This document shows positions 1-64,000 of a stretch of 64,000 bases of DNA, one piece after another; within the stretch, counting starts at the first letter, position 1, and every line of letters begins with the position of its first letter. The stretch covers positions 1 to 64,000 of the forward strand of contig JAUIBH010000001.1 in NCBI GenBank assembly GCA_030427985.1, given 5' to 3'. The notes beneath the pieces are model-generated. The model had not been told where the DNA came from, did no database searches, and saw nothing but the letters and a program-made list of their open reading frames with translations. Origin of the DNA: Bacteroidia bacterium. Its GTDB lineage: Bacteria > Bacteroidota > Bacteroidia > Flavobacteriales > Flavobacteriaceae. A program made the position numbers and the translations under genes.

Positions 1-1668
1 GTCGGTATTGCCTTCAGTTGGGAAGCCGGTAAAGGTTTTTACGTCCCCTTTCCTGAAACAAAAAACGATGCCATGCCCCTCATTGAAAAGCTACGTCCTT
101 TTTTTGAGGCGGAGAACATCGAAAAGATTGGACAAAACCTAAAGTACGACATCAAAGTGATGCTGAACTACGGAGTAGAAGTCAAAGGCAAACTGTTCGA
201 TACCATGTTGGCCCATTACCTCATCAACCCCGATATGCGCCATAATATGGACGTGCTTTCGGAAACTTACCTGAATTACACTCCCGTTTCCATTACCGAA
301 CTCATCGGTAAAAAAGGAAAAAACCAATTGAATATGCGGCAGGTTCCTTTGGAAAAACAAACCGAATATGCCGTTGAGGATGCCGATATCACCTATCAAC
401 TGGCGCAAAAATTCAGACCGGAGTTGAAGGAGGCAAAAACCGATAAACTTTTCGAGGAAATAGAAGTGCCCTTGCTTCGCGTGTTGGCCGATATGGAACG
501 AGAGGGCATCAATCTGGACGAGCCTTATCTGAACGACCTCTCGACTGCACTCGAGAAAGACATTGCAGCGTTGGAAAAGAAAATTTATGCCGATGCCGGA
601 GAGGAGTTTAACATTGCTTCGCCCAAACAGTTGGGTGACATCCTTTTTGGAAAACTGAATTTGGTGGATAAGCCTAAAAAGACCAAAACGGGACAGTACT
701 CAACATCGGAGGATGTGCTTTCCTATTTAGCCAAAGACCATGAAATCATCAGAAATGTGTTGGATTACCGGGGTCTTGCCAAATTGAAAAGCACCTATGT
801 GGATGCGCTTCCCAATGAAGTTCAAAAAGAGACAGGTCGGGTGCACACCGATTATATGCAAACCGTGGCCGCTACAGGTCGATTGAGCAGCAACAACCCT
901 AATCTGCAGAACATCCCCATCCGAACCGAGCGGGGTCGTCAAGTGCGGAAGGCCTTTATACCACGGGATGAAAACTACGTTTTGCTCGCTGCGGATTACT
1001 CTCAGATAGAATTGCGCATTATTGCGGCCTTGAGCGAAGAGGACACCATGATTTCTGCCTTTAAACATGGGGAAGATATTCATGCTTCCACGGCATCCAA
1101 AGTATTCAACGTACCGATTGAAGAAGTCACCCGTGAACAGCGTAGCAATGCCAAAACGGTGAATTTTGGGATTATTTATGGGGTTTCGGCCTTTGGGTTG
1201 AGCAACCAAACGGATTTGAGTCGTACCGAGGCCAAGGAACTTATCGATACCTATTATAAGACCTATCCCAAACTGCGCAACTATATCAGTGAGCAGATAG
1301 ATTTTGCCCGTGACCATGGCTATGTGCAGACTATTCTGGGTCGAAGGCGCTATTTAAAGGACATCAATGCTGGCAACCAGGTGGTGCGCGGAGCTGCGGA
1401 ACGCAACGCGGTAAATGCACCCATTCAGGGGAGTGCAGCGGACATCATTAAAATTGCCATGATCAACATCCACAAAAAACTTTCCGAAGGAAAATACAAA
1501 ACCAAAATGCTGTTGCAGGTACACGATGAATTGGTATTCGATTGCTACAAACCCGAGTTGGAGGAAATGAAACAACTCATTAAATCTGAAATGGAAAATG
1601 CTTATAAACTCTCCGTGCCCTTGGATGTGGAAGTGGGCATTGGCGAGAATTGGTTAGAGGCGCATTAA
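1..1668 (+). CDS. polA: DNA polymerase I, 3' part (5' end outside window)
   Basis: This is the C-terminal part of DNA polymerase I, which fills gaps in repair and removes Okazaki primers. The frame is open from base 1, so the gene starts upstream and the first Met at 73 is internal. Proofreading exonuclease motifs are visible (NLKYD near 140 and YAVEDAD near 370), so the 3'-5' exonuclease looks intact, although its first acidic motif would lie before the window. The polymerase motifs follow in order: A (AADYSQIELR, near 990), B (RSNAKTVNFGIIYG, near 1145) and C (VHDELVF, near 1520). The protein ends in EAH at the TAA. The family assignment is certain; the N-terminal 5' nuclease domain cannot be seen. 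Confidence 0.97.
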   Translation, partial: VGIAFSWEAGKGFYVPFPETKNDAMPLIEKLRPFFEAENIEKIGQNLKYDIKVMLNYGVEVKGKLFDTMLAHYLINPDMRHNMDVLSETYLNYTPVSITELIGKKGKNQLNMRQVPLEKQTEYAVEDADITYQLAQKFRPELKEAKTDKLFEEIEVPLLRVLADMEREGINLDEPYLNDLSTALEKDIAALEKKIYADAGEEFNIASPKQLGDILFGKLNLVDKPKKTKTGQYSTSEDVLSYLAKDHEIIRNVLDYRGLAKLKSTYVDALPNEVQKETGRVHTDYMQTVAATGRLSSNNPNLQNIPIRTERGRQVRKAFIPRDENYVLLAADYSQIELRIIAALSEEDTMISAFKHGEDIHASTASKVFNVPIEEVTREQRSNAKTVNFGIIYGVSAFGLSNQTDLSRTEAKELIDTYYKTYPKLRNYISEQIDFARDHGYVQTILGRRRYLKDINAGNQVVRGAAERNAVNAPIQGSAADIIKIAMINIHKKLSEGKYKTKMLLQVHDELVFDCYKPELEEMKQLIKSEMENAYKLSVPLDVEVGIGENWLEAH

Positions 1669-1704
1669 TCTTAAAAAGCACTTGGAGTTCAATAGAAAAA
1701 TAAT

Positions 1705-2367
1705 ATGAAAGAATTGCAATTTACTGGTGGAGCTCGAATAGGAGGTGCCAATGCAACTTTCCCATTTGCAACCTTAAAAGTGAATAAGGACCGATTAGAA
1801 TTAAATGCTTCAATTCTTGGAAACCTTGTTTTCCAACCAAAAGACATTGTTTCAATTGAAACCTACATAATGATCCCTATTTTGGGGCAGGGTATAAAAA
1901 TTAATCACAACGTTTCCACATATAAAGAGAGAGTCATTTTTTGGACTTTTAAAGACCCGAATGAAGTCATCAAGCAAATCCAAGAAACGGGATTCCTAAG
2001 TAACCAAAATGCTTCTGTGCAACAAATGGACAGAGCAATAGCGGAAAAACAGGTCAAGGGAGGATTTCCTTTAAAAAAAGGCTTCGCTATTGGGGCCATA
2101 GTGGTTTGGAACTTACTTTTCCTCTCTGATTTTGTCCCTTTCTTTCTTCAAAAAACAGATGGAACCCCCATTGGAAATGGTGTTTTAGCAGCAGTAGGAT
2201 TGCTATTTTTGAGCGCATTGTTCAGTCTTATTTCAGGAGACTTTAGGAGACTCATCTTAAAGGAGGGGCGTGAACTTGATGATATCAAGAAATTTGCAAT
2301 TTTCACCATGATTATTAGTGGGTTAATGCTACTACAATTTTTATCAATGATAAAGTTTATGAACTAG
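1705..2367 (+). CDS. Hypothetical membrane protein with N-terminal PH-like region
   Basis: I do not recognise a named family for this 220-residue protein. The first 110 residues are soluble and beta-rich; a stretch about placing lipids or membranes (residues 20-75, with KVNKDRLELN and FQPKDIVSIE) resembles bacterial PH-like domains. The C-terminal half has three hydrophobic segments at about 125-150, 158-178 and 197-218. It starts with ATG 36 bases after polA and lies 19 bases before the MFS gene, so the three could share a transcript. Base composition is more AT-rich than polA. Function is unknown. Confidence 0.75.
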   Translation: MKELQFTGGARIGGANATFPFATLKVNKDRLELNASILGNLVFQPKDIVSIETYIMIPILGQGIKINHNVSTYKERVIFWTFKDPNEVIKQIQETGFLSNQNASVQQMDRAIAEKQVKGGFPLKKGFAIGAIVVWNLLFLSDFVPFFLQKTDGTPIGNGVLAAVGLLFLSALFSLISGDFRRLILKEGRELDDIKKFAIFTMIISGLMLLQFLSMIKFMN

Positions 2368-2386
2368 CTATTGGCTAAAAACCCAA

Positions 2387-3568
2387 ATGAAACCCTCCAA
2401 AATCATCCTCCCCATCATTGTAGTGTCGCAGTTCTGCTGTACCTCACTTTGGTTTGCGGGCAATGGGGTCATGCAGGATCTTGTAACCACTTTTGGGTTA
2501 GGCGATAGCGCAGTGGGACATTTAACCTCGGCAGTCCAATTTGGGTTTATCGCAGGCACTTTATTATTTGCCGTTTTATCCATTGCAGACCGGTTTTCCC
2601 CATCCAAAGTATTCTTATGCTGTGCGGTATTGGGAGCCCTGTTCAATTTGGGGGTGATTTGGGAAGGGAATTCGTTGACAAGCATCCTCGCATTCCGATT
2701 TTCCACTGGTTTTTTTCTGGCTGGCATCTATCCTGTAGGGATGAAAATCGCCGCAGACTATTTTGAAAAAGGCCTTGGCAAGTCTCTTGGCTATTTGGTG
2801 GGCGCATTGGTCGTGGGTACCGCATTTCCCCATTTGTTAAAAGAGATGACCCATGCCATTCCTTGGAAATCGGTTCTGGTAGGCACCTCATCCCTGGCCG
2901 TATTGGGTGGGGTATTGATGGTAAGCTTGGTTCCCGATGGCCCTTATCGTAAACCAAGTCAAAAACTGCACTTATCCGCTTTTTTAAAAGTATTCCAAAA
3001 TGGCAAATTTCGTTCGGCAGCCTTTGGCTATTTTGGACACATGTGGGAACTGTACGCCTTTTGGGCATTCGTGCCGATCATGCTAAAAACTTACACCCTT
3101 GTGCATCCCACTACTGCCTTCAACATTCCATTACTGTCTTTTTCAATCATTGCCATCGGTGGATTGGCCTGTGTTTTAGGCGGATATTTAGCTCAGGCTG
3201 TAGGAACCAAACGGGTTGCTTTTACTGCGCTTCTTCTTTCCGGAATATGCTGCTTGGTTTCGCCATTGCTATTCGCCCAAACCTCGGAAATGGTATTTGT
3301 AGTATTTCTACTTTTCTGGGGGATGGTGGTTATTGCAGACTCGCCCTTATTTTCCACATTAGTGGCCCAAAATGCATTGCCAGAACTCAAAGGAACCGCC
3401 CTAACCATTGTCAACTGTGTTGGTTTCGCTATCACGATCGTAAGCATTCAATTGCTCAATAGACTACGGATTCTAACAGATACCAATGGTATTTATATGG
3501 TTTTGGCCTTGGGTCCTATTTTGGGTTTATGGGCTTTATCCAAAAAAAGTGATACTAATTTTGGGTGA
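2387..3568 (+). CDS. MFS transporter
   Basis: A 393-residue protein of the major facilitator superfamily with about twelve hydrophobic segments spread over its whole length. It begins directly with a membrane segment and has no signal peptide. The conserved loop between segments 2 and 3 is degenerate (ADRFSPSKVF rather than the classical GxxxDRxGRR). The substrate cannot be told; the overall pattern resembles Bacteroidetes carriers of the cyanate/nitrate-like group. It is followed by 170 bases with no clear gene, holding only a weak GGCC...GGCC hairpin. Confidence 0.85.
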   Translation: MKPSKIILPIIVVSQFCCTSLWFAGNGVMQDLVTTFGLGDSAVGHLTSAVQFGFIAGTLLFAVLSIADRFSPSKVFLCCAVLGALFNLGVIWEGNSLTSILAFRFSTGFFLAGIYPVGMKIAADYFEKGLGKSLGYLVGALVVGTAFPHLLKEMTHAIPWKSVLVGTSSLAVLGGVLMVSLVPDGPYRKPSQKLHLSAFLKVFQNGKFRSAAFGYFGHMWELYAFWAFVPIMLKTYTLVHPTTAFNIPLLSFSIIAIGGLACVLGGYLAQAVGTKRVAFTALLLSGICCLVSPLLFAQTSEMVFVVFLLFWGMVVIADSPLFSTLVAQNALPELKGTALTIVNCVGFAITIVSIQLLNRLRILTDTNGIYMVLALGPILGLWALSKKSDTNFG

Positions 3569-3738
3569 ATTAATCATCCCACAAGGCCCTCTTTAATCCC
3601 ATGGCCTATTTACTAAACCAAAGTTGTTTGAAATCGTTCAGTTGAGTTTTCCACAGGCAAGTATCATATAATGAAGATACGCACAGCTTCACCCAAAGTT
3701 TTCAGTTTATGAAATTTTGGGCAAACTAAAACGACTGA

Positions 3739-4212
3739 ATGGAGTATAAACCAAAAACCAATGATATGACCATTGCCGCATTACAATCGCTCTTCAAAAG
3801 AGATTTAGAAACACTTAAAAACGAAATAGAACTTTATACTTCAGAGGAGAATCTTTGGCTGGTTGACAAGTCCATTTCCAATTCAGCCGGAAATTTATGC
3901 TTTCATATCATAGGGAACCTCAATGCGTTTATTGGGGCGGGATTGGCTAAAACAGCTTATATACGACAACGCGATTTGGAGTTTTCTGCTAAAAATATTC
4001 CTAGAAAAACTCTTATAAGCCAACTGGAAGAAACTATAATAACGGTTGAAGCTGGGTTAAATACTCTTACAGAGGAACAATTGGCAGATGATTTTCCCAT
4101 TGTAATTTGGGATAAACCCTCCAATATGGCATACATCTTAATTCATTTGGCAACTCACCTAAATTACCATCTTGGGCAAGTAAACTATCATAGAAGATTG
4201 TTGGACAGCTAG
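3739..4212 (+). CDS. DinB-like four-helix protein (DUF1572 type)
   Basis: A 157-residue cytoplasmic protein of the DinB/YfiT superfamily. These are four-helix bundles that bind a metal through three histidines, and many act as thiol- or metal-dependent transferases. Here the likely ligands are the His of CFHIIGNL (near residue 56) and the C-terminal cluster HLATHLNYHLGQVNYH (residues 136-151). The length fits the family. It stands alone between the MFS gene and a SET-domain gene. The substrate is unknown, and the DUF1572 assignment is from memory of the motif pattern. Confidence 0.82.
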   Translation: MEYKPKTNDMTIAALQSLFKRDLETLKNEIELYTSEENLWLVDKSISNSAGNLCFHIIGNLNAFIGAGLAKTAYIRQRDLEFSAKNIPRKTLISQLEETIITVEAGLNTLTEEQLADDFPIVIWDKPSNMAYILIHLATHLNYHLGQVNYHRRLLDS

Positions 4213-4345
4213 TATTGAATTTATTCTCAATTCATTGATATACAATAATTTACATTGATTCTTTAAGTCCATTTTGCGCCTCTAAAATTTCCATCAACGA
4301 ATCGAACAATTTTATACCTTCAATTAAAATTCAATAGGTATATTA

Positions 4346-4942
4346 ATGATTCATCCCGATACAGAATTACGTTTTATCAGCAATGAAATTGGTTATGGCG
4401 TAGTGGCCACCAAATTCATTCCCGCAGGCACCATTACCTGGGTGCTGGACCGTTTGGACCGCGAGTTCACCCCGTTGGAACTGCAACAAATGGACCCGAC
4501 CTACCAAAACATTCTCGACACCTACACCTTTCGCAACAACAAGGGCAACTACATCCTCTGTTGGGACAATGGCCGGTATGTAAACCACAGTTTCAACTCC
4601 AACTGCCTCACCACCGCCTATGATTTTGAAATTGCCATCCGTGATATTCAGCCCGGGGAGCAACTCACGGACGATTATGGCTACCTCAACATTCCTTTGC
4701 CTTTCAGAGCAGCTGATGAGGGTACCCGCCGGAAAATCGTTTATCCTGATGATCTGTTGAAGTACTACAAAGTCTGGGACAAAAAAATTGAAAAGGTGTT
4801 CGGGAATATTACCAAACTCCAACAGCCTCTTCGGCCCTTGCTTACCGAAGGACTTTGGGTCCGAGTTGAGCGTATTGTTGCGGGAAAGGAGGAACTGGAA
4901 TCCATCCTTACCAATTTTTATGATGAGAACATAGAAAAATAA
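4346..4942 (+). CDS. SET-domain protein, putative methyltransferase
   Basis: A 198-residue protein with a short SET domain, the fold of protein-lysine methyltransferases. The SAM-binding motif is GYGVVA at residues 16-21. The pseudoknot motifs are NHS at 80-82 with NC at 86-87 and GEQLTDDYGY at 104-113. The post-SET region lacks the Cys cluster seen in eukaryotic enzymes. Such stand-alone SET proteins occur in many Bacteroidetes; their targets are mostly unknown. The next gene, a Crp/Fnr regulator, starts 31 bases later in the same direction. Confidence 0.88.
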   Translation: MIHPDTELRFISNEIGYGVVATKFIPAGTITWVLDRLDREFTPLELQQMDPTYQNILDTYTFRNNKGNYILCWDNGRYVNHSFNSNCLTTAYDFEIAIRDIQPGEQLTDDYGYLNIPLPFRAADEGTRRKIVYPDDLLKYYKVWDKKIEKVFGNITKLQQPLRPLLTEGLWVRVERIVAGKEELESILTNFYDENIEK

Positions 4943-4973
4943 TGGGTAACTTGTTGCAAGCACAATTTTTCCC

Positions 4974-5543
4974 ATGGTTCAAGAAAATGAGCACGTCTTG
5001 CAAAACTTACTTCCCAAGGATAAGACCACCGAGTTACTGGCCATAAGCCAGCCCAAGAATTTGAAGGCCCATGAATATTTTATCCGAGCAGGGGAAATCC
5101 CAAAAAGTTTTGCCTTTGTGATTTCGGGATTGTTTAGATATGTCTATATCACTCCAAAAGGGAACGAGTTTACCAAAGGCCTCATCATGGAACATGATTT
5201 CATAAGTTCCTACTCGGCGATGACCTCCAATTCCCCTTCCCATTTTTTTATTGAGGCCATGGAAGATGCGGAAATATTGACCATTCCTTACCAAAAATGG
5301 CTTGTTTTGATGGAAACAGATATCTTTTGGACGAAGTTTTTATTGAAATCCATTGAAAAGGGGTTTTCCAAAAAAGAAAAAAGAGAACGGGACCTTCTTC
5401 TATTGAATGCCGAAACGCGCTACAAAGATTTTTTAAAGGAATATCCAGATATTGAGAAAAGAGTCAACCAAACCATTATTGCTTCCTATTTGGGTATACA
5501 GCCCGAAAGTTTAAGTCGCATCCGAAAAAATATGCCCTCTTAA
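4974..5543 (+). CDS. Crp/Fnr family transcriptional regulator
   Basis: A 189-residue regulator with an N-terminal cyclic-nucleotide-binding-like beta-roll (about 15-115), a dimer helix (115-135) and a C-terminal winged helix (145-189). The recognition helix reads PESLSRIR, with E178, S181 and R182 placed as in the E-x-x-S-R set by which FNR reads TGA half-sites. No FNR iron-sulphur cysteines are present, so any signal is not a direct oxygen-sensing cluster of the E. coli kind. The SDR gene follows after 67 bases in the same direction. Flavobacteria carry many paralogs, so its targets cannot be assigned from here. Confidence 0.9.
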   Translation: MVQENEHVLQNLLPKDKTTELLAISQPKNLKAHEYFIRAGEIPKSFAFVISGLFRYVYITPKGNEFTKGLIMEHDFISSYSAMTSNSPSHFFIEAMEDAEILTIPYQKWLVLMETDIFWTKFLLKSIEKGFSKKEKRERDLLLLNAETRYKDFLKEYPDIEKRVNQTIIASYLGIQPESLSRIRKNMPS

Positions 5544-5610
5544 CATACATCAATGCACCGCTGGTTTTGTGATAATACTTTAGCCGCATAGTAATCACAA
5601 ATCCAACAAC

Positions 5611-6360
5611 ATGAAACTATCTGGCAACACTATTTTAATCACTGGCGGAAGTTCCGGCATTGGTCTAGAACTCAGCAAGCGATTGATTCAAAACAACAAC
5701 AAGGTCATCATCTGTGGTCGTTCACAACGGAAGCTGAACGAGGCCAAAAAACAACTTCCCGAATTGGAAATTATACAGTGTGACCTTTCCAGCAAAACCG
5801 AATGTGCTAATTTGGCGCGATGGATCACTACGCATCATCCAAACATTAATGTCCTCATCAATAATGCAGCCTTAGTCCACAAAGTTGATTTTTTGTCCAC
5901 GGAGAACATTATGGAAATGGCTGAACTGGAAGTGGAAACCAATTTTATGGCTCCCATCCGATTGACATATGCCTTATATCCACATCTTCAAAAAAATACA
6001 AATCCAAAAATCATCAACATAACCTCGGGATTGGTCTATACACCTCGAGTGGATTACCCATTTTACAATGCCACCAAAGCGGCCTTACATTCATTCACCC
6101 AAGTATTCCGCAAAAAAACGAAGCACTCCAATGTGGATACTATTGAGGTCATGTTCCCAGCAGTAAAAACGCCATGGCACAATGGAAATCCACCCAAAAT
6201 TGCCATTCCCACCGAAAAAGCAGTGGATGACATGCTAAAAGGTCTGGAAAAAGGTATCCCCGAAATCAGAATTGCAGGTGTAAAACTGCTGTACCAGATC
6301 AGTAGAATAGCTCCAAAGTTTGCTTTTAAAAAGGTGAACAGTTTACAAGATGCCCAATAA
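5611..6360 (+). CDS. SDR family oxidoreductase (DltE-like)
   Basis: A 249-residue short-chain dehydrogenase/reductase. The Rossmann nucleotide site TGGSSGIG is at residues 11-18, NNA at 84-86, and the catalytic triad is Ser139, Tyr152 and Lys156 (YNATK). GRSQ after beta-2 suggests NADP(H). The sequence resembles DltE-type SDRs, which often sit beside small Crp/Fnr regulators in Bacteroidetes, as here. The substrate is unknown. The gene ends 2 bases before a strong terminator hairpin. Confidence 0.9.
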   Translation: MKLSGNTILITGGSSGIGLELSKRLIQNNNKVIICGRSQRKLNEAKKQLPELEIIQCDLSSKTECANLARWITTHHPNINVLINNAALVHKVDFLSTENIMEMAELEVETNFMAPIRLTYALYPHLQKNTNPKIINITSGLVYTPRVDYPFYNATKAALHSFTQVFRKKTKHSNVDTIEVMFPAVKTPWHNGNPPKIAIPTEKAVDDMLKGLEKGIPEIRIAGVKLLYQISRIAPKFAFKKVNSLQDAQ

Positions 6361-6362
6361 AA

Positions 6363-6384
6363 AAGGCACCTCAAGAGGTGCCTT
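6363..6384. terminator. Bidirectional intrinsic terminator
   Basis: A perfect stem AAGGCACCTC/GAGGTGCCTT with an A-rich flank upstream and a T-rich flank downstream lies between the convergent SDR gene and the gene at 6408-6971, so it can serve both. Confidence 0.85.
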
Positions 6385-6407
6385 TTCCATTCCAATTCAT
6401 AGCTAAA

Positions 6408-6971
6408 TTAATTCCCAAAACTGTTCGCCAATCGGGGTCTTGGGCTTTTGTTTCCTTTAAATAGGTCCAAAAAGGGTTTAAAATGACTGCTCCACTGATA
6501 AGGAACAAAATTGAACCACAATTTTACCTCAGGCGCTTCATTTCCATCTATCAGGAGTCCATTTTCTATGGTAAAATCCAAGCTGCCAAAATGATCGGCC
6601 GACTCTTGTACACCATCTCGGTATCTAAACTGGCTGCCTTCCTTCGCCAAATAAAAGCGCAGGGTAGTATATGTTCCTTCAGGTAGTGAAACCACATTTT
6701 TGGAGCGCAAAAACTGTCCTGATGAAATCCCTTTTAATGTTACTGCATTTTGGCCAGGGAAATTTGCAACAGTATGTTCATTGCCTTCCGCATCTAAAGC
6801 AGAAAACTTGGTGATGTTCAACATCATGGTAGAAACATGAAGTTCTGTTGCGGCCTCATTGTTCAAAATTAATTCTTTGACAGGTTTTTCCTTGTTTTCC
6901 ATTTGGTTCAAAAGATCAAAGGAATATGGAACGGTCTGCCACTTATTTGGGTAAATTCTCTTTTTTTCCAT
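6408..6971 (-). CDS. Hypothetical protein, DUF4382-like
   Basis: A 187-residue protein without a signal peptide or membrane segment. Residues 40-165 look like an all-beta domain. The segment LPEGTYTTLRFYL with a preceding LHVSTMMLNITKF resembles the DUF4382 pattern, where secreted proteins carry a similar lpaGtYtqlRl motif, but the match is loose. The absence of a signal peptide is odd for that family. A weak promoter box (CAACTTTG on the minus strand, plus-strand 6998-7005) lies 27 bases upstream of the ATG. Function unknown. Confidence 0.65.
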   Translation of the reverse strand: MEKKRIYPNKWQTVPYSFDLLNQMENKEKPVKELILNNEAATELHVSTMMLNITKFSALDAEGNEHTVANFPGQNAVTLKGISSGQFLRSKNVVSLPEGTYTTLRFYLAKEGSQFRYRDGVQESADHFGSLDFTIENGLLIDGNEAPEVKLWFNFVPYQWSSHFKPFLDLFKGNKSPRPRLANSFGN

Positions 6972-7144
6972 AACACTGTATATTTAATTATACACTGCAA
7001 AGTTGAGGCTGATTTTCTGTCTGTGCGTCTATAAAATTCACCAGTTTCTATGCTGTATTGTCTTAAATGTTGTTTTTAAGTTTATTTTAGGTTAAAATTT
7101 TACAAAAAAGCTTAACTACCTTTATCCTTGATTTGTTTTATGGC

Positions 7145-7894
7145 ATGAAAATCAATTACATTTTTTTAGTGCTGGCCCTATTGGCCGAGATAATCGGTAC
7201 TATCGGTGGTTTTGGATCTTCAGTATTTTTTGTACCCCTGGGCAATTTTTATTTTGATTTCTACTCCGTACTCGGCATGACGGCCATTTTTCATTTATCC
7301 AGCAACGTGAGTAAGATTTTCCTTTTTAAAAAAGGGTTGGACAAAAAATTGCTGCTCTACATCGGTGCGCCTTCGGTCTTGTTTGTAATCATTGGTGGGT
7401 TTTTATCGAAAATTGTGGATGGGCTGATGCTCACTGTTGTTCTGGGGGTGTTCTTGGTGATTTTCAGTCTCTTTTTCCTTATTAAAAGTGAGGTTGTGGT
7501 GCTTCCCAATAAAAAGAATGCCATTATTGGCGGTACACTTTCTGGTTTTTCCGCCGGATTGTTAGGAACTGGTGGTGCCATTCGGGGACTGACCATGGCT
7601 GCCTTCAATCTGGAGAAGAATGCCTTTATTGCCACTTCGGCCTTTATTGATTTTTTGATTGATTTTTCTCGGACCTTTGTCTATTATGAGAATGGATATA
7701 TCGGAAAACAAGAACTCTCCTATCTCCCATTTCTATTTGCCATTGGTTTGATAGGAACGTATTTGGGAAAACGGATTTTGAACTATATCCCGCAAGAACG
7801 GTTTCGGAAATTGAGCTTACTTTTTGTACTGCTCATTGGGCTGGCCACCATTGTTCAGTTGACCTTAAAACATTGGGATCAACTTGCACGCTAA
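7145..7894 (+). CDS. Sulfite exporter TauE/SafE family protein
   Basis: A 249-residue membrane protein of the TauE/SafE family, which carry sulfite, sulfoacetate and other organic or inorganic anions out of the cell. It has about eight hydrophobic segments in two repeats; the glycine-rich GGFGSSVFFVPLGN in the first half and GLLGTGGAIRGLTM in the second are the family's paired signatures. I chose the ATG at 7145 rather than an in-frame TTG at 7133, because the box TACCTTTA at 7117-7124 would start the message at about 7130. A sulfatase lipoprotein gene follows after 73 bases, which suggests the anion could come from sulfur compounds. Confidence 0.88.
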   Translation: MKINYIFLVLALLAEIIGTIGGFGSSVFFVPLGNFYFDFYSVLGMTAIFHLSSNVSKIFLFKKGLDKKLLLYIGAPSVLFVIIGGFLSKIVDGLMLTVVLGVFLVIFSLFFLIKSEVVVLPNKKNAIIGGTLSGFSAGLLGTGGAIRGLTMAAFNLEKNAFIATSAFIDFLIDFSRTFVYYENGYIGKQELSYLPFLFAIGLIGTYLGKRILNYIPQERFRKLSLLFVLLIGLATIVQLTLKHWDQLAR

Positions 7895-7967
7895 TATGTA
7901 ATGTTTTTTTGAATAAAATATAAATAAATCAGTGACTATTGACTAAAAGTTCATCAACCTATAACCA

Positions 7968-9647
7968 ATGAAAAAAATTATATTTTGTTTGGCACTCATG
8001 GCCTTGATTTTCGGTTGTAATGATTCTGAAAAACAACCAATTGAAGATAAATTACCAAAAATCATCAATCCTAAATTGGATTTTAAACCCAATATAGTAT
8101 GGATTGTTGCCGAAGATTTAAGTCCATACATTCCGGCCTTTGGGGATAGCACCATTGTAACACCTACTTTGAACCAATTGGCAGCTGAAGGTGTTTGTTA
8201 CGATAATTTTTTTTCGCCCCATCCAGTTTGTGCTCCGGCACGTGCTTCCATCATTACTGGGATGTATGCCAATAGCATAGGAGCCAGTCACATGCGCACC
8301 GGGCCTTGGTTTAGTGATACGGTCTCAGAGGAAGTCATTAAAAACTATATACACAAACCTGCAGAAAATAGCAACTATGAGGCTGTTCCCCCTGCCGAGG
8401 TGAAAATGTTTACAGAATACATCCGCTCTGCCGGTTACTATTGCACCAACAACAAAAAAGAAGATTACCAGTTCAGAAAAACAATGACGGCTTGGGATGA
8501 AAGCAATGACTCGGCACATTGGAGAAATCGACCCGATAACACCCCATTTTTTTCCGTTTTTAATATTGAGGTGACCCATGAATCCAGAATTTGGTCAAAA
8601 GCCAGTGATTCCCTTTGGGTAAATGAAGACTTGGAGGTTACAGTGCCACCCTATCTTCCAGACACGGAAGTGGGCAAAAAGGATATTAGGCGTATGTACT
8701 CCAACATTTTGGAAATGGACTACAAAGTCGGTGAAATTCTAAAAGAATTGAAATCAGATGGATTACTAGACAGCACCATTGTGGTATGGCATACCGATCA
8801 TGGAGGCCCCCTACCGCGGCAAAAAAGGCTGTTGTACGATAGCGGATTAAAGGTGCCCATGATCATTCGTTTTCCGAATGGGGAATTTCATGGCCTTCGG
8901 GATAACCGAATCATAAGTTTTATTGATTTAGCACCCACTGTACTTTCCTTGGCCGGGATTGAACCTCCAAACTATATGGAGGGCAAGGCTTTCTTGGGTG
9001 AGTTTATGCGAAATGAAGAACCTAAATATGCCTTTGGTGCTGCAGACCGTTTTGATGAATTTACCGATCATATGCGCTCTGTTAGAGACAAAAAGTTTAA
9101 ATACATTAAAAATTATGAACCAGACAAACCGGTGTATTCAGATGTAGCATATCGGAAACAAATGCCCATAATGCAGGAACTGCTAAGGTTAAAGAATCAA
9201 AATCAATTGACACCGTCACAAGCCCTGTGGTTTAATAGTCAAAAAGCCGAAGAAGAGCTCTACGATTTGGAAAATGATCCCCATGAACTCAATAATCTAG
9301 CTGGAAATCCAGAATATAAGGACCAATTGGAAAAGATGAGGCAGGCCTGCAATGATTGGATCAAAGAAATTGGGGATACAGGATTGCAGCCTGAAAGTGA
9401 ACTCATTGAAAGTTTCTGGCCCAACCAAGAGCAACCCTTGACCGCAAACCCCAAACTGGAGTTTATAGATGGCACATTACATATATCTTGTTCTACTGAA
9501 GGAGCGTCAATAGGGTATCGGTATAATTCAGGTAGTCCGTGGAAAATCTATAACAGCCCCATTCAGGTTCCATCAAATCAACAGATTGAAATCGTAGCAG
9601 ATAGGATTGGCTATAAAAGAAGTGATACCATAACCTTTAAACCCTGA
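7968..9647 (+). CDS. Sulfatase family lipoprotein
   Basis: A 559-residue arylsulfatase-type enzyme that removes sulfate esters, probably from algal or animal polysaccharides. The N-terminus is a lipoprotein signal with Cys17. The formylglycine site is C88-A-P-A-R92 in the Cys form, so an activating enzyme is needed; none is seen in the window. Metal and catalytic motifs include VAEDLSP (E49-D50) and HTDHGGP. The last 60 residues (from about 500) resemble the short chitobiase C-terminal beta domain. No SusC/SusD pair or other polysaccharide genes are nearby, so the substrate cannot be assigned. It runs in the same direction as the TauE-like gene. Confidence 0.93.
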   Translation: MKKIIFCLALMALIFGCNDSEKQPIEDKLPKIINPKLDFKPNIVWIVAEDLSPYIPAFGDSTIVTPTLNQLAAEGVCYDNFFSPHPVCAPARASIITGMYANSIGASHMRTGPWFSDTVSEEVIKNYIHKPAENSNYEAVPPAEVKMFTEYIRSAGYYCTNNKKEDYQFRKTMTAWDESNDSAHWRNRPDNTPFFSVFNIEVTHESRIWSKASDSLWVNEDLEVTVPPYLPDTEVGKKDIRRMYSNILEMDYKVGEILKELKSDGLLDSTIVVWHTDHGGPLPRQKRLLYDSGLKVPMIIRFPNGEFHGLRDNRIISFIDLAPTVLSLAGIEPPNYMEGKAFLGEFMRNEEPKYAFGAADRFDEFTDHMRSVRDKKFKYIKNYEPDKPVYSDVAYRKQMPIMQELLRLKNQNQLTPSQALWFNSQKAEEELYDLENDPHELNNLAGNPEYKDQLEKMRQACNDWIKEIGDTGLQPESELIESFWPNQEQPLTANPKLEFIDGTLHISCSTEGASIGYRYNSGSPWKIYNSPIQVPSNQQIEIVADRIGYKRSDTITFKP

Positions 9648-9694
9648 AATTATTGGGAATACAATAGTTCATGCTTTTTTGACTCCGATATAAA

Positions 9695-10189
9695 CTAATC
9701 TTCAAGGGAATAATTTTCTCCCAGTTGATCCAATACGGCCAAAAAAGTTGCAAATTCAGAGGGTTGTAGGTTTTTAACCGCCAATTTTCGCAATTGAAGT
9801 GCTTTGGGCATCACCAAATCGATTACCGCTTGACCTTCGGGGGTCAATTCCAACTTAAATCGCTTTTGATCACCCTCAAAACGGGCCTTGCTCACCCAGC
9901 CTTTGCGTTCCAACCCACCAATTACGCGCGATGTGGTGGCCCGGTTTCGGAAGTTGCTCTGCACTATGTCACGTTGACTGGCCTCGTCACCCAACTCATA
10001 AATTCGATGCAAGATAACCCATTGCTCAATGGTCATCGCTACATCTAATTCTTCAAAAGCATGTAAATAGGCAAATTGGATTTTTCGGAGCACCAAGTCC
10101 AAGTGCAGTCCTATCCCCTGTATTTCATCTATGTGATTGAGCATTTCTAAACAGTTCCCACAAAAATAGGGATTCATTTTGGATGACAT
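9695..10189 (-). CDS. MarR family regulator, likely repressor of tyrosine catabolism
   Basis: A 164-residue MarR-type winged-helix protein. The HTH spans about residues 70-125 (SQRDIVQSNFRNRATTSRVI, then a wing around FEGDQKRFKLELTPEG). It is divergent from hpd, with a 131-base gap holding a perfect 18-bp palindrome over the hpd promoter. MarR proteins commonly repress the divergent operon and release DNA on binding an aromatic ligand, so homogentisate or 4-hydroxyphenylpyruvate sensing is likely, by inference. The N-terminal CGNC is unusual, and the true start could be the ATG at 10144. Confidence 0.9.
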   Translation of the reverse strand: MSSKMNPYFCGNCLEMLNHIDEIQGIGLHLDLVLRKIQFAYLHAFEELDVAMTIEQWVILHRIYELGDEASQRDIVQSNFRNRATTSRVIGGLERKGWVSKARFEGDQKRFKLELTPEGQAVIDLVMPKALQLRKLAVKNLQPSEFATFLAVLDQLGENYSLED

Positions 10190-10246
10190 TCCATGGACTA
10201 CCCATCAACAATGCCAATTTTAACCTAAAATTTAGTTCAGAAATAC

Positions 10247-10290
10247 TTGGGATAATCCAAAAAAAGTTATTTTTGTTGCATTAGCAACAA
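10247..10290 (+). promoter_or_regulatory. hpd promoter with overlapping MarR-type operator
   Basis: A -33-like TTGG at 10247-10250 and a perfect -7 box TATTTTTG at 10268-10275 are separated by 17 bases. The palindrome TTGTTGC-ATTA-GCAACAA at 10273-10290 overlaps the -7 box and covers the expected start of transcription, which is the right place for repression by the divergent MarR protein. Confidence 0.75.
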
Positions 10291-10320
10291 TTTTGACTCA
10301 ACACATAAAAATTTACTGAT

Positions 10321-11454
10321 ATGGAAACAGCAACACTTCCAAAATCATCGGACAAAGCGCAAGACTTTATGCCCATTAATGGTACAGACTACATAGAACT
10401 GTATGTAGGCAACTCTAAACAAGCAGCGCATTTTTACAAGACCGCTTTTGGGTTTCAATCCTTGGCCTATGCCGGGTTGGAAACCGGTTTAAAAGACCGC
10501 GAAAGTTATGTGGTGGTCCAGGATAAAATTCGGCTTGTACTCACCTCTCCCTTAAAGAGCGGTACTGAAATCGGCAAACATATTGATAACCATGGCGATG
10601 GTGTAAAAGTGGTTGCCCTTTGGGTGGATGATGCCACGTATGCCTATAATGCCGCCATGGAAAGAGGGGCTAAATCCTATATGGAGCCCAAAGTGGAAAA
10701 GGATGCGAAAGGAAAAGTGGTGCGTTCCGGAATCTACACCTACGGTGAGACAGTCCATATTTTTGTGGAGCGAAAAGATTATGAAGGCGTTTTTCTTCCC
10801 GGGTTCAAAAAATGGGAAACCCCAGATTACAATCCCACCTCAACAGGACTTAAGTATGTAGACCACATGGTAGGCAATGTGGGTTGGAACAAAATGAACC
10901 ACTGGGTCAATTTTTATGAAGATGTACTGGGTTTCAAAAACATCCTTTCGTTTGATGACAAGGACATTTCCACCGAGTACACTGCTTTGATGAGTAAAGT
11001 GATGAGCAACGGGAACGGACGCATTAAATTCCCAATCAATGAGCCTGCTGAAGGGAAGAAAAAGTCGCAAGTAGAGGAATATCTGGATTTTTACGAAGGT
11101 GAAGGTGTGCAACATATTGCCGTGGCCACAGATGATATCATCCAAACCGTCCGCGACCTTAAAAGTCGTGGCGTGGAATTCCTCCGTGTTCCTGATACCT
11201 ATTATGATGTTGTTTCAGAACGTGTGGGAGAAATTGACGAGGATATTGCTCCATTAAAAGAGTTGGGCATCTTGGTAGATCGTGATGATGAAGGGTATTT
11301 ACTTCAAATATTCACTAGACCAGTGGAGCCCAGACCTACCATGTTCTTCGAAATCATCCAAAGAAAGGGCGCACAATCGTTTGGAAAAGGTAACTTTAAG
11401 GCACTGTTCGAAGCCATTGAACGTGAGCAAGAACTTCGAGGAACTTTGCATTAA
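10321..11454 (+). CDS. hpd: 4-hydroxyphenylpyruvate dioxygenase
   Basis: This iron enzyme turns 4-hydroxyphenylpyruvate into homogentisate, the second step of tyrosine breakdown. The protein has 377 residues and two vicinal-oxygen-chelate domains (about 20-150 and 178-335). The iron ligands are H182 (VDHMVGNV), H265 (GVQHIAVAT) and E344 (FFEIIQR). Length and motifs are normal for the family. It is the first gene of a same-direction run with hmgA, fahA and a flavin reductase, so the operon can take tyrosine carbon to fumarate and acetoacetate. Control by the divergent MarR protein is inferred from the promoter palindrome. Confidence 0.97.
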   Translation: METATLPKSSDKAQDFMPINGTDYIELYVGNSKQAAHFYKTAFGFQSLAYAGLETGLKDRESYVVVQDKIRLVLTSPLKSGTEIGKHIDNHGDGVKVVALWVDDATYAYNAAMERGAKSYMEPKVEKDAKGKVVRSGIYTYGETVHIFVERKDYEGVFLPGFKKWETPDYNPTSTGLKYVDHMVGNVGWNKMNHWVNFYEDVLGFKNILSFDDKDISTEYTALMSKVMSNGNGRIKFPINEPAEGKKKSQVEEYLDFYEGEGVQHIAVATDDIIQTVRDLKSRGVEFLRVPDTYYDVVSERVGEIDEDIAPLKELGILVDRDDEGYLLQIFTRPVEPRPTMFFEIIQRKGAQSFGKGNFKALFEAIEREQELRGTLH

Positions 11455-11463
11455 TCATAGTTA

Positions 11464-11529
11464 TGAGTGATGAGTGTTGAGTTATGAATTTTTAAACTCT
11501 GAACTCTGAACTCCTAACTCTAAACTGAG
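11464..11529. repeat. Two opposed arrays of 7-bp repeats
   Basis: Between hpd and hmgA, four units of the TGAGTGA type (11464-11491) are followed by five units of the AACTCTG type (11495-11529). The arrays run in opposite sense and could fold into an imperfect hairpin in the message. Confidence 0.7.
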
Positions 11530-11534
11530 AAAAA

Positions 11535-12692
11535 ATGCCCATCTATCACAAACTTGGAAAAATTCCGCAAAAACGGCATACTCAATTTGAGAAGCCCGAT
11601 GGCGGTCTCTATTACGAGCAGCTTTTTGGAACCATTGGTTTTGATGGGATGTCTTCCCTGCTCTACCATATCCACCGCCCTACACAGGTGAAGGAAATTG
11701 GAAAAGCCTTGGATGTAAGCCCAAAAAATGCAGTGGAGAAGAACATCACCAGCAGAAAATTAATTGGTTTTGATGTTCAACCTAAAGATGATTTTTTGGA
11801 GGCACGCGAACCCCTTTTGGTGAACAATGACGTTCATATTGGTTTGGCAGCGCCGAGAAAATCTGTCACGGATTACTTTTATAAAAATGCGGATGCGGAT
11901 GAGATGCTCTTTATCCATAAAGGCTCAGGAACCCTAAAAACCTTTTTGGGAAATATTCCATTTGAATATGGGGATTACCTTATCATTCCGCGGGGTATGA
12001 TTTATCAGATTGAATTTAATACGGAGGACAACCGCATTTTGTATGCCGAATCCTTCCATCCGATTTACACCCCAAAACGATACCGAAATTGGTTTGGGCA
12101 ATTGTTGGAGCACTCTCCTTTCTGTGAGCGCGACTACAAACTGCCACAAGATTTGGAAGCCCATGATGAAAAAGGGGAGTTTTTGATGAAAGTCAAAAAA
12201 CAGGGCATGTTGCACCAACTCGTTTACGCCACACATCCTTTTGATGTTGTGGGTTGGGATGGGTATAATTTTCCCTACGGATTCTCCATCCATAATTTTG
12301 AACCTATTACCGGCCGTGTACACCAACCGCCACCGGTGCACCAAACTTTTGAGACCGGTGCATTTGTCATCTGTTCGTTCTGCCCAAGATTGTACGATTA
12401 TCATCCCAAGGCCATTCCCGCGCCCTACAACCACTCCAATATCGATTCTGATGAAGTGCTGTATTACGTGGACGGTGATTTCATGAGTCGAACTGGAATT
12501 GGTCCGGGGTACATTTCGTTGCACCCGGCGGGAATTCCACATGGACCACACCCTGGAACCTACGAGGCCAGTGTTGGCAAAAAAGGAACAGAAGAGTTGG
12601 CCGTGATGATAGACACCTTCAAACCCCTAAAAGTTACTGAAAATGCCCTCAAGATTGATGATGGTAAATATTATAAATCTTGGGTGGAGTAG
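11535..12692 (+). CDS. hmgA: Homogentisate 1,2-dioxygenase
   Basis: A cupin-fold iron dioxygenase that opens the homogentisate ring to maleylacetoacetate. It has 385 residues, the shorter bacterial class. The active-site region is HQPPPVHQTFETG (263-275) followed by NHSNIDSDE (299-307) and HPAGIPHGPH (330-339), which supply the His/Glu ligands. It sits 80 bases after hpd across the 7-bp repeat arrays and 43 bases before fahA. No separate maleylacetoacetate isomerase gene is present in the cluster, so that step is done elsewhere or without an enzyme. Confidence 0.96.
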   Translation: MPIYHKLGKIPQKRHTQFEKPDGGLYYEQLFGTIGFDGMSSLLYHIHRPTQVKEIGKALDVSPKNAVEKNITSRKLIGFDVQPKDDFLEAREPLLVNNDVHIGLAAPRKSVTDYFYKNADADEMLFIHKGSGTLKTFLGNIPFEYGDYLIIPRGMIYQIEFNTEDNRILYAESFHPIYTPKRYRNWFGQLLEHSPFCERDYKLPQDLEAHDEKGEFLMKVKKQGMLHQLVYATHPFDVVGWDGYNFPYGFSIHNFEPITGRVHQPPPVHQTFETGAFVICSFCPRLYDYHPKAIPAPYNHSNIDSDEVLYYVDGDFMSRTGIGPGYISLHPAGIPHGPHPGTYEASVGKKGTEELAVMIDTFKPLKVTENALKIDDGKYYKSWVE

Positions 12693-12698
12693 AAATAG

Positions 12699-12718
12699 AT
12701 TCCCGTCTTCACGGGATT
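12699..12718. repeat. Short palindromic repeat, TCCCGT-CTTC-ACGGGA type
   Basis: A perfect 6-bp GC-rich stem with a CTTC loop (12701-12716) lies in the hmgA-fahA gap. A degenerate copy is at 16815-16834. There is no T tract, so it is a repeat element rather than a typical terminator. Confidence 0.65.
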
Positions 12719-12735
12719 AATCTAAAATACAATGC

Positions 12736-13956
12736 ATGATCATAGATATACCTGAAAATTCAGATTTTTCAATTCATAATATTCCCTTTGGCATTTTCTC
12801 CACCAAAGACAGAAGTCCGCGTGTGGGGGTGGCCGTAGGCGACCATATCTTAGACTTGGCCGCTGTGGCTGAATTGGATGTATTTGATTTCAATACTGCC
12901 GTATTGGAAAAGGATACGCTCAACGATTTTATTTCCTTGGGAAAAGAAATCACTTCCCGAGTACGGAAAAAGATTCAGTACTGGCTCAAGGATGATACCT
13001 CCGAGCTAGCTGGGAAACCAGAACTTTTCGTAAAACAATCCGATGCCCGGATGCACATGCCCATTCAAATTGGAGACTATACCGATTTTTATTCCAGCAT
13101 AGAACACGCCACCAATGTGGGTAAAATGTTCCGTGACCCCGAGAATGCCCTTTTGCCCAACTGGAAGCATATTCCTGTGGGGTATCACGGTAGGGCAAGC
13201 TCCATTATTGTAAGTGGACAACCCATCCATCGCCCTAAAGGGCAAACATTGCCCAAAGATGCCGATGCGCCCATTTTTGGTCCTACCCAACGCTTGGATT
13301 TTGAATTGGAAATGGGATTTGTCTGTGGAAAGGACACTAGCTTGGGGGATTCTGTTTCCACTGCTGAGGCTGAGGATTATATTTTTGGTTTGGTGCTGTT
13401 CAATGATTGGTCGGCCCGTGATATTCAAAAATGGGAATACGTGCCGTTAGGACCCTTTTTGGCAAAGAACTTTGCGTCTTCCATCTCCCCTTGGGTTGTG
13501 ACCTTGGAGGCTTTGGAACCTTTCCGGGTGGCAGGCCCCAAACAAGAACCCAAAGTACTCCCCTATTTGGAATATCCAGGGGTTAAAAATTATGACATTA
13601 ACTTGGAAGTGGGCATCACCCCAGAGGGAAGTGACGAAACCACCGTTTGCCATAGCAATTTCAAGCACATGTATTGGAACATGGCCCAGCAATTGGCCCA
13701 TCATACGGTCAATGGTTGTAACATACATGTGGGTGATGTGATGGCCTCCGGGACCATTTCGGGGAAGGACGAAAACAGTTACGGTTCCATGCTGGAACTG
13801 GCCTGGATGGGCACCAAACCCGTTACAATGAAGGATGGTTCCGAGCGGAAATTTATCCATGATGGAGATACGGTTACGCTTCGGGGTTACGCTAAAAATG
13901 GCGATATTCGGGTTGGATTTGGCGAGGTAACGACGAAAGTGTTGCCGGCTAAATAA
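12736..13956 (+). CDS. fahA: Fumarylacetoacetase
   Basis: The last enzyme of tyrosine breakdown, which cuts fumarylacetoacetate into fumarate and acetoacetate. It has 406 residues with an N-terminal SH3-like domain (about 10-115) and the FAH catalytic domain. Recognisable motifs include DFYSSIEHATNVG, HIPVGYHGRASS, the metal-site stretch FELEMGFV and FNDWSARDIQ. The length is normal. Its stop is followed at once by hairpin repeats (13961-14042), and the flavin reductase starts 140 bases on. Confidence 0.97.
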   Translation: MIIDIPENSDFSIHNIPFGIFSTKDRSPRVGVAVGDHILDLAAVAELDVFDFNTAVLEKDTLNDFISLGKEITSRVRKKIQYWLKDDTSELAGKPELFVKQSDARMHMPIQIGDYTDFYSSIEHATNVGKMFRDPENALLPNWKHIPVGYHGRASSIIVSGQPIHRPKGQTLPKDADAPIFGPTQRLDFELEMGFVCGKDTSLGDSVSTAEAEDYIFGLVLFNDWSARDIQKWEYVPLGPFLAKNFASSISPWVVTLEALEPFRVAGPKQEPKVLPYLEYPGVKNYDINLEVGITPEGSDETTVCHSNFKHMYWNMAQQLAHHTVNGCNIHVGDVMASGTISGKDENSYGSMLELAWMGTKPVTMKDGSERKFIHDGDTVTLRGYAKNGDIRVGFGEVTTKVLPAK

Positions 13957-13960
13957 TCTG

Positions 13961-14005
13961 GTAGCTGAGCACCCGCCTACCAGACGGACAGGGAGTCGAA
14001 GCTAC
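13961..14005 (-). repeat. TTCGACT...GCTCA hairpin repeat with 23-bp insert
   Basis: Read on the minus strand, the element is a 5-bp stem GTAGC/GCTAC around TTCGACT, a 23-bp GC-rich insert (13971-13993) and GCTCA. The insert matches 18 of 23 bases of the one at 36189-36211. Confidence 0.75.
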
Positions 14006-14018
14006 TGAATCTAGAATC

Positions 14019-14042
14019 GTGACTTCGACTACGCTCAGTCAC
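14019..14042 (+). repeat. TTCGACT...GCTCA hairpin repeat without insert
   Basis: The same core without the insert, closed by the different stem GTGAC/GTCAC, in opposite orientation to the copy 13 bases upstream. Confidence 0.75.
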
Positions 14043-14096
14043 CTAGACAAGAATAAGATAGATTTCCGACTACTCGGGAATGACATAACAGCAATT

Positions 14097-14966
14097 ATGA
14101 TCAAAACCATAGACCCAAGCCAAGTACCCCAACCCGAATTGCATAGCATTCTGTTGACCGCGGTAGCACCACGACCCATCTGTTTTGCCAGTACGGTGGA
14201 CAAGGAAGGAAACGTAAACCTGAGCCCGTTTAGTTTTTTTAATGTGTTCAGCTCCAATCCACCGGTGATGATATTTTCCCCATCCCGAAGCGGTCGGGAT
14301 AATTCCCTAAAACACACCCATGAAAATATCGTGGAAGTACCTGAAGTGACCATCAATATTGTGAACCATGACATGGTGGAGCAGATGTCGCTTTCCAGTA
14401 CGGCGTATGACAAAGGGGTGAACGAGTTTGTAAAAGCCGGATTTACCCAAGTCCCCAGTGAAAAGGTGAAACCACCCCGTGTTGGTGAAGCCCCTGTTTC
14501 ATTTGAATGTTCCGTAATAGAGGTCATTGAATTGGCCCAGACACCTGGAGCGGGTAATCTCATTATTGTAAAGGTGGAACTCATCCATGTGAATGAAGGT
14601 TATTTTACAGATGGCATCCTCGACACCGAAAAATTGGATTTAGTGGGTCGTATGGGTGGCAATTGGTATATCCGAGCTATCAAAGAATCTTTGTTTGAAG
14701 TGCCAAAACCACTCCGGACTCATGGCATTGGAGTAGATGCCCTGCCCAAGGGCATTCGAGAAAGTACCGTGCTGACAGGAAACAATTTGGGGCGATTGGG
14801 AAATTTGGAAAGCGTTCCTTCTACGAAGGAAATTAAAGCGGTTATTGAAAAGGAAGGACTGCAAAATGCTTCCAAAACCGAATTACACACCTTAGCAAAG
14901 CAGCTATTGGAAGAAGGAGATACCGTAAAGGCGATGGCGTATTTGTTGTTTGGGGAGAGTTTGTGA
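14097..14966 (+). CDS. Flavin reductase family protein (FMN-binding split barrel)
   Basis: A 289-residue protein with an N-terminal FMN-binding split-barrel domain of the flavin-reductase-like kind (about 10-190; LLTAVAPRPICFASTVD, then SPFSFFNVFSSNPP). It is often found next to homogentisate-pathway genes in Bacteroidetes, and its place here suggests a role in aromatic breakdown, but the substrate is unknown. An in-frame GTG at 14019 is rejected as start, because the stretch 14019-14042 is a hairpin repeat and the family begins near MIKTIDPSQV. The C-terminal 90 residues are specific to this subgroup. Confidence 0.9.
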   Translation: MIKTIDPSQVPQPELHSILLTAVAPRPICFASTVDKEGNVNLSPFSFFNVFSSNPPVMIFSPSRSGRDNSLKHTHENIVEVPEVTINIVNHDMVEQMSLSSTAYDKGVNEFVKAGFTQVPSEKVKPPRVGEAPVSFECSVIEVIELAQTPGAGNLIIVKVELIHVNEGYFTDGILDTEKLDLVGRMGGNWYIRAIKESLFEVPKPLRTHGIGVDALPKGIRESTVLTGNNLGRLGNLESVPSTKEIKAVIEKEGLQNASKTELHTLAKQLLEEGDTVKAMAYLLFGESL

Positions 14967-14985
14967 CTTTTAAATATGATTTCTT

Positions 14986-15029
14986 TATATGTCCATTTTT
15001 GCTAAATATAGACATATATTGTATTTTTG
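14986..15029 (+). promoter_or_regulatory. parDE promoter with flanking inverted repeat (candidate operator)
   Basis: A -33 TTTG (14998-15001) and a -7 TATTTTTG (15022-15029) are 20 bases apart. A perfect 8-bp inverted repeat, TATATGTC (14986-14993) and GACATATA (15011-15018), brackets the -33 box, which fits self-repression by the antitoxin. Confidence 0.65.
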
Positions 15030-15052
15030 ATTTATTAATAATTTGATTAGGG

Positions 15053-15277
15053 ATGAACATAAGTTTCACAAAAAAACAAGAAGAATATATCGCGAAACAA
15101 GTCGCGACTGGGGAATATCAAAACAATAGCGAGGTTATTCGTGACGCCTTACGTTTGCATAAAATTTACAGGGACAAAGTCATTGATGACCTTAGAAAGG
15201 AAATAGAAAAGGGTTGGAATGGGCCAGATAGTACCAGAACAATGGAAGATATTATTGCTTCAAAGAAAAATGCATGA
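15053..15277 (+). CDS. ParD-like antitoxin (type II)
   Basis: A 74-residue ribbon-helix-helix protein of the ParD/CopG kind. The N-terminal NISFTKKQEEYI strand and YQNNSEVIRDALR helix (residues 22-34) form the DNA-binding part; the C-terminal half is charged and probably wraps the toxin. It overlaps the toxin gene by four bases (ATGA), the usual arrangement for translational coupling. The predicted message starts about 18 bases before the ATG. Confidence 0.92.
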   Translation: MNISFTKKQEEYIAKQVATGEYQNNSEVIRDALRLHKIYRDKVIDDLRKEIEKGWNGPDSTRTMEDIIASKKNA

Positions 15278-15570
15278 TAAACGGATACGTTCTATCAGAA
15301 GAAGCAGACAATGATATTGAAGGTATTTTTGAATACGGCCAACTGCAATTTGGCACCTCTCAGGCAATTGAATACTTAATTGGCCTGAACAATCATTTCA
15401 ATGCAATTGCTGATAACCCACATATCGGGAAGGAAAGAAAAGAAATTAAGGATGGCCTTTTTAGTTTTCCTTATGCCTCCCATATCATATTTTATCGTAA
15501 AATGAGTGGATATGTGCGTATAGTACGAGTGCTGTACGGAGGAAGGGATTTGATAAAATTCTTAACCTGA
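15274..15570 (+). CDS. ParE-like toxin (type II)
   Basis: A 98-residue RelE/ParE-superfamily toxin. Family features are the N-terminal LSEEADNDIEGIFEYG, central NPHIGKERKEI and C-terminal HIIFYRKMSGYVRIVRVLYGGRD. ParE proteins poison DNA gyrase, while RelE relatives cut mRNA; the ParD partner favours the ParE group. The pair lies between the flavin reductase and an aminotransferase of the tyrosine cluster, with no mobile-element ends visible, so it is probably an insertion into an older gene order. Confidence 0.92.
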   Translation: MINGYVLSEEADNDIEGIFEYGQLQFGTSQAIEYLIGLNNHFNAIADNPHIGKERKEIKDGLFSFPYASHIIFYRKMSGYVRIVRVLYGGRDLIKFLT

Positions 15571-15576
15571 AGTTAA

Positions 15577-16677
15577 ATGAAAAAAAACATCGAATCCATT
15601 TTTAAATCCCATTTAGTACCGAAAGAGGTATATAAAGGTGGAAAAAACATCCCACCTTCGGATAAAAAAATATACAAGCTTTCGTCCAATGAAAATCCAT
15701 TGGGAGCCTCGCCCAAGGCCGTTGCTGCTATGAAAGCTGCTTTGGACAAAATAGATGTTTATCCAGACCAGACCGATATTCGTTTACGTGAGGCCTTGGT
15801 CAAAGATTTTGATGGCCAATTGGCTGCCGACCAGTTCATCACAGGGAACAGTGGCTCTGAAATTATTGATATGATTCTGCGGGCTTTTATAAATGAAGGG
15901 GATGAGGTCATTTATTCCAATCCCTGTTTTCTGCCCTACTCCGTTTTTTCGAGATGGTATGGTGCCGAACAAATCGACATCAAACTAAAGGAACCCGATT
16001 ATTCACTGGATGTGGAAGGCATTTTGAATGCTATTACAGAGCGGACCAAAGTCATTTTTCTCACCAGCCCCAATAACCCAACAGGCACCTATATTCCCAA
16101 AGCCGTTTTAGATGATTTTTTCAATCGTGTTCCTGCAACTATTGTTATCGTTTTTGATGAAGTCTATCGGCACTTTGCGGATGCCGAGGATTACATTACC
16201 GCACTACCTTATGTTCAGCAAGGTTATAATGTAATCGGACTCAACAGTTTTTCCAAAACCTATGGTTTGGCCGGGCAACGTATTGGATATTGCTATACCA
16301 CGGCGACCATTGCCAACTACCTCCGATTGATTCACAAACCGTTTTTATTGCCCTTGACTTCCATCGAGGCGGCCATCGGAGCCCTTAACGATACCGATTT
16401 TATTGCCCAGACCGTAAAAACGGTTTTGGAAGGCAGAACTTATATTGCCAAGGCTTTTGATGAGTTGGGCATCAAATACTGGCCAAGCCAGGCCAACTTC
16501 TTTATCATTGATCCACCCTTACCAGAAATGGAGTTCACGGATAAACTTATGGAGGAGGGCATTATGGTTCGCCCTGTTTCCCAATTTGGGGCACCGGGAA
16601 AGGTGCGCATCACCATTGGTGATGCTGAGGCGAATTCCGCTTTGGTCATGGCGTTGCGGAAAATTATGCAAAATTAA
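15577..16677 (+). CDS. PLP-dependent aminotransferase, HisC-like
   Basis: A 366-residue fold-type I aminotransferase with the histidinol-phosphate aminotransferase pattern: SNENPLG at 37-43, NNPTG at 166-170, Asp194 in FDEVY, the PLP lysine K227 in SFSKTYG and Arg235. No other histidine-biosynthesis gene is nearby. Its place 6 bases after parE and just after hpd-hmgA-fahA suggests that it makes 4-hydroxyphenylpyruvate from tyrosine, since HisC relatives often accept aromatic amino acids. That role is inference. A nested palindromic repeat follows 7 bases after the stop. Confidence 0.88.
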   Translation: MKKNIESIFKSHLVPKEVYKGGKNIPPSDKKIYKLSSNENPLGASPKAVAAMKAALDKIDVYPDQTDIRLREALVKDFDGQLAADQFITGNSGSEIIDMILRAFINEGDEVIYSNPCFLPYSVFSRWYGAEQIDIKLKEPDYSLDVEGILNAITERTKVIFLTSPNNPTGTYIPKAVLDDFFNRVPATIVIVFDEVYRHFADAEDYITALPYVQQGYNVIGLNSFSKTYGLAGQRIGYCYTTATIANYLRLIHKPFLLPLTSIEAAIGALNDTDFIAQTVKTVLEGRTYIAKAFDELGIKYWPSQANFFIIDPPLPEMEFTDKLMEEGIMVRPVSQFGAPGKVRITIGDAEANSALVMALRKIMQN

Positions 16678-16684
16678 AGAAATT

Positions 16685-16800
16685 CGTCAATTCGAGTGAT
16701 TTTTGATGTAAAACGAAAAAATTGTATCGAGAATTAGAATTTCATTCTCACAAAACCAGTTCTCGATACATTTTCCTAAAGGAAAACACTCGAACTGACG
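16685..16800 (-). repeat. Nested palindromic element, copy 1
   Basis: Terminal inverted repeats CGTCAATTCGAGTG (16685-16698) and CACTCGAACTGACG (16787-16800) enclose a second pair, TGTATCGAGAA (16723-16733) and TTCTCGATACA (16760-16770), and a small hairpin at 16771-16786. The reverse complement aligns along its length with 36729-36838. Confidence 0.85.
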
Positions 16801-16814
16801 ATTAGATTATTTGG

Positions 16815-16834
16815 ATTCTTGCTTTCGCAGGAAT
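16815..16834. repeat. Short palindromic repeat, degenerate copy
   Basis: ATTCTTGC-TTTC-GCAGGAAT, an 8-bp stem with one G-T pair, is related to the hairpin at 12699-12718. Confidence 0.5.
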
Positions 16835-16839
16835 GAAAA

Positions 16840-19488
16840 TTAAAGCACAAATCGATAGGTTGCCTTCAACAGAAAAATGTTCTGCGGTTTTTGGCCAAAA
16901 ATATTATCGCCTAAACTAGGTAGAAGTCCATTGGTGGGGTCTCCGTCGCGAGACACGTCTTGGGACCAAACCAAAAATATTTCAGAACCGGGAATATACT
17001 CCCAACGAATCACCAAATTGGAACGGAATTGTACAAAGGAGAAATCGGGGTCATCAAAACTAAAGTCTTCCACACCGTTCATGTCCTCATCCACCGAATA
17101 TACACCATCAGCCAGCGAAACTTGGTCAGTCCCGTAGGCCACAAACCTGTCCTCAAATACTTTTTCGGTGGGATTGGTGATGTGCTTAAAATTGGAATAT
17201 CGTCCACGGGAAATAAAGGGCTGACCCCAATATTGAATGGTTAGATTAGGATTTATGGTGTAGTTCAAGCGAATCGACATGCTCAAAGTACGTTGGTCTA
17301 TCTCACCATTAAGATATCGTGGTGAACCATTGACATCATCCAAATTATCTATAAACTGAAGTTTATCATTATTGATTCGCAACGAGGGAAAGACCGAAAC
17401 CCTTAAGGCATTTATAGGTTGGTAGTTAATCCCCCCTTCCATATAATACGATTTGAAGGAATTATCCACAGCTTTTCTGCCATTATGGAAAAAGGCCAAT
17501 TGGACTTTTTTTCGGTTATCGGTTTCAATATTGTTCCAAAAACTGACCCACTGTGACTGTCGTAATCTAGGCCCGCCGCGTAGCGCAAAGTTGGAAAAAT
17601 CAACCACGGCATAGTTCAACCCTAAATTGGTGAACCAATTCCCTTTCCAATTCTGCCAGCTATTGGTATTGAACTGCATGTAATTGTGATTGCCGCCAAA
17701 ATCCCATGCCGTCCAGTGGTTGTAATTTATGCCCAGCTGCCTGAAGGTATTATCCGGTTTTAGGGTTCGGTAGCCAATCCAAGTGTAATGGCGGATATCA
17801 TCGGATTGCCGCTGAAAACCAATGTCGTTAAGTTCGAGCTCCGGGGAGCGCCATGTCCCTCCACTTTCAAATCTAAAATTGCCTTTTCCCAGTTTTCCGA
17901 TTTGGAGATTTCCGGCCGTTCCTGTCAAAGAGGTTCGGTTTGGGTCTACTTCCAAATAGTCGGCGTCTACCCGTTGAAACAAATGTGTAATGGACTCTTG
18001 CGTATTCTGAATGGCTTCTTCACCTCCTTTTACATGGCTGAAATTGAAATTCCCTTCCACATACCAATCCCTGTTGTTCCATTGATGTTTAAAATCGATT
18101 CCGCCGGTAAAGGCTGATTTATGGAGGAAGTTCAATTCCTCTGGAAGTTGTTCCCGATTGGTTGCCGTAAAAATTCCACCGATATAAGAATTGCGATCAT
18201 TAAAATCTTTTTGAAGTCTTCCCACAAAATAATTGGTCAGCGGCTCTACCATTTCTTTGCGTGGTCCTCCATTATCTGAAACAATAGTGGCCGTTCGTTG
18301 GGCCGTAACACTTTCCAGCACACCAATGGCCCATCCATTTTTGGTCTTTCCACTGAATTTTGCAGCTCCAATGATGGGGGTATTGTCGGGTTGATCCACA
18401 AATTCGCCATCATCGGTATCTGGATAGCCTTGCGGACTCCTTCCAATTCTCCTGGAATAAAAAATATTGTCTGAACCGAAGGTGTTGCCCGCTTCGGATT
18501 GCGACACATTGAAATCGAAAATGTTCTTGTTCTCCACAAAAAACGGTCGTCGCTCCTGAAAGAAAATCTGAAATCCATCCAAGGCAATAGCGGAAGGGTC
18601 CGCATCCACTTGGCCAAAATCAGGGTTCACCGTTAAATCCAAGGTAAGGTCGTTGGTAATTCCAATTTTAGCGTCCAGTCCCACAGTGATATTACTCTCA
18701 CTACCATCTTCAAAAGGATTTCCTTCCTCAGGTTCGTAGGTTTCGGTCTTGGCCACCGTATAGGGCTGTATTTCCAATTGGCGTTGGGGCTCCATGTTCT
18801 TCAGCCCATGTAATTCACCAAACTCACTCGTCCAGCCGGCCACATCACGCGGAAGGCGTTGCCAAACCGAGCGCTCTTCATTCCTAAAATAGCGCCGCAT
18901 AATCTGTAGGCCCCACACTTGATCTTCAGCGCGTCCAAATTTTATTTGGCTGAGCGGTATTCGCATTTCGGCTGTCCACCCCTCTTCATCGGTTTGGGTT
19001 TTTACATACCAAATGGGGTTCCAACTATCATCTTCTTCACCATTATTTGACCCAAACACATCGCCCTTCACCCCAGCCGCCGTGACGATGAAACCAAAAG
19101 AAGTCCGTTTATCGTGGTAACTGTCGATAAAGATGCCTATCCAATCGCCTTCAAACCCATCACGTCTGGACAAGCGTTTGACAATTTTATCTGGTTCTGT
19201 ATCAAAACATCGAATACCCACATAAAGAGATTTCTCATCATACAATATTTTAAATGCTGTTTGTTGGGCGGGAGGTGTGTTCTCATCGGGCCGTTGTTCA
19301 ATAAAATTATCACCCCATTCCACTAAATCCCAAGCAGGGTCATTCAAAACTCCATCAATGACGGGAGTAGATTCCGAGCCCAAGGACTGGGTCATGTATA
19401 TTTTTTTAGGTACTACATTGGTTGAATCTTGGGCGTGGCTGATTAGGGTGAATAAAGTGCAGGTGAGAAAAAGGCAAAGTTGCTTCAC
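16840..19488 (-). CDS. DUF5916 outer-membrane protein with CBM9-like domain
   Basis: An 882-residue secreted protein with a signal peptide ending near Ala19 (LISHAQ). Residues of about 35-240 resemble the carbohydrate-binding family 9-like sandwich found at the N-terminus of this family. The rest is the DUF5916 part, with the conserved VNPDFGQVDADPS and FFQERRPFFVENKNIF stretches and then many alternating strands ending in TYRFVL, as in an outer-membrane barrel. The substrate is unknown. It stands alone, between the repeat cluster at 16.7-16.8 kb and the rplM promoter region. Confidence 0.92.
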   Translation of the reverse strand: MKQLCLFLTCTLFTLISHAQDSTNVVPKKIYMTQSLGSESTPVIDGVLNDPAWDLVEWGDNFIEQRPDENTPPAQQTAFKILYDEKSLYVGIRCFDTEPDKIVKRLSRRDGFEGDWIGIFIDSYHDKRTSFGFIVTAAGVKGDVFGSNNGEEDDSWNPIWYVKTQTDEEGWTAEMRIPLSQIKFGRAEDQVWGLQIMRRYFRNEERSVWQRLPRDVAGWTSEFGELHGLKNMEPQRQLEIQPYTVAKTETYEPEEGNPFEDGSESNITVGLDAKIGITNDLTLDLTVNPDFGQVDADPSAIALDGFQIFFQERRPFFVENKNIFDFNVSQSEAGNTFGSDNIFYSRRIGRSPQGYPDTDDGEFVDQPDNTPIIGAAKFSGKTKNGWAIGVLESVTAQRTATIVSDNGGPRKEMVEPLTNYFVGRLQKDFNDRNSYIGGIFTATNREQLPEELNFLHKSAFTGGIDFKHQWNNRDWYVEGNFNFSHVKGGEEAIQNTQESITHLFQRVDADYLEVDPNRTSLTGTAGNLQIGKLGKGNFRFESGGTWRSPELELNDIGFQRQSDDIRHYTWIGYRTLKPDNTFRQLGINYNHWTAWDFGGNHNYMQFNTNSWQNWKGNWFTNLGLNYAVVDFSNFALRGGPRLRQSQWVSFWNNIETDNRKKVQLAFFHNGRKAVDNSFKSYYMEGGINYQPINALRVSVFPSLRINNDKLQFIDNLDDVNGSPRYLNGEIDQRTLSMSIRLNYTINPNLTIQYWGQPFISRGRYSNFKHITNPTEKVFEDRFVAYGTDQVSLADGVYSVDEDMNGVEDFSFDDPDFSFVQFRSNLVIRWEYIPGSEIFLVWSQDVSRDGDPTNGLLPSLGDNIFGQKPQNIFLLKATYRFVL

Positions 19489-19657
19489 TGGTTCGTTGTT
19501 GATTGATTGATGTAACTGATAGACCAGTAAAAAATGAAACTGTTACAGCCCAAAATTCTTTTAAGCTTTATTTAACAGAAAATGCAGTCCCCGGTCTTTT
19601 AATTTGAACCCTTCAAAGCGGAAATGAAAAAAGAGAAAAAATATTCCCAATCAACCG

Positions 19658-19688
19658 TTTGTAATTCAATCTAATAATTGTACATTTG
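19658..19688 (+). promoter_or_regulatory. rplM promoter, Bacteroidetes type
   Basis: TTTG at 19658-19661 and TACATTTG at 19681-19688 are 19 bases apart, a textbook match to the TTTG-N19-TAnnTTTG primary sigma factor promoter. The message would start about 40 bases before the rplM GTG. Confidence 0.85.
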
Positions 19689-19734
19689 CAGCCCGTTTAT
19701 CGGGATAGGTTATTAAATCAATATTTTTAGAGAA

Positions 19735-20190
19735 GTGGACACATTAAGTTATAAGACTATTTCTGCCAATAAAGCTACCGTTAACAAGGAATGGTTATTG
19801 GTTGATGCTGAAGGACAGACCTTGGGAAGATTGGCGTCAAAAGTAGCCAAGTTGCTTAGGGGAAAATACAAGACCAATTATACTCCCCATGTAGATTGTG
19901 GCGATAATATTGTGGTCATCAATGCCGAAAAAATAAATCTATCCGGCAATAAGTGGGATAATAAAGAATACATTCGCTATACAGGTTATCCTGGTGGTCA
20001 GCGTTCCGCTACTGCCAAGGAGGTTTTGGCCAAACATCCAGAGCGTATCATTGAAAATTCTGTAAAAGGAATGTTGCCCAAGAATAAATTGGGTGCCGAC
20101 CTTTTTAGAAACCTTAAGGTATATGCTGGTGCTGAACACGGTCAAGAAGCACAAAAACCAAAAGCAATCAACTTAAACGACTACAAATAA
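19735..20190 (+). CDS. rplM: 50S ribosomal protein L13
   Basis: A 151-residue ribosomal protein that helps early assembly of the large subunit. The family stretch [22 protein letters not shown] and the GMLPKNKLG segment are clear. It begins with GTG at 19735, since no in-frame ATG fits the conserved N-terminus. The stop overlaps the rpsI start by one base (TAATG), the usual L13-S9 operon. Confidence 0.98.
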
Positions 20191-20576
20191 TGGAAGTGGT
20201 TCATAAGATAGGTAGAAGAAAAACTGCTGTTGCACGAGTTTATGTTTCTGAAGGAAAAGGAAACATCACCATCAACAAAAGAGACTTGAACGAGTACTTT
20301 ACAACAGGTACACTACAATATAAGGTAAAGCAAGCTTTTACCTTAACTGACACTGAAGACACCTACGACGTAAAGGTAAATGTTTACGGAGGTGGAATCA
20401 CCGGTCAAGCAGAAGCTATTCGATTGGCATTGTCCCGGGCAATGTGCGAAATCGATGCTGAGAACAGAGCCGTTCTTAAACCAGAAGGTCTATTGACCAG
20501 GGATCCAAGAATGGTAGAAAGGAAGAAATTCGGTCAGAAGAAAGCCCGTAAGAAATTCCAGTTCTCTAAACGTTAA
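20190..20576 (+). CDS. rpsI: 30S ribosomal protein S9
   Basis: A 128-residue small-subunit protein ending in the basic tail KKARKKFQFSKR, which reaches towards the P-site tRNA. The N-terminal IGRRKTAVARVYV and GGGITGQAEAIRLALSRA motifs are diagnostic. It is translationally coupled to rplM by a one-base overlap. A terminator-like hairpin follows 42 bases after the stop. Confidence 0.98.
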   Translation: MEVVHKIGRRKTAVARVYVSEGKGNITINKRDLNEYFTTGTLQYKVKQAFTLTDTEDTYDVKVNVYGGGITGQAEAIRLALSRAMCEIDAENRAVLKPEGLLTRDPRMVERKKFGQKKARKKFQFSKR

Positions 20577-20617
20577 TATTTCGGTGTCTTTGACACCACA
20601 ATATAAAGTTCATTGAA

Positions 20618-20650
20618 AACCCTGGAAACTATTTTCAGGGTTAAATTTTT
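20618..20650 (+). terminator. Probable rplM-rpsI terminator
   Basis: Stem AACCCTG (20618-20624) and CAGGGTT (20636-20642) is followed by a T5 run at 20646-20650. Confidence 0.55.
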
Positions 20651-20718
20651 AACCAAGTTGTCGTTGTTCCAAAAAGGAAAAACAATTCGACTTTTTGGAA
20701 TTTAGTTTAGCATCTAAA

Positions 20719-20751
20719 TGGGCTGGGCGAACGCAAGTGACCACCAACCCA
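20719..20751 (+). promoter_or_regulatory. Candidate structured leader of rpsB
   Basis: Stem TGGGCTGG (20719-20726) with CCAACCCA (20744-20751), one mismatch, lies 37 bases before rpsB. Many rpsB operons are controlled by S2 binding to a leader; whether this is such a site is not known. Confidence 0.35.
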
Positions 20752-20787
20752 TTGCTACTACAACGGAACGTAAACTAAGTACAAAAA

Positions 20788-21948
20788 ATGGCAAGTAAAA
20801 TTGAAGTAAAAGACTTACTGGAAGCAGGTGTGCATTTTGGACACCTAACACGAAAGTGGAACCCCAACATGGCGCCCTACATCTACATGGAGCGTAACGG
20901 AATCCACGTTATCAACCTTTACAAAACAGTAGCAAAGTTGGATGAGGCCAATGAGGCCCTCAAAAAAATTGCTGCCTCTGGACGTAAAATCCTTTTTGTA
21001 GCCACTAAAAAACAAGCTAAGGATATTGTTGCAGACAAAGTATCCAAGGTAAACATGCCGTACATCACTGAAAGATGGCCCGGTGGTATGTTGACCAACT
21101 TTGTCACTATCCGTAAAGCGGTTAAGAAAATGGCTGCTATTGATCGGATGAAAAAAGACGGTACGTTCAATACACTTTCCAAAAAGGAAAGATTGCAAGT
21201 GGATCGTCTACGTGCAAAATTGGACAAAAACTTGGGCTCTATTGCCGATATGACCCGTTTACCTGGTGCCATTTTTATTGTGGACACCATGCGTGAGCAC
21301 ATCGCTGTAAAAGAGGCTCAAAAATTGAACATTCCAATTTTTGCCATGGTCGATACCAATTCTGACCCAAGACCAATCGATTTTGTGATTCCTGCCAATG
21401 ACGATGCCGGTAAATCCATCGAAGCTATCTTGGAAGAAGTGACCAAAGCCGTTGCTGAAGGTTTGGCTGAGCGCAAAAATGACAAGCAGAACGAGAAAGA
21501 AGAAGAGGAAGAAGTAGTGGCAAAAACTGTTGTTGCTGATGACGATGATGACGAGGTAGTAGAGAAAAAAGCACCAAAGAAAGCAAAGCCAGCTGCTAAG
21601 AAAGAGGAAAAACCTGCCGCTAAAAAAGAAGAAGAAAAGGCAGTAGAAAAGAAAGCGGAAAAGGCTGAAAAACCTGCTAAAAAAGAAGCTGCCAAAGCAG
21701 ACGATTTAACCAAAGTTGAAGGTATTGGCCCAAAAGCTGCTGAGGCCATCGTGAACAGTGGCATTGCAACTTACGCTGAATTGGCAAAAGCGGACCCTGA
21801 GAAAATCAAGGAAATCTTGACCGAGGCCAGCTCAAACTTGGCACATTTGGATCCAACTTCTTGGCCAAAACAAGCTAAAATGGCCGCTGATGGCAAGTGG
21901 GATGAATTAAAAGAATGGCAAGACAGTGTAAAAGGTGGGGTTGAATAA
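20788..21948 (+). CDS. rpsB: 30S ribosomal protein S2 with C-terminal helix-hairpin-helix extension
   Basis: Residues 1-228 are a normal S2 core (LLEAGVHFGH, TERWPGGMLTNF, PIDFVIPANDDA). The protein then runs on to 386 residues, against about 230-260 in most bacteria. First comes an acidic linker (about 232-256), then an Ala/Lys/Glu-rich low-complexity stretch (257-303), then a compact domain (305-386) starting with the helix-hairpin-helix motif VEGIGPKAAEAIVNSGI. Similar tails are known on S2 and L21 of some Bacteroidetes, but their job is unclear. It forms an operon with tsf, 80 bases downstream. Confidence 0.97.
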   Translation: MASKIEVKDLLEAGVHFGHLTRKWNPNMAPYIYMERNGIHVINLYKTVAKLDEANEALKKIAASGRKILFVATKKQAKDIVADKVSKVNMPYITERWPGGMLTNFVTIRKAVKKMAAIDRMKKDGTFNTLSKKERLQVDRLRAKLDKNLGSIADMTRLPGAIFIVDTMREHIAVKEAQKLNIPIFAMVDTNSDPRPIDFVIPANDDAGKSIEAILEEVTKAVAEGLAERKNDKQNEKEEEEEVVAKTVVADDDDDEVVEKKAPKKAKPAAKKEEKPAAKKEEEKAVEKKAEKAEKPAKKEAAKADDLTKVEGIGPKAAEAIVNSGIATYAELAKADPEKIKEILTEASSNLAHLDPTSWPKQAKMAADGKWDELKEWQDSVKGGVE

Positions 21949-22028
21949 ACCATATCTGATTTAACATTGTCCTAAACAAAAACACTTTAATAGTGTTTTA
22001 CTTTACATAAATTTTAAAAAGAGAAAAA

Positions 22029-22853
22029 ATGGCAAAGATTACCGCCGCAGAAGTAAATAAACTCAGAAAGACCACTGGAGCTGGAATGATGGATTGTAAA
22101 AAAGCTTTGGTTGAAGCTGATGGCGATTTTGATAAAGCAATAGAAATCCTTAGAAAAAAAGGTCAAAAAGTAGCTGCCAAAAGAGCTGATAGAGATTCCT
22201 CTGAAGGTGCTGCTATTGCAAAAGTAAATTCTGATAGCACAACAGGGGTTATCATTTCATTGAACTGCGAGACCGATTTTGTGGCCAAAAACGAAAGCTT
22301 TGTGAAATTGGCCAATGATTTGGCAGATTTGGCTTTGGGCTTTGACAGCAAAGATGATTTTCTTGCCGCTTCTTTCAATGGCATGACCGTTTCTGAAAAA
22401 TTGACCGAGCAAACTGGTGTTATCGGTGAAAAAATTGAAATTGGTAGCTTTGAGAAATTGAGCGCTCCTTTTATTGGTTCTTACATCCACGCTGGTAACA
22501 AAATTGCTACTTTGGTGGGATTGTCCGCCAATGTTGATGGTGCTGCTGAAGCTGCAAAAGATGTTGCCATGCAAGCTGCTGCCATGAATCCTGTTGCCTT
22601 GAATGAAGAAGGCGTTGACCAATCTGTTATTGACAAGGAAATTGAAATTGCAAAAGATCAATTGCGTCAAGAAGGAAAGCCAGAGGAAATGTTGGACAAC
22701 ATTGCCAAAGGTAAATTGAAGCGTTTCTTCAAAGACAATACTTTGGTGAACCAGGACTTCATCAAAGATAGCAAGCAGAGTGTTGCCCAATACGTAAAAT
22801 CAGTAAACGCTGATTTAACCGTTACCGGTTTTTCAAGGGTAGCTTTGGGCTAA
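22029..22853 (+). CDS. tsf: Elongation factor Ts
   Basis: The 274-residue guanine-nucleotide exchange factor for EF-Tu. The signature TGAGMMDCKKAL at residues 13-24 and the N-terminal UBA-like helix bundle are clear, followed by the core (NCETDFVAKN, then the IGSYIHAGNKIATLVGL segment). The coiled-coil insertion typical of E. coli is shorter, as usual in Bacteroidetes. It follows rpsB and ends before a strong terminator. Confidence 0.98.
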   Translation: MAKITAAEVNKLRKTTGAGMMDCKKALVEADGDFDKAIEILRKKGQKVAAKRADRDSSEGAAIAKVNSDSTTGVIISLNCETDFVAKNESFVKLANDLADLALGFDSKDDFLAASFNGMTVSEKLTEQTGVIGEKIEIGSFEKLSAPFIGSYIHAGNKIATLVGLSANVDGAAEAAKDVAMQAAAMNPVALNEEGVDQSVIDKEIEIAKDQLRQEGKPEEMLDNIAKGKLKRFFKDNTLVNQDFIKDSKQSVAQYVKSVNADLTVTGFSRVALG

Positions 22854-22874
22854 TTGTCCCACAGTAAAATTCAG

Positions 22875-22907
22875 AAAAAACCGCTCCAGAAAATGGGCGG
22901 TTTTTTT
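22875..22907 (+). terminator. rpsB-tsf terminator
   Basis: A6-CCGC and GCGG-T7 arms around a 12-base loop, 21 bases after the tsf stop. Confidence 0.85.
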
Positions 22908-22966
22908 ATGCATTGTTACAAAGTAATCAACTCAAATGTTCTTCATTTCCCATAAATAATTTTGAT

Positions 22967-22974
22967 TATTTTTG
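22967..22974 (+). promoter_or_regulatory. pyrH -7 promoter box
   Basis: TATTTTTG matches TAnnTTTG 22 bases before the chosen pyrH ATG, giving a leader of about 17 bases. No good -33 box is seen. Confidence 0.55.
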
Positions 22975-22996
22975 TCCGAACTTCAATAAGCCTTTA

Positions 22997-23704
22997 ATGC
23001 AATACAAAAGAATACTGTTAAAACTTAGTGGCGAAGCCCTTATGGGTGAACAACAATATGGCATTGATGCCAAACGATTGGCAGAATATGCCGAAGACAT
23101 CAAATCTGTAGTAGATAAAGGAGTTGAAGTAGCCATTGTAATCGGCGGCGGCAATATTTTCAGGGGCCTTTCCGGAAGCAGTCAGGGAATGGACCGCGTT
23201 CAGGGAGACCACATGGGCATGCTGGCCACAGTAATCAATGGTCTGGCTTTACAAAGTGCCTTGGAACACCAAGGCGTGGAGACCCGTTTGCAATCAGCCA
23301 TTAAAATCAATGAAGTAGCCGAACCTTTCATTCGAAGAAGAGCAGTGCGTCATTTGGAAAAAGGAAGGGTTGTGATTTTTGGTGGAGGTACTGGCAATCC
23401 TTATTTTACCACTGATTCTGCTGCGGTGCTACGAGCCATTGAGATTGGCGCCGATGTTATCCTAAAAGGAACTAGGGTCGATGGAATTTACACCTCTGAC
23501 CCCGAAAAGGACAAAAACGCAACTAAGTTTGATTCCCTTTCCTTTAAAGAGGTACTTTCTAAAGGACTCAAGGTTATGGATACCACTGCATTCACGCTAA
23601 GTCAGGAAAACGAACTGCCCATTGTTGTTTTTGATATGAACACTCGGGGCAATCTTATGAAAATAGTTTCTGGAGAAAATATTGGAACCGTTGTCAATAT
23701 TTAA
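22997..23704 (+). CDS. pyrH: UMP kinase
   Basis: A 235-residue hexameric kinase that phosphorylates UMP to UDP in pyrimidine nucleotide synthesis. Motifs: [13 protein letters not shown] at the N-terminus, [25 protein letters not shown] and [13 protein letters not shown]. The ATG at 22997 is chosen because the family starts there; the open frame extends 28 codons further up, past the promoter box at 22967. frr follows after 42 bases, the widely conserved pyrH-frr pair. Confidence 0.97.
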
Positions 23705-23746
23705 GTTGGCACACGCTTTGATTTTGGATTATAAATTTTAAAAATT

Positions 23747-24301
23747 ATGGACGAAGAGGTTAAATTTATTTTGGATACCACCAAAGAAAGTATGGATGCA
23801 AGCATTTCACACTTGGAAAAAGCTTTGGTTAAAATTCGTGCTGGTAAAGCCAGTCCAATGATGCTCTCCACGGTAATGGTTGAATATTATGGTTCCCAGA
23901 CTCCGTTATCGCAAGTATCCAACATCAACACCCCTGACGCACGAACCATTTCCGTGCAACCTTGGGAAAAAAATCTTTTGCCAGAAATTGAAACGGCTAT
24001 TATGAACGCCAATTTAGGTTTTAATCCTATGAACAACGGTGAAATGATCATCATTAATGTACCCCCTTTGACCGAGGAACGACGGGTACAATTGGTAAAA
24101 CAGGCCAAAGCCGAGGCCGAAGATGCCAAAGTAAGTGTTCGAAGTGCAAGACAGGATGCCAATAAGGAGCTCAAGGCCTTGGATATTTCTGAAGATTTGT
24201 TGAGCAATGCCGAAGTGGATGTTCAGGAACTCACCGATTCCTACAGCAAAAAAATAGATACTATTTTGGCCACGAAAGAGGCTGAAATCATGAAGGTATA
24301 A
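23747..24301 (+). CDS. frr: Ribosome recycling factor
   Basis: A 184-residue two-domain protein that, with EF-G, splits the ribosome after termination. The long helical bundle and the central beta domain (YYGSQTPLSQVSNINTPDARTISVQPWE) are clear, as is the Arg-rich helix EERRVQLVKQAKAEAEDAKVSVRSAR. Length and motifs are normal. Confidence 0.97.
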   Translation: MDEEVKFILDTTKESMDASISHLEKALVKIRAGKASPMMLSTVMVEYYGSQTPLSQVSNINTPDARTISVQPWEKNLLPEIETAIMNANLGFNPMNNGEMIIINVPPLTEERRVQLVKQAKAEAEDAKVSVRSARQDANKELKALDISEDLLSNAEVDVQELTDSYSKKIDTILATKEAEIMKV

Positions 24302-24349
24302 AACCCCAATTGATTATTGCGTTTCCTAGGAACACAACTTATCATTTTC

Positions 24350-24357
24350 TACCTTTG
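24350..24357 (+). promoter_or_regulatory. -7 box of the RND transporter gene
   Basis: TACCTTTG, a perfect TAnnTTTG, ends 17 bases before the ATG at 24375. Confidence 0.55.
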
Positions 24358-24374
24358 CGCGCAACAAAACCCAA

Positions 24375-26771
24375 ATGGTAGCAAAGCTCACTAAAGGATT
24401 TTGGCCTAAGGTCGCCCGCATTATTCTTCGCAATAGGATTTTGATTCTGATTGCCATTCTTGGGTTCACAGTTTTTTTGGCTCTACAGTGGAAAAACATG
24501 CGGTTTTCCAATACAGAGGCCAACATTCTTCCTGATGACCACCCTGCCACCATTGAATACAATGCCTTTACCAAAGTATTTGGTGAGGAGGGGAATGCCA
24601 TTGTTATAGCTGTTCGGGATTCTGCTTTGTTCAACCCTATAAACTTCAACCGTTGGAACAAGCTAAGCAAGCAGCTGGAAGCCTTTCCTGAAATTGATTT
24701 TGTAGTATCTACAGACAACCTAAGGGTTTTGGTCAAGGACAATGAGGCCCAAGCTTTTGTTATGGAGCCCTACATTAAAAGTCCGCCCAAGACCAAAAAA
24801 GAGGTAGATTCACTCAAAAATCATCTCTTCAACGAGCTCCCTTTCTACGACAATCTAGTCTATAACCCTAAAAGTGGTACTATCCAGACCATTGCCTATT
24901 TGGATAAAGACATTATGAATACCGAGGTGCGAAATCAGTTTATCCTGAACGACCTCGGCGATTTGGTGGAAGGCTTTGAAGAAGAAACCCAATTGGATGT
25001 GCATGTCTCTGGTATGCCCTACATCCGTACTTGGAACACCAAATCCATTGTGGATGAAATCGGAATTTTTATTGTGGCTGCCCTATTGGTCACCTCCTTG
25101 ATTTTCTTCTTTTTCTTTAGAAGTTTTAGAGCCACCTTTATTTCCATGTGTGTGGTGATCATTGGGGTGATGTGGGCCTTCGGGTTCTTGGGTCTAATGC
25201 AGTACGAGATAACCATTCTCACGGCACTTATACCACCCCTGATCATTGTTATTGGAATCCCCAACTGTATATTCCTCATCAACAAATACCAGCAGGAAGT
25301 CAAAAAACACGGAAATCAAGCGCTTTCCTTGCAACGCGTCATCTCTAAAATTGGGAACGCCACCTTAATGACCAATATTACCACAGCATCCGGATTTGCC
25401 ACCTTCATTATTTTGGACAGTGACCTGCTCAAAGAATTTGGTATTGTGGCCTCGATCAACATTGTGGGGATTTTTATCCTTTCCCTATTGATCATTCCAA
25501 TTATTTACAGCTTCATGCCACTTCCCAAAACGAAACACTTGAAGCATCTCAACAAAAAGTGGATTGACTTTTTTGTGAATCGAATGGAAAGCATAGTTCG
25601 GAATCACAGAATAGCTGTTTATTTAGTCACCGTTGGGGTATTGGTATTGAGTATTATTGGCATCTATCAGATAAAAATTACAGGTAGCCGGATTGAAGAC
25701 CTCCCCAAAAACACCCATTTTTTTAAGGACATTCGCTTTTTTGAGCAAGAATTTGACGGTATCATGCCCATGGAAATCGTGGTGGATACTGAACGGAAAA
25801 ACGGAGTCATTAAACCCGCCACCCTAAAACGAATGGATCAGTTGGGAACCGTCATTGATGAAATCCCGGAGCTTTCACGGCCACTGTCGGTGGTGGATCT
25901 GATCAAATATTCCAAACAGGCTTTTTATAACGGCATCCCAAAATATTACCAGTTGCCCACATCGCAGGAAAACACATTTATCATGGATGTGGCCCGAAAA
26001 TCTTCCAGTGAAGGAGATCTTTTAAAAAGTTTTGTGGACAGTACGGGGCAAACGGCTCGGCTAACCACCTATATGCGTGACGTTAAAATAGACCGCATGG
26101 AAGAAATTGAAGAAGACGTGCAGCAGGCTATCGACAAGTTTTTTCCTTCTGAACGGTTCAAAGTTTTTATGACCGGAAAGGCGCTCCTCTTTTTAAAGGG
26201 CACCAAATATTTGGTCAAAAATTTGTTGTTATCACTGGCTCTAGCCATTGGATTGATTTCCCTTTTTATGGCTTATTTGTTCCGTTCCTTCCGAATGGTG
26301 ATCATCTCGTTGGTCCCCAACTTGCTTCCATTGGTGATCACAGCGGGGGTCATGGGATATTTAGGTGTGCCCATAAAGCCCTCCACCATTTTGGTGTTTA
26401 GCATTGCTTTTGGGATTTCGGTGGATGACACCATCCACTTTTTGGCCAAATACCGGCAAGAACTGGCCGCCCATAAATGGCATATCAAAAGATCGGTTTA
26501 TGCAGCGTTGCGTGAAACCGGGGTAAGTATGTTCTATACCTCCATTGTGCTTTTCTTTGGATTTTCGGTCTTTATCATCTCCAGTTTTGGAGGTACGAAG
26601 GCCCTCGGTGGATTAGTATCCGCAACCTTGCTTTTTGCCATGCTCTCCAATTTGATCCTGTTGCCTTCCCTACTCCTTTCCTTGGAAAGAAGTATTGCCA
26701 ACAAACAAGTCCTTAAAAAGCCCCAAATCGATATTTTACCTAAGGAAGAGGACAACCTCAAGGACAAATAA
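24375..26771 (+). CDS. RND superfamily transporter, MMPL type
   Basis: A 798-residue inner-membrane protein with the two-fold RND layout: one membrane helix (about 17-33), a periplasmic loop, five helices (about 225-375), a second single helix (about 415-435), a second loop and five more helices (about 615-775). It is of the shorter MMPL/Patched kind that often moves lipids or hydrophobic compounds. The second half contains FGISVDDTIHFLAKYR, with the acidic pair in helix 10 used for proton coupling. It lies alone between frr and asnS, and its substrate is unknown. Confidence 0.92.
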   Translation: MVAKLTKGFWPKVARIILRNRILILIAILGFTVFLALQWKNMRFSNTEANILPDDHPATIEYNAFTKVFGEEGNAIVIAVRDSALFNPINFNRWNKLSKQLEAFPEIDFVVSTDNLRVLVKDNEAQAFVMEPYIKSPPKTKKEVDSLKNHLFNELPFYDNLVYNPKSGTIQTIAYLDKDIMNTEVRNQFILNDLGDLVEGFEEETQLDVHVSGMPYIRTWNTKSIVDEIGIFIVAALLVTSLIFFFFFRSFRATFISMCVVIIGVMWAFGFLGLMQYEITILTALIPPLIIVIGIPNCIFLINKYQQEVKKHGNQALSLQRVISKIGNATLMTNITTASGFATFIILDSDLLKEFGIVASINIVGIFILSLLIIPIIYSFMPLPKTKHLKHLNKKWIDFFVNRMESIVRNHRIAVYLVTVGVLVLSIIGIYQIKITGSRIEDLPKNTHFFKDIRFFEQEFDGIMPMEIVVDTERKNGVIKPATLKRMDQLGTVIDEIPELSRPLSVVDLIKYSKQAFYNGIPKYYQLPTSQENTFIMDVARKSSSEGDLLKSFVDSTGQTARLTTYMRDVKIDRMEEIEEDVQQAIDKFFPSERFKVFMTGKALLFLKGTKYLVKNLLLSLALAIGLISLFMAYLFRSFRMVIISLVPNLLPLVITAGVMGYLGVPIKPSTILVFSIAFGISVDDTIHFLAKYRQELAAHKWHIKRSVYAALRETGVSMFYTSIVLFFGFSVFIISSFGGTKALGGLVSATLLFAMLSNLILLPSLLLSLERSIANKQVLKKPQIDILPKEEDNLKDK

Positions 26772-26828
26772 TCCGAGAAACTGCCATAAATATGGCGATT
26801 CCATTGCTCTCATTTTTTATCAAAAACC

Positions 26829-26836
26829 TATCTTTA
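26829..26836 (+). promoter_or_regulatory. asnS -7 promoter box
   Basis: TATCTTTA (TAnnTTTA) lies 25 bases before the ATG at 26862 and supports that start over an in-frame TTG two codons earlier. Confidence 0.5.
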
Positions 26837-26861
26837 CCGCTTAAATTACGATAGCTTGACA

Positions 26862-28295
26862 ATGAAATCTTATTCCATAAAAGAATTGCTGGAAAAGCAG
26901 CCCATAGGAGAACCTGTTGAAGTAAATGGATGGGTAAAAACATTTAGGAGTAACCGATTTATAGCCTTGAACGATGGTTCAACCATACATAACATACAAT
27001 GTGTTGTGGATTTTGAGAATTTGGATGAAACCATCCTCAAAAAAATCAATACAGGTGCCGCCCTAAAAATATCCGGCACCCTTGAAGAAAGTCAAGGAAG
27101 AGGACAAAGCGTGGAAATCCAGACCACAGATATCTTTGTGCACGGTACTGCCGACCCAGAGACTTACCCGATTCAACCTAAAAAGCATTCCTTGGAATTT
27201 TTACGGGAAAAGGCGCATTTGCGGGTGCGTACCAACACATTTTCTGCGGTGATGCGGGTACGTTCAGGATTGTCTTTTGCCATTCACAGCTATTTTCAAC
27301 AAAATGGGTTCTATTATTTCCATGCTCCTATCATTACCGGTTCTGATGCCGAAGGCGCTGGTGAGATGTTTCAGGTGACCACTTTGGACAGCAAAAATCC
27401 TCCGATTGATGAACAAGGCAAGGTGGACTATTCCGAAGATTTCTTTGGCAAGGAGACCAACCTTACAGTTTCTGGTCAGCTGGAAGCCGAAACCTATGCC
27501 ATGGGCTTGGGCAAAGTATACACCTTTGGCCCCACGTTCAGGGCAGAAAACTCAAACACCTCCCGGCACTTGGCCGAATTTTGGATGATTGAGCCCGAAA
27601 TGGCTTTTTACGACTTGGACGCCAACATGGATTTGGCTGAGGATTTCATTAAATGGATCATTCAATATGTGCTGGACAACTGTAAAGATGATCTTGAATT
27701 TTTGGAGAAGCGCTTGTTGGATGAGGAAAAAACCAAGCCTCAAAACGAGCGTTCCGAAATGAGCTTGACCGATAAACTGAAGTTTGTGGTTGAAAACAAC
27801 TTTAAACGGGTCACTTATACCGAGGCCATCGATATTTTGCGGAACAGTAAACCCAACAAGAAGAAAAAATTCCAGTATCCTATCAATGAATGGGGTGCCG
27901 ATCTACAGAGCGAACATGAGCGCTTTTTAGTGGAAAAACATTTTAAATGTCCGGTTATCCTTTTTGATTATCCGGCCAACATCAAAGCATTTTATATGCG
28001 TTTGAACGAGGATGGTAAAACTGTTCGTGCCATGGACGTCCTTTTCCCGGGTATCGGCGAAATTGTGGGAGGTTCCCAACGTGAGGAGCGCTTGGATGTG
28101 CTTCAACAAAAAATAAAGGAACTGGACATTGACGAGAAAGAACTTTGGTGGTATTTAGACCTTAGACGTTTCGGTACGGCCGTACACAGTGGATTTGGAC
28201 TTGGCTTTGAACGTATGGTCCAGTTTGCTACTGGCATGGGCAATATTAGGGACGTAATCCCCTACCCTAGAACCCCGCAGAATGCGGAGTTTTAA
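26862..28295 (+). CDS. asnS: Asparaginyl-tRNA synthetase
   Basis: A 477-residue class IIb synthetase that charges tRNA-Asn. It has an N-terminal OB-fold anticodon domain (about 1-110) and a catalytic domain with motif 2 ([19 protein letters not shown]) and motif 3 ([12 protein letters not shown]). An insert of about 80 residues in the middle of the catalytic domain is usual for bacterial AsnRS. A direct AsnRS means the cell need not rely on amidation of Asp-tRNA-Asn. rpoN follows after 46 bases. Confidence 0.97.
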
Positions 28296-28341
28296 TTGGA
28301 TTTCTTAAATTTATAAGAAGGACGGTTGTAAATCAATCTGT

Positions 28342-29799
28342 ATGCTGAAACAACATCTACAGTTTAAGCTTTCCCAAAAACTGTCTCCACAGCAGATTCA
28401 GCTCATGAAGCTCATTCAATTGCCCACACAGGCTTTTGAACAGCGACTGAAGCAGGAGTTGGAAGATAACCCTGCGCTAGAAAGTGGAAAGGCGGAGAGC
28501 GAAACTATGGATGATACCTACGAGGATTCCTTTGATGATTCAGTGGACAATGAGACCATTTCTGCGGAGGACATTAATATTGATGACTACCTAAGTGATG
28601 ACGAAGTGCCTGATTATAGGACACAGACTAGCAATTACAGTCCAGATGACGATGAAAAGAGCATTCCCTACGCTGCTGGAATTTCGTTTAATCAATATTT
28701 GATTAACCAACTCAACACGGTATATCTGGATGATGAAGAGTGGGCCATTGCCGAATTTTTGGTGGGAAGTGTAGATGAAAGTGGTTATATCCGAAGGCCC
28801 ATTTCGGATATTATGGACGATCTGGCCTTTACCCAAAACATCTATGTTGAAGAGGAAAAGATTGAAGCTGTGCTTAAGGTGGTCCAAGATCTGGATCCTC
28901 CTGGTGTTGGCGCTAGGTCTTTGGATGAATGTTTGATCATTCAATTAAAACGAAAGGAACAGAAACCTACCGTTGAGCTTGCCATAAACATCTTGGAAAA
29001 GTCCTTTGACCAATTCACGAAAAAGCACTATTCCAAGCTCATCCAAAAGCACCATATTAGTGAAGAGGAACTCAAAGAGGCCATTTCAGAAATTGAAAAA
29101 CTGAACCCTAAACCTGGTGGTTCCTATTCGGGCAACAACCGAATCGTTGAACATATTGTCCCTGATTTTTCCATTAAAATTGTAGATGGGGAGCTTGATC
29201 TCACCCTAAATGGAAGAAATGCACCCGAATTGCATGTTTCCAAGGAATATAGCAATATGTTGCAGGGTTACAAAAACGCCAAGGAGAAATCCAAATCGCA
29301 GAAAGATACCGTTCTGTTCATCAAACAAAAATTGGATGCCGCCAAATGGTTCATTGATGCTATAAAACAGCGTCAACAGACACTGTACGTTACCATGAGC
29401 ACCATTATGAACTATCAGCAAGAGTACTTTATGACCGGGGATGAACGAAAGCTACGCCCCATGATCTTAAAGGACATCGCCGACAAAATAGATATGGATG
29501 TCTCTACCGTTTCCCGAGTGGCCAACAGTAAATATGTGGATACGCCCTATGGCACCAAACTGATCAAAGATTTCTTTTCTGAAGCCATGAAGAACGAACA
29601 GGGTGAGGATGTGTCTACAAAAGAGATCAAGAAAATACTGGAAACAGTAATCAAGAATGAGGAAAAGCGAAAACCTTTGACGGATGATAAGCTGGCAAAA
29701 ATTCTCAAAGAGCGGGGTTACCCCATAGCCCGGAGAACCGTGGCCAAATACAGGGAACAATTGGGCATTCCCGTGGCCAGGCTAAGAAAAGAGATATAA
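28342..29799 (+). CDS. rpoN: RNA polymerase sigma-54 factor
   Basis: A 485-residue sigma factor that needs AAA+ activators to start transcription. The N-terminal Gln/Leu-rich region (KLSPQQIQLMKLIQLPTQAF) binds activators, an acidic linker follows (about 50-105), then the core-binding domain, and the C-terminus holds the exact RpoN box ARRTVAKYRE. The length is normal. Its stop overlaps the start of the next gene by one base. No sigma-54 activator is seen in the window. Confidence 0.98.
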   Translation: MLKQHLQFKLSQKLSPQQIQLMKLIQLPTQAFEQRLKQELEDNPALESGKAESETMDDTYEDSFDDSVDNETISAEDINIDDYLSDDEVPDYRTQTSNYSPDDDEKSIPYAAGISFNQYLINQLNTVYLDDEEWAIAEFLVGSVDESGYIRRPISDIMDDLAFTQNIYVEEEKIEAVLKVVQDLDPPGVGARSLDECLIIQLKRKEQKPTVELAINILEKSFDQFTKKHYSKLIQKHHISEEELKEAISEIEKLNPKPGGSYSGNNRIVEHIVPDFSIKIVDGELDLTLNGRNAPELHVSKEYSNMLQGYKNAKEKSKSQKDTVLFIKQKLDAAKWFIDAIKQRQQTLYVTMSTIMNYQQEYFMTGDERKLRPMILKDIADKIDMDVSTVSRVANSKYVDTPYGTKLIKDFFSEAMKNEQGEDVSTKEIKKILETVIKNEEKRKPLTDDKLAKILKERGYPIARRTVAKYREQLGIPVARLRKEI

Positions 29800-30401
29800 T
29801 GCGCCACTTCTTAAACATTGTATCGTATCTCTTCCATCCCTTGTTCATTCCCATTGGAGGCACCATCCTCTATTTTATAGTAGCCCCTTATAGCACCCTT
29901 GAGATGCAAAGCGGCAACATTCTGCCCATTTTCATTTTAACAGTGATCATCCCCATTATCTTTTTTTTGATTCTGAAAAATCTAGGGGTGATACACTCCA
30001 TTTTTTTGCCCACCTTGGAAGAACGCAAATACCCGCTTTACATTAGCTGTATTTTATTTTTGATGATATTGTACAAGGTCATCCCAAATAATTATGTACA
30101 TGAGCTGTTTTACTTCTTTACAGGACTTTTAACCGCCACTGCTACCGCACTAATTCTTCTTTTCCTAAAATTCAAGATCAGCATGCATCTTTTAGGCATG
30201 GGCAGCATTTTAATGTTTATGATTGGTCTCAGTATTCATTTTGAGCTCAACATTACGCTTGCCATTAGCCTATTTGTGCTTTTTACGGGATTGGTAACTA
30301 CATCGAGATTGTATCTTAAAGCCCACAATAAAGCCGAATTATTGGTGGGGTTCCTTATTGGGTGCTGTTCCCAATTGATTATTTTGAAGTATTGGTTATA
30401 G
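29799..30401 (+). CDS. Integral membrane protein, distant PAP2-like
   Basis: A 200-residue protein with six hydrophobic segments. The layout SMHLLGMGS followed by RLYLKAHNKAELLVGFLIG resembles the SxHxxG and SRxxxxxHxxxDxxxG motifs of PAP2 lipid phosphatases, but the match is partial and some catalytic residues look changed, so it may not be an active phosphatase. Its start overlaps the rpoN stop by one base, a conserved flavobacterial arrangement. It ends six bases into the convergent PorT-like gene. Confidence 0.75.
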   Translation: MRHFLNIVSYLFHPLFIPIGGTILYFIVAPYSTLEMQSGNILPIFILTVIIPIIFFLILKNLGVIHSIFLPTLEERKYPLYISCILFLMILYKVIPNNYVHELFYFFTGLLTATATALILLFLKFKISMHLLGMGSILMFMIGLSIHFELNITLAISLFVLFTGLVTTSRLYLKAHNKAELLVGFLIGCCSQLIILKYWL

Positions 30402-31100
30402 GATATAGAAAATTAACCCGATACGTAAGACATTCAGATCCAAAGGCTCTCCTGCCTGCAGTATCGTATCTTCTTTCAACAAAGGGTTTAAGCTATAATA
30501 GACATGTATGTTCCAAGTATTGTACCCAAAGTTGAGCATAAGCCCGTATTGAAATTCTTGGATATCAGGATTTGAGAACGCCATGGTTCCATCATCTGTT
30601 ACTGTGCGCGATCTCCCTGAAAAGACATAACCCAATTTGGCACCGGCATAAATTCGCCAAAATCTGTATTCCTCTGCCGTAGAGGTTCTCCATCTAAATT
30701 CAAAAGGAACTTCTAGGGAATGTGTTTCCAACTTACTTCTGTTGAATTCTGATGTGTTTAGAACTTCATAAACGATATCATTACCGGAGGGGGTAGCAAC
30801 AATACTACTATAATAGGAATTAACAGCATAGCCCAAGCCAAGTCCAACCCCAAAGTTTCTTCTTGAATTCAAGGGGATATCCTTAATAAAACCAGTCTGA
30901 AAATTGTAAGATAAATTTCGTTGGACGGCACCGGAGGGTTTATTCAATAGTATATTATAGCCAAAACCGATATAGAATTGGTCTTCGAGATATCTGGAAA
31001 ACTGCTCTTCTTCCAACTCCAAGCTATCAGATTGTGCACTGATATGTACTGAAATCAGTAGAAAAGAAAGAATGGCAAAGTACCGTGACACGATAATCAT
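30396..31100 (-). CDS. PorT-like outer-membrane beta-barrel protein
   Basis: A 234-residue protein with a signal peptide (cleavage near ISAQ) and alternating beta strands ending in the aromatic LIFYIL. The motif FYIGFGYNILLNKP and the GLGLGYAVNSYYS strand match the porin/PorT family that travels with exbB-exbD in flavobacteria. In gliding species PorT supports type IX secretion, but this gene could be another barrel of the same fold. I take ATG 31100 as start; an upstream TTG at 31130 lies in a terminator stem. Confidence 0.85.
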   Translation of the reverse strand: MIIVSRYFAILSFLLISVHISAQSDSLELEEEQFSRYLEDQFYIGFGYNILLNKPSGAVQRNLSYNFQTGFIKDIPLNSRRNFGVGLGLGYAVNSYYSSIVATPSGNDIVYEVLNTSEFNRSKLETHSLEVPFEFRWRTSTAEEYRFWRIYAGAKLGYVFSGRSRTVTDDGTMAFSNPDIQEFQYGLMLNFGYNTWNIHVYYSLNPLLKEDTILQAGEPLDLNVLRIGLIFYIL

Positions 31101-31120
31101 CAATATTAAATTAAACAAAA

Positions 31121-31150
31121 AACGCCCCAAATATGATAATTTGGAGCGTT
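31121..31150 (-). terminator. Terminator between exbD and the PorT-like gene
   Basis: On the minus strand a 12-bp stem (one mismatch) AACGCTCCAAAT/ATTTGGGGCGTT is followed by T6, 24 bases after the exbD stop. Confidence 0.75.
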
Positions 31151-31173
31151 TCCCACTAAATCTAAGCTATTGC

Positions 31174-31656
31174 CTACTGTAGGTTGTTAAAAGCATCACC
31201 TTCATAGGTCGTATAATTGACCTTTAGGGCATTTACTTCTCTTAATTGTTGCTTAATATCGGTGATTAAACCCATATTGGCATTCTTGTCAACCTTAAGA
31301 GCAGTCGTCAATACGTTTTGAAGTTCTTGAGTTTTTTTTGCACTCTCAGCCAAAATGTAGGAACCTACTTCGTCCACACTGGCAAACTTATCGTTCAATT
31401 GAATCCTTGGTTCCGTTCCAAACACCTTCTGGTATTCTTGGGTCGGTTTTCCAACATAGATATAGATTACACGATCTTTCTTCTCCAATTTCTTTATTTC
31501 ACTTGCATTGGGAAGTGTATTTTCAACCAACAACGAACTATCTTTCATAGTGGTTACTGTCATAAAAAAGAACAGCAACATAAATACAATATCTGGCAAT
31601 GAAGCTGTAGATACTGCTGGCAAATCACCATCCTTCTTTTTTGTAAACTTAGCCAT
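31174..31656 (-). CDS. exbD: ExbD/TolR biopolymer transport protein (second)
   Basis: A 160-residue inner-membrane protein with one helix (about 22-40, SLPDIVFMLLFFFMTVT) that holds the proton-carrying Asp near residue 22, and a periplasmic domain. With ExbB it turns the proton gradient into force for TonB. It is the last gene of the exbB run, 14 bases after the first exbD. Two different ExbD proteins in one operon is usual in Bacteroidetes. Confidence 0.93.
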   Translation of the reverse strand: MAKFTKKKDGDLPAVSTASLPDIVFMLLFFFMTVTTMKDSSLLVENTLPNASEIKKLEKKDRVIYIYVGKPTQEYQKVFGTEPRIQLNDKFASVDEVGSYILAESAKKTQELQNVLTTALKVDKNANMGLITDIKQQLREVNALKVNYTTYEGDAFNNLQ

Positions 31657-31670
31657 ACTAAATTCTAGTT

Positions 31671-32276
31671 TTAATTGGTTGATGTTTCTGCTTCTGAAAG
31701 CTTTTGTGGAAACATATCCTGAACACGCTTCACTTTATCCTTTAGATCATCCCGAACAGATGAAGGTGTTTCTGGATTCAAGTATTCCGCCTCCATTTTG
31801 GTAAAATCCCTACCGTACAGTCTTTGTGCTTCACGATTACGAAGATCGTTGTACGCACCCACCAATTCGTTTTGAACGGTGATGTAAGTACTGTACTTAG
31901 TCTCCCTATCGTTTTTCAAAGAAATAATGGCTTTAGTAGGATTATCTGAAGAGGCTGGATCCTTTTTCCCTTTACAATAGGTACACGTTCCATCTGCATT
32001 GTTCTCAAGGAACGATACAGCGGCTTCCCTAAGGTTTTTCAAATCCATAAGATTATCCTCCACAAGCAATTGTCCATTTCTATTGATGTTCACCGTAAAA
32101 ATGTTCTTTTGCTTAATGATCACATCTTCTTCTGGCGGCTCAATGGGGGGCAACATACGGTCCAATCCTGCATCAGTTTCAATGGTGGTGGTCACCAAGA
32201 AAAAGATAAGCAGCAGGAACGCAATGTCCGCCATGGAACCGGCATTTACTTCCGGAGCTCCTTTTCTTCTAGGCAT
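31671..32276 (-). CDS. exbD: ExbD/TolR biopolymer transport protein (first)
   Basis: A 201-residue ExbD with the start MPRRKGAPEVNAGSMADIAF and one helix (about 17-35) that holds the conserved Asp of MADIAF. The periplasmic part is longer than that of its neighbour, with two Cys (CTYC near 100). It is followed by the second exbD after 14 bases and preceded by a small membrane protein gene after 11 bases. Confidence 0.93.
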   Translation of the reverse strand: MPRRKGAPEVNAGSMADIAFLLLIFFLVTTTIETDAGLDRMLPPIEPPEEDVIIKQKNIFTVNINRNGQLLVEDNLMDLKNLREAAVSFLENNADGTCTYCKGKKDPASSDNPTKAIISLKNDRETKYSTYITVQNELVGAYNDLRNREAQRLYGRDFTKMEAEYLNPETPSSVRDDLKDKVKRVQDMFPQKLSEAETSTN

Positions 32277-32287
32277 AATTCAACTTT

Positions 32288-32725
32288 TTACTTTACAAAC
32301 ATTCTCTTCAAACCTGGTAAAACCATAAGAAGTACAGCAATAACTGTAAGGATGAAGAATACATTCAATCCCATTCCTATGTTTTTAACAGTTCCCTCCG
32401 TAGTTTCTATACCTCTTCCGGACATGGCTTCAACAACAGCAGCGTTGTTGGAAGAAAGTCCATAGGAGATAGCAACTATAATGGCCAATCCACCAATGGC
32501 AAAAAGGGCCTTCTTAATACTTCCGGGCGTAGTAAACAGCTTTGCTAGTCCAAAAAACAATGCAGCTACAATTGCGATGGCCAACAAAATGTACATGATC
32601 ACGAACATAAAGTTCATGGCACCACTGTTGATGGCATCTGGATCATCTTGTGATGGCAAAGAGAACCAAAGAAAGGCCGCTATCAACCCGATGACTATAA
32701 GTACTATTTTAATTATCTTATTCAT
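32288..32725 (-). CDS. Small membrane protein of the exbB operon
   Basis: A 145-residue protein with four hydrophobic segments (about 5-20, 38-60, 70-88, 118-138) and no recognised domain. It sits between exbB and exbD, 27 and 11 bases away, in a fixed flavobacterial gene order, which points to a part in the same motor or its assembly. No function is known to me. Confidence 0.85.
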   Translation of the reverse strand: MNKIIKIVLIVIGLIAAFLWFSLPSQDDPDAINSGAMNFMFVIMYILLAIAIVAALFFGLAKLFTTPGSIKKALFAIGGLAIIVAISYGLSSNNAAVVEAMSGRGIETTEGTVKNIGMGLNVFFILTVIAVLLMVLPGLKRMFVK

Positions 32726-32752
32726 GATTCTCGATAGTTTTTGATTCGTAAA

Positions 32753-33478
32753 TTACTTCTTGTGGGCTGCCAACATATCAATCAAGGCAATGGAAGAATC
32801 TTCCATGTCGTTTACGATACTATCGATTTTAGCAATGATATAGTTATAGAAAATCTGTAGGATAATGGCAACGATCAAACCAAATACCGTTGTCAATAAC
32901 GCCACCTGAATATCACCAGCGATCAAAGAGGCACTCAAGTTACCTACCGCAGCAATTTTCTGGAAGGCCTGAATCATACCAATTACCGTACCCATGAACC
33001 CTAGCATGGGCGCAATGGCGATGAACAAAGACAACCAAGAAACGTTTTTCTCCAACTGTCCCATTTGTACACCTCCGTAGGCAACTACAGCTTTTTCGGC
33101 AGACTCCAATCCTTCTCCAGCTCTATCCAAACCTTGGTAATAGATGGAAGCAACGGGTCCTTTTGTGTTTCTACATACTTCTTTGGCAGCTTCAACACCA
33201 CCGGAAGCCAAGGCATCTTCAACCTGTTGCTTCAACTTAGTGGTATTAGTGGTTGCCAAATTCAAATAAATGATTCTTTCTATGGCAACTGCCAATCCCA
33301 GGATCAAACATAAAAGTACAATTCCCATAAAGGCAGGACCTCCTTGGATGAACTGTTCTTTCAACACTTGAGTGAAAGGTGTACTGGCCGCTTCTTCTTG
33401 CAACATTGCTGCAGATGCAGTGGTAGTTCCCAAAACAAACATTCCGGCAGCAGCCAGAGTAAAGGTTACTTTTTTCAT
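32753..33478 (-). CDS. exbB: MotA/TolQ/ExbB proton channel protein
   Basis: A 241-residue inner-membrane channel protein. An N-terminal hydrophobic stretch (VTFTLAAAGMFVLGTTTASA) resembles a signal peptide and is common in Bacteroidetes ExbB. Three main helices follow (about 50-70, 140-170, 190-215) with the diagnostic SLFIAIAPMLGFMGTVIGMI. It starts the operon exbB, small membrane gene, exbD, exbD. A TATCTTTA box on the minus strand (33514-33521) is a possible promoter. Confidence 0.95.
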   Translation of the reverse strand: MKKVTFTLAAAGMFVLGTTTASAAMLQEEAASTPFTQVLKEQFIQGGPAFMGIVLLCLILGLAVAIERIIYLNLATTNTTKLKQQVEDALASGGVEAAKEVCRNTKGPVASIYYQGLDRAGEGLESAEKAVVAYGGVQMGQLEKNVSWLSLFIAIAPMLGFMGTVIGMIQAFQKIAAVGNLSASLIAGDIQVALLTTVFGLIVAIILQIFYNYIIAKIDSIVNDMEDSSIALIDMLAAHKK

Positions 33479-33556
33479 TTTTCTTAAACTTAAATTTAGT
33501 TAGTTAATAATGTTAAAGATATAAAATTTTTGTAATTGTAAAATTAAAATACCTAG

Positions 33557-33644
33557 CAGAGAGGAAGGGATTCGAACCCTCGATACACTTTTGGTGTATA
33601 CACACTTTCCAGGCGTGCGCCTTCGACCACTCGGCCACCTCTCT
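33557..33644 (-). tRNA. tRNA-Ser (GGA)
   Basis: An 88-nt class II tRNA with a long variable arm. The acceptor stem AGAGAGG/CCTCTCT, D arm around GCCGAGTGGTCGAAGGC, anticodon stem CACGC/GTGTG with loop CTGGAAA (anticodon GGA, reading UCC and UCU), a variable arm of TATACACC/GTGTA type and T arm GGGTTCGAATCCC are all seen. Discriminator base G; CCA is not encoded. Confidence 0.96.
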
Positions 33645-33710
33645 AATTCCTTTCTTGGGCCGACCAATAAACAAAAAAATAATCAGTTATAGAAATTTGA
33701 CGCGTTAATT

Positions 33711-34742
33711 TTACACCATCTCACCACGGAGTGGTGTCTCAAAAATTGTCTTGAACAATTTATCGGGAACCCCAGTCCCCAATAGGTACATTGCTTTGGT
33801 TATGGCAGCTTCTGTTGTAATATCCTTTCCGTTAACCAGTTGCATCTCCTTGAGCTTTTCACTGGTCTCATAATGCCCCATAAAAACGCTTCCGCCCGAG
33901 CATTGTGTTACGTTTATAATATGCAATCCTTTTTCTGTTGCATTTTTTAAGGCACTCAAAAACCAATCGTCCATAGGTGCATTTCCCGCCCCATAGGTTT
34001 CCAAAACCAATGCCTTTAAATCGGGAATGTTCAACACCGATTGCAATACATTTTGGTTGATTCCAGGAAACAATTTTAAAATCGCCACCCGATTATCCAT
34101 CTTTTTATGGACTTGAAGCGACTTGTTCTTGGTCACTTTTTTGATCAAATAATTCTGATGCACCTTTAAATGCACCCCCGATTCCACCAAAGGTGGATAA
34201 TTTAAAGAGTTGAAAGCTTCAAAATGTTCTGCATTGATCTTTGTAGTCCGGTTGCCACGATAGAGTTTGTACTCAAAATACAAACCCACTTCCTGTACTA
34301 CTGGTTTCCCTTTTTTTTGAAGGGCTGCAATTTCAATAGAGGTTATCAGGTTCTCCTTGGCATCGGTGCGCAAATCCCCAATGGGCAATTGAGACCCTGT
34401 GAAGATGACCGGCTTCTCCAGATTTTCCAACATAAAGCTCAACGCCGATGCAGAATAACTCATGGTATCACTTCCGTGCAATACCACAAAACCATCATTG
34501 TTATGGTAATGCTCTTCAATAATGGATGCGATCACCGCCCAGTAGTCGGGATTCATGTTGGATGAATCGATGGGATCATCAAACGATACACCTCTCAGAT
34601 TACAATCCAACTGTTTCAGTTCGGGGATATTTTTAACGAGCTCATCAAAGTTAAATGCCTTGAGAGCGCCCGTTTTGTAATCTTTTACCATACCGATGGT
34701 ACCTCCGGTATAGATCAACAATATGTTGGTTTGCTTTTTCAT
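33711..34742 (-). CDS. ansA: Type I L-asparaginase
   Basis: A 343-residue cytoplasmic asparaginase that turns asparagine into aspartate and ammonia. Active-site motifs are YTGGTIGM at residues 10-17, LHGSDTM near 93 and the C-terminal domain YGAGNAPMDDW. No signal peptide is present, so it is the low-affinity cytoplasmic type. It follows tatD after 3 bases, so the two are one transcript. Confidence 0.95.
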   Translation of the reverse strand: MKKQTNILLIYTGGTIGMVKDYKTGALKAFNFDELVKNIPELKQLDCNLRGVSFDDPIDSSNMNPDYWAVIASIIEEHYHNNDGFVVLHGSDTMSYSASALSFMLENLEKPVIFTGSQLPIGDLRTDAKENLITSIEIAALQKKGKPVVQEVGLYFEYKLYRGNRTTKINAEHFEAFNSLNYPPLVESGVHLKVHQNYLIKKVTKNKSLQVHKKMDNRVAILKLFPGINQNVLQSVLNIPDLKALVLETYGAGNAPMDDWFLSALKNATEKGLHIINVTQCSGGSVFMGHYETSEKLKEMQLVNGKDITTEAAITKAMYLLGTGVPDKLFKTIFETPLRGEMV

Positions 34743-34745
34743 AGA

Positions 34746-35513
34746 TCAGATTCCAAATATTTCCTTGGAATTTTCCGTGGTGATTGCCGCGATTTCTTGC
34801 TCGGGCATACCATATAGGGATGATAGTTTTTCCAACACCTTTATAATGTAGGAACTTTCATTTCGCTTCCCGCGATAGGGTGTCGGTGCCAAATACGGCG
34901 CATCGGTTTCCAGAACAATATGCTTTAAGTCGATTTGATCCAAAAATTTATCGATCTTGCCATTTTTGAAGGTCGCCACTCCCCCAATGCCCAACTTCAT
35001 ATTATAGGATAGGGCTTTGTGCGCCTGTTCCAAAGTTCCCGTAAAACAATGAAAAATCCCGAAGAGACCTTCCCCTTTTTCTTGCTCCAAAATCTCAAAG
35101 ATCTCATCAAAGGCATCCCGGCAATGGATTACTATGGGCAACTGATATTTTTTTGCCAATCGAATTTGATGTACAAATGTCTCTTGCTGTTGGGCTAAAA
35201 AGGTCTTGTCCCAATACAGGTCGATACCGATTTCACCCACGGCATAGAATTTTCGTTTGGAAAGCCATTCTTCCACTAGGGCCAACTCCTCTTTATAATT
35301 TTCTTTGACATGGGTGGGATGCAGTCCCATCATCAAAAACACATTGTTGGGATAATTGGACTCTAAATCCAACATGGATTGGGTGTAGGAGGAATCGATA
35401 GCGGGAATAAAAAAGCGCTCTACTCCAGCATCAAGGGCACGTTGCATCATTTCCTTTTGGTCCTGTTCAAAGGCCTCACTATATAAATGGGTATGGGTAT
35501 CGGTTATGATCAT
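34746..35513 (-). CDS. tatD: TatD family metal-dependent DNase
   Basis: A 255-residue TIM-barrel metallohydrolase. Metal ligands are in TDTHTHLYS (residues 4-12), EIGIDLYWDK, VIHCRDA, IFHCFTG and VLETDAPYLAP. TatD proteins have 3'-5' exonuclease and DNA-repair or RNA-turnover roles. It is coupled to ansA (3 bases) and lies 10 bases after the gene at 35524-36102. Confidence 0.95.
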   Translation of the reverse strand: MIITDTHTHLYSEAFEQDQKEMMQRALDAGVERFFIPAIDSSYTQSMLDLESNYPNNVFLMMGLHPTHVKENYKEELALVEEWLSKRKFYAVGEIGIDLYWDKTFLAQQQETFVHQIRLAKKYQLPIVIHCRDAFDEIFEILEQEKGEGLFGIFHCFTGTLEQAHKALSYNMKLGIGGVATFKNGKIDKFLDQIDLKHIVLETDAPYLAPTPYRGKRNESSYIIKVLEKLSSLYGMPEQEIAAITTENSKEIFGI

Positions 35514-35523
35514 ATTTCAGTCT

Positions 35524-36102
35524 TCATTTCTCCCAATTATATTTGTCCAAAATTTCCTCTCCAAATAGCCCACTAAATTTTTCTTGTTTCATCAACTGAT
35601 AAATCTCAACTCCGACCAATATCAGAGGTGCTTTTGCAAAGCCACGTCCAAATTCTATATCAGTTCTATAAATCCCATTTTCAAGCGATTTATTTTCCTT
35701 TAAACAAACAGGTGTTGCTCCAACTACTTCATTATATTCTTCACAAGATGCGTCAAACTCCAAGAATCTTGTTTTTCTCCTTTTACAATCAAACTCAACA
35801 ATATCCCCAACCTTTAAAAGGAAAAAATCAGGTTGGCTTTCGATATGATAAAATTTTAATCCTTCTAGACCCATCTCAATGCAAAAATCTTTAAACCTTC
35901 TCGAAATAATAAGTGCTCCATCATAGGTATATGAAAAATCATATTTTACATATTTGATTTCAAAACTTTTAGAAATATATTTTTCTCTATGCTTTATGTA
36001 GTCCAAACACAAACAAATTCCTTTTTGCTCCAATGCTTCATTCAAAAATGAATCATTATCCTGCCCTTGCAAATAATATCCTAAAACCATATCATTTTGC
36101 AT
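35524..36102 (-). CDS. Hypothetical protein, possibly immunity-like
   Basis: I do not recognise this 192-residue soluble protein with confidence. It is clearly more AT-rich than its neighbours. The middle (GALIISRRFKDFCIEMGLEGLKFYHIESQPDFFLL) recalls immunity families such as DUF1629/Imm11-43, where a short helix precedes a beta sheet. No toxin gene lies beside it in the window. The composition and lack of conserved context suggest recent transfer. It is placed to be co-transcribed with tatD-ansA. Confidence 0.7.
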   Translation of the reverse strand: MQNDMVLGYYLQGQDNDSFLNEALEQKGICLCLDYIKHREKYISKSFEIKYVKYDFSYTYDGALIISRRFKDFCIEMGLEGLKFYHIESQPDFFLLKVGDIVEFDCKRRKTRFLEFDASCEEYNEVVGATPVCLKENKSLENGIYRTDIEFGRGFAKAPLILVGVEIYQLMKQEKFSGLFGEEILDKYNWEK

Positions 36103-36178
36103 TATTAAACCTTAATGCTCCACAAAAATAGGCTTATCTTAGATGTCCCAAAAGTTTGTTTCTGATTATACACCCAGA

Positions 36179-36223
36179 TCCTTCGACTGCCTGCCCGTCC
36201 GGCAGGCGGGCGCTCATGATGAC
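36179..36223 (+). repeat. TTCGACT...GCTCA repeat with 23-bp insert, second locus
   Basis: TTCGACT (36182-36188), a 23-bp GC-rich palindromic insert (36189-36211; CCTGCC/GGCAGG stem) and GCTCA (36212-36216). The insert matches 18 of 23 bases of the copy at 13971-13993; flanking stem bases are not complementary here. Confidence 0.75.
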
Positions 36224-36242
36224 AAAGCCCAAATAACGAATA

Positions 36243-36683
36243 ATGGCATCACTCAAAAAAATCCTGAAATCCAAAGACTACATTACAATACCTTTGGTAT
36301 TGACCGAAACCAACCACTTTGAACTCGTTGCCAGCATTAATGGCGTAACGGGCAAGTTTATTCTGGATACCGGTGCCTCCAACACCTGTGTGGGGATGGA
36401 CAAAATCGAGTTTTTTGAAATGGCCTCTGAGGCTTCGGACATTAAAGCGGCTGGAGCTGGTGCCACGGAAATGGAAACTCTGATTTCGACCAAAAACAAA
36501 ATCCAAATCGGAGACTGGAAAAAGAAAAAACAGAAGGTTGTTCTTTTTGACCTTACTCATGTCAACCAAGCCTTGGTGGCTCACAATGCATTGCCTGTTG
36601 ATGGGATTATCGGCGCAGACCTCCTCAAAAAAGGAAAAGCAGTAATCGATTACAATAAAAAAAGCCTCTACTTAAAAAAGTAA
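36243..36683 (+). CDS. Retropepsin-like aspartic protease
   Basis: A 146-residue single-domain aspartic protease of the retroviral type. The catalytic motif is LDTGASNTCVG with Asp42, and a second family motif is GIIGADLLKKGKAVIDYNKK near the C-terminus. As in retropepsins, a dimer would be needed for the active site. There is no signal peptide, so it should act in the cytoplasm. Its substrate is unknown. It ends inside a hairpin that serves as terminator for the opposite strand. Confidence 0.88.
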   Translation: MASLKKILKSKDYITIPLVLTETNHFELVASINGVTGKFILDTGASNTCVGMDKIEFFEMASEASDIKAAGAGATEMETLISTKNKIQIGDWKKKKQKVVLFDLTHVNQALVAHNALPVDGIIGADLLKKGKAVIDYNKKSLYLKK

Positions 36684-36686
36684 AGG
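36663..36686 (-). terminator. Terminator for sucAB (minus strand)
   Basis: GCCTTTACTT/AAGTAGAGGC on the minus strand, one mismatch, is followed by T6. It lies beyond the sucB stop and the nested repeat, overlapping the end of the convergent protease gene. Confidence 0.6.
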
Positions 36687-36728
36687 CATTCTCCAATTAT
36701 ATATCTTGAATGTTTTGTTGGGTCAAAC

Positions 36729-36838
36729 CGTCAGTTCGAGTGTTTTCCGTAGGAAAAAGTATCGAGAACAAGGTTTTGACATTCTGATTCTCGATACATT
36801 TTTTTGATATATGGTATCAAAAAAATACTCGAATTGAC
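36729..36838 (+). repeat. Nested palindromic element, copy 2
   Basis: Outer arms CGTCAGTTCGAGTG (36729-36742) and TACTCGAATTGAC (36826-36838), inner arms GTATCGAGAA (36759-36768) and TTCTCGATAC (36788-36797), and two small variable hairpins between outer and inner arms. It is the same element as 16685-16800 in inverted orientation. Confidence 0.85.
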
Positions 36839-36877
36839 ATTTCCATCAGAGCCGACCTCAACCGAGGTGACATTATT

Positions 36878-38098
36878 TTATAGTTCCAAGGCTTTTTTCA
36901 CATTGCCGTCCATCAACAATTCTTCCGGACTTTCCAAGGCTTCTTTAACAGCCACCAAGAACCCAACGGATTCCTTACCATCGATGATTCTGTGATCATA
37001 CGAAAGGGCTACGTACATTACAGGCGCAATGGCAATGGCCCCATCCCTAACAATAGGTCGCTCCACAATGTTGTGCATGCCCAATATTCCACTTTGCGGT
37101 GGGTTGATGATTGGCGTACTCAACATGGAACCAAAAACACCTCCGTTGGTAATGGTAAAAGTACCTCCTGTCATTTCATCAACGGTAATCTCACCTTCCC
37201 TCGCACGGATGGCCAAACGTTTTACTTCAGATTCGATTCCTCTGAACGTTAAATTTTCCGCGTTTCTGATTACGGGTACCATCAAACCTTTTGGTCCTGA
37301 AACCGCAATACTGATATCGCAGAATTCGTAGGTGATCATTTCCTTGCCATCGATCATGGAATTCACTGCAGGATACATTTGCAAGGCACGAATTACCGCT
37401 TTGGTAAAAAAGGACATAAAGCCCAAGCTCACCCCATGCTTTTCTTTAAACTCTTCTTTGAATTGGCTACGCAATTCAAAAATGGCAGACATATCCACTT
37501 CGTTGAAAGTGGTCAACATCGCCGTTTCGTTCTTGGCGGCCACCAATCGCTCGGCCACTTTTCTGCGCAACATAGACAGTTTGGAACGGCTCTCACCCCG
37601 ATTCCCACCAGTTGGCGTTCCCATGGATGGAACCGCTTTTACAGCATCTTCTTTGGTAACGCGTCCATCTCTGCCAGAACCAGATACCGATGAAGCGGAA
37701 ATTCCTTTTTCATCCAATATTTTCTTGGCCGCCGGAGAAGGTGTTCCCGACGCATAAGTTTCCTTTTTAGGTTCCTCTTTCTTGGGCGCTTCTTTTTTAG
37801 GTTCTTCCTTTTTAGGCTCTTCAGCTTTTTCTGCCTTCGGAGTAGCTCCATCCGGTTTTTCCGCACTCGTATCGATAAGGCAAACCACCTCACCAACAGC
37901 TACTGCGTCTCCCACTTCGGCCTTGAGGGTAATAATTCCGCTCTCCTCTGCAGGAAGCTCCAATGTTGCCTTGTCCGAGTCCACCTCGGCTATGGCTTGG
38001 TCCTTCTCCACATAGTCTCCATCCTCTACCAACCATTCGGCGATTTCTACCTCTGTAATGGATTCCCCTGGTGAGGGAACTTTCATTTCTAAAACCAT
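36878..38098 (-). CDS. sucB: 2-oxoglutarate dehydrogenase E2, dihydrolipoamide succinyltransferase
   Basis: A 406-residue E2 component of the TCA-cycle 2-oxoglutarate dehydrogenase complex. The lipoyl domain (about 1-75) carries the modified lysine in EVDSDKATLE. An Ala/Pro/Lys/Glu-rich linker follows (about 80-115), then the peripheral subunit-binding domain (about 117-155) and the catalytic domain with SYDHRIIDGKE near the C-terminus. One lipoyl domain is normal for this enzyme. It follows sucA after 22 bases. Confidence 0.97.
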   Translation of the reverse strand: MVLEMKVPSPGESITEVEIAEWLVEDGDYVEKDQAIAEVDSDKATLELPAEESGIITLKAEVGDAVAVGEVVCLIDTSAEKPDGATPKAEKAEEPKKEEPKKEAPKKEEPKKETYASGTPSPAAKKILDEKGISASSVSGSGRDGRVTKEDAVKAVPSMGTPTGGNRGESRSKLSMLRRKVAERLVAAKNETAMLTTFNEVDMSAIFELRSQFKEEFKEKHGVSLGFMSFFTKAVIRALQMYPAVNSMIDGKEMITYEFCDISIAVSGPKGLMVPVIRNAENLTFRGIESEVKRLAIRAREGEITVDEMTGGTFTITNGGVFGSMLSTPIINPPQSGILGMHNIVERPIVRDGAIAIAPVMYVALSYDHRIIDGKESVGFLVAVKEALESPEELLMDGNVKKALEL

Positions 38099-38120
38099 TC
38101 TGTTATAGTTTATACTTGTA

Positions 38121-40919
38121 TTATCTTATTTGCATGTTATCCTTACTCTTGTCAAAAACGTAATCCAACACTTGGGCATGACGTCTTTTGGAACGCACCG
38201 CACTACCTGCAGCAGGCGCACCATAAAACCTACGGGACGCCACCCTGAATTGCTTGGCTTCGTCCAAATGCATCAACATGTGGCTCCAAGCTCCCATATT
38301 TCTGGGCTCTTCTTGCGCCCAAACAATATCGTCTGCGTTCTTGTATTTTTTAATGATGCTCCGCATTTCTTTTGCGGGTAATGGGAACAACTGCTCCAAA
38401 CGCACCAAAGCTACATCATCCCGTTGCAATTCTTCTCTTTTATCCAGAAGGTCGTAATAGAATTTACCGGTACAGAACACCAAGGTTTTTACCTTGGTTG
38501 CTTTGGCATCGGCATCATCAATCACCATTTGGAAACTTCCGTTGGCCATTTCTTCTTTGGTGGACACCACTTTGGGGTGCCTCAACAAGCTTTTAGGCGT
38601 AAACACCACCAAGGGCTTACGGAACTTGGCCTTCATTTGTCTGCGGAAGAGATGGAACAGGTTTGCTGGCGTGGTAACGTCAGCCACAAACATATTGTCC
38701 TTCGCACACAATTGCAGGTACCTTTCCATACGGGCTGAGGAGTGTTCCGCTCCCTGACCTTCGTAACCATGCGGCAACAACAGCACCAATCCGTTCTGTA
38801 GTTTCCATTTGTCCTCTGCTGATGACAAATATTGATCTATGATAATCTGGGCACCATTGCTGAAATCACCAAACTGTGCCTCCCAAATGGTCAAGGTTTT
38901 TGGGCTTGCCATGGCATAGCCGTAATCAAATCCCATTACGGCATATTCGGATAGGAGCGAGTTGTAAATATGGAACTTACCGTTTTGGTTATCCCCCATC
39001 TCGTTCAACAACACCACTTCTTCCTCGTGCATTTCAGTTTTGATGACCGCATGCCTGTGCGAAAACGTTCCCCGTTCCACATCTTGGCCGGTCATGCGAA
39101 CATCATAACCTTCCTCGATCAAAGATCCATAGGCCAACAGTTCGCCCATGGCCCAATCGAGCTTGTTATCCTCGAAATACATTTTATGGCGACCTTCCAC
39201 CAATCTTACCAATTTTCTGAGGAATTTTTTATCCTCTGGAAGTTTGGTAATGCTTTTGGCCACTTCATCTAACTTTTTAAGGTCGTAAGTAGTATCCATC
39301 GGGCTCAGCATTACCTCCTCGGTCACTTGCTCAAACCCTTCCCATTCATCTTGCATGAACGGAGTTATCCTGGTTTTCTCGATTTTACGGGAATCCAAAA
39401 GATTCTCCTCGAGATCGTTCTTGTATTTTTCTTCAAGCTCTTTTACATAGTTTTCATCGATTACTCCTTCGGCAATCAATTTTTCTGCGTAAATATCCCT
39501 TGGGTTTTTATGTTTTGATATGGATTTATACAACAATGGCTGGGTAAACTTGGGTTCATCACCTTCGTTATGACCATATTTTCTGTATCCTAATAAATCC
39601 AAGAAAATGTCGCGCTTATAACGCATTCTATACTCCAAGGCAAAGGTTGTGGCATGCACCACGGCTTCGGCATCATCGGCATTAACATGGAGTACGGGCG
39701 AAAGGGTCACCTTCCCTACATCGGTACAATAGGTAGACGACCTTGCATCCAAATAATTGGTAGTAAACCCAATCTGGTTGTTCACCACAATATGGATGGT
39801 ACCTCCAGTGGTATAGCCTTCCAAACGCGCCATCTGAATCACTTCATACACCACGCCTTGCCCTGCAAAGGCAGCATCTCCGTGAATCAAAATTGGTAAT
39901 ACCTCAGAGATTTCATCCCCGTGATCGCGATCTTGTTTGGCTCTTGAAATTCCTTCAACAATGGAGTTTACAGTTTCCAAATGCGATGGGTTCGGAGCAA
40001 TGTTCATATTGACCATTTTCCCAGAATCCGTCTCGCGTTTTGAGGTCCAGCCCAAGTGATATTTAACGTCTCCATCAAAGATGGTTTCTTCATAATCCTT
40101 TCCATCAAACTCACTGAAGATATCCTTTGGCGATTTCCCGAAAATATTGGTAAGCACGTTCAAGCGTCCTCGGTGGGCCATACCCACCACAAATTGCTTC
40201 ACGCCTTTGTCGGCTGCTTTTTCAATGATCACATCCAGTGCGGGAATCAACGACTCTCCACCTTCCAATGAGAAACGTTTTTGCCCCACATATTTGGTAT
40301 GCAAAAAACTTTCAAAAGAAACGGCCTCATTCAACTTTCTGAGGATGTTCTTCTTCTCTTCCGCTGTGTAATTAGGGTGATTGTCGTTTACGTTCAGCCA
40401 ATCCTGAATCCATTGAATACGCTCCGGAGTACGGATGTACATATATTCCACCCCAATGGAATCGCAATAAATACGTTCCAAATGTGCTATGATTTCTTTC
40501 AATGAAGTGGAACCGATACCGAGGATTTTACCTGCATCAAAAACGGTGTCCAAATCCTCTTGGGACAGTCCAAAATTGGCAATGTCCAACGTAGGCTCAT
40601 ATTGTCTTCGGTCGCGTACCGGGTTTGTTTTGGTGAACAAGTGACCGCGAGAACGGTACCCATCGATCAAACGGATGACCTGAAATTCCTTTTGCAAGGC
40701 TTCTGGCATTTCCACTTGTTTCCCGTTGGAAAGCACCACCATACCATTCTTCTCGGATTCTATTCCCAAGTCCTCCAAAGAACCTTCCAAACCGAAATCA
40801 AACCCTTGAAAAAAAGCCCTCCAACTGGGCTCTATAGTATCGGGGTTCGTTAGATATTTATCATATTGCTCCGCAAAAAACGAGGTATGCGCAGCATTTA
40901 AAAATGAATATTTGTCCAT
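38121..40919 (-). CDS. sucA: 2-oxoglutarate dehydrogenase E1
   Basis: The 932-residue thiamine-diphosphate E1 subunit that decarboxylates 2-oxoglutarate. The N-terminal E2-binding stretch (AHTSFFAEQYDKYL), GMAHRGRLNVL, the HGDAAFAGQG thiamine region and VLLLPHGYEGQGAEHSSAR are clear. The length is normal. E3 (dihydrolipoamide dehydrogenase) is not in the window. A -7 box lies 38 bases upstream. Confidence 0.98.
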   Translation of the reverse strand: MDKYSFLNAAHTSFFAEQYDKYLTNPDTIEPSWRAFFQGFDFGLEGSLEDLGIESEKNGMVVLSNGKQVEMPEALQKEFQVIRLIDGYRSRGHLFTKTNPVRDRRQYEPTLDIANFGLSQEDLDTVFDAGKILGIGSTSLKEIIAHLERIYCDSIGVEYMYIRTPERIQWIQDWLNVNDNHPNYTAEEKKNILRKLNEAVSFESFLHTKYVGQKRFSLEGGESLIPALDVIIEKAADKGVKQFVVGMAHRGRLNVLTNIFGKSPKDIFSEFDGKDYEETIFDGDVKYHLGWTSKRETDSGKMVNMNIAPNPSHLETVNSIVEGISRAKQDRDHGDEISEVLPILIHGDAAFAGQGVVYEVIQMARLEGYTTGGTIHIVVNNQIGFTTNYLDARSSTYCTDVGKVTLSPVLHVNADDAEAVVHATTFALEYRMRYKRDIFLDLLGYRKYGHNEGDEPKFTQPLLYKSISKHKNPRDIYAEKLIAEGVIDENYVKELEEKYKNDLEENLLDSRKIEKTRITPFMQDEWEGFEQVTEEVMLSPMDTTYDLKKLDEVAKSITKLPEDKKFLRKLVRLVEGRHKMYFEDNKLDWAMGELLAYGSLIEEGYDVRMTGQDVERGTFSHRHAVIKTEMHEEEVVLLNEMGDNQNGKFHIYNSLLSEYAVMGFDYGYAMASPKTLTIWEAQFGDFSNGAQIIIDQYLSSAEDKWKLQNGLVLLLPHGYEGQGAEHSSARMERYLQLCAKDNMFVADVTTPANLFHLFRRQMKAKFRKPLVVFTPKSLLRHPKVVSTKEEMANGSFQMVIDDADAKATKVKTLVFCTGKFYYDLLDKREELQRDDVALVRLEQLFPLPAKEMRSIIKKYKNADDIVWAQEEPRNMGAWSHMLMHLDEAKQFRVASRRFYGAPAAGSAVRSKRRHAQVLDYVFDKSKDNMQIR

Positions 40920-40956
40920 TGTTCCTATATTTCCAAAACTTTATGGAAAATTTTGT

Positions 40957-40964
40957 CAAAAATA
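40957..40964 (-). promoter_or_regulatory. sucAB -7 promoter box
   Basis: TATTTTTG on the minus strand, a perfect TAnnTTTG, gives a leader of about 31 bases before the sucA ATG. Confidence 0.55.
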
Positions 40965-41128
40965 CGGGTTTTGCCTTTTATATAAGAGCGTTTTAACCAA
41001 ATTATTGTCTTAAAAAAAGAGGATTTCACAACTAGGGGGTTGAATCCATCTTAAAACAACAATAATAGAATTATATGTCAATTTTATAAAAAAAGCATAC
41101 CTTGGATAGCAAGCCAAAATAACCAAGC

Positions 41129-42229
41129 ATGTCCACCTTAAAAAACCGATACCTCTCTTTGGATGTCTTTAGGGGACTGGATGTTGCCCTAATGATTGTT
41201 GTGAACTCCCCAGGAAGCTGGAAAACCACCTTTTCGCCATTGCTCCATGCCGAATGGAACGGCTTTACCCTGACCGATTTGGTTTTTCCCACCTTTTTGT
41301 TTGTAGTGGGAAATTCCATGAGCTTTAGCATGAAAAAGTACGAGCAAATGGGAAATTCTGCCTTTTTTAAGAAGGTATTGAGGCGGTTTGCCATTATCTT
41401 CTTGCTAGGGTTCTTAATGTATTGGTATCCGTTTTTTGAAAACGGTCAACTAAAACCCTTGGCCGAAACCCGAATTTTTGGGGTATTGCAACGCATTGCC
41501 CTCTGTTATTTGTTTGCAAGCATCCTTTTGCATTATGTAAAAACGAAAACGGCCATTATTTTCAGCATTGGGGCACTGGTGCTCTATCATATTATATTGA
41601 TTGCCTTTGGTGACCTTACGCTTACTGGAAATGCCGTGCTTCAATTGGACACTTGGCTCATTGGACCCAAACATATGTACCATGGTGAGGGTATTGCTTT
41701 TGATCCCGAAGGATTGCTAAGCACATTACCGGCCATCGTCAATGTGGTGGCAGGATATTTGACAGGAAAATTCATTCAAAAGAATGGACAAAACTTTGAA
41801 ACGGTTGCCAAGCTGCTAATGATGGGGTTTGCCTTAGTGGTAGCTGGATTGGCATGGGACTTGTTATTGCCCATCAACAAAAAACTTTGGACAAGCTCGT
41901 TTGTGCTTCTCACCTGCGGCATTGACCTGTTTGCAATAGCAATTCTCGTTTATATATTGGACATGAAAAAGGCCAAAAGCTGGAGTTACTTTTTTGAGGT
42001 CTTTGGGAAGAACACACTTTTCATCTATCTGCTTTCTGAAATTTTTGTAATCAGTTTGTTCTCCATAAATGTTAATGGAGGCTCTTTATACGGTTGGATT
42101 GCTGAAAACATTTTCATTTTAACAGCTGGAGGATATATGGGCTCGCTTTTATTTGCACTTTGGGTGATGCTCACCTGTTGGCTGGTAGGCTATATTATGG
42201 ACAAAAAGGGAATCTACGTGAAGGTCTGA
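41129..42229 (+). CDS. Membrane acyltransferase-like protein (DUF1624/DUF5009, HGSNAT-like)
   Basis: A 366-residue inner-membrane protein with about ten helices. The N-terminus RYLSLDVFRGLDVALMIVVN and the DLVFPTFLFVVGNSMSFS segment are the signatures of the family related to heparan-alpha-glucosaminide N-acetyltransferase, which moves an acetyl group from cytoplasmic acetyl-CoA to a sugar outside. In bacteria the acceptor is unknown; glycan modification is likely. It is a single gene with the sucA promoter region upstream. Confidence 0.88.
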   Translation: MSTLKNRYLSLDVFRGLDVALMIVVNSPGSWKTTFSPLLHAEWNGFTLTDLVFPTFLFVVGNSMSFSMKKYEQMGNSAFFKKVLRRFAIIFLLGFLMYWYPFFENGQLKPLAETRIFGVLQRIALCYLFASILLHYVKTKTAIIFSIGALVLYHIILIAFGDLTLTGNAVLQLDTWLIGPKHMYHGEGIAFDPEGLLSTLPAIVNVVAGYLTGKFIQKNGQNFETVAKLLMMGFALVVAGLAWDLLLPINKKLWTSSFVLLTCGIDLFAIAILVYILDMKKAKSWSYFFEVFGKNTLFIYLLSEIFVISLFSINVNGGSLYGWIAENIFILTAGGYMGSLLFALWVMLTCWLVGYIMDKKGIYVKV

Positions 42230-42236
42230 CCAAAGG

Positions 42237-42593
42237 TCAACTGCTATATTTGTTCTTGAACCATACTTTTTGCCATTCCCGTTTCAGTAACAAGAAAGAA
42301 ACATCGGAAGCAATATCGACTGCATCTGTAGGAGCTATTTTTTTGACTTCTTTCTCCGAAATATCAACAACATATAGAAGATTGAGGTATTTATCGAACT
42401 TTTCCACAATCAAAAAATAAATTTTCTCATGGATGGTACTTTTAAGTTCTTGCGGAGATATATCCAAAGGAATATTGATGGGAACATTGGCCAGTTCAAA
42501 ATCCTTTTTGAGTTGGAGCAACAATTTTTTATAAAGTTGTTCCTTTTGAGCCACTTCAAGCAATTCCAAGCTATTGGTAAAGTTGGATATCAT
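42237..42593 (-). CDS. Hypothetical protein
   Basis: A 118-residue soluble, mostly helical protein, conserved in flavobacteria as far as I recall but without a function. The start at MISNFTNSLELLEVAQKEQLYKKLL is chosen over an upstream one at 42641, because the 16 extra residues look like random coding. It ends seven bases from the convergent membrane protein gene and lies downstream of galE in the same direction. Confidence 0.72.
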   Translation of the reverse strand: MISNFTNSLELLEVAQKEQLYKKLLLQLKKDFELANVPINIPLDISPQELKSTIHEKIYFLIVEKFDKYLNLLYVVDISEKEVKKIAPTDAVDIASDVSFLLLKREWQKVWFKNKYSS

Positions 42594-42696
42594 ATCGTAT
42601 TTACGAGCAAACGCGTATGAAAAGATTAGGGAACATGTCACTTATGGTCCCTGTATTGTTAAAAATCCTTCAGAACAGAAAATAGTATGCCAATAA

Positions 42697-43713
42697 TCAA
42701 CTTCTGACCTTGCGTTCCCACTCCCATGCAGATTTCATGGCATCATCCAACGTAGATTCTGCTTTCCACCCAAGGACCTCATTTGCTTTTGTGGTATCTG
42801 CATAGGCCTGAATTATATCTCCAGCCCTTCTGTCAACAATCCTATAGTTCAGCTTCTTTCCGGACACACTTTCAAAACTATGAATCACTTCCAACACGGA
42901 ACTGCCAGTGCCTGTTCCAAGGTTAAAAACCTCATAATTGTCTTCATTTTTGTCATTGAGCAAACGCTGCAATGCTTTTACGTGGGCTTTTGCCAAATCC
43001 ACTACGTGGATATAATCCCGAATACAAGTACCATCCGGGGTGGGATAGTCATCCCCAAAAACAGAGAGCTGTTCCCGCAATCCAACCCCAGTTTGGGTGA
43101 TATAGGGCACCAAATTTTGTGGAACGCCCAAAGGAAGTTCCCCTATGTGGGCACTGGGATGCGCTCCAATAGGATTGAAATATCGAAGTGCAATGGCCTT
43201 TAAATCTGGGGTTACTTTGCATGTATCCCGGATAATCTCCTCGCCTATCTGTTTGGTATTTCCGTATGGTGATTCGGCTGGTTTCACGGGCGCATCTTCG
43301 GTAATGGGCATTTCATCCGCTTGGCCATACACCGTGCACGAACTACTGAAGATAAAGCTGGCTCCTTCTTTTTGCTTTAACTCTTGAAGGATGTAGACCA
43401 AAACCCCAAGGTTGTTTTCATAATAAAGCAAGGGATTTTCCACGCTTTCTCCTACAGCTTTGGATGCCGCAAAATGGATAACGCCAGCAACATCGTTATG
43501 CTTTTTAAAGAAATTTTGAACTTTGGATTTATCTCGAAGATCGAATTCTTCAAAAATGGGACGTTTTCCAGTGATGGCCTCAATACCATCCAAAACGTCA
43601 ATGGATGAATTTGAAAGGTTATCGATAATGACCACCTCAAATCCTTCATTTTGTAATTCAACAACAGTATGGGAGCCAATAAAACCCAATCCTCCTGTAA
43701 CAAGTATTTTCAT
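42697..43713 (-). CDS. galE: UDP-glucose 4-epimerase
   Basis: A 338-residue extended SDR that interconverts UDP-glucose and UDP-galactose. The NAD site is GGLGFIGSHTV at residues 7-17, with SSSCTVYG and the catalytic SPYGNTK further on. The segment DYIHVVDLAKAHVKAL is typical of GalE. It lies two bases after the DegT aminotransferase gene, so the pair serves surface polysaccharide or lipopolysaccharide sugar supply. Confidence 0.95.
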   Translation of the reverse strand: MKILVTGGLGFIGSHTVVELQNEGFEVVIIDNLSNSSIDVLDGIEAITGKRPIFEEFDLRDKSKVQNFFKKHNDVAGVIHFAASKAVGESVENPLLYYENNLGVLVYILQELKQKEGASFIFSSSCTVYGQADEMPITEDAPVKPAESPYGNTKQIGEEIIRDTCKVTPDLKAIALRYFNPIGAHPSAHIGELPLGVPQNLVPYITQTGVGLREQLSVFGDDYPTPDGTCIRDYIHVVDLAKAHVKALQRLLNDKNEDNYEVFNLGTGTGSSVLEVIHSFESVSGKKLNYRIVDRRAGDIIQAYADTTKANEVLGWKAESTLDDAMKSAWEWERKVRS

Positions 43714-43715
43714 CT

Positions 43716-44870
43716 TTATTTGTTTACGAAGTCAATAACCAAGTTGGTAATATATTGAATTTGTTCATCATCCAATTCGGTATGCATGGGGAGCGAAATC
43801 ACTTCTTGTACCAATTGATTGGTCACTGGAAAATCCGCTTCATCGTAACGGTCATCTGCATACGCCTTTTGCTTGTGCAACGGAACTGGATAATACACAC
43901 CACAAGGAACGTTGTTATCTTGTAAATGTTGCACCAGTCCATCTCTTTTCCCATTCAATATTTTGATGGTATACTGGTGAAAGACATGGCAATCACAGGT
44001 GTTATTTCCGCCTTCACATACACAGGTAATCTTTGGCACAACAATGTTGGCCTGTCCCTCAAATGCTCGGCTATATTTTGATGCAGCTTCCCACCGCTTT
44101 TTGTTGTAGATATCCAATTTTGGAAGCTTTGCCCTTAAAACCGCAGCTTGTATGGAGTCCAGACGGGAGTTTACCCCTACCACATCATGGTAATATCTTT
44201 TGTACATACCGTGGTTTACCATCCCACGAATGGTATGGGCCAAATCGTCGTCATTGGTAAAAATGGCACCGCCATCTCCATAACAGCCTAGATTTTTGGA
44301 TGGAAAAAACGAGGTGGACGACACATGACCAATGGTTCCTGCTTTTTGTTGCTTTCCATTGGCAGAAGTGTAGGTGGCACCGATGGCCTGAGCATTGTCC
44401 TCAATAACATAGAGATTGTGTTTTTCGGCTAGCTCCATTATGGCATCCATGTTAGCACATTGTCCAAACAAGTGCACGGGAACAATAGCCTTGGTCTTGG
44501 GGGTAATGGCCTTTTCAATGGCTTTAATGTCGATGTTGAAGGTATCGGGCTCTACATCAACCAAAACCGGGGTCAAATTTAGGAGAGCAATGACCTCAAC
44601 GGTAGCGGCAAAGGTAAAATCGGCTGTAATCACCTCATCACCTGGTTGCAACCCAAGGCCCATCATGCAAATTTGAAGAGCATCTGTACCATTGGCACAG
44701 GGAATCACATGTTTCACCCCCAAATACTCCTCTAGCTCACTTTGGAAAGCATGCACATGTGGCCCGTTGATGAAGGCCGAAGAGTCCAAAATCTCGGCGA
44801 TGGAATCGTTTACCTCATTTTTTATGCCTTCATATTGACCTTTAAGGTCAACCATCTGTATTTTTTTCAT
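43716..44870 (-). CDS. DegT/DnrJ/EryC1/StrS sugar aminotransferase
   Basis: A 384-residue PLP enzyme that aminates nucleotide-linked keto sugars for surface glycans. The PLP lysine is K192 in FFPSKNLGCYGDGGA, with D158 in VIEDNAQA. An unusual cysteine cluster CxC-x6-CxC (C283, C285, C292, C294) precedes the HVFHQYTIK segment and looks able to bind a metal. The sugar cannot be named; similarity is to WecE/WbpE-type enzymes. It is coupled to galE. Confidence 0.93.
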   Translation of the reverse strand: MKKIQMVDLKGQYEGIKNEVNDSIAEILDSSAFINGPHVHAFQSELEEYLGVKHVIPCANGTDALQICMMGLGLQPGDEVITADFTFAATVEVIALLNLTPVLVDVEPDTFNIDIKAIEKAITPKTKAIVPVHLFGQCANMDAIMELAEKHNLYVIEDNAQAIGATYTSANGKQQKAGTIGHVSSTSFFPSKNLGCYGDGGAIFTNDDDLAHTIRGMVNHGMYKRYYHDVVGVNSRLDSIQAAVLRAKLPKLDIYNKKRWEAASKYSRAFEGQANIVVPKITCVCEGGNNTCDCHVFHQYTIKILNGKRDGLVQHLQDNNVPCGVYYPVPLHKQKAYADDRYDEADFPVTNQLVQEVISLPMHTELDDEQIQYITNLVIDFVNK

Positions 44871-44888
44871 CCGAATAAATTATGCCCG

Positions 44889-44896
44889 CAAAATTA
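44889..44896 (-). promoter_or_regulatory. -7 box of the DegT-galE operon
   Basis: TAATTTTG on the minus strand, a perfect TAnnTTTG, 18 bases before the ATG at 44870. Confidence 0.5.
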
Positions 44897-44950
44897 AGAA
44901 ATAAAGATGCCATAATGCCCTATTGCCGAAAGAATGTATTTTAGCAAAAT

Positions 44951-46195
44951 ATGATGCTCTTGCGTTTTATCTATTCTTTTTTAATGAAGCTGTCCTGGTA
45001 CGGCTTACATCTGATTGCGCTTTTCAATCCTAAGATAAAATTGTTTGTCTCGGGGAGAAAAAAGACATTCGCTGAACTAGAAGCAAAGCTGCCAAGTGAC
45101 AGCAAGTCCATTTGGATGCACGTAGCCTCACTGGGTGAATTTGAACAAGGCTTGCCCATTTTGGAACAACTGCGAAGCACCTACCCCGAGCATAAAATTG
45201 TGCTCACTTTTTTTTCTCCCTCTGGATATGAGGTGAAAAAGAACACCCCCTCAGCGGATGTAGTGGTATATCTTCCCATGGACACCCTATCCAACACAAA
45301 GCGGTTTTTGGATAGAATCAATCCCGAATTGGCCATTTTTATCAAATACGAGATATGGCCCAATTATCTGTATCGATTGAAGCAACGAAATATTCCCACT
45401 TTATTGGTATCTGGACGATTCTCCAAGAAGCAGATTTACTTTAAACCTTTTGGCGGTTTTATGCGAAACAGTTTAAAGGCCTTCTCCCATTTTTTTGTAC
45501 AGGACCAAGGTTCCAAAAAGGCACTGGAATCTATCGGGTTTAACAATAATATTGTAAGTGGGGATACCCGTTTTGACCGGGTTTCTGAAATTTTGAAACA
45601 GGACAATCATCTGGATTTTATGTCCAAGTTCAAAGGGGATAAATTTTGCGTGGTAACTGGCAGTACCTGGCCCGAAGATGAAGAAATCCTGATTAATTTC
45701 ATTAACAACACCCAGCATCCTATCAAATTTGTCATAGCCCCGCATCAAATAAAACAAGCACATATTGACAACATTACTGCTACCATTACTAAAAAAACTA
45801 TCTGCTATACCCAATTGGGCAATGAAGACCTTTCTAAATACGATGTGCTCATTATTGACACCATTGGACTGCTGACCAAAATTTATAGCTATGCCGATGT
45901 TGCCTATGTGGGCGGAGGATTTGCTACGGGATTACACAATACTTTGGAACCGGCCGTATTTGGCGTCCCTGTAATTATTGGCCAAAATTTTAAAGGGTTT
46001 AAGGAGGCCGAAGAACTTGTAGCCAAAAAAGGCATTCTGCCTATCCAAAATCGAGAAAATTTCAACGATTTGATGAACAATTTCTTGGCAAATCCAGCTT
46101 CGGTGGCTAAAACAGGAGAGATTAACTCAGGTTATATCAACAACAATTTGGGAGCCACTGCTTTGGTGATGGATCACATCAAACAAATTCTTTAA
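44951..46195 (+). CDS. waaA: 3-deoxy-D-manno-octulosonic acid (Kdo) transferase
   Basis: A 414-residue GT30 glycosyltransferase that adds Kdo to lipid A at the inner face of the membrane. An N-terminal hydrophobic anchor (about 5-27) comes before the two Rossmann-like domains. Motifs: MHVASLGEFEQGLPIL with the acidic base in GEFEQ, VTGSTWPEDEEIL and YVGGGFATGLHNTLEPAVFGVPVI. The length is normal. It is divergent from the DegT-galE pair, so sugar synthesis and lipid A assembly genes stand back to back. Confidence 0.95.
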   Translation: MMLLRFIYSFLMKLSWYGLHLIALFNPKIKLFVSGRKKTFAELEAKLPSDSKSIWMHVASLGEFEQGLPILEQLRSTYPEHKIVLTFFSPSGYEVKKNTPSADVVVYLPMDTLSNTKRFLDRINPELAIFIKYEIWPNYLYRLKQRNIPTLLVSGRFSKKQIYFKPFGGFMRNSLKAFSHFFVQDQGSKKALESIGFNNNIVSGDTRFDRVSEILKQDNHLDFMSKFKGDKFCVVTGSTWPEDEEILINFINNTQHPIKFVIAPHQIKQAHIDNITATITKKTICYTQLGNEDLSKYDVLIIDTIGLLTKIYSYADVAYVGGGFATGLHNTLEPAVFGVPVIIGQNFKGFKEAEELVAKKGILPIQNRENFNDLMNNFLANPASVAKTGEINSGYINNNLGATALVMDHIKQIL

Positions 46196-46203
46196 AATTT
46201 GGT

Positions 46204-46211
46204 TAGCTTTA
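46204..46211 (+). promoter_or_regulatory. -7 box of the sugar porter gene
   Basis: TAGCTTTA (TAnnTTTA) lies 17 bases before the ATG at 46228. Confidence 0.4.
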
Positions 46212-46227
46212 GCAAAATTGAGCTGAA

Positions 46228-47619
46228 ATGGACAAGCGTATTTTTAGAATTTCATTGACCGCTGCCCTTGCGGGTTTTTTGTTTGGTTTTGATACCGTGG
46301 TCATTTCGGGAGCCAACCAGCCTATTAAAGAAATTTGGGACACTAATTGGTTTTTGGGCGATTCCATCTTCACTTTTCACGGAATTTTTATCATGTCCAT
46401 GGCGCTTTGGGGCACTGTGCTAGGTTCGTTATTGGGGGGCATTCCTACGGACCGCTTGGGCAGAAAGAAAACGCTTTTTTGGATTGGAATACTCTATTTT
46501 GCATCGGCCCTAGGCTCAGCATTTGCTCCAGAAGCCTATAGTTTTTCCTTTTTTAGGTTTATTGGAGGAGTTGGTGTTGGGGCATCTTCGGTGGCCGCGC
46601 CAGTGTACATTTCGGAAATTTCAACAGCCGAAAACAGGGGAAGGCTAACTGCCATGTATCAGTTTAATATTGTTTTTGGGATTTTGATCGCTTTTATTTC
46701 CAATTATTTAATCGGGGTCATTTTTGACGAAAGCATTGCTTGGCGATGGATGCTGGGCATTGAAGGATTACCCGCCCTAATCTATACCCTACTCGTCTTT
46801 AAAATTCCACATAGCCCTAGATGGCTACTTATGAAAGACAGAGCCGATTCGGTGGTTATTCAATCGCTCACCTTACTTGGAATTGACAAAGAAAAGGCCA
46901 CGGTGCATTTAACCCAAATAAAAGTGTCCTTAAAGGACACAACTGAGAAACATAAAGAGAACCTTTTTTCGGGGAAATATAACAAAGCATTGGTGCTAGC
47001 TTTTTTGATCGCATTTTTTAACCAACTCTCGGGAATTAATTTTGTGCTCTATTACGCCCCTGAAATTTTGGAGCGCGCCGGATTGGCCACTGGTGAATCC
47101 CTTTTCAGTTCCATTTCCATTGGAATCATCAATCTAATTTTCACATTCATCGGGATTGCCCTAATTGACAAATTGGGCCGAAAACAATTAATGTACATAG
47201 GATCCATTGGTTACATCATAAGTTTGGCCATGGTGGGTTGGTGTTTTTATTCTGGAGCAAGTTCGGTGCTGTTGCTCATCTTCATTTTGGTTTTTATTGC
47301 TTCCCACGCCGTAGGACAGGGTGCTGTGATTTGGGTTTTCATCTCAGAAATATTCCCGAACAAGGTTCGCTCCTATGGACAATCTTGGGGCACGGGCACC
47401 CACTGGGTATTTGCCGCATTGATCACTTTATTGACCCCGACTTTTCTGGATTCGGAAATAGGGGTTTTTAAGGATAATCCCTGGCCCATTTTTATCTTTT
47501 TTGCCTTTATGATGGTATTGCAGTTGCTTTGGGTAATTTTTATGATGCCCGAGACCAAAGGGATAAGTTTGGAGGAATTGGGCAAGATGCTAAGTGGTAA
47601 AAAAGGGAAAATCAGCTAA
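46228..47619 (+). CDS. Sugar porter (MFS, SP family)
   Basis: A 463-residue twelve-helix sugar transporter, probably a sugar/proton symporter. Family marks: GFLFGFDTVVISGA in helix 1, DRLGRKKTLF after helix 2, RFIGGVGVGASSVAAPVYISE, PHSPRWLL, the QLSGINFVLYYAPEI of helix 7 and the C-terminal PETKGISLEELG. It resembles XylE/GalP-type carriers for xylose, galactose or glucose; the exact sugar cannot be told. It follows waaA after 32 bases. Confidence 0.95.
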   Translation: MDKRIFRISLTAALAGFLFGFDTVVISGANQPIKEIWDTNWFLGDSIFTFHGIFIMSMALWGTVLGSLLGGIPTDRLGRKKTLFWIGILYFASALGSAFAPEAYSFSFFRFIGGVGVGASSVAAPVYISEISTAENRGRLTAMYQFNIVFGILIAFISNYLIGVIFDESIAWRWMLGIEGLPALIYTLLVFKIPHSPRWLLMKDRADSVVIQSLTLLGIDKEKATVHLTQIKVSLKDTTEKHKENLFSGKYNKALVLAFLIAFFNQLSGINFVLYYAPEILERAGLATGESLFSSISIGIINLIFTFIGIALIDKLGRKQLMYIGSIGYIISLAMVGWCFYSGASSVLLLIFILVFIASHAVGQGAVIWVFISEIFPNKVRSYGQSWGTGTHWVFAALITLLTPTFLDSEIGVFKDNPWPIFIFFAFMMVLQLLWVIFMMPETKGISLEELGKMLSGKKGKIS

Positions 47620-47720
47620 TAGTACCACTACTCTAAAAATTCAACCTTTAATCGAATAACCCCTAGGATGTTAGGGTAAGAAACTGAATAATTCCGTAAA
47701 TTAGAAGAAATTACACTGTT

Positions 47721-47870
47721 ATGACTGATGAAATTTCTTTTGGAAATAAACTTATGGTTGGGTTTCTGCGAATAATGGTCTTTATACTGATCCTTATTTT
47801 AATTGCGATACCCGTTTGTATTTTGTTGGACTTTCTTGGAGTTTTAGAAGCAATTGGATTGTCTTCTTAA
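47721..47870 (+). CDS. Small membrane protein (49 aa)
   Basis: A 49-codon frame starting ATG ACT GAT with one long hydrophobic segment (about residues 11-38, rich in Ile and Leu) and a short tail. It overlaps the end of the convergent lipoprotein gene by four bases. There is no clear ribosome site. The amphipathic N-terminus plus one membrane helix looks protein-like, but conservation is untested. Confidence 0.4.
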   Translation: MTDEISFGNKLMVGFLRIMVFILILILIAIPVCILLDFLGVLEAIGLSS

Positions 47871-48496
47871 TAGAAAATCACGTCCTGTTCCCCCATTTTT
47901 TTTGTTACCAATTTAATATAGGTGTCAATGGTTTTATCAACCTGTACCGTTTCGGTAACATCTAGGTCACCTCTCCAAATCAGTTCCATTTCCTTACCGT
48001 CACAAATACAGTATAAAGAGGTTTCCACGTGGTAAATATTGAATGAGTCATAAGACTCCGGGTCATAATAAATGTCTTGATGCTCTAAATAATCCGTACT
48101 GAACCGCATAAACATTCTATCAATGTTGTGCACCTTTTCCTTTAGGGTTCTTTTATTTTCAACTGCTACAACCTTAGTGAATAAAATAGCATCAAAATCC
48201 TTATCCAACAATTGCTGTTCCACTAGGGCAAGTTCTTCTTCGGACCGTTGTGATGAGGTAAACTCAACATCAAAAACATCTATGCTGCGCATGGCCTCAA
48301 CCTTTTTCGCTTCCAATTTATCAACCAATCGGGTCTCAAACTCCATGCGTACATTCTCATCCTGAGCCAGCCCAACCACAAGTACTTTATGGGCATCAAA
48401 AAGCACTATATCTGGATTCTTCCAAGTACTCACCAACTTTGTACTGGAACACCCCATGAGGAGGAAAAGACTTATGGCCCATATTTTTGATTTCAT
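47867..48496 (-). CDS. Hypothetical lipoprotein
   Basis: A 209-residue lipoprotein with lipobox LLMGC (Cys16). Residues 20-110 look like an alpha/beta domain (KVLVVGLAQDENVRMEFETRLVDKL, then a long helix), a pattern recalling DUF4136-like lipoproteins and the TolB/FlgO-like N-terminal fold, but I cannot name a family. It lies 40 bases downstream of hpf in the same direction, so it may be read through from the hpf promoter. Confidence 0.8.
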   Translation of the reverse strand: MKSKIWAISLFLLMGCSSTKLVSTWKNPDIVLFDAHKVLVVGLAQDENVRMEFETRLVDKLEAKKVEAMRSIDVFDVEFTSSQRSEEELALVEQQLLDKDFDAILFTKVVAVENKRTLKEKVHNIDRMFMRFSTDYLEHQDIYYDPESYDSFNIYHVETSLYCICDGKEMELIWRGDLDVTETVQVDKTIDTYIKLVTKKMGEQDVIFY

Positions 48497-48536
48497 TGGA
48501 ATGGATTTAAAACTTCATGCGCAGCAAAGATATATT

Positions 48537-48836
48537 TTAATATGTTGAAAACGTTTCTTGTCTTTTTTCCAATTGTCTTCTTAAATCTTCCACAGTTTGT
48601 GCCATGGACTTTTCAAAATCGTCCGTATTGGATTTGGCAAAAATTCGAGGGCCTGGGGCACTCAGTTCAATCTCGCACACCTTACCTTCCCCGGTTTTAT
48701 CATTTTCTTGCTTAAAAAGTACATTGGCCTTAATCAACCAACTGTATTTTTTTTCCAAACCCTCCATTTTTTTCATCAAAAGTTCAGTTAATGATTCACT
48801 GGTTTTCATTTTTTGATATTGAACATGTACTTCCAT
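48537..48836 (-). CDS. Ribosome hibernation factor (HPF/RaiA type)
   Basis: A 99-residue HPF/RaiA-fold protein that binds the decoding centre of idle ribosomes and blocks translation in starvation or stasis. The beta-alpha-beta-beta-beta-alpha layout and the basic final helix (VEDLRRQLEKRQETF) fit. The short form lacks the long C-terminal dimer domain. A TGAC-N4-GTCA site and a TAGCTTTG box lie directly upstream, so low-oxygen control is likely. The gene is downstream of pfk but has its own promoter. Confidence 0.9.
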   Translation of the reverse strand: MEVHVQYQKMKTSESLTELLMKKMEGLEKKYSWLIKANVLFKQENDKTGEGKVCEIELSAPGPRIFAKSNTDDFEKSMAQTVEDLRRQLEKRQETFSTY

Positions 48837-48858
48837 GATAATTGTTTTTGATTTACTT

Positions 48859-48901
48859 CAAAGCTAGGGTAGTAAAACAGCAAATTAAATGACAAATGTC
48901 A
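48859..48901 (-). promoter_or_regulatory. hpf promoter with FNR/CRP-like site
   Basis: Minus-strand TGACATTTGTCA (48890-48901), a perfect palindrome, with its centre 29.5 bp upstream of the first base of TAGCTTTG (48859-48866). The leader would be about 17 bases. The spacing is the same as at the usp, tonB, GCS/CBS and hemN promoters. Confidence 0.8.
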
Positions 48902-48914
48902 GCTTGTATTTACA

Positions 48915-50234
48915 TTATTGCCCTAACGAAAAAGGTTGGCCCGTGCTCTGCAATACCGAAAACCAAAACTCCCCCTCCAAATCTATCTTTTTCCGTTTTT
49001 TGGTCACTTCGGAAATGGGCACATACACATATTTATTGTTCACCTTACTGGCCACAAATTTGGTCTTGCCAGCCATAGCGCCATGTACTGCATGATATGC
49101 CAATCGGCCACAATACACACTATCGCTTGAGTTGGCAGGGGCACTCCTTACAATATAGCTGGGATCAATATATTTTATGGTCACTGATTTATCTTTAAAA
49201 TACTCCCCTATCTTCTCCTTCAAGAAAAGACCAATATCCTCGTGCTTTATGTTGCCCGAAGCATCCTTGACCCTATTTTTATCCTCAAATAACTGCTGAC
49301 CTGCTCCTTCGGCCACAACGATTACGGCATGCTTTTTCTGTTCCAATCGTTGTTCCAAAACCTTCAAAAATCCGTCATCACCTTCAAGCACAAAATCCAT
49401 TTCAGGAATGAGCACAAAATTGACTACAGGCATGGCCAAGGCTGCGGAAGCGGCGATAAATCCGCTATCCCTACCCATCAATTTAACGATGGAAATACCG
49501 TTGTAGGCACCTGTGGCCTCATTATGGGCATCCCTAAGAATGGGACTGGCCACATCAAAAGCGGTTTCATATCCAAAGGATTCATCAATGAGGTCAATGT
49601 CGTTGTCAATGGTTTTTGGAATACCAACCACACTGATCTTGGCGTCCCGTTTCAGGATTTCCTCTCCAATGGCATTGACTCCTTTCAGCGTACCATCGCC
49701 ACCAATGGCAAACAGCATGTCAATGTTGTTGTTTTCCAAGGTATCCACCATCACCGATACATCTTGGGCACCTCGGGAAGATCCTAAAAAGGTTCCCCCA
49801 AATTGATGGATGTCTTTTACCTTATCGGGTGTCAGCTCTACAAAATCATGGCACTTTTTTGGGTTAAGTCCCTCATACCCGTAGGGTATACCGATTATTC
49901 GCTTTACACCGTAGAAATAATGCAGTGCCATGACCACACCTCGAATCACATTATTGATTCCCGGACACAATCCACCGCAGGTAACAATGGCCGCAGATGA
50001 TTTTCCTGGTTCAAAAAAAAGATTTTGCCTAGGCCCCGCTTTCTCCAAACATAGTGGTTCTTCTCCTTTTTCAAGACATTTTTGGTAGCCTTCCATGGAC
50101 AAATCAAAGACAAATCTGTCCGTATCACTGATGAAATTAAAGATTTTATCCCCCCTTACCTTACTTAATTGTAAGGGCGATGTGAATTTGCCCGGTCCTA
50201 GGTTTTCTATTTGAAATTGGCTTTTGCTATCCAC
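48915..50234 (-). CDS. 6-phosphofructokinase, long type
   Basis: A 439-residue phosphofructokinase of the long, plant- and spirochaete-like kind. GGLCPGINNVIR is at 87-98, GGDGT at 178-182 and PKTIDND at 206-212. Gly in GGDG points to ATP rather than pyrophosphate as donor, while Lys207 is the residue of pyrophosphate enzymes; this mix is known from plant ATP enzymes, so ATP is the better guess. It is the last gene of the tight run usp, SLC13, pckA, pfk (28, 18 and 12 bases apart), so it shares the FNR-like site at 54603-54614. Confidence 0.93.
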   Translation of the reverse strand: MDSKSQFQIENLGPGKFTSPLQLSKVRGDKIFNFISDTDRFVFDLSMEGYQKCLEKGEEPLCLEKAGPRQNLFFEPGKSSAAIVTCGGLCPGINNVIRGVVMALHYFYGVKRIIGIPYGYEGLNPKKCHDFVELTPDKVKDIHQFGGTFLGSSRGAQDVSVMVDTLENNNIDMLFAIGGDGTLKGVNAIGEEILKRDAKISVVGIPKTIDNDIDLIDESFGYETAFDVASPILRDAHNEATGAYNGISIVKLMGRDSGFIAASAALAMPVVNFVLIPEMDFVLEGDDGFLKVLEQRLEQKKHAVIVVAEGAGQQLFEDKNRVKDASGNIKHEDIGLFLKEKIGEYFKDKSVTIKYIDPSYIVRSAPANSSDSVYCGRLAYHAVHGAMAGKTKFVASKVNNKYVYVPISEVTKKRKKIDLEGEFWFSVLQSTGQPFSLGQ

Positions 50235-50246
50235 TTTGGTTTGTTC

Positions 50247-51863
50247 TTAAAAATGTTCGGTCAAGCTGTGGTGTGAATCAATCAGTGGCCCTCCATTTAG
50301 GATTTCTTCTGAGGCTTCACTCGCAAACTTATCAAAATTAATATGGAACGAGTGTGCCAATTGAATGGCCTTGCTCACATAAGCTCCTTTTTGCAACCAT
50401 GTGTTCATGGGGTCCAATAACTCCGATGGGACACTTGGACAATACTTTGGCATATGCAACCCAAAGATAGGGTGAACGTCATAATCTACCTCATCCAATT
50501 TTCCTTCCAAAATGGCTGAAATCATTCCCCGTGTGTATTTTAATTTTATTCGGGATCCCACACCATAAGGTCCACCGCTCCAACCCGTGTTGATCAACCA
50601 AACACTGACTCCGGCCTCTGTCATTTTTTTACTCAGCATTTCGGCATATACCGTTGGGTGCAATGGCATAAAAGGTTCTCCAAAACAAGCAGAAAAGGAA
50701 GGCACGGGTTCATTGATTCCTGCTTCGGTTCCCGCTACCTTGGCGGTGTAACCTGATATAAAATGGTATGCGGCCTGACCCGGGGTCAACTTTGAAACAG
50801 GAGGTAAAACTCCAAAGGCATCACAGGTCAAGAAAAAGATGTTTTTGGGGTTGGATGCGTAAGAAGGCACCTGAATATTATCGATATGATCAATAGGATA
50901 GCTTACACGTGTATTTTGCGTGATGCTGCTATCGAAATAATCCACTTCTTTTGTCCCTTCCTTGAAGACCACATTTTCCAAAAGTGCCCCTGGGCGTATA
51001 GCCCTAAAAATATCGGGTTCCTTCTCCTCGGTAAGGTCGATCACTTTTGCGTAGCAACCTCCTTCAAAATTGAAAATGGTATCCTCTTTGGTCCAGCCGT
51101 GTTCGTCATCCCCAATCAATTTACGATCAGGGTCTGCGGATAGCGTTGTTTTTCCGGTTCCGGAAAGTCCGAAGAAAATGGCGGTATCCCCTGCTTCACC
51201 CACATTGGCCGAGCAGTGCATGGGCAATACCTCTTTTTCTGTAGGAAGAATGAGATTAAGGGCTGAAAAAATACCTTTCTTCATCTCCCCGGTATAGGCA
51301 GAACCTCCAACCAAGGCAATTTTTTTGGTGAAATTCAATATGGAGAAATTGCCACTGAGGATTCCAACCTCCGAAGGGTTTGGAGCTTCATACCCAGGAG
51401 CACAAAGCACCAACCATTCTTCTTCAAAGTTTTCCAGTTCACTTTCATCCAACCGCAAAAACATATTTTTAATAAAGTAGTTGGACCAAGGGTATTCGGT
51501 AACAGTCCTTACATTCATGCGATATTTGGGTTCTGCGCAGACGTAGGCATCGCGTACATAGACTTCCTTGCCGCTGAGATATTTTACCACTTCGGCATGT
51601 AGCTTATCAAAGTTTTCAGGGGATATCGGTTTATTGATTCGCCCCCACCAAACCTTGTCTTTGGTATAGTCATCCTTTACCAAAAAGCGGTCTTTGGGAG
51701 AGCGCCCTGTAAATTTTCCTGTTTTTACACAGAGGGTGCCATTTTCGGTTTCCACACCCATTCCTTTTTCCACCGTAATTTTTTGAAGCGTTTCGGCATC
51801 TAGGTTCCAATGTGCCGTAACATCCTTTAATCCGTACTTACTTAAGTCTTTAGTAGTGCTCAT
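50247..51863 (-). CDS. pckA: Phosphoenolpyruvate carboxykinase (ATP)
   Basis: A 538-residue ATP-type PEP carboxykinase. It has the P-loop GLSGTGKTTLS, the kinase-2 motif LIGDDEHGW and the FEGGCYAKVIDL stretch. It can form PEP in gluconeogenesis or run the other way (PEP + CO2 + ADP to oxaloacetate + ATP) in succinate-forming fermenters. Placed between a SLC13-like carrier and a phosphofructokinase in an operon with an FNR-like promoter, the carboxylating, energy-saving direction is the better reading under low oxygen; this is inference. Confidence 0.98.
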   Translation of the reverse strand: MSTTKDLSKYGLKDVTAHWNLDAETLQKITVEKGMGVETENGTLCVKTGKFTGRSPKDRFLVKDDYTKDKVWWGRINKPISPENFDKLHAEVVKYLSGKEVYVRDAYVCAEPKYRMNVRTVTEYPWSNYFIKNMFLRLDESELENFEEEWLVLCAPGYEAPNPSEVGILSGNFSILNFTKKIALVGGSAYTGEMKKGIFSALNLILPTEKEVLPMHCSANVGEAGDTAIFFGLSGTGKTTLSADPDRKLIGDDEHGWTKEDTIFNFEGGCYAKVIDLTEEKEPDIFRAIRPGALLENVVFKEGTKEVDYFDSSITQNTRVSYPIDHIDNIQVPSYASNPKNIFFLTCDAFGVLPPVSKLTPGQAAYHFISGYTAKVAGTEAGINEPVPSFSACFGEPFMPLHPTVYAEMLSKKMTEAGVSVWLINTGWSGGPYGVGSRIKLKYTRGMISAILEGKLDEVDYDVHPIFGLHMPKYCPSVPSELLDPMNTWLQKGAYVSKAIQLAHSFHINFDKFASEASEEILNGGPLIDSHHSLTEHF

Positions 51864-51881
51864 ATTTGTTGTTTTTATAGG

Positions 51882-53717
51882 TTAGAAGCTCCATATCCAT
51901 GGAACCAATAATAGTGTTGCCAAAAAGAACAGGAGAAGCAGGGGTCCTCCCACTTTTACATAATCCACAAATTTGTACCCACCCGCCGCCATTACCATAG
52001 CATTGGTGGTTGTACCCACTGGAGTTAAAAAAGCTGTTGAGGCACTAACCGCAACTGCTATCATGAATGGCTTCGGTGAAACGCCCAACGTCATTGAGGC
52101 CATAATAGCAATGGGTGCCATTAAAACTGCCGTGGCTGAGTTGTTAATGGCCTGACTGAACGCCGCGGTCAGTAAAAAAATGCCCGCCAAAAGTGCTGAT
52201 GGGTGTATGGCTCCCAAGCTCTCCACCAAACTATTGGCTGCCAATTGGGCCACTCCTGTCTTTTGCAAGGCCAACCCCATGGGAATCATCGCTGCTATCA
52301 TCACCACGCTGGTCCAGCTGATGCCTTTGTATGCTTTGGAGATGGGCACACAGCCCGTCAACATCATAATTCCAGCACAAATCAAAGCTGCAATGGCTCC
52401 CGGAAGCACATTGAGCACCAAAAGCAGCACCATCAAAATCAAGGTGCCCAGGGCGATATAACTTCTCGGGGTAAGGACGTCCACATTTTTGGCCAGCGCC
52501 TCTGGGCTTCCCGAAATCACTAAATTTTCATACATCGATGTAAGCCCTTCAATATTATCCCACTGGCCCCGAATGATGAATGCGTCCCCAGCTTCAATCT
52601 TAATTAATCCTCCTAAGGGTCTATTATGCCTCGATGCCGCCAATAACTGTATTCCAGCCTGCTTTAAGTAGTGCCCGAGTGGAATTGTTTTTCCAACAAA
52701 AACCGAGTTTGGGGTAATAATCATTTCGGCCATACCCACTTCTTGATTGATCAACTCTCTTTTAAGGGTATCTTTTTCTGGTTTCCAAGGAACGACTCCC
52801 AAATGAAATTTCAATATCAGTTTATCTACATCTTCTGCCTCTCCCTTTACCGTAATGATATCGTGATAGCGCATATCGGTATCAGGTCCTGGCATTTCTA
52901 CAAACTGAGGGATGCCTTGCAATGGATTGGGATGCCTTCGCTTCAACCGCATTACAGATACCTTATGGGTTTCTTCAAAGTCCCAATCACCCATATTGGT
53001 ATTAATCAATTGGGACATAGACCGAATCCGCAAGCGATACATATTATCTCCAATACTGTAATTTTTGATCCACTTGTGCATCTCTTGGTCTATGGCCGTA
53101 GGTTTATTTTCGGTACGATGACTAGGGAGCAGTTTGTATCCCAGGTATCGGAAATAAAAAATGGAAATAATCAATAAAGGAATACCAATCAGTCCAAATT
53201 CAAAGAACGAAAATCCTGAAATGCCATTTTCCTCCAATGCATTGCTCACAATAATATTGGGCGGGGTTCCGGTTAGAGTGAGCAACCCACCCGTATTTGA
53301 TCCAAAAGCTACAGGTATCAATAATTTTGAAGGCAATGTACCTGCATTCCAAGCTGCGGTGACCGTAACTGGCAATAAAGCAGCTACTGTTCCCGTATTG
53401 CTCACAAAGCCAGAAAGCAAACTGGAGCCCAAGGTGATTATGACCAACAACTTGGGGACACTTTTTTTTGCCCACTTCACAAACCACTGCCCTGCAACCG
53501 CTGTCCAACCGGTTCTTGAAAGTCCTTCACCGATAATAAACAAGGCCGCAATCATTATCACTGTTGGGTTGCTAAAACCGGTTAGGGTTTCCCCAATATC
53601 CAATATACCGGTCAAGTAGAGCGAAAGCATGGCCATCAGGGCCACCACATCTGGGGGAAACTTCCCCCAAACAAACAGTATAATTGTAATACCCAATATT
53701 ACCAGCAGTGGCAGCAT
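51882..53717 (-). CDS. SLC13/DASS-type anion permease with TrkA-C domains
   Basis: A 611-residue inner-membrane carrier of the divalent anion:sodium symporter superfamily. Two membrane halves (about 1-195 and 425-611) flank two soluble RCK/TrkA-C domains (about 225-310 and 315-400). SNTGTVAALLPV in the first half and NNSATAVLMAPIA in the second are the paired substrate loops. Likely substrates are dicarboxylates such as succinate, or sulfate. Its place between usp and pckA favours dicarboxylate exchange, by inference. Confidence 0.9.
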   Translation of the reverse strand: MLPLLVILGITIILFVWGKFPPDVVALMAMLSLYLTGILDIGETLTGFSNPTVIMIAALFIIGEGLSRTGWTAVAGQWFVKWAKKSVPKLLVIITLGSSLLSGFVSNTGTVAALLPVTVTAAWNAGTLPSKLLIPVAFGSNTGGLLTLTGTPPNIIVSNALEENGISGFSFFEFGLIGIPLLIISIFYFRYLGYKLLPSHRTENKPTAIDQEMHKWIKNYSIGDNMYRLRIRSMSQLINTNMGDWDFEETHKVSVMRLKRRHPNPLQGIPQFVEMPGPDTDMRYHDIITVKGEAEDVDKLILKFHLGVVPWKPEKDTLKRELINQEVGMAEMIITPNSVFVGKTIPLGHYLKQAGIQLLAASRHNRPLGGLIKIEAGDAFIIRGQWDNIEGLTSMYENLVISGSPEALAKNVDVLTPRSYIALGTLILMVLLLVLNVLPGAIAALICAGIMMLTGCVPISKAYKGISWTSVVMIAAMIPMGLALQKTGVAQLAANSLVESLGAIHPSALLAGIFLLTAAFSQAINNSATAVLMAPIAIMASMTLGVSPKPFMIAVAVSASTAFLTPVGTTTNAMVMAAGGYKFVDYVKVGGPLLLLFFLATLLLVPWIWSF

Positions 53718-53745
53718 GCTTTCTTATTGAATCGGGGTTATTGTA

Positions 53746-54537
53746 TCAGTCCAATGCCAGGACCGGAATCTCTGAATGCAGTGTCAACAGTTTTGTTAAA
53801 CGTCCTTCTGATGGAGTGCTTTTTTCAGTATGGTTTCTGGGCAAAATGGCCAGCATATCAATGTTCTTTTCATTGATGTATTCCAAAATACCTTGTTCCA
53901 CATCTTGGTTTTTGTTGAATGTATGTTCTACATAAAAATGCTCCAAGTAGTATTCCAACAAGTTCTCTGTACTGTCCACTACAGATTCCTCATCGTAAAC
54001 AGATTCCTTGTAAATGGTCAATACATGGACTTTGGAGTCAAAAGTTCGGGCAATATCCAAAAGGGTTGTCAACACCTCTTTGTCGTCAATTTTTTCACCA
54101 CCCATCACCAGGGCAATGTCCGCTGGCTCTTTGATGTTGCATCCGTAAGGAATGGAAATCACTGGGCAGTTGGCATCCAATACCAATCTAGAAGTGTTTG
54201 TAATGGCCTCATCGGTGATTTTGTCCCCCATAGTTCCCATCATGATCAAATCTGCATTACTTTCCTCTTCCACTTTTAAGATGGTACTGATCAAATCTCC
54301 GGTAGCAGTTTGTAAATCAGGGGCAACCTTCAATCTTACATTGAAGGATTCTACCACTTTTGCAAAATCTTTCTTCAATTCATCTTCTTCAGCTTTACTG
54401 GTCGGCATTACACCAACGTATAGAGCCAAAATGGTGATAGGCCTGTCTGGACCCACAAAATTGACTGCGTATTCCAATCCGTTTAGAGATGCCTCCGAAA
54501 AATCGAAAGGGACTACTATTTTTTTAATATTGCTCAT
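53746..54537 (-). CDS. Universal stress protein, two-domain
   Basis: A 263-residue protein of two UspA-like domains (about 1-135 and 140-263). The first begins KIVVPFDFSEASLNGLEYA and ends near NADLIMMGT, with a degenerate nucleotide site. The second keeps DMLAILPRNH. It heads a tight same-direction run usp, SLC13, pckA, pfk, and has the best FNR/CRP-like site of the window directly upstream (54603-54614). Such proteins help survival in stasis and low oxygen. Confidence 0.93.
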   Translation of the reverse strand: MSNIKKIVVPFDFSEASLNGLEYAVNFVGPDRPITILALYVGVMPTSKAEEDELKKDFAKVVESFNVRLKVAPDLQTATGDLISTILKVEEESNADLIMMGTMGDKITDEAITNTSRLVLDANCPVISIPYGCNIKEPADIALVMGGEKIDDKEVLTTLLDIARTFDSKVHVLTIYKESVYDEESVVDSTENLLEYYLEHFYVEHTFNKNQDVEQGILEYINEKNIDMLAILPRNHTEKSTPSEGRLTKLLTLHSEIPVLALD

Positions 54538-54571
54538 ACCTCAAATTTTAAATTATTCAAAACTTTCATTT

Positions 54572-54615
54572 CAAAAGTAGAGTCGCCCCATGACCTAAAA
54601 TATGACGGAAGTCAG
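54572..54615 (-). promoter_or_regulatory. usp-SLC13-pckA-pfk promoter with FNR/CRP-like site
   Basis: Minus-strand TGACTTCCGTCA (54603-54614), perfect half-sites, with its centre 29.5 bp upstream of a perfect TAnnTTTG box, TACTTTTG (54572-54579). The leader to the ATG is about 29 bases. Confidence 0.85.
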
Positions 54616-54731
54616 GTTTCTAACTTTTAATCCATATTAACAAAAAATCTCCCTATTTAAAAGCGTCTAGCGTTATTTTTTGAAATCATAATAGTTATAT
54701 TTAAAATCAACAAAAGAATGTTAGTTTAACT

Positions 54732-55691
54732 ATGGATATTGTAATAGGTGTGGACATTGGCGGCACTAAAACCAAGATAGGCCTTGTTGATAAAAACGGG
54801 GAGTGCCTTGAAAAAACTTTTTTTAGAACCAGGGACTTTCCAAACCTTAACGACTATTTGAACCAAATCAAGAGTAAATCGGACGAACTCATCCAAAAAA
54901 TAGGGAATGAAGTAAATGTTTTGGGATGTGGCATTGGAGCTCCCAATGCTTCAAGTAAAAATGGAACTATTGAGAATGCCAGTAATTTAATCTGGAAAGA
55001 CAGTGTACCCATTCTCAAAAAATTACAAGAGCGCATGCCCATGCCCATGCGCATCATGAATGATGCAAGTGCGGCAGCCCTAGGCGAAATGCTCTTTGGC
55101 GGCGCTAAAAACATGACCGATTTTATTGTGATCACCTTGGGTACCGGATTTGGCGCCGGTATTGTGGCCAATGGCCAATTGATAGACGGGTACGATGGTT
55201 TTGCCGGGGAGTTGGGCCATGTGGACATGACCCTGGGCGATGGTCGATTGACCGGGCTTGGCGTCCGAGGTGGGTTGGAAGCCTATGTATCTGCAACTGG
55301 CTTAAAACGTACCATTATGTATATGTTGAGCAAGTATACAGTAGATAGCAGGTTCAGGAGTGTAGCTTATAATGACCTGCATGGGGAAGATATTACCAAA
55401 GCGGCAGAAGAAGGTGACGAGATTGCTTTAAAGGCATTTGATTATACAGCTAAAGTAATGGGATTGGCCTTGGCCAACTTTACTGCGTTTACCCAACCCG
55501 AAGCTTTTATTTTAATGGGGGGGCTAACCAATAGTGGAAAATGGATCATGGAGCCCTTGGAAAAGTATTTCAATGCCAACCTTCTGGAAGTATATAAGGG
55601 CAAGGTAAAACTTATGTACTCTCAAATGGAGGGCAAAACCGCGGCCATCTGCGGAGCTGCGGCGTTAATATGGGAAAATCAAAAAAAGTAG
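54732..55691 (+). CDS. ROK family sugar kinase lacking zinc cysteines
   Basis: A 319-residue ROK protein, probably a glucokinase or related hexose kinase. DIGGTKTKIGLVD at the N-terminus binds phosphate, Asp111 (MNDASAAALGE) is the catalytic base, GTGFGAG is at 137-143, and E160 and H163 (ELGHVDM) fit sugar binding. The zinc motif of most ROK proteins, CxCGxxGCxE, is replaced by a cysteine-free stretch TGLGVRGGLE (174-183). There is no DNA-binding domain, so it is an enzyme and not a repressor. It is divergent from usp. Confidence 0.9.
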   Translation: MDIVIGVDIGGTKTKIGLVDKNGECLEKTFFRTRDFPNLNDYLNQIKSKSDELIQKIGNEVNVLGCGIGAPNASSKNGTIENASNLIWKDSVPILKKLQERMPMPMRIMNDASAAALGEMLFGGAKNMTDFIVITLGTGFGAGIVANGQLIDGYDGFAGELGHVDMTLGDGRLTGLGVRGGLEAYVSATGLKRTIMYMLSKYTVDSRFRSVAYNDLHGEDITKAAEEGDEIALKAFDYTAKVMGLALANFTAFTQPEAFILMGGLTNSGKWIMEPLEKYFNANLLEVYKGKVKLMYSQMEGKTAAICGAAALIWENQKK

Positions 55692-55728
55692 TTGAATACC
55701 AACATATGACATTGTTTTATACCAATTG

Positions 55729-55772
55729 CTGACAACTATCATACTTTTTTAAAGGATTTAGAACAAAACTTT
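55729..55772 (+). promoter_or_regulatory. DUF2490 gene promoter with FNR/CRP-like site
   Basis: TGACAACTATCA (55729-55740), one half-site mismatch, has its centre 30.5 bp upstream of AAACTTTG (55765-55772), one off TAnnTTTG. This is the weakest of the six. The leader is about 22 bases. Confidence 0.6.
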
Positions 55773-55799
55773 GTACTCCAACCTTCAAAGCCGTAAAGT

Positions 55800-56513
55800 A
55801 TGGGGTATACAAAGTGTCATTTCAGCGTACTTTGTTCAGTTGTATTCCTAATTGCTTCCCAAAACTGCCTTTATGGCCAAGGTTTGAGTGAACACCAACC
55901 TGGTTCATGGTTTGTCCTCTCCGGAAACACAAAAATTCACGAGCAATGGAGCATTCCCACCGTTGCAATTATAAAGAACAATACCATTTGGGAAAACTAT
56001 GGATTCTCTTTCCTACGGACCGGAGCATCATTCAACCTTAATGCCTCATCAACATTTACCGGGGGAATGGCCTTCTTAAATATGAACAGTTACAGCGACA
56101 CTCCATCGCCAAAAAATAGCAGTCAATTTTGGATTTATGGAGAATATAGTCTAAAAACCAAGCTAAGAAAGGGCACCATTGCCCAAAGATGGCGCTTGGA
56201 GAATTGTAGGCCCATCCATTCTGAAAATGCCACTCCAAATAACCGAGTCCGGTATCGTCTGCAATTTGTAAGACCCGTGCACAAGAACGTTTATTTTAAA
56301 TGCTATAATGAAATCATTTTAAATCTAGAGGAAGAAACCTTCAACCAAAACCGATTCTTTATTGGAATGGGACAAAGCTTGACCCCTTCCTTAAAAATGG
56401 ATATTGGTTATTTAAACCGACAATTTTCAGCATTTAGAGAAGACATGATTCAGATTGGGGTTTCATTCAATATTGACCTTACCAAAAAGGACCTTGCCCT
56501 ATTATCTGACTAA
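55800..56513 (+). CDS. DUF2490 outer-membrane protein
   Basis: A 237-residue secreted protein with a signal peptide (about 1-25, ending near LYGQG). The mature part matches the DUF2490 pattern: SEHQPGSWFVLSGNTKI, then WRLENCRP with RYRLQFVRP and a C-terminal strand IGVSFNIDL. It is thought to be a small outer-membrane barrel; no substrate is known. The FNR-like site upstream puts it in the low-oxygen group, and a TonB gene with the same kind of promoter follows. Confidence 0.9.
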   Translation: MGYTKCHFSVLCSVVFLIASQNCLYGQGLSEHQPGSWFVLSGNTKIHEQWSIPTVAIIKNNTIWENYGFSFLRTGASFNLNASSTFTGGMAFLNMNSYSDTPSPKNSSQFWIYGEYSLKTKLRKGTIAQRWRLENCRPIHSENATPNNRVRYRLQFVRPVHKNVYFKCYNEIILNLEEETFNQNRFFIGMGQSLTPSLKMDIGYLNRQFSAFREDMIQIGVSFNIDLTKKDLALLSD

Positions 56514-56545
56514 GAACAATAAATTTCACACTGTTTTTTGCAACC

Positions 56546-56588
56546 TGACTATTATCATGTTTTTTGGCTAATCGCCTAACTATCTTTA
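56546..56588 (+). promoter_or_regulatory. tonB promoter with FNR/CRP-like site
   Basis: TGACTATTATCA (56546-56557) has its centre 29.5 bp upstream of TATCTTTA (56581-56588). The leader is about 17 bases. Confidence 0.75.
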
Positions 56589-56610
56589 TAACAATTAAAT
56601 AGTAAAAGTC

Positions 56611-57336
56611 ATGAAACCAAAAAAGAACCCAAACGCAGAAATAGGGCGCAATAGCAGCCTTTATTTTATGATAGGCCTCGCCTCGGTCTTGTTCCTTACA
56701 TGGCAATCATTGGAAGTGAAATTTTATGAGAAGGACTCCAAGGTTTCAGAAGTTGTTGAAGTAATGGATGACCTTAAAGAAGATGTGCCTGTTACAGAAA
56801 TGTTACGTACCACTCCACCCCCTCCTCCTCCATCTGCACCGGATGTGATAGAAATTGTAGAGGATGTTGAAGAGGTTGAGGAAACCCTTATAGAAAGTAC
56901 AGAGAGCAGTCAAGAAACCTATATTGAAGATGCCATTGTAAACGTTGATGACGTTAATGTGGAAGAGGTTGAAGAAGAAATTGCCGTACCTTTTGCAATT
57001 ATTGAATATGTTCCTGTTTTTCCTGGATGCGAGATTTACAAAACCCAAGAGGAGCGCAAAGCTTGCTTTAATGAAAAAGTAAAAGAACATGTAAGGAACA
57101 ACTTTAGGTATCCTCCCAGTGCACTGGAAATGAAAATTACCGGAAGGGTCTATGTGCAGTTTGTAATTGATTCCAATGGCAACGTAACCGATATCCAAAA
57201 AAGAGGTCCAGACCGACTATTGGAAGAAGAAGCTGTTAGGATCATTGCTTCACTACCCAATGTAAAACCTGGGGAGCAACGTGGAAAACCCGTAGGTGTC
57301 AAATACAGCATTCCCATTAACTTTATAGTGGAATAA
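56611..57336 (+). CDS. TonB family energy transducer
   Basis: A 241-residue TonB protein. One N-terminal membrane helix (about 17-34) is followed by a Pro-rich stretch (PPPPPPSAP, near 68-77), an acidic Glu/Val-rich linker (about 78-125) and the TonB C-terminal domain (about 150-241), which grips outer-membrane receptors. CEIYKTQEERKACFNEKV before the domain is usual in Bacteroidetes. The exbB-exbD motor genes lie 24 kb away. The FNR-like promoter suggests this paralog serves low-oxygen uptake. Confidence 0.94.
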   Translation: MKPKKNPNAEIGRNSSLYFMIGLASVLFLTWQSLEVKFYEKDSKVSEVVEVMDDLKEDVPVTEMLRTTPPPPPPSAPDVIEIVEDVEEVEETLIESTESSQETYIEDAIVNVDDVNVEEVEEEIAVPFAIIEYVPVFPGCEIYKTQEERKACFNEKVKEHVRNNFRYPPSALEMKITGRVYVQFVIDSNGNVTDIQKRGPDRLLEEEAVRIIASLPNVKPGEQRGKPVGVKYSIPINFIVE

Positions 57337-57355
57337 TTTTAAACTAAAAACAAGG

Positions 57356-57385
57356 AAAGAGGCTCAAAGAATTTTGAGCCTCTTT
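57356..57385. terminator. Bidirectional terminator
   Basis: Stem AAAGAGGCTCAAA/TTTTGAGCCTCTTT flanked by A and T runs lies between the convergent tonB and aspartoacylase-like genes. Confidence 0.88.
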
Positions 57386-57390
57386 TTTAT

Positions 57391-58581
57391 CTAGAACCAG
57401 CCGGTATTTTTATATTCATTGTTTCTGGAGGCAATTTCCCTGCTTTTGACCACCAAATGGGTCTCATCAAACTGTCTGGCCCTGTACCCCAACAAGTGAA
57501 AAATGGATTTCGCCATGAAACGGGCAATTCTTTGGTCTACGATGAGGGTATCTTTTTGCTTCGATTTCCATTGTACACCAGGGAGTTTTACTAAGAGGTG
57601 GTCCACTTTAAAACGTCTCAACTCTTTTGACAACCACAATAAAAACTTGGGTATGGGCCTGATAAAATAAAACCCCTCCCCCCCTTGATCTTGGTACAAG
57701 GGCATAAAAATCTGTCTTTTTTTTCTGGTTTTTATCAAGGTTCCGTTGCTCACGGCAATTTCCGTTCTCTTAGGTATCTCTTGAAAGTTCACGAATCCAG
57801 GAAACATTTTAAATCTGTCCTTTGGCCCAATGGTATGTTGATGGTAGATTTCGAAGAACTTATGGCTTGCACCATCAAAGCTGGTCAATCCATGCCCATC
57901 ACTTTTTAAAGTAGGGGCCACATTGGTCAGTTGTAGGGTAAACGCAATAAAATCAATACAATTTTCCACCGCTTTCCTGTCATCATGCTGACCACTTTCA
58001 AAACCCAAAGACACGTAACCCAATTCATTGATGTAACTCAATAAAGCCCCTTCAAGGTATTCTTCAATCCCCAAAATAATGGGTAGTGGATAGTTAGATG
58101 CATATTTTCGGTTCAACAGACTATCATTCAACACAATAAATGGTGTCGTATCGCTGGAGGTGGTGTGCAAATCAATAAAATAAAAGGGAGGTGTTCCTTC
58201 TTTTAAAATGGCTTTAAGGACACCATAAAGAGCGTTTAGCTCCTTTTCTTCTTCAACATCCGTTTGCTCTTTAGCAAGTATTTTTTTTATACGTTCTGGA
58301 AACCAAATGCGATTTAAATCCACCGTCTGGAAACGAACATGTTTGTTGAGTGCACCTAGGTTCCCAGCAATGGCATAAATCTCACCTGTTATACCTGTAC
58401 TCTGTGATTTAAGGGCCTTAAAAACCTTTTTCAATGCAAAAATTCCTGCTGGTTCATTACCATGTATTCCAGCAAAGAAAACCACCGTTGGCCCACTTGT
58501 ATTTCCCTCTAAGTGATCAATTATTCGTTCAACTTCTACTGTTTCTTTTAAATCAATATTTTGTACTTCCGGCATAATCAC
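57391..58581 (-). CDS. Succinylglutamate desuccinylase/aspartoacylase family protein
   Basis: A 396-residue zinc carboxypeptidase-like amide hydrolase. Zinc ligands are H40 and E43 in GIHGNEPAG and the His of FIDLHTTSSDT (near 147). It is longer than AstE or aspartoacylase (about 320), with an extra C-terminal domain of about 90 residues. Family members cut N-acyl amino acids. Its start overlaps the stop of the glutamate-cysteine-ligase-like gene by four bases, so the two proteins likely act on related amide compounds. Confidence 0.9.
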   Translation of the reverse strand: MIMPEVQNIDLKETVEVERIIDHLEGNTSGPTVVFFAGIHGNEPAGIFALKKVFKALKSQSTGITGEIYAIAGNLGALNKHVRFQTVDLNRIWFPERIKKILAKEQTDVEEEKELNALYGVLKAILKEGTPPFYFIDLHTTSSDTTPFIVLNDSLLNRKYASNYPLPIILGIEEYLEGALLSYINELGYVSLGFESGQHDDRKAVENCIDFIAFTLQLTNVAPTLKSDGHGLTSFDGASHKFFEIYHQHTIGPKDRFKMFPGFVNFQEIPKRTEIAVSNGTLIKTRKKRQIFMPLYQDQGGEGFYFIRPIPKFLLWLSKELRRFKVDHLLVKLPGVQWKSKQKDTLIVDQRIARFMAKSIFHLLGYRARQFDETHLVVKSREIASRNNEYKNTGWF

Positions 58582-60422
58582 AGGTCAACTTTGCTTATAA
58601 TTCCAACCACATTGGAGCCCACACAAACCGGTAGGCATCCTATTTGATGCTCTTTCATGATTTTTTTGGCTGTTTTAATTTCAGTTTTGGGCTGTACCGT
58701 TATTACATTTTTTATCATAATATCAGACACTCGCGCTCCATTTATGTCGATTTTCCCCAATTTTTCAATGTGGCTCCAGGTCAACAAGCCCACCAACTCC
58801 CCTTTGGTGTTCTCAACGGGCAGATGATGGATGTTGTTCCACTGCATGATGGAGATGGCCAAATTGGCAAAATCATCCTCATACAATTTCATAAGTCTGG
58901 TGGACATAATTTGCCCCACCCAATTAAAAGACTCCCTTTTCTGGGCAATTCCCTCAATTGATGGCCACTCGTGAACCGGTTTATCTGATTTTTGGTTTAT
59001 ATACATGGCTTTGGTCAACTGCACCAACGCACTGTCCTGTTTCATCTGTTTCCTGAGTTCCCTGTAGTTTCTTATTTGCCATTCTGCTCCCGTGCCCAAA
59101 CGAACCCTGGTCTCCACTATACCCAATAGGTTTTGAATGTCCCTATCGTCAATGTTTATCTTTTTCAACCCTTCATAAGCTATGGGAAGTAGTTCGCCCA
59201 GTACCAATTTTTTTAGGGTAACGGGCCTGCCCAGCCATGTAAAGACCGTTTGTCTTCCGTTCATAGCCGATTTTATGAAATTAAGTTTGGCCTCCCTGAA
59301 ATCCATAATAGCGGGCATATCATCAAACTTTTTGGGCCGTCCCACCATCAATCCCACCCAAAAGGCAAAATTGGCCATCTGGTCGGCCACTGATGGTCCA
59401 GAAGGAATGTACCGGTTCTCAATACGCAAATGAGGCTTTCCATTACCTACTCCATAACAAGGCCTGTTCCAGCGGTACACCGTACTATTGAAAAGGTGTA
59501 ATGCTTCGAGTTTTGGAATGCTTCCTTTTTCTAAAAGTTGAAGGGAGTTTTTCTCAATGGGTTTGGTCAAAACTATGCGATGGGTGGAAATATCTTCCTT
59601 AAAAATTTGAACCACCGATTCTTCCTGCCATCGTTCCCCAAAGAAAACCCTTGCCACCTGTTCTTTTACAGCATTGGTCCACTTACGAGTGTCCAAACTT
59701 TGCTGAAAAAGGGCTATACGGGTTTCCTTCCAAAGTTCTTTGCCCAAGAGCAAAGGAGAGTTGCAAGATGCTCCCAAAACAGGCCCCGCTATGGCCTGGG
59801 CCCAATTGTAACTTTTAATAAAATCTTCGGGACTGACCTGTAAATGCAGTTGAAAGCTGGTATTGCAGGCTTCAAAAAGCACCGAGTCATGGTGCAATGA
59901 TAATTCATCCACTCCCTTTATTCTGAGGGTAAAATCATCCCCCCGCCATGCCTTTAAAACATCATTTATCCTATAATATCGGGGAATGGGGGTCATAAAA
60001 TCCATGCCCAACTCATCTTTTGAAATGGTGGGCAGAATTCCGGTCAACAAGACCTTGGCGCCGTGCTTTGCTGCATAGGTTTTGGCCTTTTTCAACAATC
60101 CCTTCAGTTGCTTCTCAACAGCTGCAAAGCAATTCCCTTCAAGTTTTACCGGATCCAGATTTGCTTCCAAATTGTAGCTGGCCAGTTCAGTTGTAAAATG
60201 GGAATCGTCAATGTCCTTTATGATATCCAATGAGAGCGGAGCTGGCCTAAACTCACGGTTGATAAGGCACATTTCCTGTTCGGCCCCTATGCGTTGAATA
60301 TCATTTTCAATCATACCACCCATCATCATCAGCTCCAGAGCTCGTATGTCGTCAATTAAATGCTGAACGAACGCTTTGCGCTCTTTCTCATTAAACTTAC
60401 TGTCAGTAATATGCTCTCCCAT
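58578..60422 (-). CDS. Glutamate-cysteine-ligase-like (GCS2) protein fused to CBS domains
   Basis: A protein of about 614 residues. The large N-terminal part is a GCS2-type carboxylate-amine ligase (IGAEQEMCLI, YNLEANLDPV, SFQLHLQVSPEDFIKSYN, RIENRYIPSGPS), which joins an amino acid to an amine using ATP. The end holds two CBS domains (HHLPVENTKGELVGLLTW and VSDIMIKNVITV), which often sense adenine nucleotides. The start is uncertain: ATGs lie at 60449 and 60422. I use 60422, because the promoter box at 60452-60459 would place the RNA start near 60446, after the first ATG. Confidence 0.88.
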   Translation of the reverse strand: MGEHITDSKFNEKERKAFVQHLIDDIRALELMMMGGMIENDIQRIGAEQEMCLINREFRPAPLSLDIIKDIDDSHFTTELASYNLEANLDPVKLEGNCFAAVEKQLKGLLKKAKTYAAKHGAKVLLTGILPTISKDELGMDFMTPIPRYYRINDVLKAWRGDDFTLRIKGVDELSLHHDSVLFEACNTSFQLHLQVSPEDFIKSYNWAQAIAGPVLGASCNSPLLLGKELWKETRIALFQQSLDTRKWTNAVKEQVARVFFGERWQEESVVQIFKEDISTHRIVLTKPIEKNSLQLLEKGSIPKLEALHLFNSTVYRWNRPCYGVGNGKPHLRIENRYIPSGPSVADQMANFAFWVGLMVGRPKKFDDMPAIMDFREAKLNFIKSAMNGRQTVFTWLGRPVTLKKLVLGELLPIAYEGLKKINIDDRDIQNLLGIVETRVRLGTGAEWQIRNYRELRKQMKQDSALVQLTKAMYINQKSDKPVHEWPSIEGIAQKRESFNWVGQIMSTRLMKLYEDDFANLAISIMQWNNIHHLPVENTKGELVGLLTWSHIEKLGKIDINGARVSDIMIKNVITVQPKTEIKTAKKIMKEHQIGCLPVCVGSNVVGIISKVDL

Positions 60423-60451
60423 TGCTAAGGAAATTGAACTTTTATCCATGT

Positions 60452-60494
60452 TAAAGCTACGAAGTGCCAGAGGGCTAAAAAATGACACTTATCA
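60452..60494 (-). promoter_or_regulatory. GCS/CBS-astE promoter with FNR/CRP-like site
   Basis: The site at 60483-60494 reads TGACACTTATCA on the plus strand and acts on the minus strand. Its centre is 29.5 bp upstream of TAGCTTTA (60452-60459). Confidence 0.7.
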
Positions 60495-60514
60495 TATATG
60501 GATTTGTACCGTAC

Positions 60515-60557
60515 TGACATTTATCATGTTTTATACTGAGCCTTGCCATTAATTTTG
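60515..60557 (+). promoter_or_regulatory. hemN-usp promoter with FNR/CRP-like site
   Basis: TGACATTTATCA (60515-60526) has its centre 29.5 bp upstream of TAATTTTG (60550-60557), a perfect TAnnTTTG. The leader is about 20 bases. Confidence 0.85.
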
Positions 60558-60582
60558 GTCTTGTAATAAATTGGTATGAGTT

Positions 60583-61941
60583 ATGTGTGGATTAGTACAG
60601 AAATATAATGTGCCGGGGCCTAGGTACACCAGTTATCCAACAGTTCCGTATTGGGATTTGGACAATTTTTCTGGTAAACGCTGGAAATCAACTGTATTGA
60701 AAGCCTTTCAGGAAAATCCCAAAGAAGGAATCAGCCTATATGTACACCTTCCTTTTTGCGAAAGTATGTGCACATTTTGTGGTTGCCACAAGCGCATCAC
60801 AAAAAGGCATGAGCTGGAGCTTCCTTATATTAACAGTGTATTGAAAGAATGGAAGTTATATGTTGACCTGTTGGGGACCAAACCCATCATTAAAGAACTT
60901 CATTTGGGTGGTGGAACGCCCACTTTTTTCTCTCCGGAACACTTAAAAATATTGATAAATGGAATTCTCCTGAACAGCAAAAAGGCGGAAAACGCCCAAT
61001 TCAGTTTTGAAGGGCATCCAAACAATACAACCAAAGCGCACCTACAGGCCCTTTTTGATGTGGGGTTTAGAAGGGTCTGTTACGGTGTGCAGGATTATAA
61101 CATGACCGTTCAAAGGGCCATAAACAGAATCCAACCCTTTGAAAATGTAAAAAACGTGACCGATTGGGCCAGGGAAATAGGGTATACCTCAGTAGGACAT
61201 GATATTATCTACGGGCTGCCATTTCAGGACTGCGCCCATGTAGAGGAGACCATTAAAAAGACCAATGCCCTACGCCCAGACCGAATTGCTTTTTACAGCT
61301 ATGCCCACGTGCCTTGGCTCAAGGGAAATGGACAACGGGGTTACAAGGAAACTGACCTGCCTTCTTCCGTAGTGAAAAAAGCACAATACGAAATGGGCAA
61401 AAAAATGCTGACAGATTTCGGATACAAAGATGTGGGGATGGACCATTTTGCCCTACCTACTGATGACCTCTATACCGCATTGACCCACGGAACCCTTCAC
61501 CGAAACTTTATGGGCTATACCCCATCAAAGACCAAATTAATGATAGGTCTTGGTGTATCCAGCATCAGTGATAGCTGGTACGGATTTGCCCAAAATGTAA
61601 AGAGTCTGGAAGAATATGAACATTTGGTTTCGCACGATGTTATTCCTATTTTTAGAGGACATATTCTGAACTCAGAGGATGAAATCGTAAGAAAGCACAT
61701 TCTTAATCTCATGTGCCGATTTGAAACTTCCTGGGATACGGAAGAAGCTGAAATAGTCGATTTTCAGAGTATCATTGAAAACCTATCGGAAATGGAATCT
61801 GATGGTTTAGTGGAGATAGGAGAAAATCAGATTTCAGTGACCGAAAAAGGAAGACCTTTTGTAAGGAACATTAGTATGGCCTTTGATTTGAAACTGCATC
61901 GAAAGAAACCAGAAACCCGAATATTTTCCATGACCGTTTAA
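60583..61941 (+). CDS. hemN: Oxygen-independent coproporphyrinogen III oxidase
   Basis: A 452-residue radical SAM enzyme that makes protoporphyrinogen without oxygen. The cluster motif is C59-x3-C63-x2-C66 with a fourth Cys68, inside HLPFCESMCTFCGCHK, followed by LHLGGGTPTF. The N-terminal YNVPGPRYTSYPTVP is typical of true HemN rather than HemW. Its promoter carries an FNR-like site, the expected control for an anaerobic haem step. A universal stress protein gene follows after 17 bases. Confidence 0.97.
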   Translation: MCGLVQKYNVPGPRYTSYPTVPYWDLDNFSGKRWKSTVLKAFQENPKEGISLYVHLPFCESMCTFCGCHKRITKRHELELPYINSVLKEWKLYVDLLGTKPIIKELHLGGGTPTFFSPEHLKILINGILLNSKKAENAQFSFEGHPNNTTKAHLQALFDVGFRRVCYGVQDYNMTVQRAINRIQPFENVKNVTDWAREIGYTSVGHDIIYGLPFQDCAHVEETIKKTNALRPDRIAFYSYAHVPWLKGNGQRGYKETDLPSSVVKKAQYEMGKKMLTDFGYKDVGMDHFALPTDDLYTALTHGTLHRNFMGYTPSKTKLMIGLGVSSISDSWYGFAQNVKSLEEYEHLVSHDVIPIFRGHILNSEDEIVRKHILNLMCRFETSWDTEEAEIVDFQSIIENLSEMESDGLVEIGENQISVTEKGRPFVRNISMAFDLKLHRKKPETRIFSMTV

Positions 61942-61958
61942 CCTAAAAAAAGAAACAA

Positions 61959-62780
61959 ATGAAAAGTATAGTTGTACCCGTAGATTTTTCAGAACAATCT
62001 GAAAACGCCCTAAAAGTGGCCGCATCCCTGGCCAAAGAAAACAATGCCGAGTTGTTGGTGCTGCACATGTTGGAACTTTCACCGGCCATAATGAGTGAGT
62101 CTGGCTATGTATCACAAGAACAAGTGGTTCACTTGATCAAAATAGGCGAAAAACGATTTGCCGACTTTTTGGACAAACCGTATTTAAAAGATGTCAACAT
62201 TGTTCCCGTAATTAAGCATTATAAAGTGTTCAGTGAGGTGAACGAAGTTGCCGAAAAGCACAACGCCGACCTTATTGTGATGGGCTCTCACGGCACAGAC
62301 GGGCTCCAAGAGATCTTTATAGGATCCAATACTGAACGTGTTGTTCGTACTTCTGATGTCCCCGTATTGGTCATTAAAGGTGAAATGAACGGGTTTAAGC
62401 CCAAAAACTTTGTCTTTGCCTGTGATTTTTCAGAAGAAAATGTTCCCGCTCTCAAAAAAGCTGTGGAAATGGCCAAACTTTTAAAATCCAAATTACAGTT
62501 GATCTACATCAATACGCCTGGGGACGAATTTTTGAGTACCGATGATGCCTACGAAAAAATTTCAAAGTTTTTGGATACGGCCAAACTTGGCCTAACAGTG
62601 GAAATCTACAACGACTACACTGTAGAAAAAGGGGTGCTCAATTACTGCGACAAGGTTATGGCCGATATTATTGGCATTCCTACGCACGGTAGAAGGGGAT
62701 TGTCCCATTTCTTTATGGGAAGTATTGGTGAGGATATCGCCAATCATTCCAATATCCCTGTGATAACCTTTAAGATTTAA
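61959..62780 (+). CDS. Universal stress protein, two-domain
   Basis: A 273-residue protein of two UspA domains. The first (about 1-145) starts MKSIVVPVDFSEQSENALKVA and holds DLIVMGSHGTDGLQEIFIGSNTERVVR, the full nucleotide-binding loop. The second (about 150-273) ends GIPTHGRRGLSHFFMGSIGEDIANHSNIPVITF, also with a binding loop. It shares the hemN transcript (17 bases apart). It is related to, but not a copy of, the protein at 53746-54537, whose loops are degenerate. Confidence 0.95.
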   Translation: MKSIVVPVDFSEQSENALKVAASLAKENNAELLVLHMLELSPAIMSESGYVSQEQVVHLIKIGEKRFADFLDKPYLKDVNIVPVIKHYKVFSEVNEVAEKHNADLIVMGSHGTDGLQEIFIGSNTERVVRTSDVPVLVIKGEMNGFKPKNFVFACDFSEENVPALKKAVEMAKLLKSKLQLIYINTPGDEFLSTDDAYEKISKFLDTAKLGLTVEIYNDYTVEKGVLNYCDKVMADIIGIPTHGRRGLSHFFMGSIGEDIANHSNIPVITFKI

Positions 62781-62814
62781 TGGATTGCATTTTTGATTGG
62801 TTTCATGCAATTCA

Positions 62815-62851
62815 AAAAAAGGGGAGTCAGCTTAAACTGACTCCCTTTTTT
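62815..62851. terminator. Bidirectional terminator
   Basis: Stem GGGAGTCAG/CTGACTCCC, loop CTTAAA, with A and T runs outside, lies between the convergent usp and CoA-transferase genes. Confidence 0.88.
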
Positions 62852-62873
62852 AGTTCTTTCCCCAAAGAAAAGC

Positions 62874-64000
62874 TTATCCGTGAAACCGTTCATAGGCCGC
62901 CTTTTCCAGCTCCTCTCTATGATTAGGGTGCGCAATGGAAATTAGTGCTTTGGCACGTTGTTGCAAATTCTTTCCAAAGAGATTCACCACGCCATATTCA
63001 GTAGCTACGTAATGCATATGGGCACGCGTGGTGGTAACCCCAGCACCTTGCTTTAAAAAGGGCGTTATTTTAGATACTCCCTTTTTTGTAGTAGATGACA
63101 TGGCTATGATGGGTTTGCCACCTGGTGAAAGCGATGCCCCGCGCATAAAATCCATTTGGCCGCCAACACCTGAAAATTGGTACCCTCCAATGGTATCTGC
63201 ACAAACTTGTCCGGTAAGGTCAATTTCTATGGCGCTATTGATAGCCGTTGCTTTTGGGTTTCTTCGGATTCTGGCCGTATCGTTGGTATAACCGGAGTCC
63301 CTGAAATCACAAATGGGATTATCGTCTATAAAATCATACAGTTTTTGGGAACCTACGGCAAAGCAACTTACAATTTTACCTCGTTTCACTGCCTTTTCCT
63401 TCCCGTTGATGACACCGCTCGCCAAAAGCGGCAATACACCATCGGAAAACATCTCAGTATGAATGCCCAGGTTTTTATGGTTCCCCAAGTTAGATAACAC
63501 CGCATTGGGTATGTTCCCAATGCCCATTTGTAAGGTAGCGCCGTCTTCTATCAACGAGGCCACGTGCCTTCCGATTTCGTGTTCCACTTCCGATATTTCA
63601 GTCGGATTATGTTGGTGAATGGGCCTATCGACCTCTATTGCGAACTCGATTTCATCAATATGAACTATTCCTGTTCCATGGGTGCGTGGTACTTGTGGAT
63701 TTATCTGCGCTACAATTTTTTTTGCGGTCCGTACCGCGGGCAATGCCACATCCACTGAAACACCAAGAGAACAATAGCCATGCTTGTCTGGTGGTGATAC
63801 CTGAACAAAAGCCACATCTAAAGGAAGGTACTCATCTGCAAATAGCCAAGGTATCTCACTTAAAAAAACAGGGATGTAATCACCCATATATGTATTTACA
63901 TAACTTCTTACATTGCCCCCTACAAAACATGCGTTTAAGGTAAAGGCTTCGCAGTAGGGTTTTCTCGTATACTTGGCATCCCCTTCAGTGTGGATGGAAA
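62874..64000 (-). CDS. Acetyl-CoA hydrolase/transferase family protein, 3' part
   Basis: The frame is open to the window edge, so the gene starts outside; the visible part has about 375 residues. It belongs to the class of 4-hydroxybutyrate or succinyl-CoA:acetate CoA-transferases, which move CoA between short acids and can make acetate with ATP gain in fermentation. Seen are GGNVRSYVNTYMGDYIP, VSPPDKHGYCSLG, MGIGNIPNAV, HTEMFSDGVLPLL with a candidate catalytic Glu, and the C-terminal ATEYGVVNLFGKNLQQRAKALI. The exact acids cannot be told. Its promoter is not visible. Confidence 0.92.
   Translation of the reverse strand, partial: SIHTEGDAKYTRKPYCEAFTLNACFVGGNVRSYVNTYMGDYIPVFLSEIPWLFADEYLPLDVAFVQVSPPDKHGYCSLGVSVDVALPAVRTAKKIVAQINPQVPRTHGTGIVHIDEIEFAIEVDRPIHQHNPTEISEVEHEIGRHVASLIEDGATLQMGIGNIPNAVLSNLGNHKNLGIHTEMFSDGVLPLLASGVINGKEKAVKRGKIVSCFAVGSQKLYDFIDDNPICDFRDSGYTNDTARIRRNPKATAINSAIEIDLTGQVCADTIGGYQFSGVGGQMDFMRGASLSPGGKPIIAMSSTTKKGVSKITPFLKQGAGVTTTRAHMHYVATEYGVVNLFGKNLQQRAKALISIAHPNHREELEKAAYERFHG

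Follow-up and report, generated by a model that had tools for sequence, protein, structure and literature searches.

A predicted low-oxygen usp-SLC13-pckA-pfk operon in Allomuricauda/Flagellimonas: comparative genomics of its promoter, isozymes and gene order

Introduction

Why should a universal stress protein (Usp), an anion carrier, a PEP carboxykinase (PEPCK) and a phosphofructokinase (PFK) be encoded in one operon? The original prediction for the window, the whole 64,000-nucleotide stretch of DNA analysed here, was that the four genes serve fermentation at low oxygen, and that their union only makes sense if PEPCK runs from PEP to oxaloacetate. This reading is partly supported: an FNR-type low-oxygen operon and a conserved gene order gain support from comparison with relatives, while the "only makes sense if" wording is too strong. 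The host belongs to the genus Allomuricauda/Flagellimonas (Flavobacteriaceae), and its assembly of 188 contigs has a completeness of 88.9%. No description of the operon was found in the titles and abstract openings of literature on PEPCK/PFK/usp operons, Muricauda fermentation and Flavobacteri FNR promoters.

Gene organization

The cluster usp-SLC13-pckA-pfk is present as claimed, as four minus-strand open reading frames separated by gaps of 28, 18 and 12 bases. The profile families Usp, ATP-type PEPCK and PFK match the earlier assignments, and the combination of CitMHS and TrkA_C likewise identifies a carrier with an RCK-type C domain. The features of the locus are:

48537-48836, minus strand: hpf, ribosome hibernation factor family (Pfam S30AE, 56 bits), the next gene after pfk, with its own promoter; same predicted regulon
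48859-48901, minus strand: second FNR-like promoter, for hpf, TGACATTTGTCA, spacer 23, TAGCTTTG; same build as the usp promoter
48915-50234, minus strand: pfk, long-type (trypanosomatid-like) ATP-dependent 6-phosphofructokinase, the genome's second PFK, GTG start, 439 aa (NF005301, 657 bits, cut-off 400)
50247-51863, minus strand: pckA type 2, ATP-dependent PEP carboxykinase, the genome's second copy, 538 aa (TIGR00224, 715 bits, cut-off 590)
51882-53717, minus strand: SLC13/CitMHS-type anion carrier with a TrkA_C (RCK-C) insert, 611 aa (Pfam CitMHS, 289 bits; TrkA_C, 42 bits)
53746-54537, minus strand: usp, universal stress protein, the operon's first gene, 263 aa (Pfam Usp, 68 bits)
54572-54614, minus strand: usp promoter, with FNR-like site TGACTTCCGTCA (54603-54614), spacer 23 and -7 box TACTTTTG (54572-54579)
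54732-55691, plus strand: ROK-family glucokinase-like gene, divergent neighbour of the operon, retained beside it in relatives
60515-60557, plus strand: promoter of hemN, the third FNR-like one with this build
60583-61941, plus strand: hemN, oxygen-independent coproporphyrinogen III oxidase (TIGR00538, 427 bits, cut-off 325); same predicted regulon

A scan of 48300-54900 gave 4 terminator-like sites against 6.6 expected, with none in the three intergenic gaps; one weak minus-strand site (51954-51928, 3 G-C pairs) falls within the 3' end of SLC13. The ROK glucokinase-like neighbour also occurs in loci L078 and L174.

Promoter architecture and predicted regulon

The site TGACTTCCGTCA is one of two exact TGACN4GTCA sequences in the window, the other being at 48890, ahead of hpf. 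The 12-mer alone was rejected as evidence, being scarcely enriched (32 occurrences in the genome versus 28 for a reversed control), as was TTGATN4ATCAA with 2 mismatches, which shows no excess over chance (81 found, a number reached by 7 of 100 shuffles, against 69 expected). When the 12-mer is required to lie 21-25 bases from the -7 box TANNTTTG, the genome has 20 matches versus 0 and 1 for the control, and the spacer is exactly 23 in 15 of them. In 40 relative loci, all 76 pairs of site and box have a spacer of 23, with zero pairs at the other 37 spacers from 8 to 45. This architecture lies upstream of usp in 29/29 congener loci, bearing out the FNR-like promoter originally proposed for the operon. 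Outside the genus the strict -7 box is less common (25 loci: 5 pairs at 23, 2 at 24, 1 at 11 and 1 at 40).

The -7 box of Flavobacterium psychrophilum is reported to span -12 to -5 (PMC9723704). A box in this position and a spacer of 23 put the centre of the usp site at a predicted -41.5, which is the class II position of an FNR-type activator, with the start taken from the F. psychrophilum box. A dyad centred at -41.5 is also characteristic of the FNR/ANR/FixK low-oxygen regulons of Proteobacteria, whose targets, or genes next to them, likewise include hemN, cbb3 genes and an FNR-like gene. In those regulons usp genes are a frequent target. The site here differs, however, in being TGAYN4RTCA joined to a Bacteroidetes -7 box.

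The same architecture precedes hemN, hpf, usp genes, an FNR-like gene near the cbb3 oxidase, and others. A methylmalonyl-CoA decarboxylase-like operon (biotin carrier, biotin carboxylase and mmdA-like genes), next to methylmalonyl-CoA mutase, carries the site in 28 of 30 loci (the best 30 of 69 genomes with a match). The FNR-like gene is on the same contig as the operon, with CcoNO and CcoG genes 5' of it; its own FNR-type upstream site is found in only 6 of 30 orthologues (the best 30 of 40 matches). In E. coli FNR the cluster cysteines are C20, C23, C29 and C122. Three of the four keep their place in the FNR-like protein, and a further invariant cysteine lies elsewhere: C5, C8, C54 and C107 are invariant in all of the best 30 of 40 orthologue matches, while the position of E. 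coli C29 is occupied by N in 28 of these and by S in 2. Against NCBIfam Fnr the protein scores 109 bits (cut-off 228), and its structure model has a pLDDT of 82, low at residues 1-20.

Second copies of pckA and pfk

Since the genome has another pckA (C121:48541) and another PFK gene (C8:29005), the operon copies are paralogues, a point overlooked in the original prediction. The operon pckA is 64% identical to the other copy. Both enzymes have GLSGTGKTTLS, HCSANVG, IGDDEHGW and NTRVSYP, taken here to be the P-loop/active-site motifs of ATP-dependent PEPCK. Type 2 pckA forms a single clade in the tree (support 1.00). Within 400 bases, the site is found at 0/49 non-type-2 pckA loci and is also absent from an unlinked type 2 pckA (L299 in G199). 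Copies of pckA were counted in 22 of the 26 other-genus genomes with SLC13 (G072, G093, G118 and G217 left out); a further pckA is present in 13 of 14 with SLC13-linked type 2 pckA, and a single pckA in 6 of 8 with unlinked SLC13.

The operon PFK has its best solved relatives in the trypanosomatid-type ATP-PFKs (2hig and 6qu3, E about 1e-95), to which it aligns along residues 59-431. It shares their GGDGT motif; GGDG, as opposed to GGDD, marks ATP-type PFK. Its setting is different, as a bacterial isozyme within an FNR-type operon.

In G001, a complete congener, type 2 pckA is the only pckA, so that the type 2 enzyme can presumably serve gluconeogenesis too. Nine of the 13 single-copy congeners were examined, the remaining four being at most 83% complete. 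PEP carboxylase is present in all 71 congener genomes; oxaloacetate is therefore obtainable without PEPCK, and PEPCK as its sole route is ruled out. Given these enzymes and G001, the statement that the operon only makes sense if PEPCK forms oxaloacetate is too strong. Gene context nevertheless suggests that PEP to oxaloacetate is the direction in the cell.

The SLC13 carrier

The carrier has the fold of the DASS family (model pLDDT 80.5; best matches NaCT, VcINDY and NaS1, E 4e-12 to 1e-11). Dicarboxylate and sulfate carriers score alike, so the fold does not decide the substrate. In addition to the fold, it shares with these DASS/SLC13 proteins the first SNT motif (S106-N107-T108), which is invariant in 38 sequences. 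It differs from them in its RCK-C insert, in a second motif altered to NNS (N525-N526-S527), so that the two-SNT pattern is not found, and in scoring 148.3 bits against NCBIfam dass, under the cut-off of 198.6. A C4-dicarboxylate is the best guess for its substrate.

Conservation across relatives

The 29 congener operons comprise 18 full ones, 4 without SLC13, 6 with usp-pfk and 1 with a pckA remnant. The full set is found, for instance, in the culturable type strain F. meishanensis (L057). Intact pckA is missing in 7 and SLC13 in 11, while usp-pfk is common to all; usp-pfk thus works without the other two. All 18 congener operons with SLC13 also have pckA. In other genera, type 2 pckA stands directly behind SLC13 in 14/27 loci, with the site in 14/14; pfk does not follow directly in 12 of these. 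Conservation of the order, a check proposed with the original prediction, is evident in the 18 full congener operons and in the complete usp-SLC13-pckA-pfk of two other genera (L176 and L179).

Related arrangements extend the comparison. In L173, L080 and L085, from other genera, usp-SLC13 is followed by alpha-glucan phosphorylase. Congeners G026, G031 and G034 have another type 2 pckA in usp-pckA-sdhCAB, where sdhA is a second copy; in two of the three this group lies behind the site and glpK-glpD-aquaporin genes, and in G034 no site precedes it. Through the promoter pairs, the SLC13-pckA linkage with the site and the type 2 pckA beside sdh, comparative genomics lends good support to a low-oxygen operon by which PEP would enter a reductive C4 branch. 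The proposed joining of glycolysis to this branch also gains from the comparison, through the promoter, the FNR-like gene beside cbb3, the second copies of pckA and pfk, alpha-glucan phosphorylase and the sdh-linked pckA.

Alternative readings

The operon might instead serve uptake and gluconeogenesis at low oxygen, SLC13 importing C4 acids (succinate, malate, fumarate) released by neighbours and PEPCK forming PEP for sugar and cell-wall synthesis, with pfk just sharing the promoter. Most DASS carriers are importers coupled to Na+. In other genera SLC13-pckA is the commonest pair, mostly (12/14) without pfk directly behind, and G001 has type 2 pckA alone. For Actinobacillus succinogenes, fumarate uptake is tentatively ascribed to DASS carriers and succinate export to Dcu carriers (PMC6011838). 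However, an ATP-PFK on the same transcript would counter gluconeogenesis, which the other pckA already covers in 13 of 14 genomes. The alpha-glucan phosphorylase and glucokinase neighbours suggest sugar breakdown, and a type 2 pckA that stands behind glycerol genes and next to a second fumarate reductase/succinate dehydrogenase suggests PEP use. This alternative appears unlikely.

It is somewhat less likely still that usp, hpf and pfk together serve dormancy and survival at low energy, with pckA and a sulfate or phosphate carrier balancing the PEP-oxaloacetate node rather than supporting net fermentation. The constancy of usp-pfk (29/29 congener loci), the separate site of the adjoining hpf, a carrier fold as close to NaS1 as to dicarboxylate carriers, and the NNS motif are in keeping with such a role, but the direct SLC13-pckA linkage in other genera, always with the site, and the methylmalonyl-CoA branch under the same site are not. 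That the four genes are no functional unit and share general low-oxygen control only, as their variable content in congeners might suggest, is very improbable given the recurrence of the whole order in L176 and L179 and the constant company of SLC13 and pckA in congeners (18/18).

Proposed low-oxygen C4 branch

The preferred explanation, which appears fairly probable as a whole, combines an FNR-type low-oxygen switch, a boost to glycolysis, PEPCK leading to C4 acids, an SLC13 dicarboxylate carrier and a slow-down through Usp and Hpf. As oxygen drops, an FNR-type activator, for which the FNR-like protein near the cbb3 genes is the likeliest candidate, would bind at -41.5, as the architecture suggests, and turn on usp-SLC13-pckA-pfk. 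The ATP-dependent PFK isozyme would raise glycolytic flux, and the second PEPCK would turn some of the PEP into oxaloacetate, gaining ATP. Judging from gene context, oxaloacetate would pass through malate and fumarate to succinate, part of which may continue through methylmalonyl-CoA to propionyl-CoA by way of the operon with the same kind of site. In the weakest step, SLC13 may export or exchange a dicarboxylate tied to the C4 branch. Usp and Hpf would be part of the accompanying slow-down programme.

The host genome has PEPCK, one SDH flavoprotein and methylmalonyl-CoA mutase subunits. Its mmdA-like subunit scores 812 bits (cut-off 999), and a CoA-transferase family protein is under all cut-offs. 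According to PMC10939381, a Lutibacter isolate of the family grows without oxygen and forms acetate, propionate, butyrate and succinate; in coastal sands, Flavobacteriaceae reportedly predominate in anoxic fermentation, and cultures yielded succinate and propionate, among other products. Counting against the explanation, Flagellimonas marinaquae JCM 11811 has the complete operon (L056) and is listed without anaerobic growth in PMC12323373.

A tentative extension, perhaps somewhat more doubtful than not, is that an entire FNR-type fermentation regulon is present in marine Flavobacteriaceae usually regarded as aerobes, comprising a dedicated second copy each of PEPCK and PFK, a C4 carrier of the SLC13 type and the methylmalonyl-CoA branch acting as a decarboxylase. 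They might then form succinate and propionate in short anoxia, and isozyme type rather than chemistry might set the PEP-oxaloacetate direction. Since the switch and the gene pair recur in Flavobacteriaceae, the idea is open to direct test. The promoter rule (site, 23 bases, -7 box) could make the low-oxygen regulon of the family readable from genomes and, with the operon, gives a short list of candidate genes for its fermentation.

The proposed route resembles PEPCK fermentation in Bacteroides/Phocaeicola, from PEP through oxaloacetate, malate, fumarate, succinate and methylmalonyl-CoA to propionate. Here, in contrast, the family is respiring and marine, the switch is of the FNR type, PEP carboxylase is present too, and an extra pckA beside the housekeeping copy shares one operon with PFK, Usp and SLC13. 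The locus would thus be an example from nature of an oxygen switch that separates two PEPCK isozymes. P. vulgatus likewise lists two PEPCK genes (PMC11405475).

Operon and promoter

The window lies on contig C114; the genome measures 3.63 Mb, is 88.9% complete and has as its closest named relatives, judged by pfk, Allomuricauda, Muricauda and Flagellimonas species (top identity 92%). ORF layout and family searches bear out four genes of the predicted families, separated by 28, 18 and 12 bases:

53746-54537, minus strand, usp
51882-53717, minus strand, SLC13 carrier gene
50247-51863, minus strand, pckA (ATP-dependent PEP carboxykinase, PEPCK)
48915-50234, minus strand, pfk

A further pckA (C121:48541) and a further PFK gene (C8:29005) are present in the same genome, the two PEPCKs being identical at 340 of 529 positions (64%). 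The operon copy is termed type 2 and the other kind type 1. Judged from sequence, the operon and its low-oxygen control, as originally predicted, hold in all comparisons made and are almost certainly real. The system combines a known pathway type with a known switch type; literature searches on such operons, Muricauda fermentation and Flavobacteria FNR promoters listed no paper with this assembly in its title or opening abstract lines.

Ahead of usp stand TGACTTCCGTCA and, after a 23-base spacer, TACTTTTG, a match to the Bacteroidetes -7 box TAnnTTTG. The position -41.5 is that of class II FNR activators. Since the -7 box is placed at -12 to -5 in Flavobacterium psychrophilum (PMC9723704), the predicted centre of the usp dyad would be -41.5. 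The 12-mer by itself is not enriched genome-wide (32 matches versus 28 for the reversed control); with the box at 21-25 bases there are 20 matches versus 0 + 1. The spacer is 23 in 15 of these 20, and TGAYN4RTCA fits 13 of the 15. Across 842,214 bases from 40 named pfk loci, all 76 TGAYN4RTCA...TANNTTTG pairs found at spacers of 8 to 45 are at 23, these pairs not being independent because the loci are mostly from congeners. The strict box gives 5 pairs at 23, 2 at 24, 1 at 11 and 1 at 40 in 25 SLC13 loci from other genera. When its last G is left free, spacer 23 occurs in 21 of 27 first-gene upstream regions of SLC13 loci from other genera, and the 16 remaining spacers of 15 to 31 together hold 3 pairs. 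Eight outgroup loci having usp carry TGAN6TCA 55-69 bases 5' of it.

Conservation

Gene order is kept in relatives, with usp-SLC13-pckA-pfk in 18 of 29 congener loci; the others are usp-pckA-pfk (4), usp-pfk (6) and usp-(pckA remnant)-pfk (1). This remnant, in L051, spans residues 483-538 only, so that pckA appears, at least here, to have been lost from a larger operon. The spacer-23 site precedes usp in 29/29 loci, and SLC13 is accompanied by pckA in all 18 operons having it. Kept neighbours are a glucokinase-like gene, hpf and genes for a 209-residue protein and a sugar porter.

At E of 1e-100 or below, 27 of 149 family genomes, including this one, have an orthologue of SLC13. Among 27 loci from the 26 other genomes, type 2 pckA lies directly 3' of SLC13 in 14, all with an upstream spacer-23 site, and pfk comes next in two of these (L176, L179). 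An alpha-glucan phosphorylase gene follows SLC13 in one of the 27 (L173), and usp is ahead of SLC13 in six. Robiginitalea aestuariiviva (L080) and Pelagihabitans (L085) have usp-SLC13-phosphorylase with pfk convergent. The type 2 genes form a single clade (support 1.00, 45 sequences). Sites within 400 bases are absent from all 49 non-type-2 pckA loci, of which 48 are of type 1 kind and one, L276, is deep-branching. Two unlinked type 2 genes differ: L279 has a site in this range and L299 lacks one. In a count that took in 22 of the 26 other SLC13 genomes (G072, G093, G118 and G217 left out), a further pckA is found in 13 of 14 linked genomes, the exception being G178, and a single pckA in 6 of 8 unlinked ones.

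Predicted regulon and regulator

Within this genome, promoters of the same architecture precede the usp operon, hpf, hemN, an FNR-like gene, a biotin carrier gene, further usp genes on C157, and cytochrome c, thioredoxin-like, DoxX-like and ribonucleotide reductase beta genes; hpf, hemN, cytochrome c, biotin carrier and FNR-like were named by family search, the others by eye. At L119 (C157:38-50 kb), many usp genes are clustered with a small heat-shock-like gene, a D-2-hydroxyacid (lactate-type) dehydrogenase gene and several FNR-type sites. The site at L038 (C148:15512) is 5' of the ribonucleotide reductase beta gene, whose product seemingly has an N-terminal ATP-cone (by eye).

L020 13018-13707 (C114:73018), FNR-like regulator gene, four invariant cysteines

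This gene is also on C114. A single P-type ATPase gene stands between it and a fused CcoN/CcoO gene, and a CcoG gene lies farther along. Four HTH_Crp_2 proteins are encoded in the genome, and we infer that the one near CcoN/CcoO binds the predicted site. Residues C5, C8, C54 and C107 are kept in 30/30 orthologues (the best 30 of 40 matches), only 6 of which have their own upstream site. Alignment with solved FNR equates C5, C8 and C107 with cluster cysteines; the third N-terminal ligand place is N or S, and C54 stands elsewhere, so that one of the four invariant cysteines differs in place from E. coli FNR. Because of the three matches, the protein likely carries a cluster, possibly with a shifted ligand.

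Direction of the PEPCK step

Gene contexts fit a route from PEP through oxaloacetate and succinate to propionyl-CoA, and the originally proposed carboxylating direction is probable. Its necessity does not stand: PEP carboxylase is present in 71/71 genus genomes, and the sole pckA of G001, a complete congener, is the operon (type 2) copy. A single pckA match is found in 13 congeners; the 9 typed are 8 type 1 and 1 type 2, and the four untyped genomes are at most 83% complete.

Three congeners (G026, G031 and G034) carry an additional type 2 pckA in a usp-pckA-sdhC-sdhA-sdhB island (L142, L143 and L144, respectively), with sdhC of the b558 family and sdhA of the fumarate reductase/succinate dehydrogenase kind. 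The island sdhA has the same sequence in all three and is extra to a 673-residue copy, which suggests recent transfer. A spacer-23 site, glpK, glpD and an aquaporin-family gene precede the island in G026 and G031; no site was found ahead of it in G034. Short pckA remnants lie close to the islands.

Published physiology

In published descriptions, species of Flagellimonas are either facultative anaerobes or strict aerobes and contain menaquinone-6; the entry for F. marinaquae shows no anaerobic growth (PMC12323373), despite its complete operon (L056). A Lutibacter isolate reportedly grew in anoxic culture and Maribacter failed to; acetate, propionate, butyrate and succinate were detected in anoxic conditions (PMC10939381). 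Phocaeicola vulgatus converts PEP through succinate to propionate, and two PEPCK genes are listed for it (PMC11405475).

The SLC13 carrier

The predicted structure combines a DASS fold with an inserted RCK-C domain. Of the two SNT motifs, the first does not vary among 38 sequences and the second reads NNS. Dicarboxylate, citrate and sulfate carriers score alike in fold comparison, so the fold does not single out a substrate; a C4 acid is the candidate favoured by the linkage to pckA. In Actinobacillus succinogenes, uptake is assigned to DASS carriers and efflux to Dcu (PMC6011838), which makes simple export less favoured, and the succinate export first suggested is a tentative reading.

Possible methylmalonyl-CoA branch

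L118 6553-10049 (C123), biotin carrier-biotin carboxylase-mmdA-like operon, beside methylmalonyl-CoA mutase

An FNR-type site is 5' of this operon in 28 of 30 congener loci (the best 30 of 69 genomes with a match). The carboxyltransferase matches mmdA best; its 812 bits fall short of the 999 cut-off, and propionyl-CoA carboxylase is an equally likely identity. At 62874-63887, an acetyl-CoA hydrolase/transferase family gene extends past the window end; its best NCBIfam matches, under their cut-offs, are butyryl-CoA:acetate and succinate CoA transferases.
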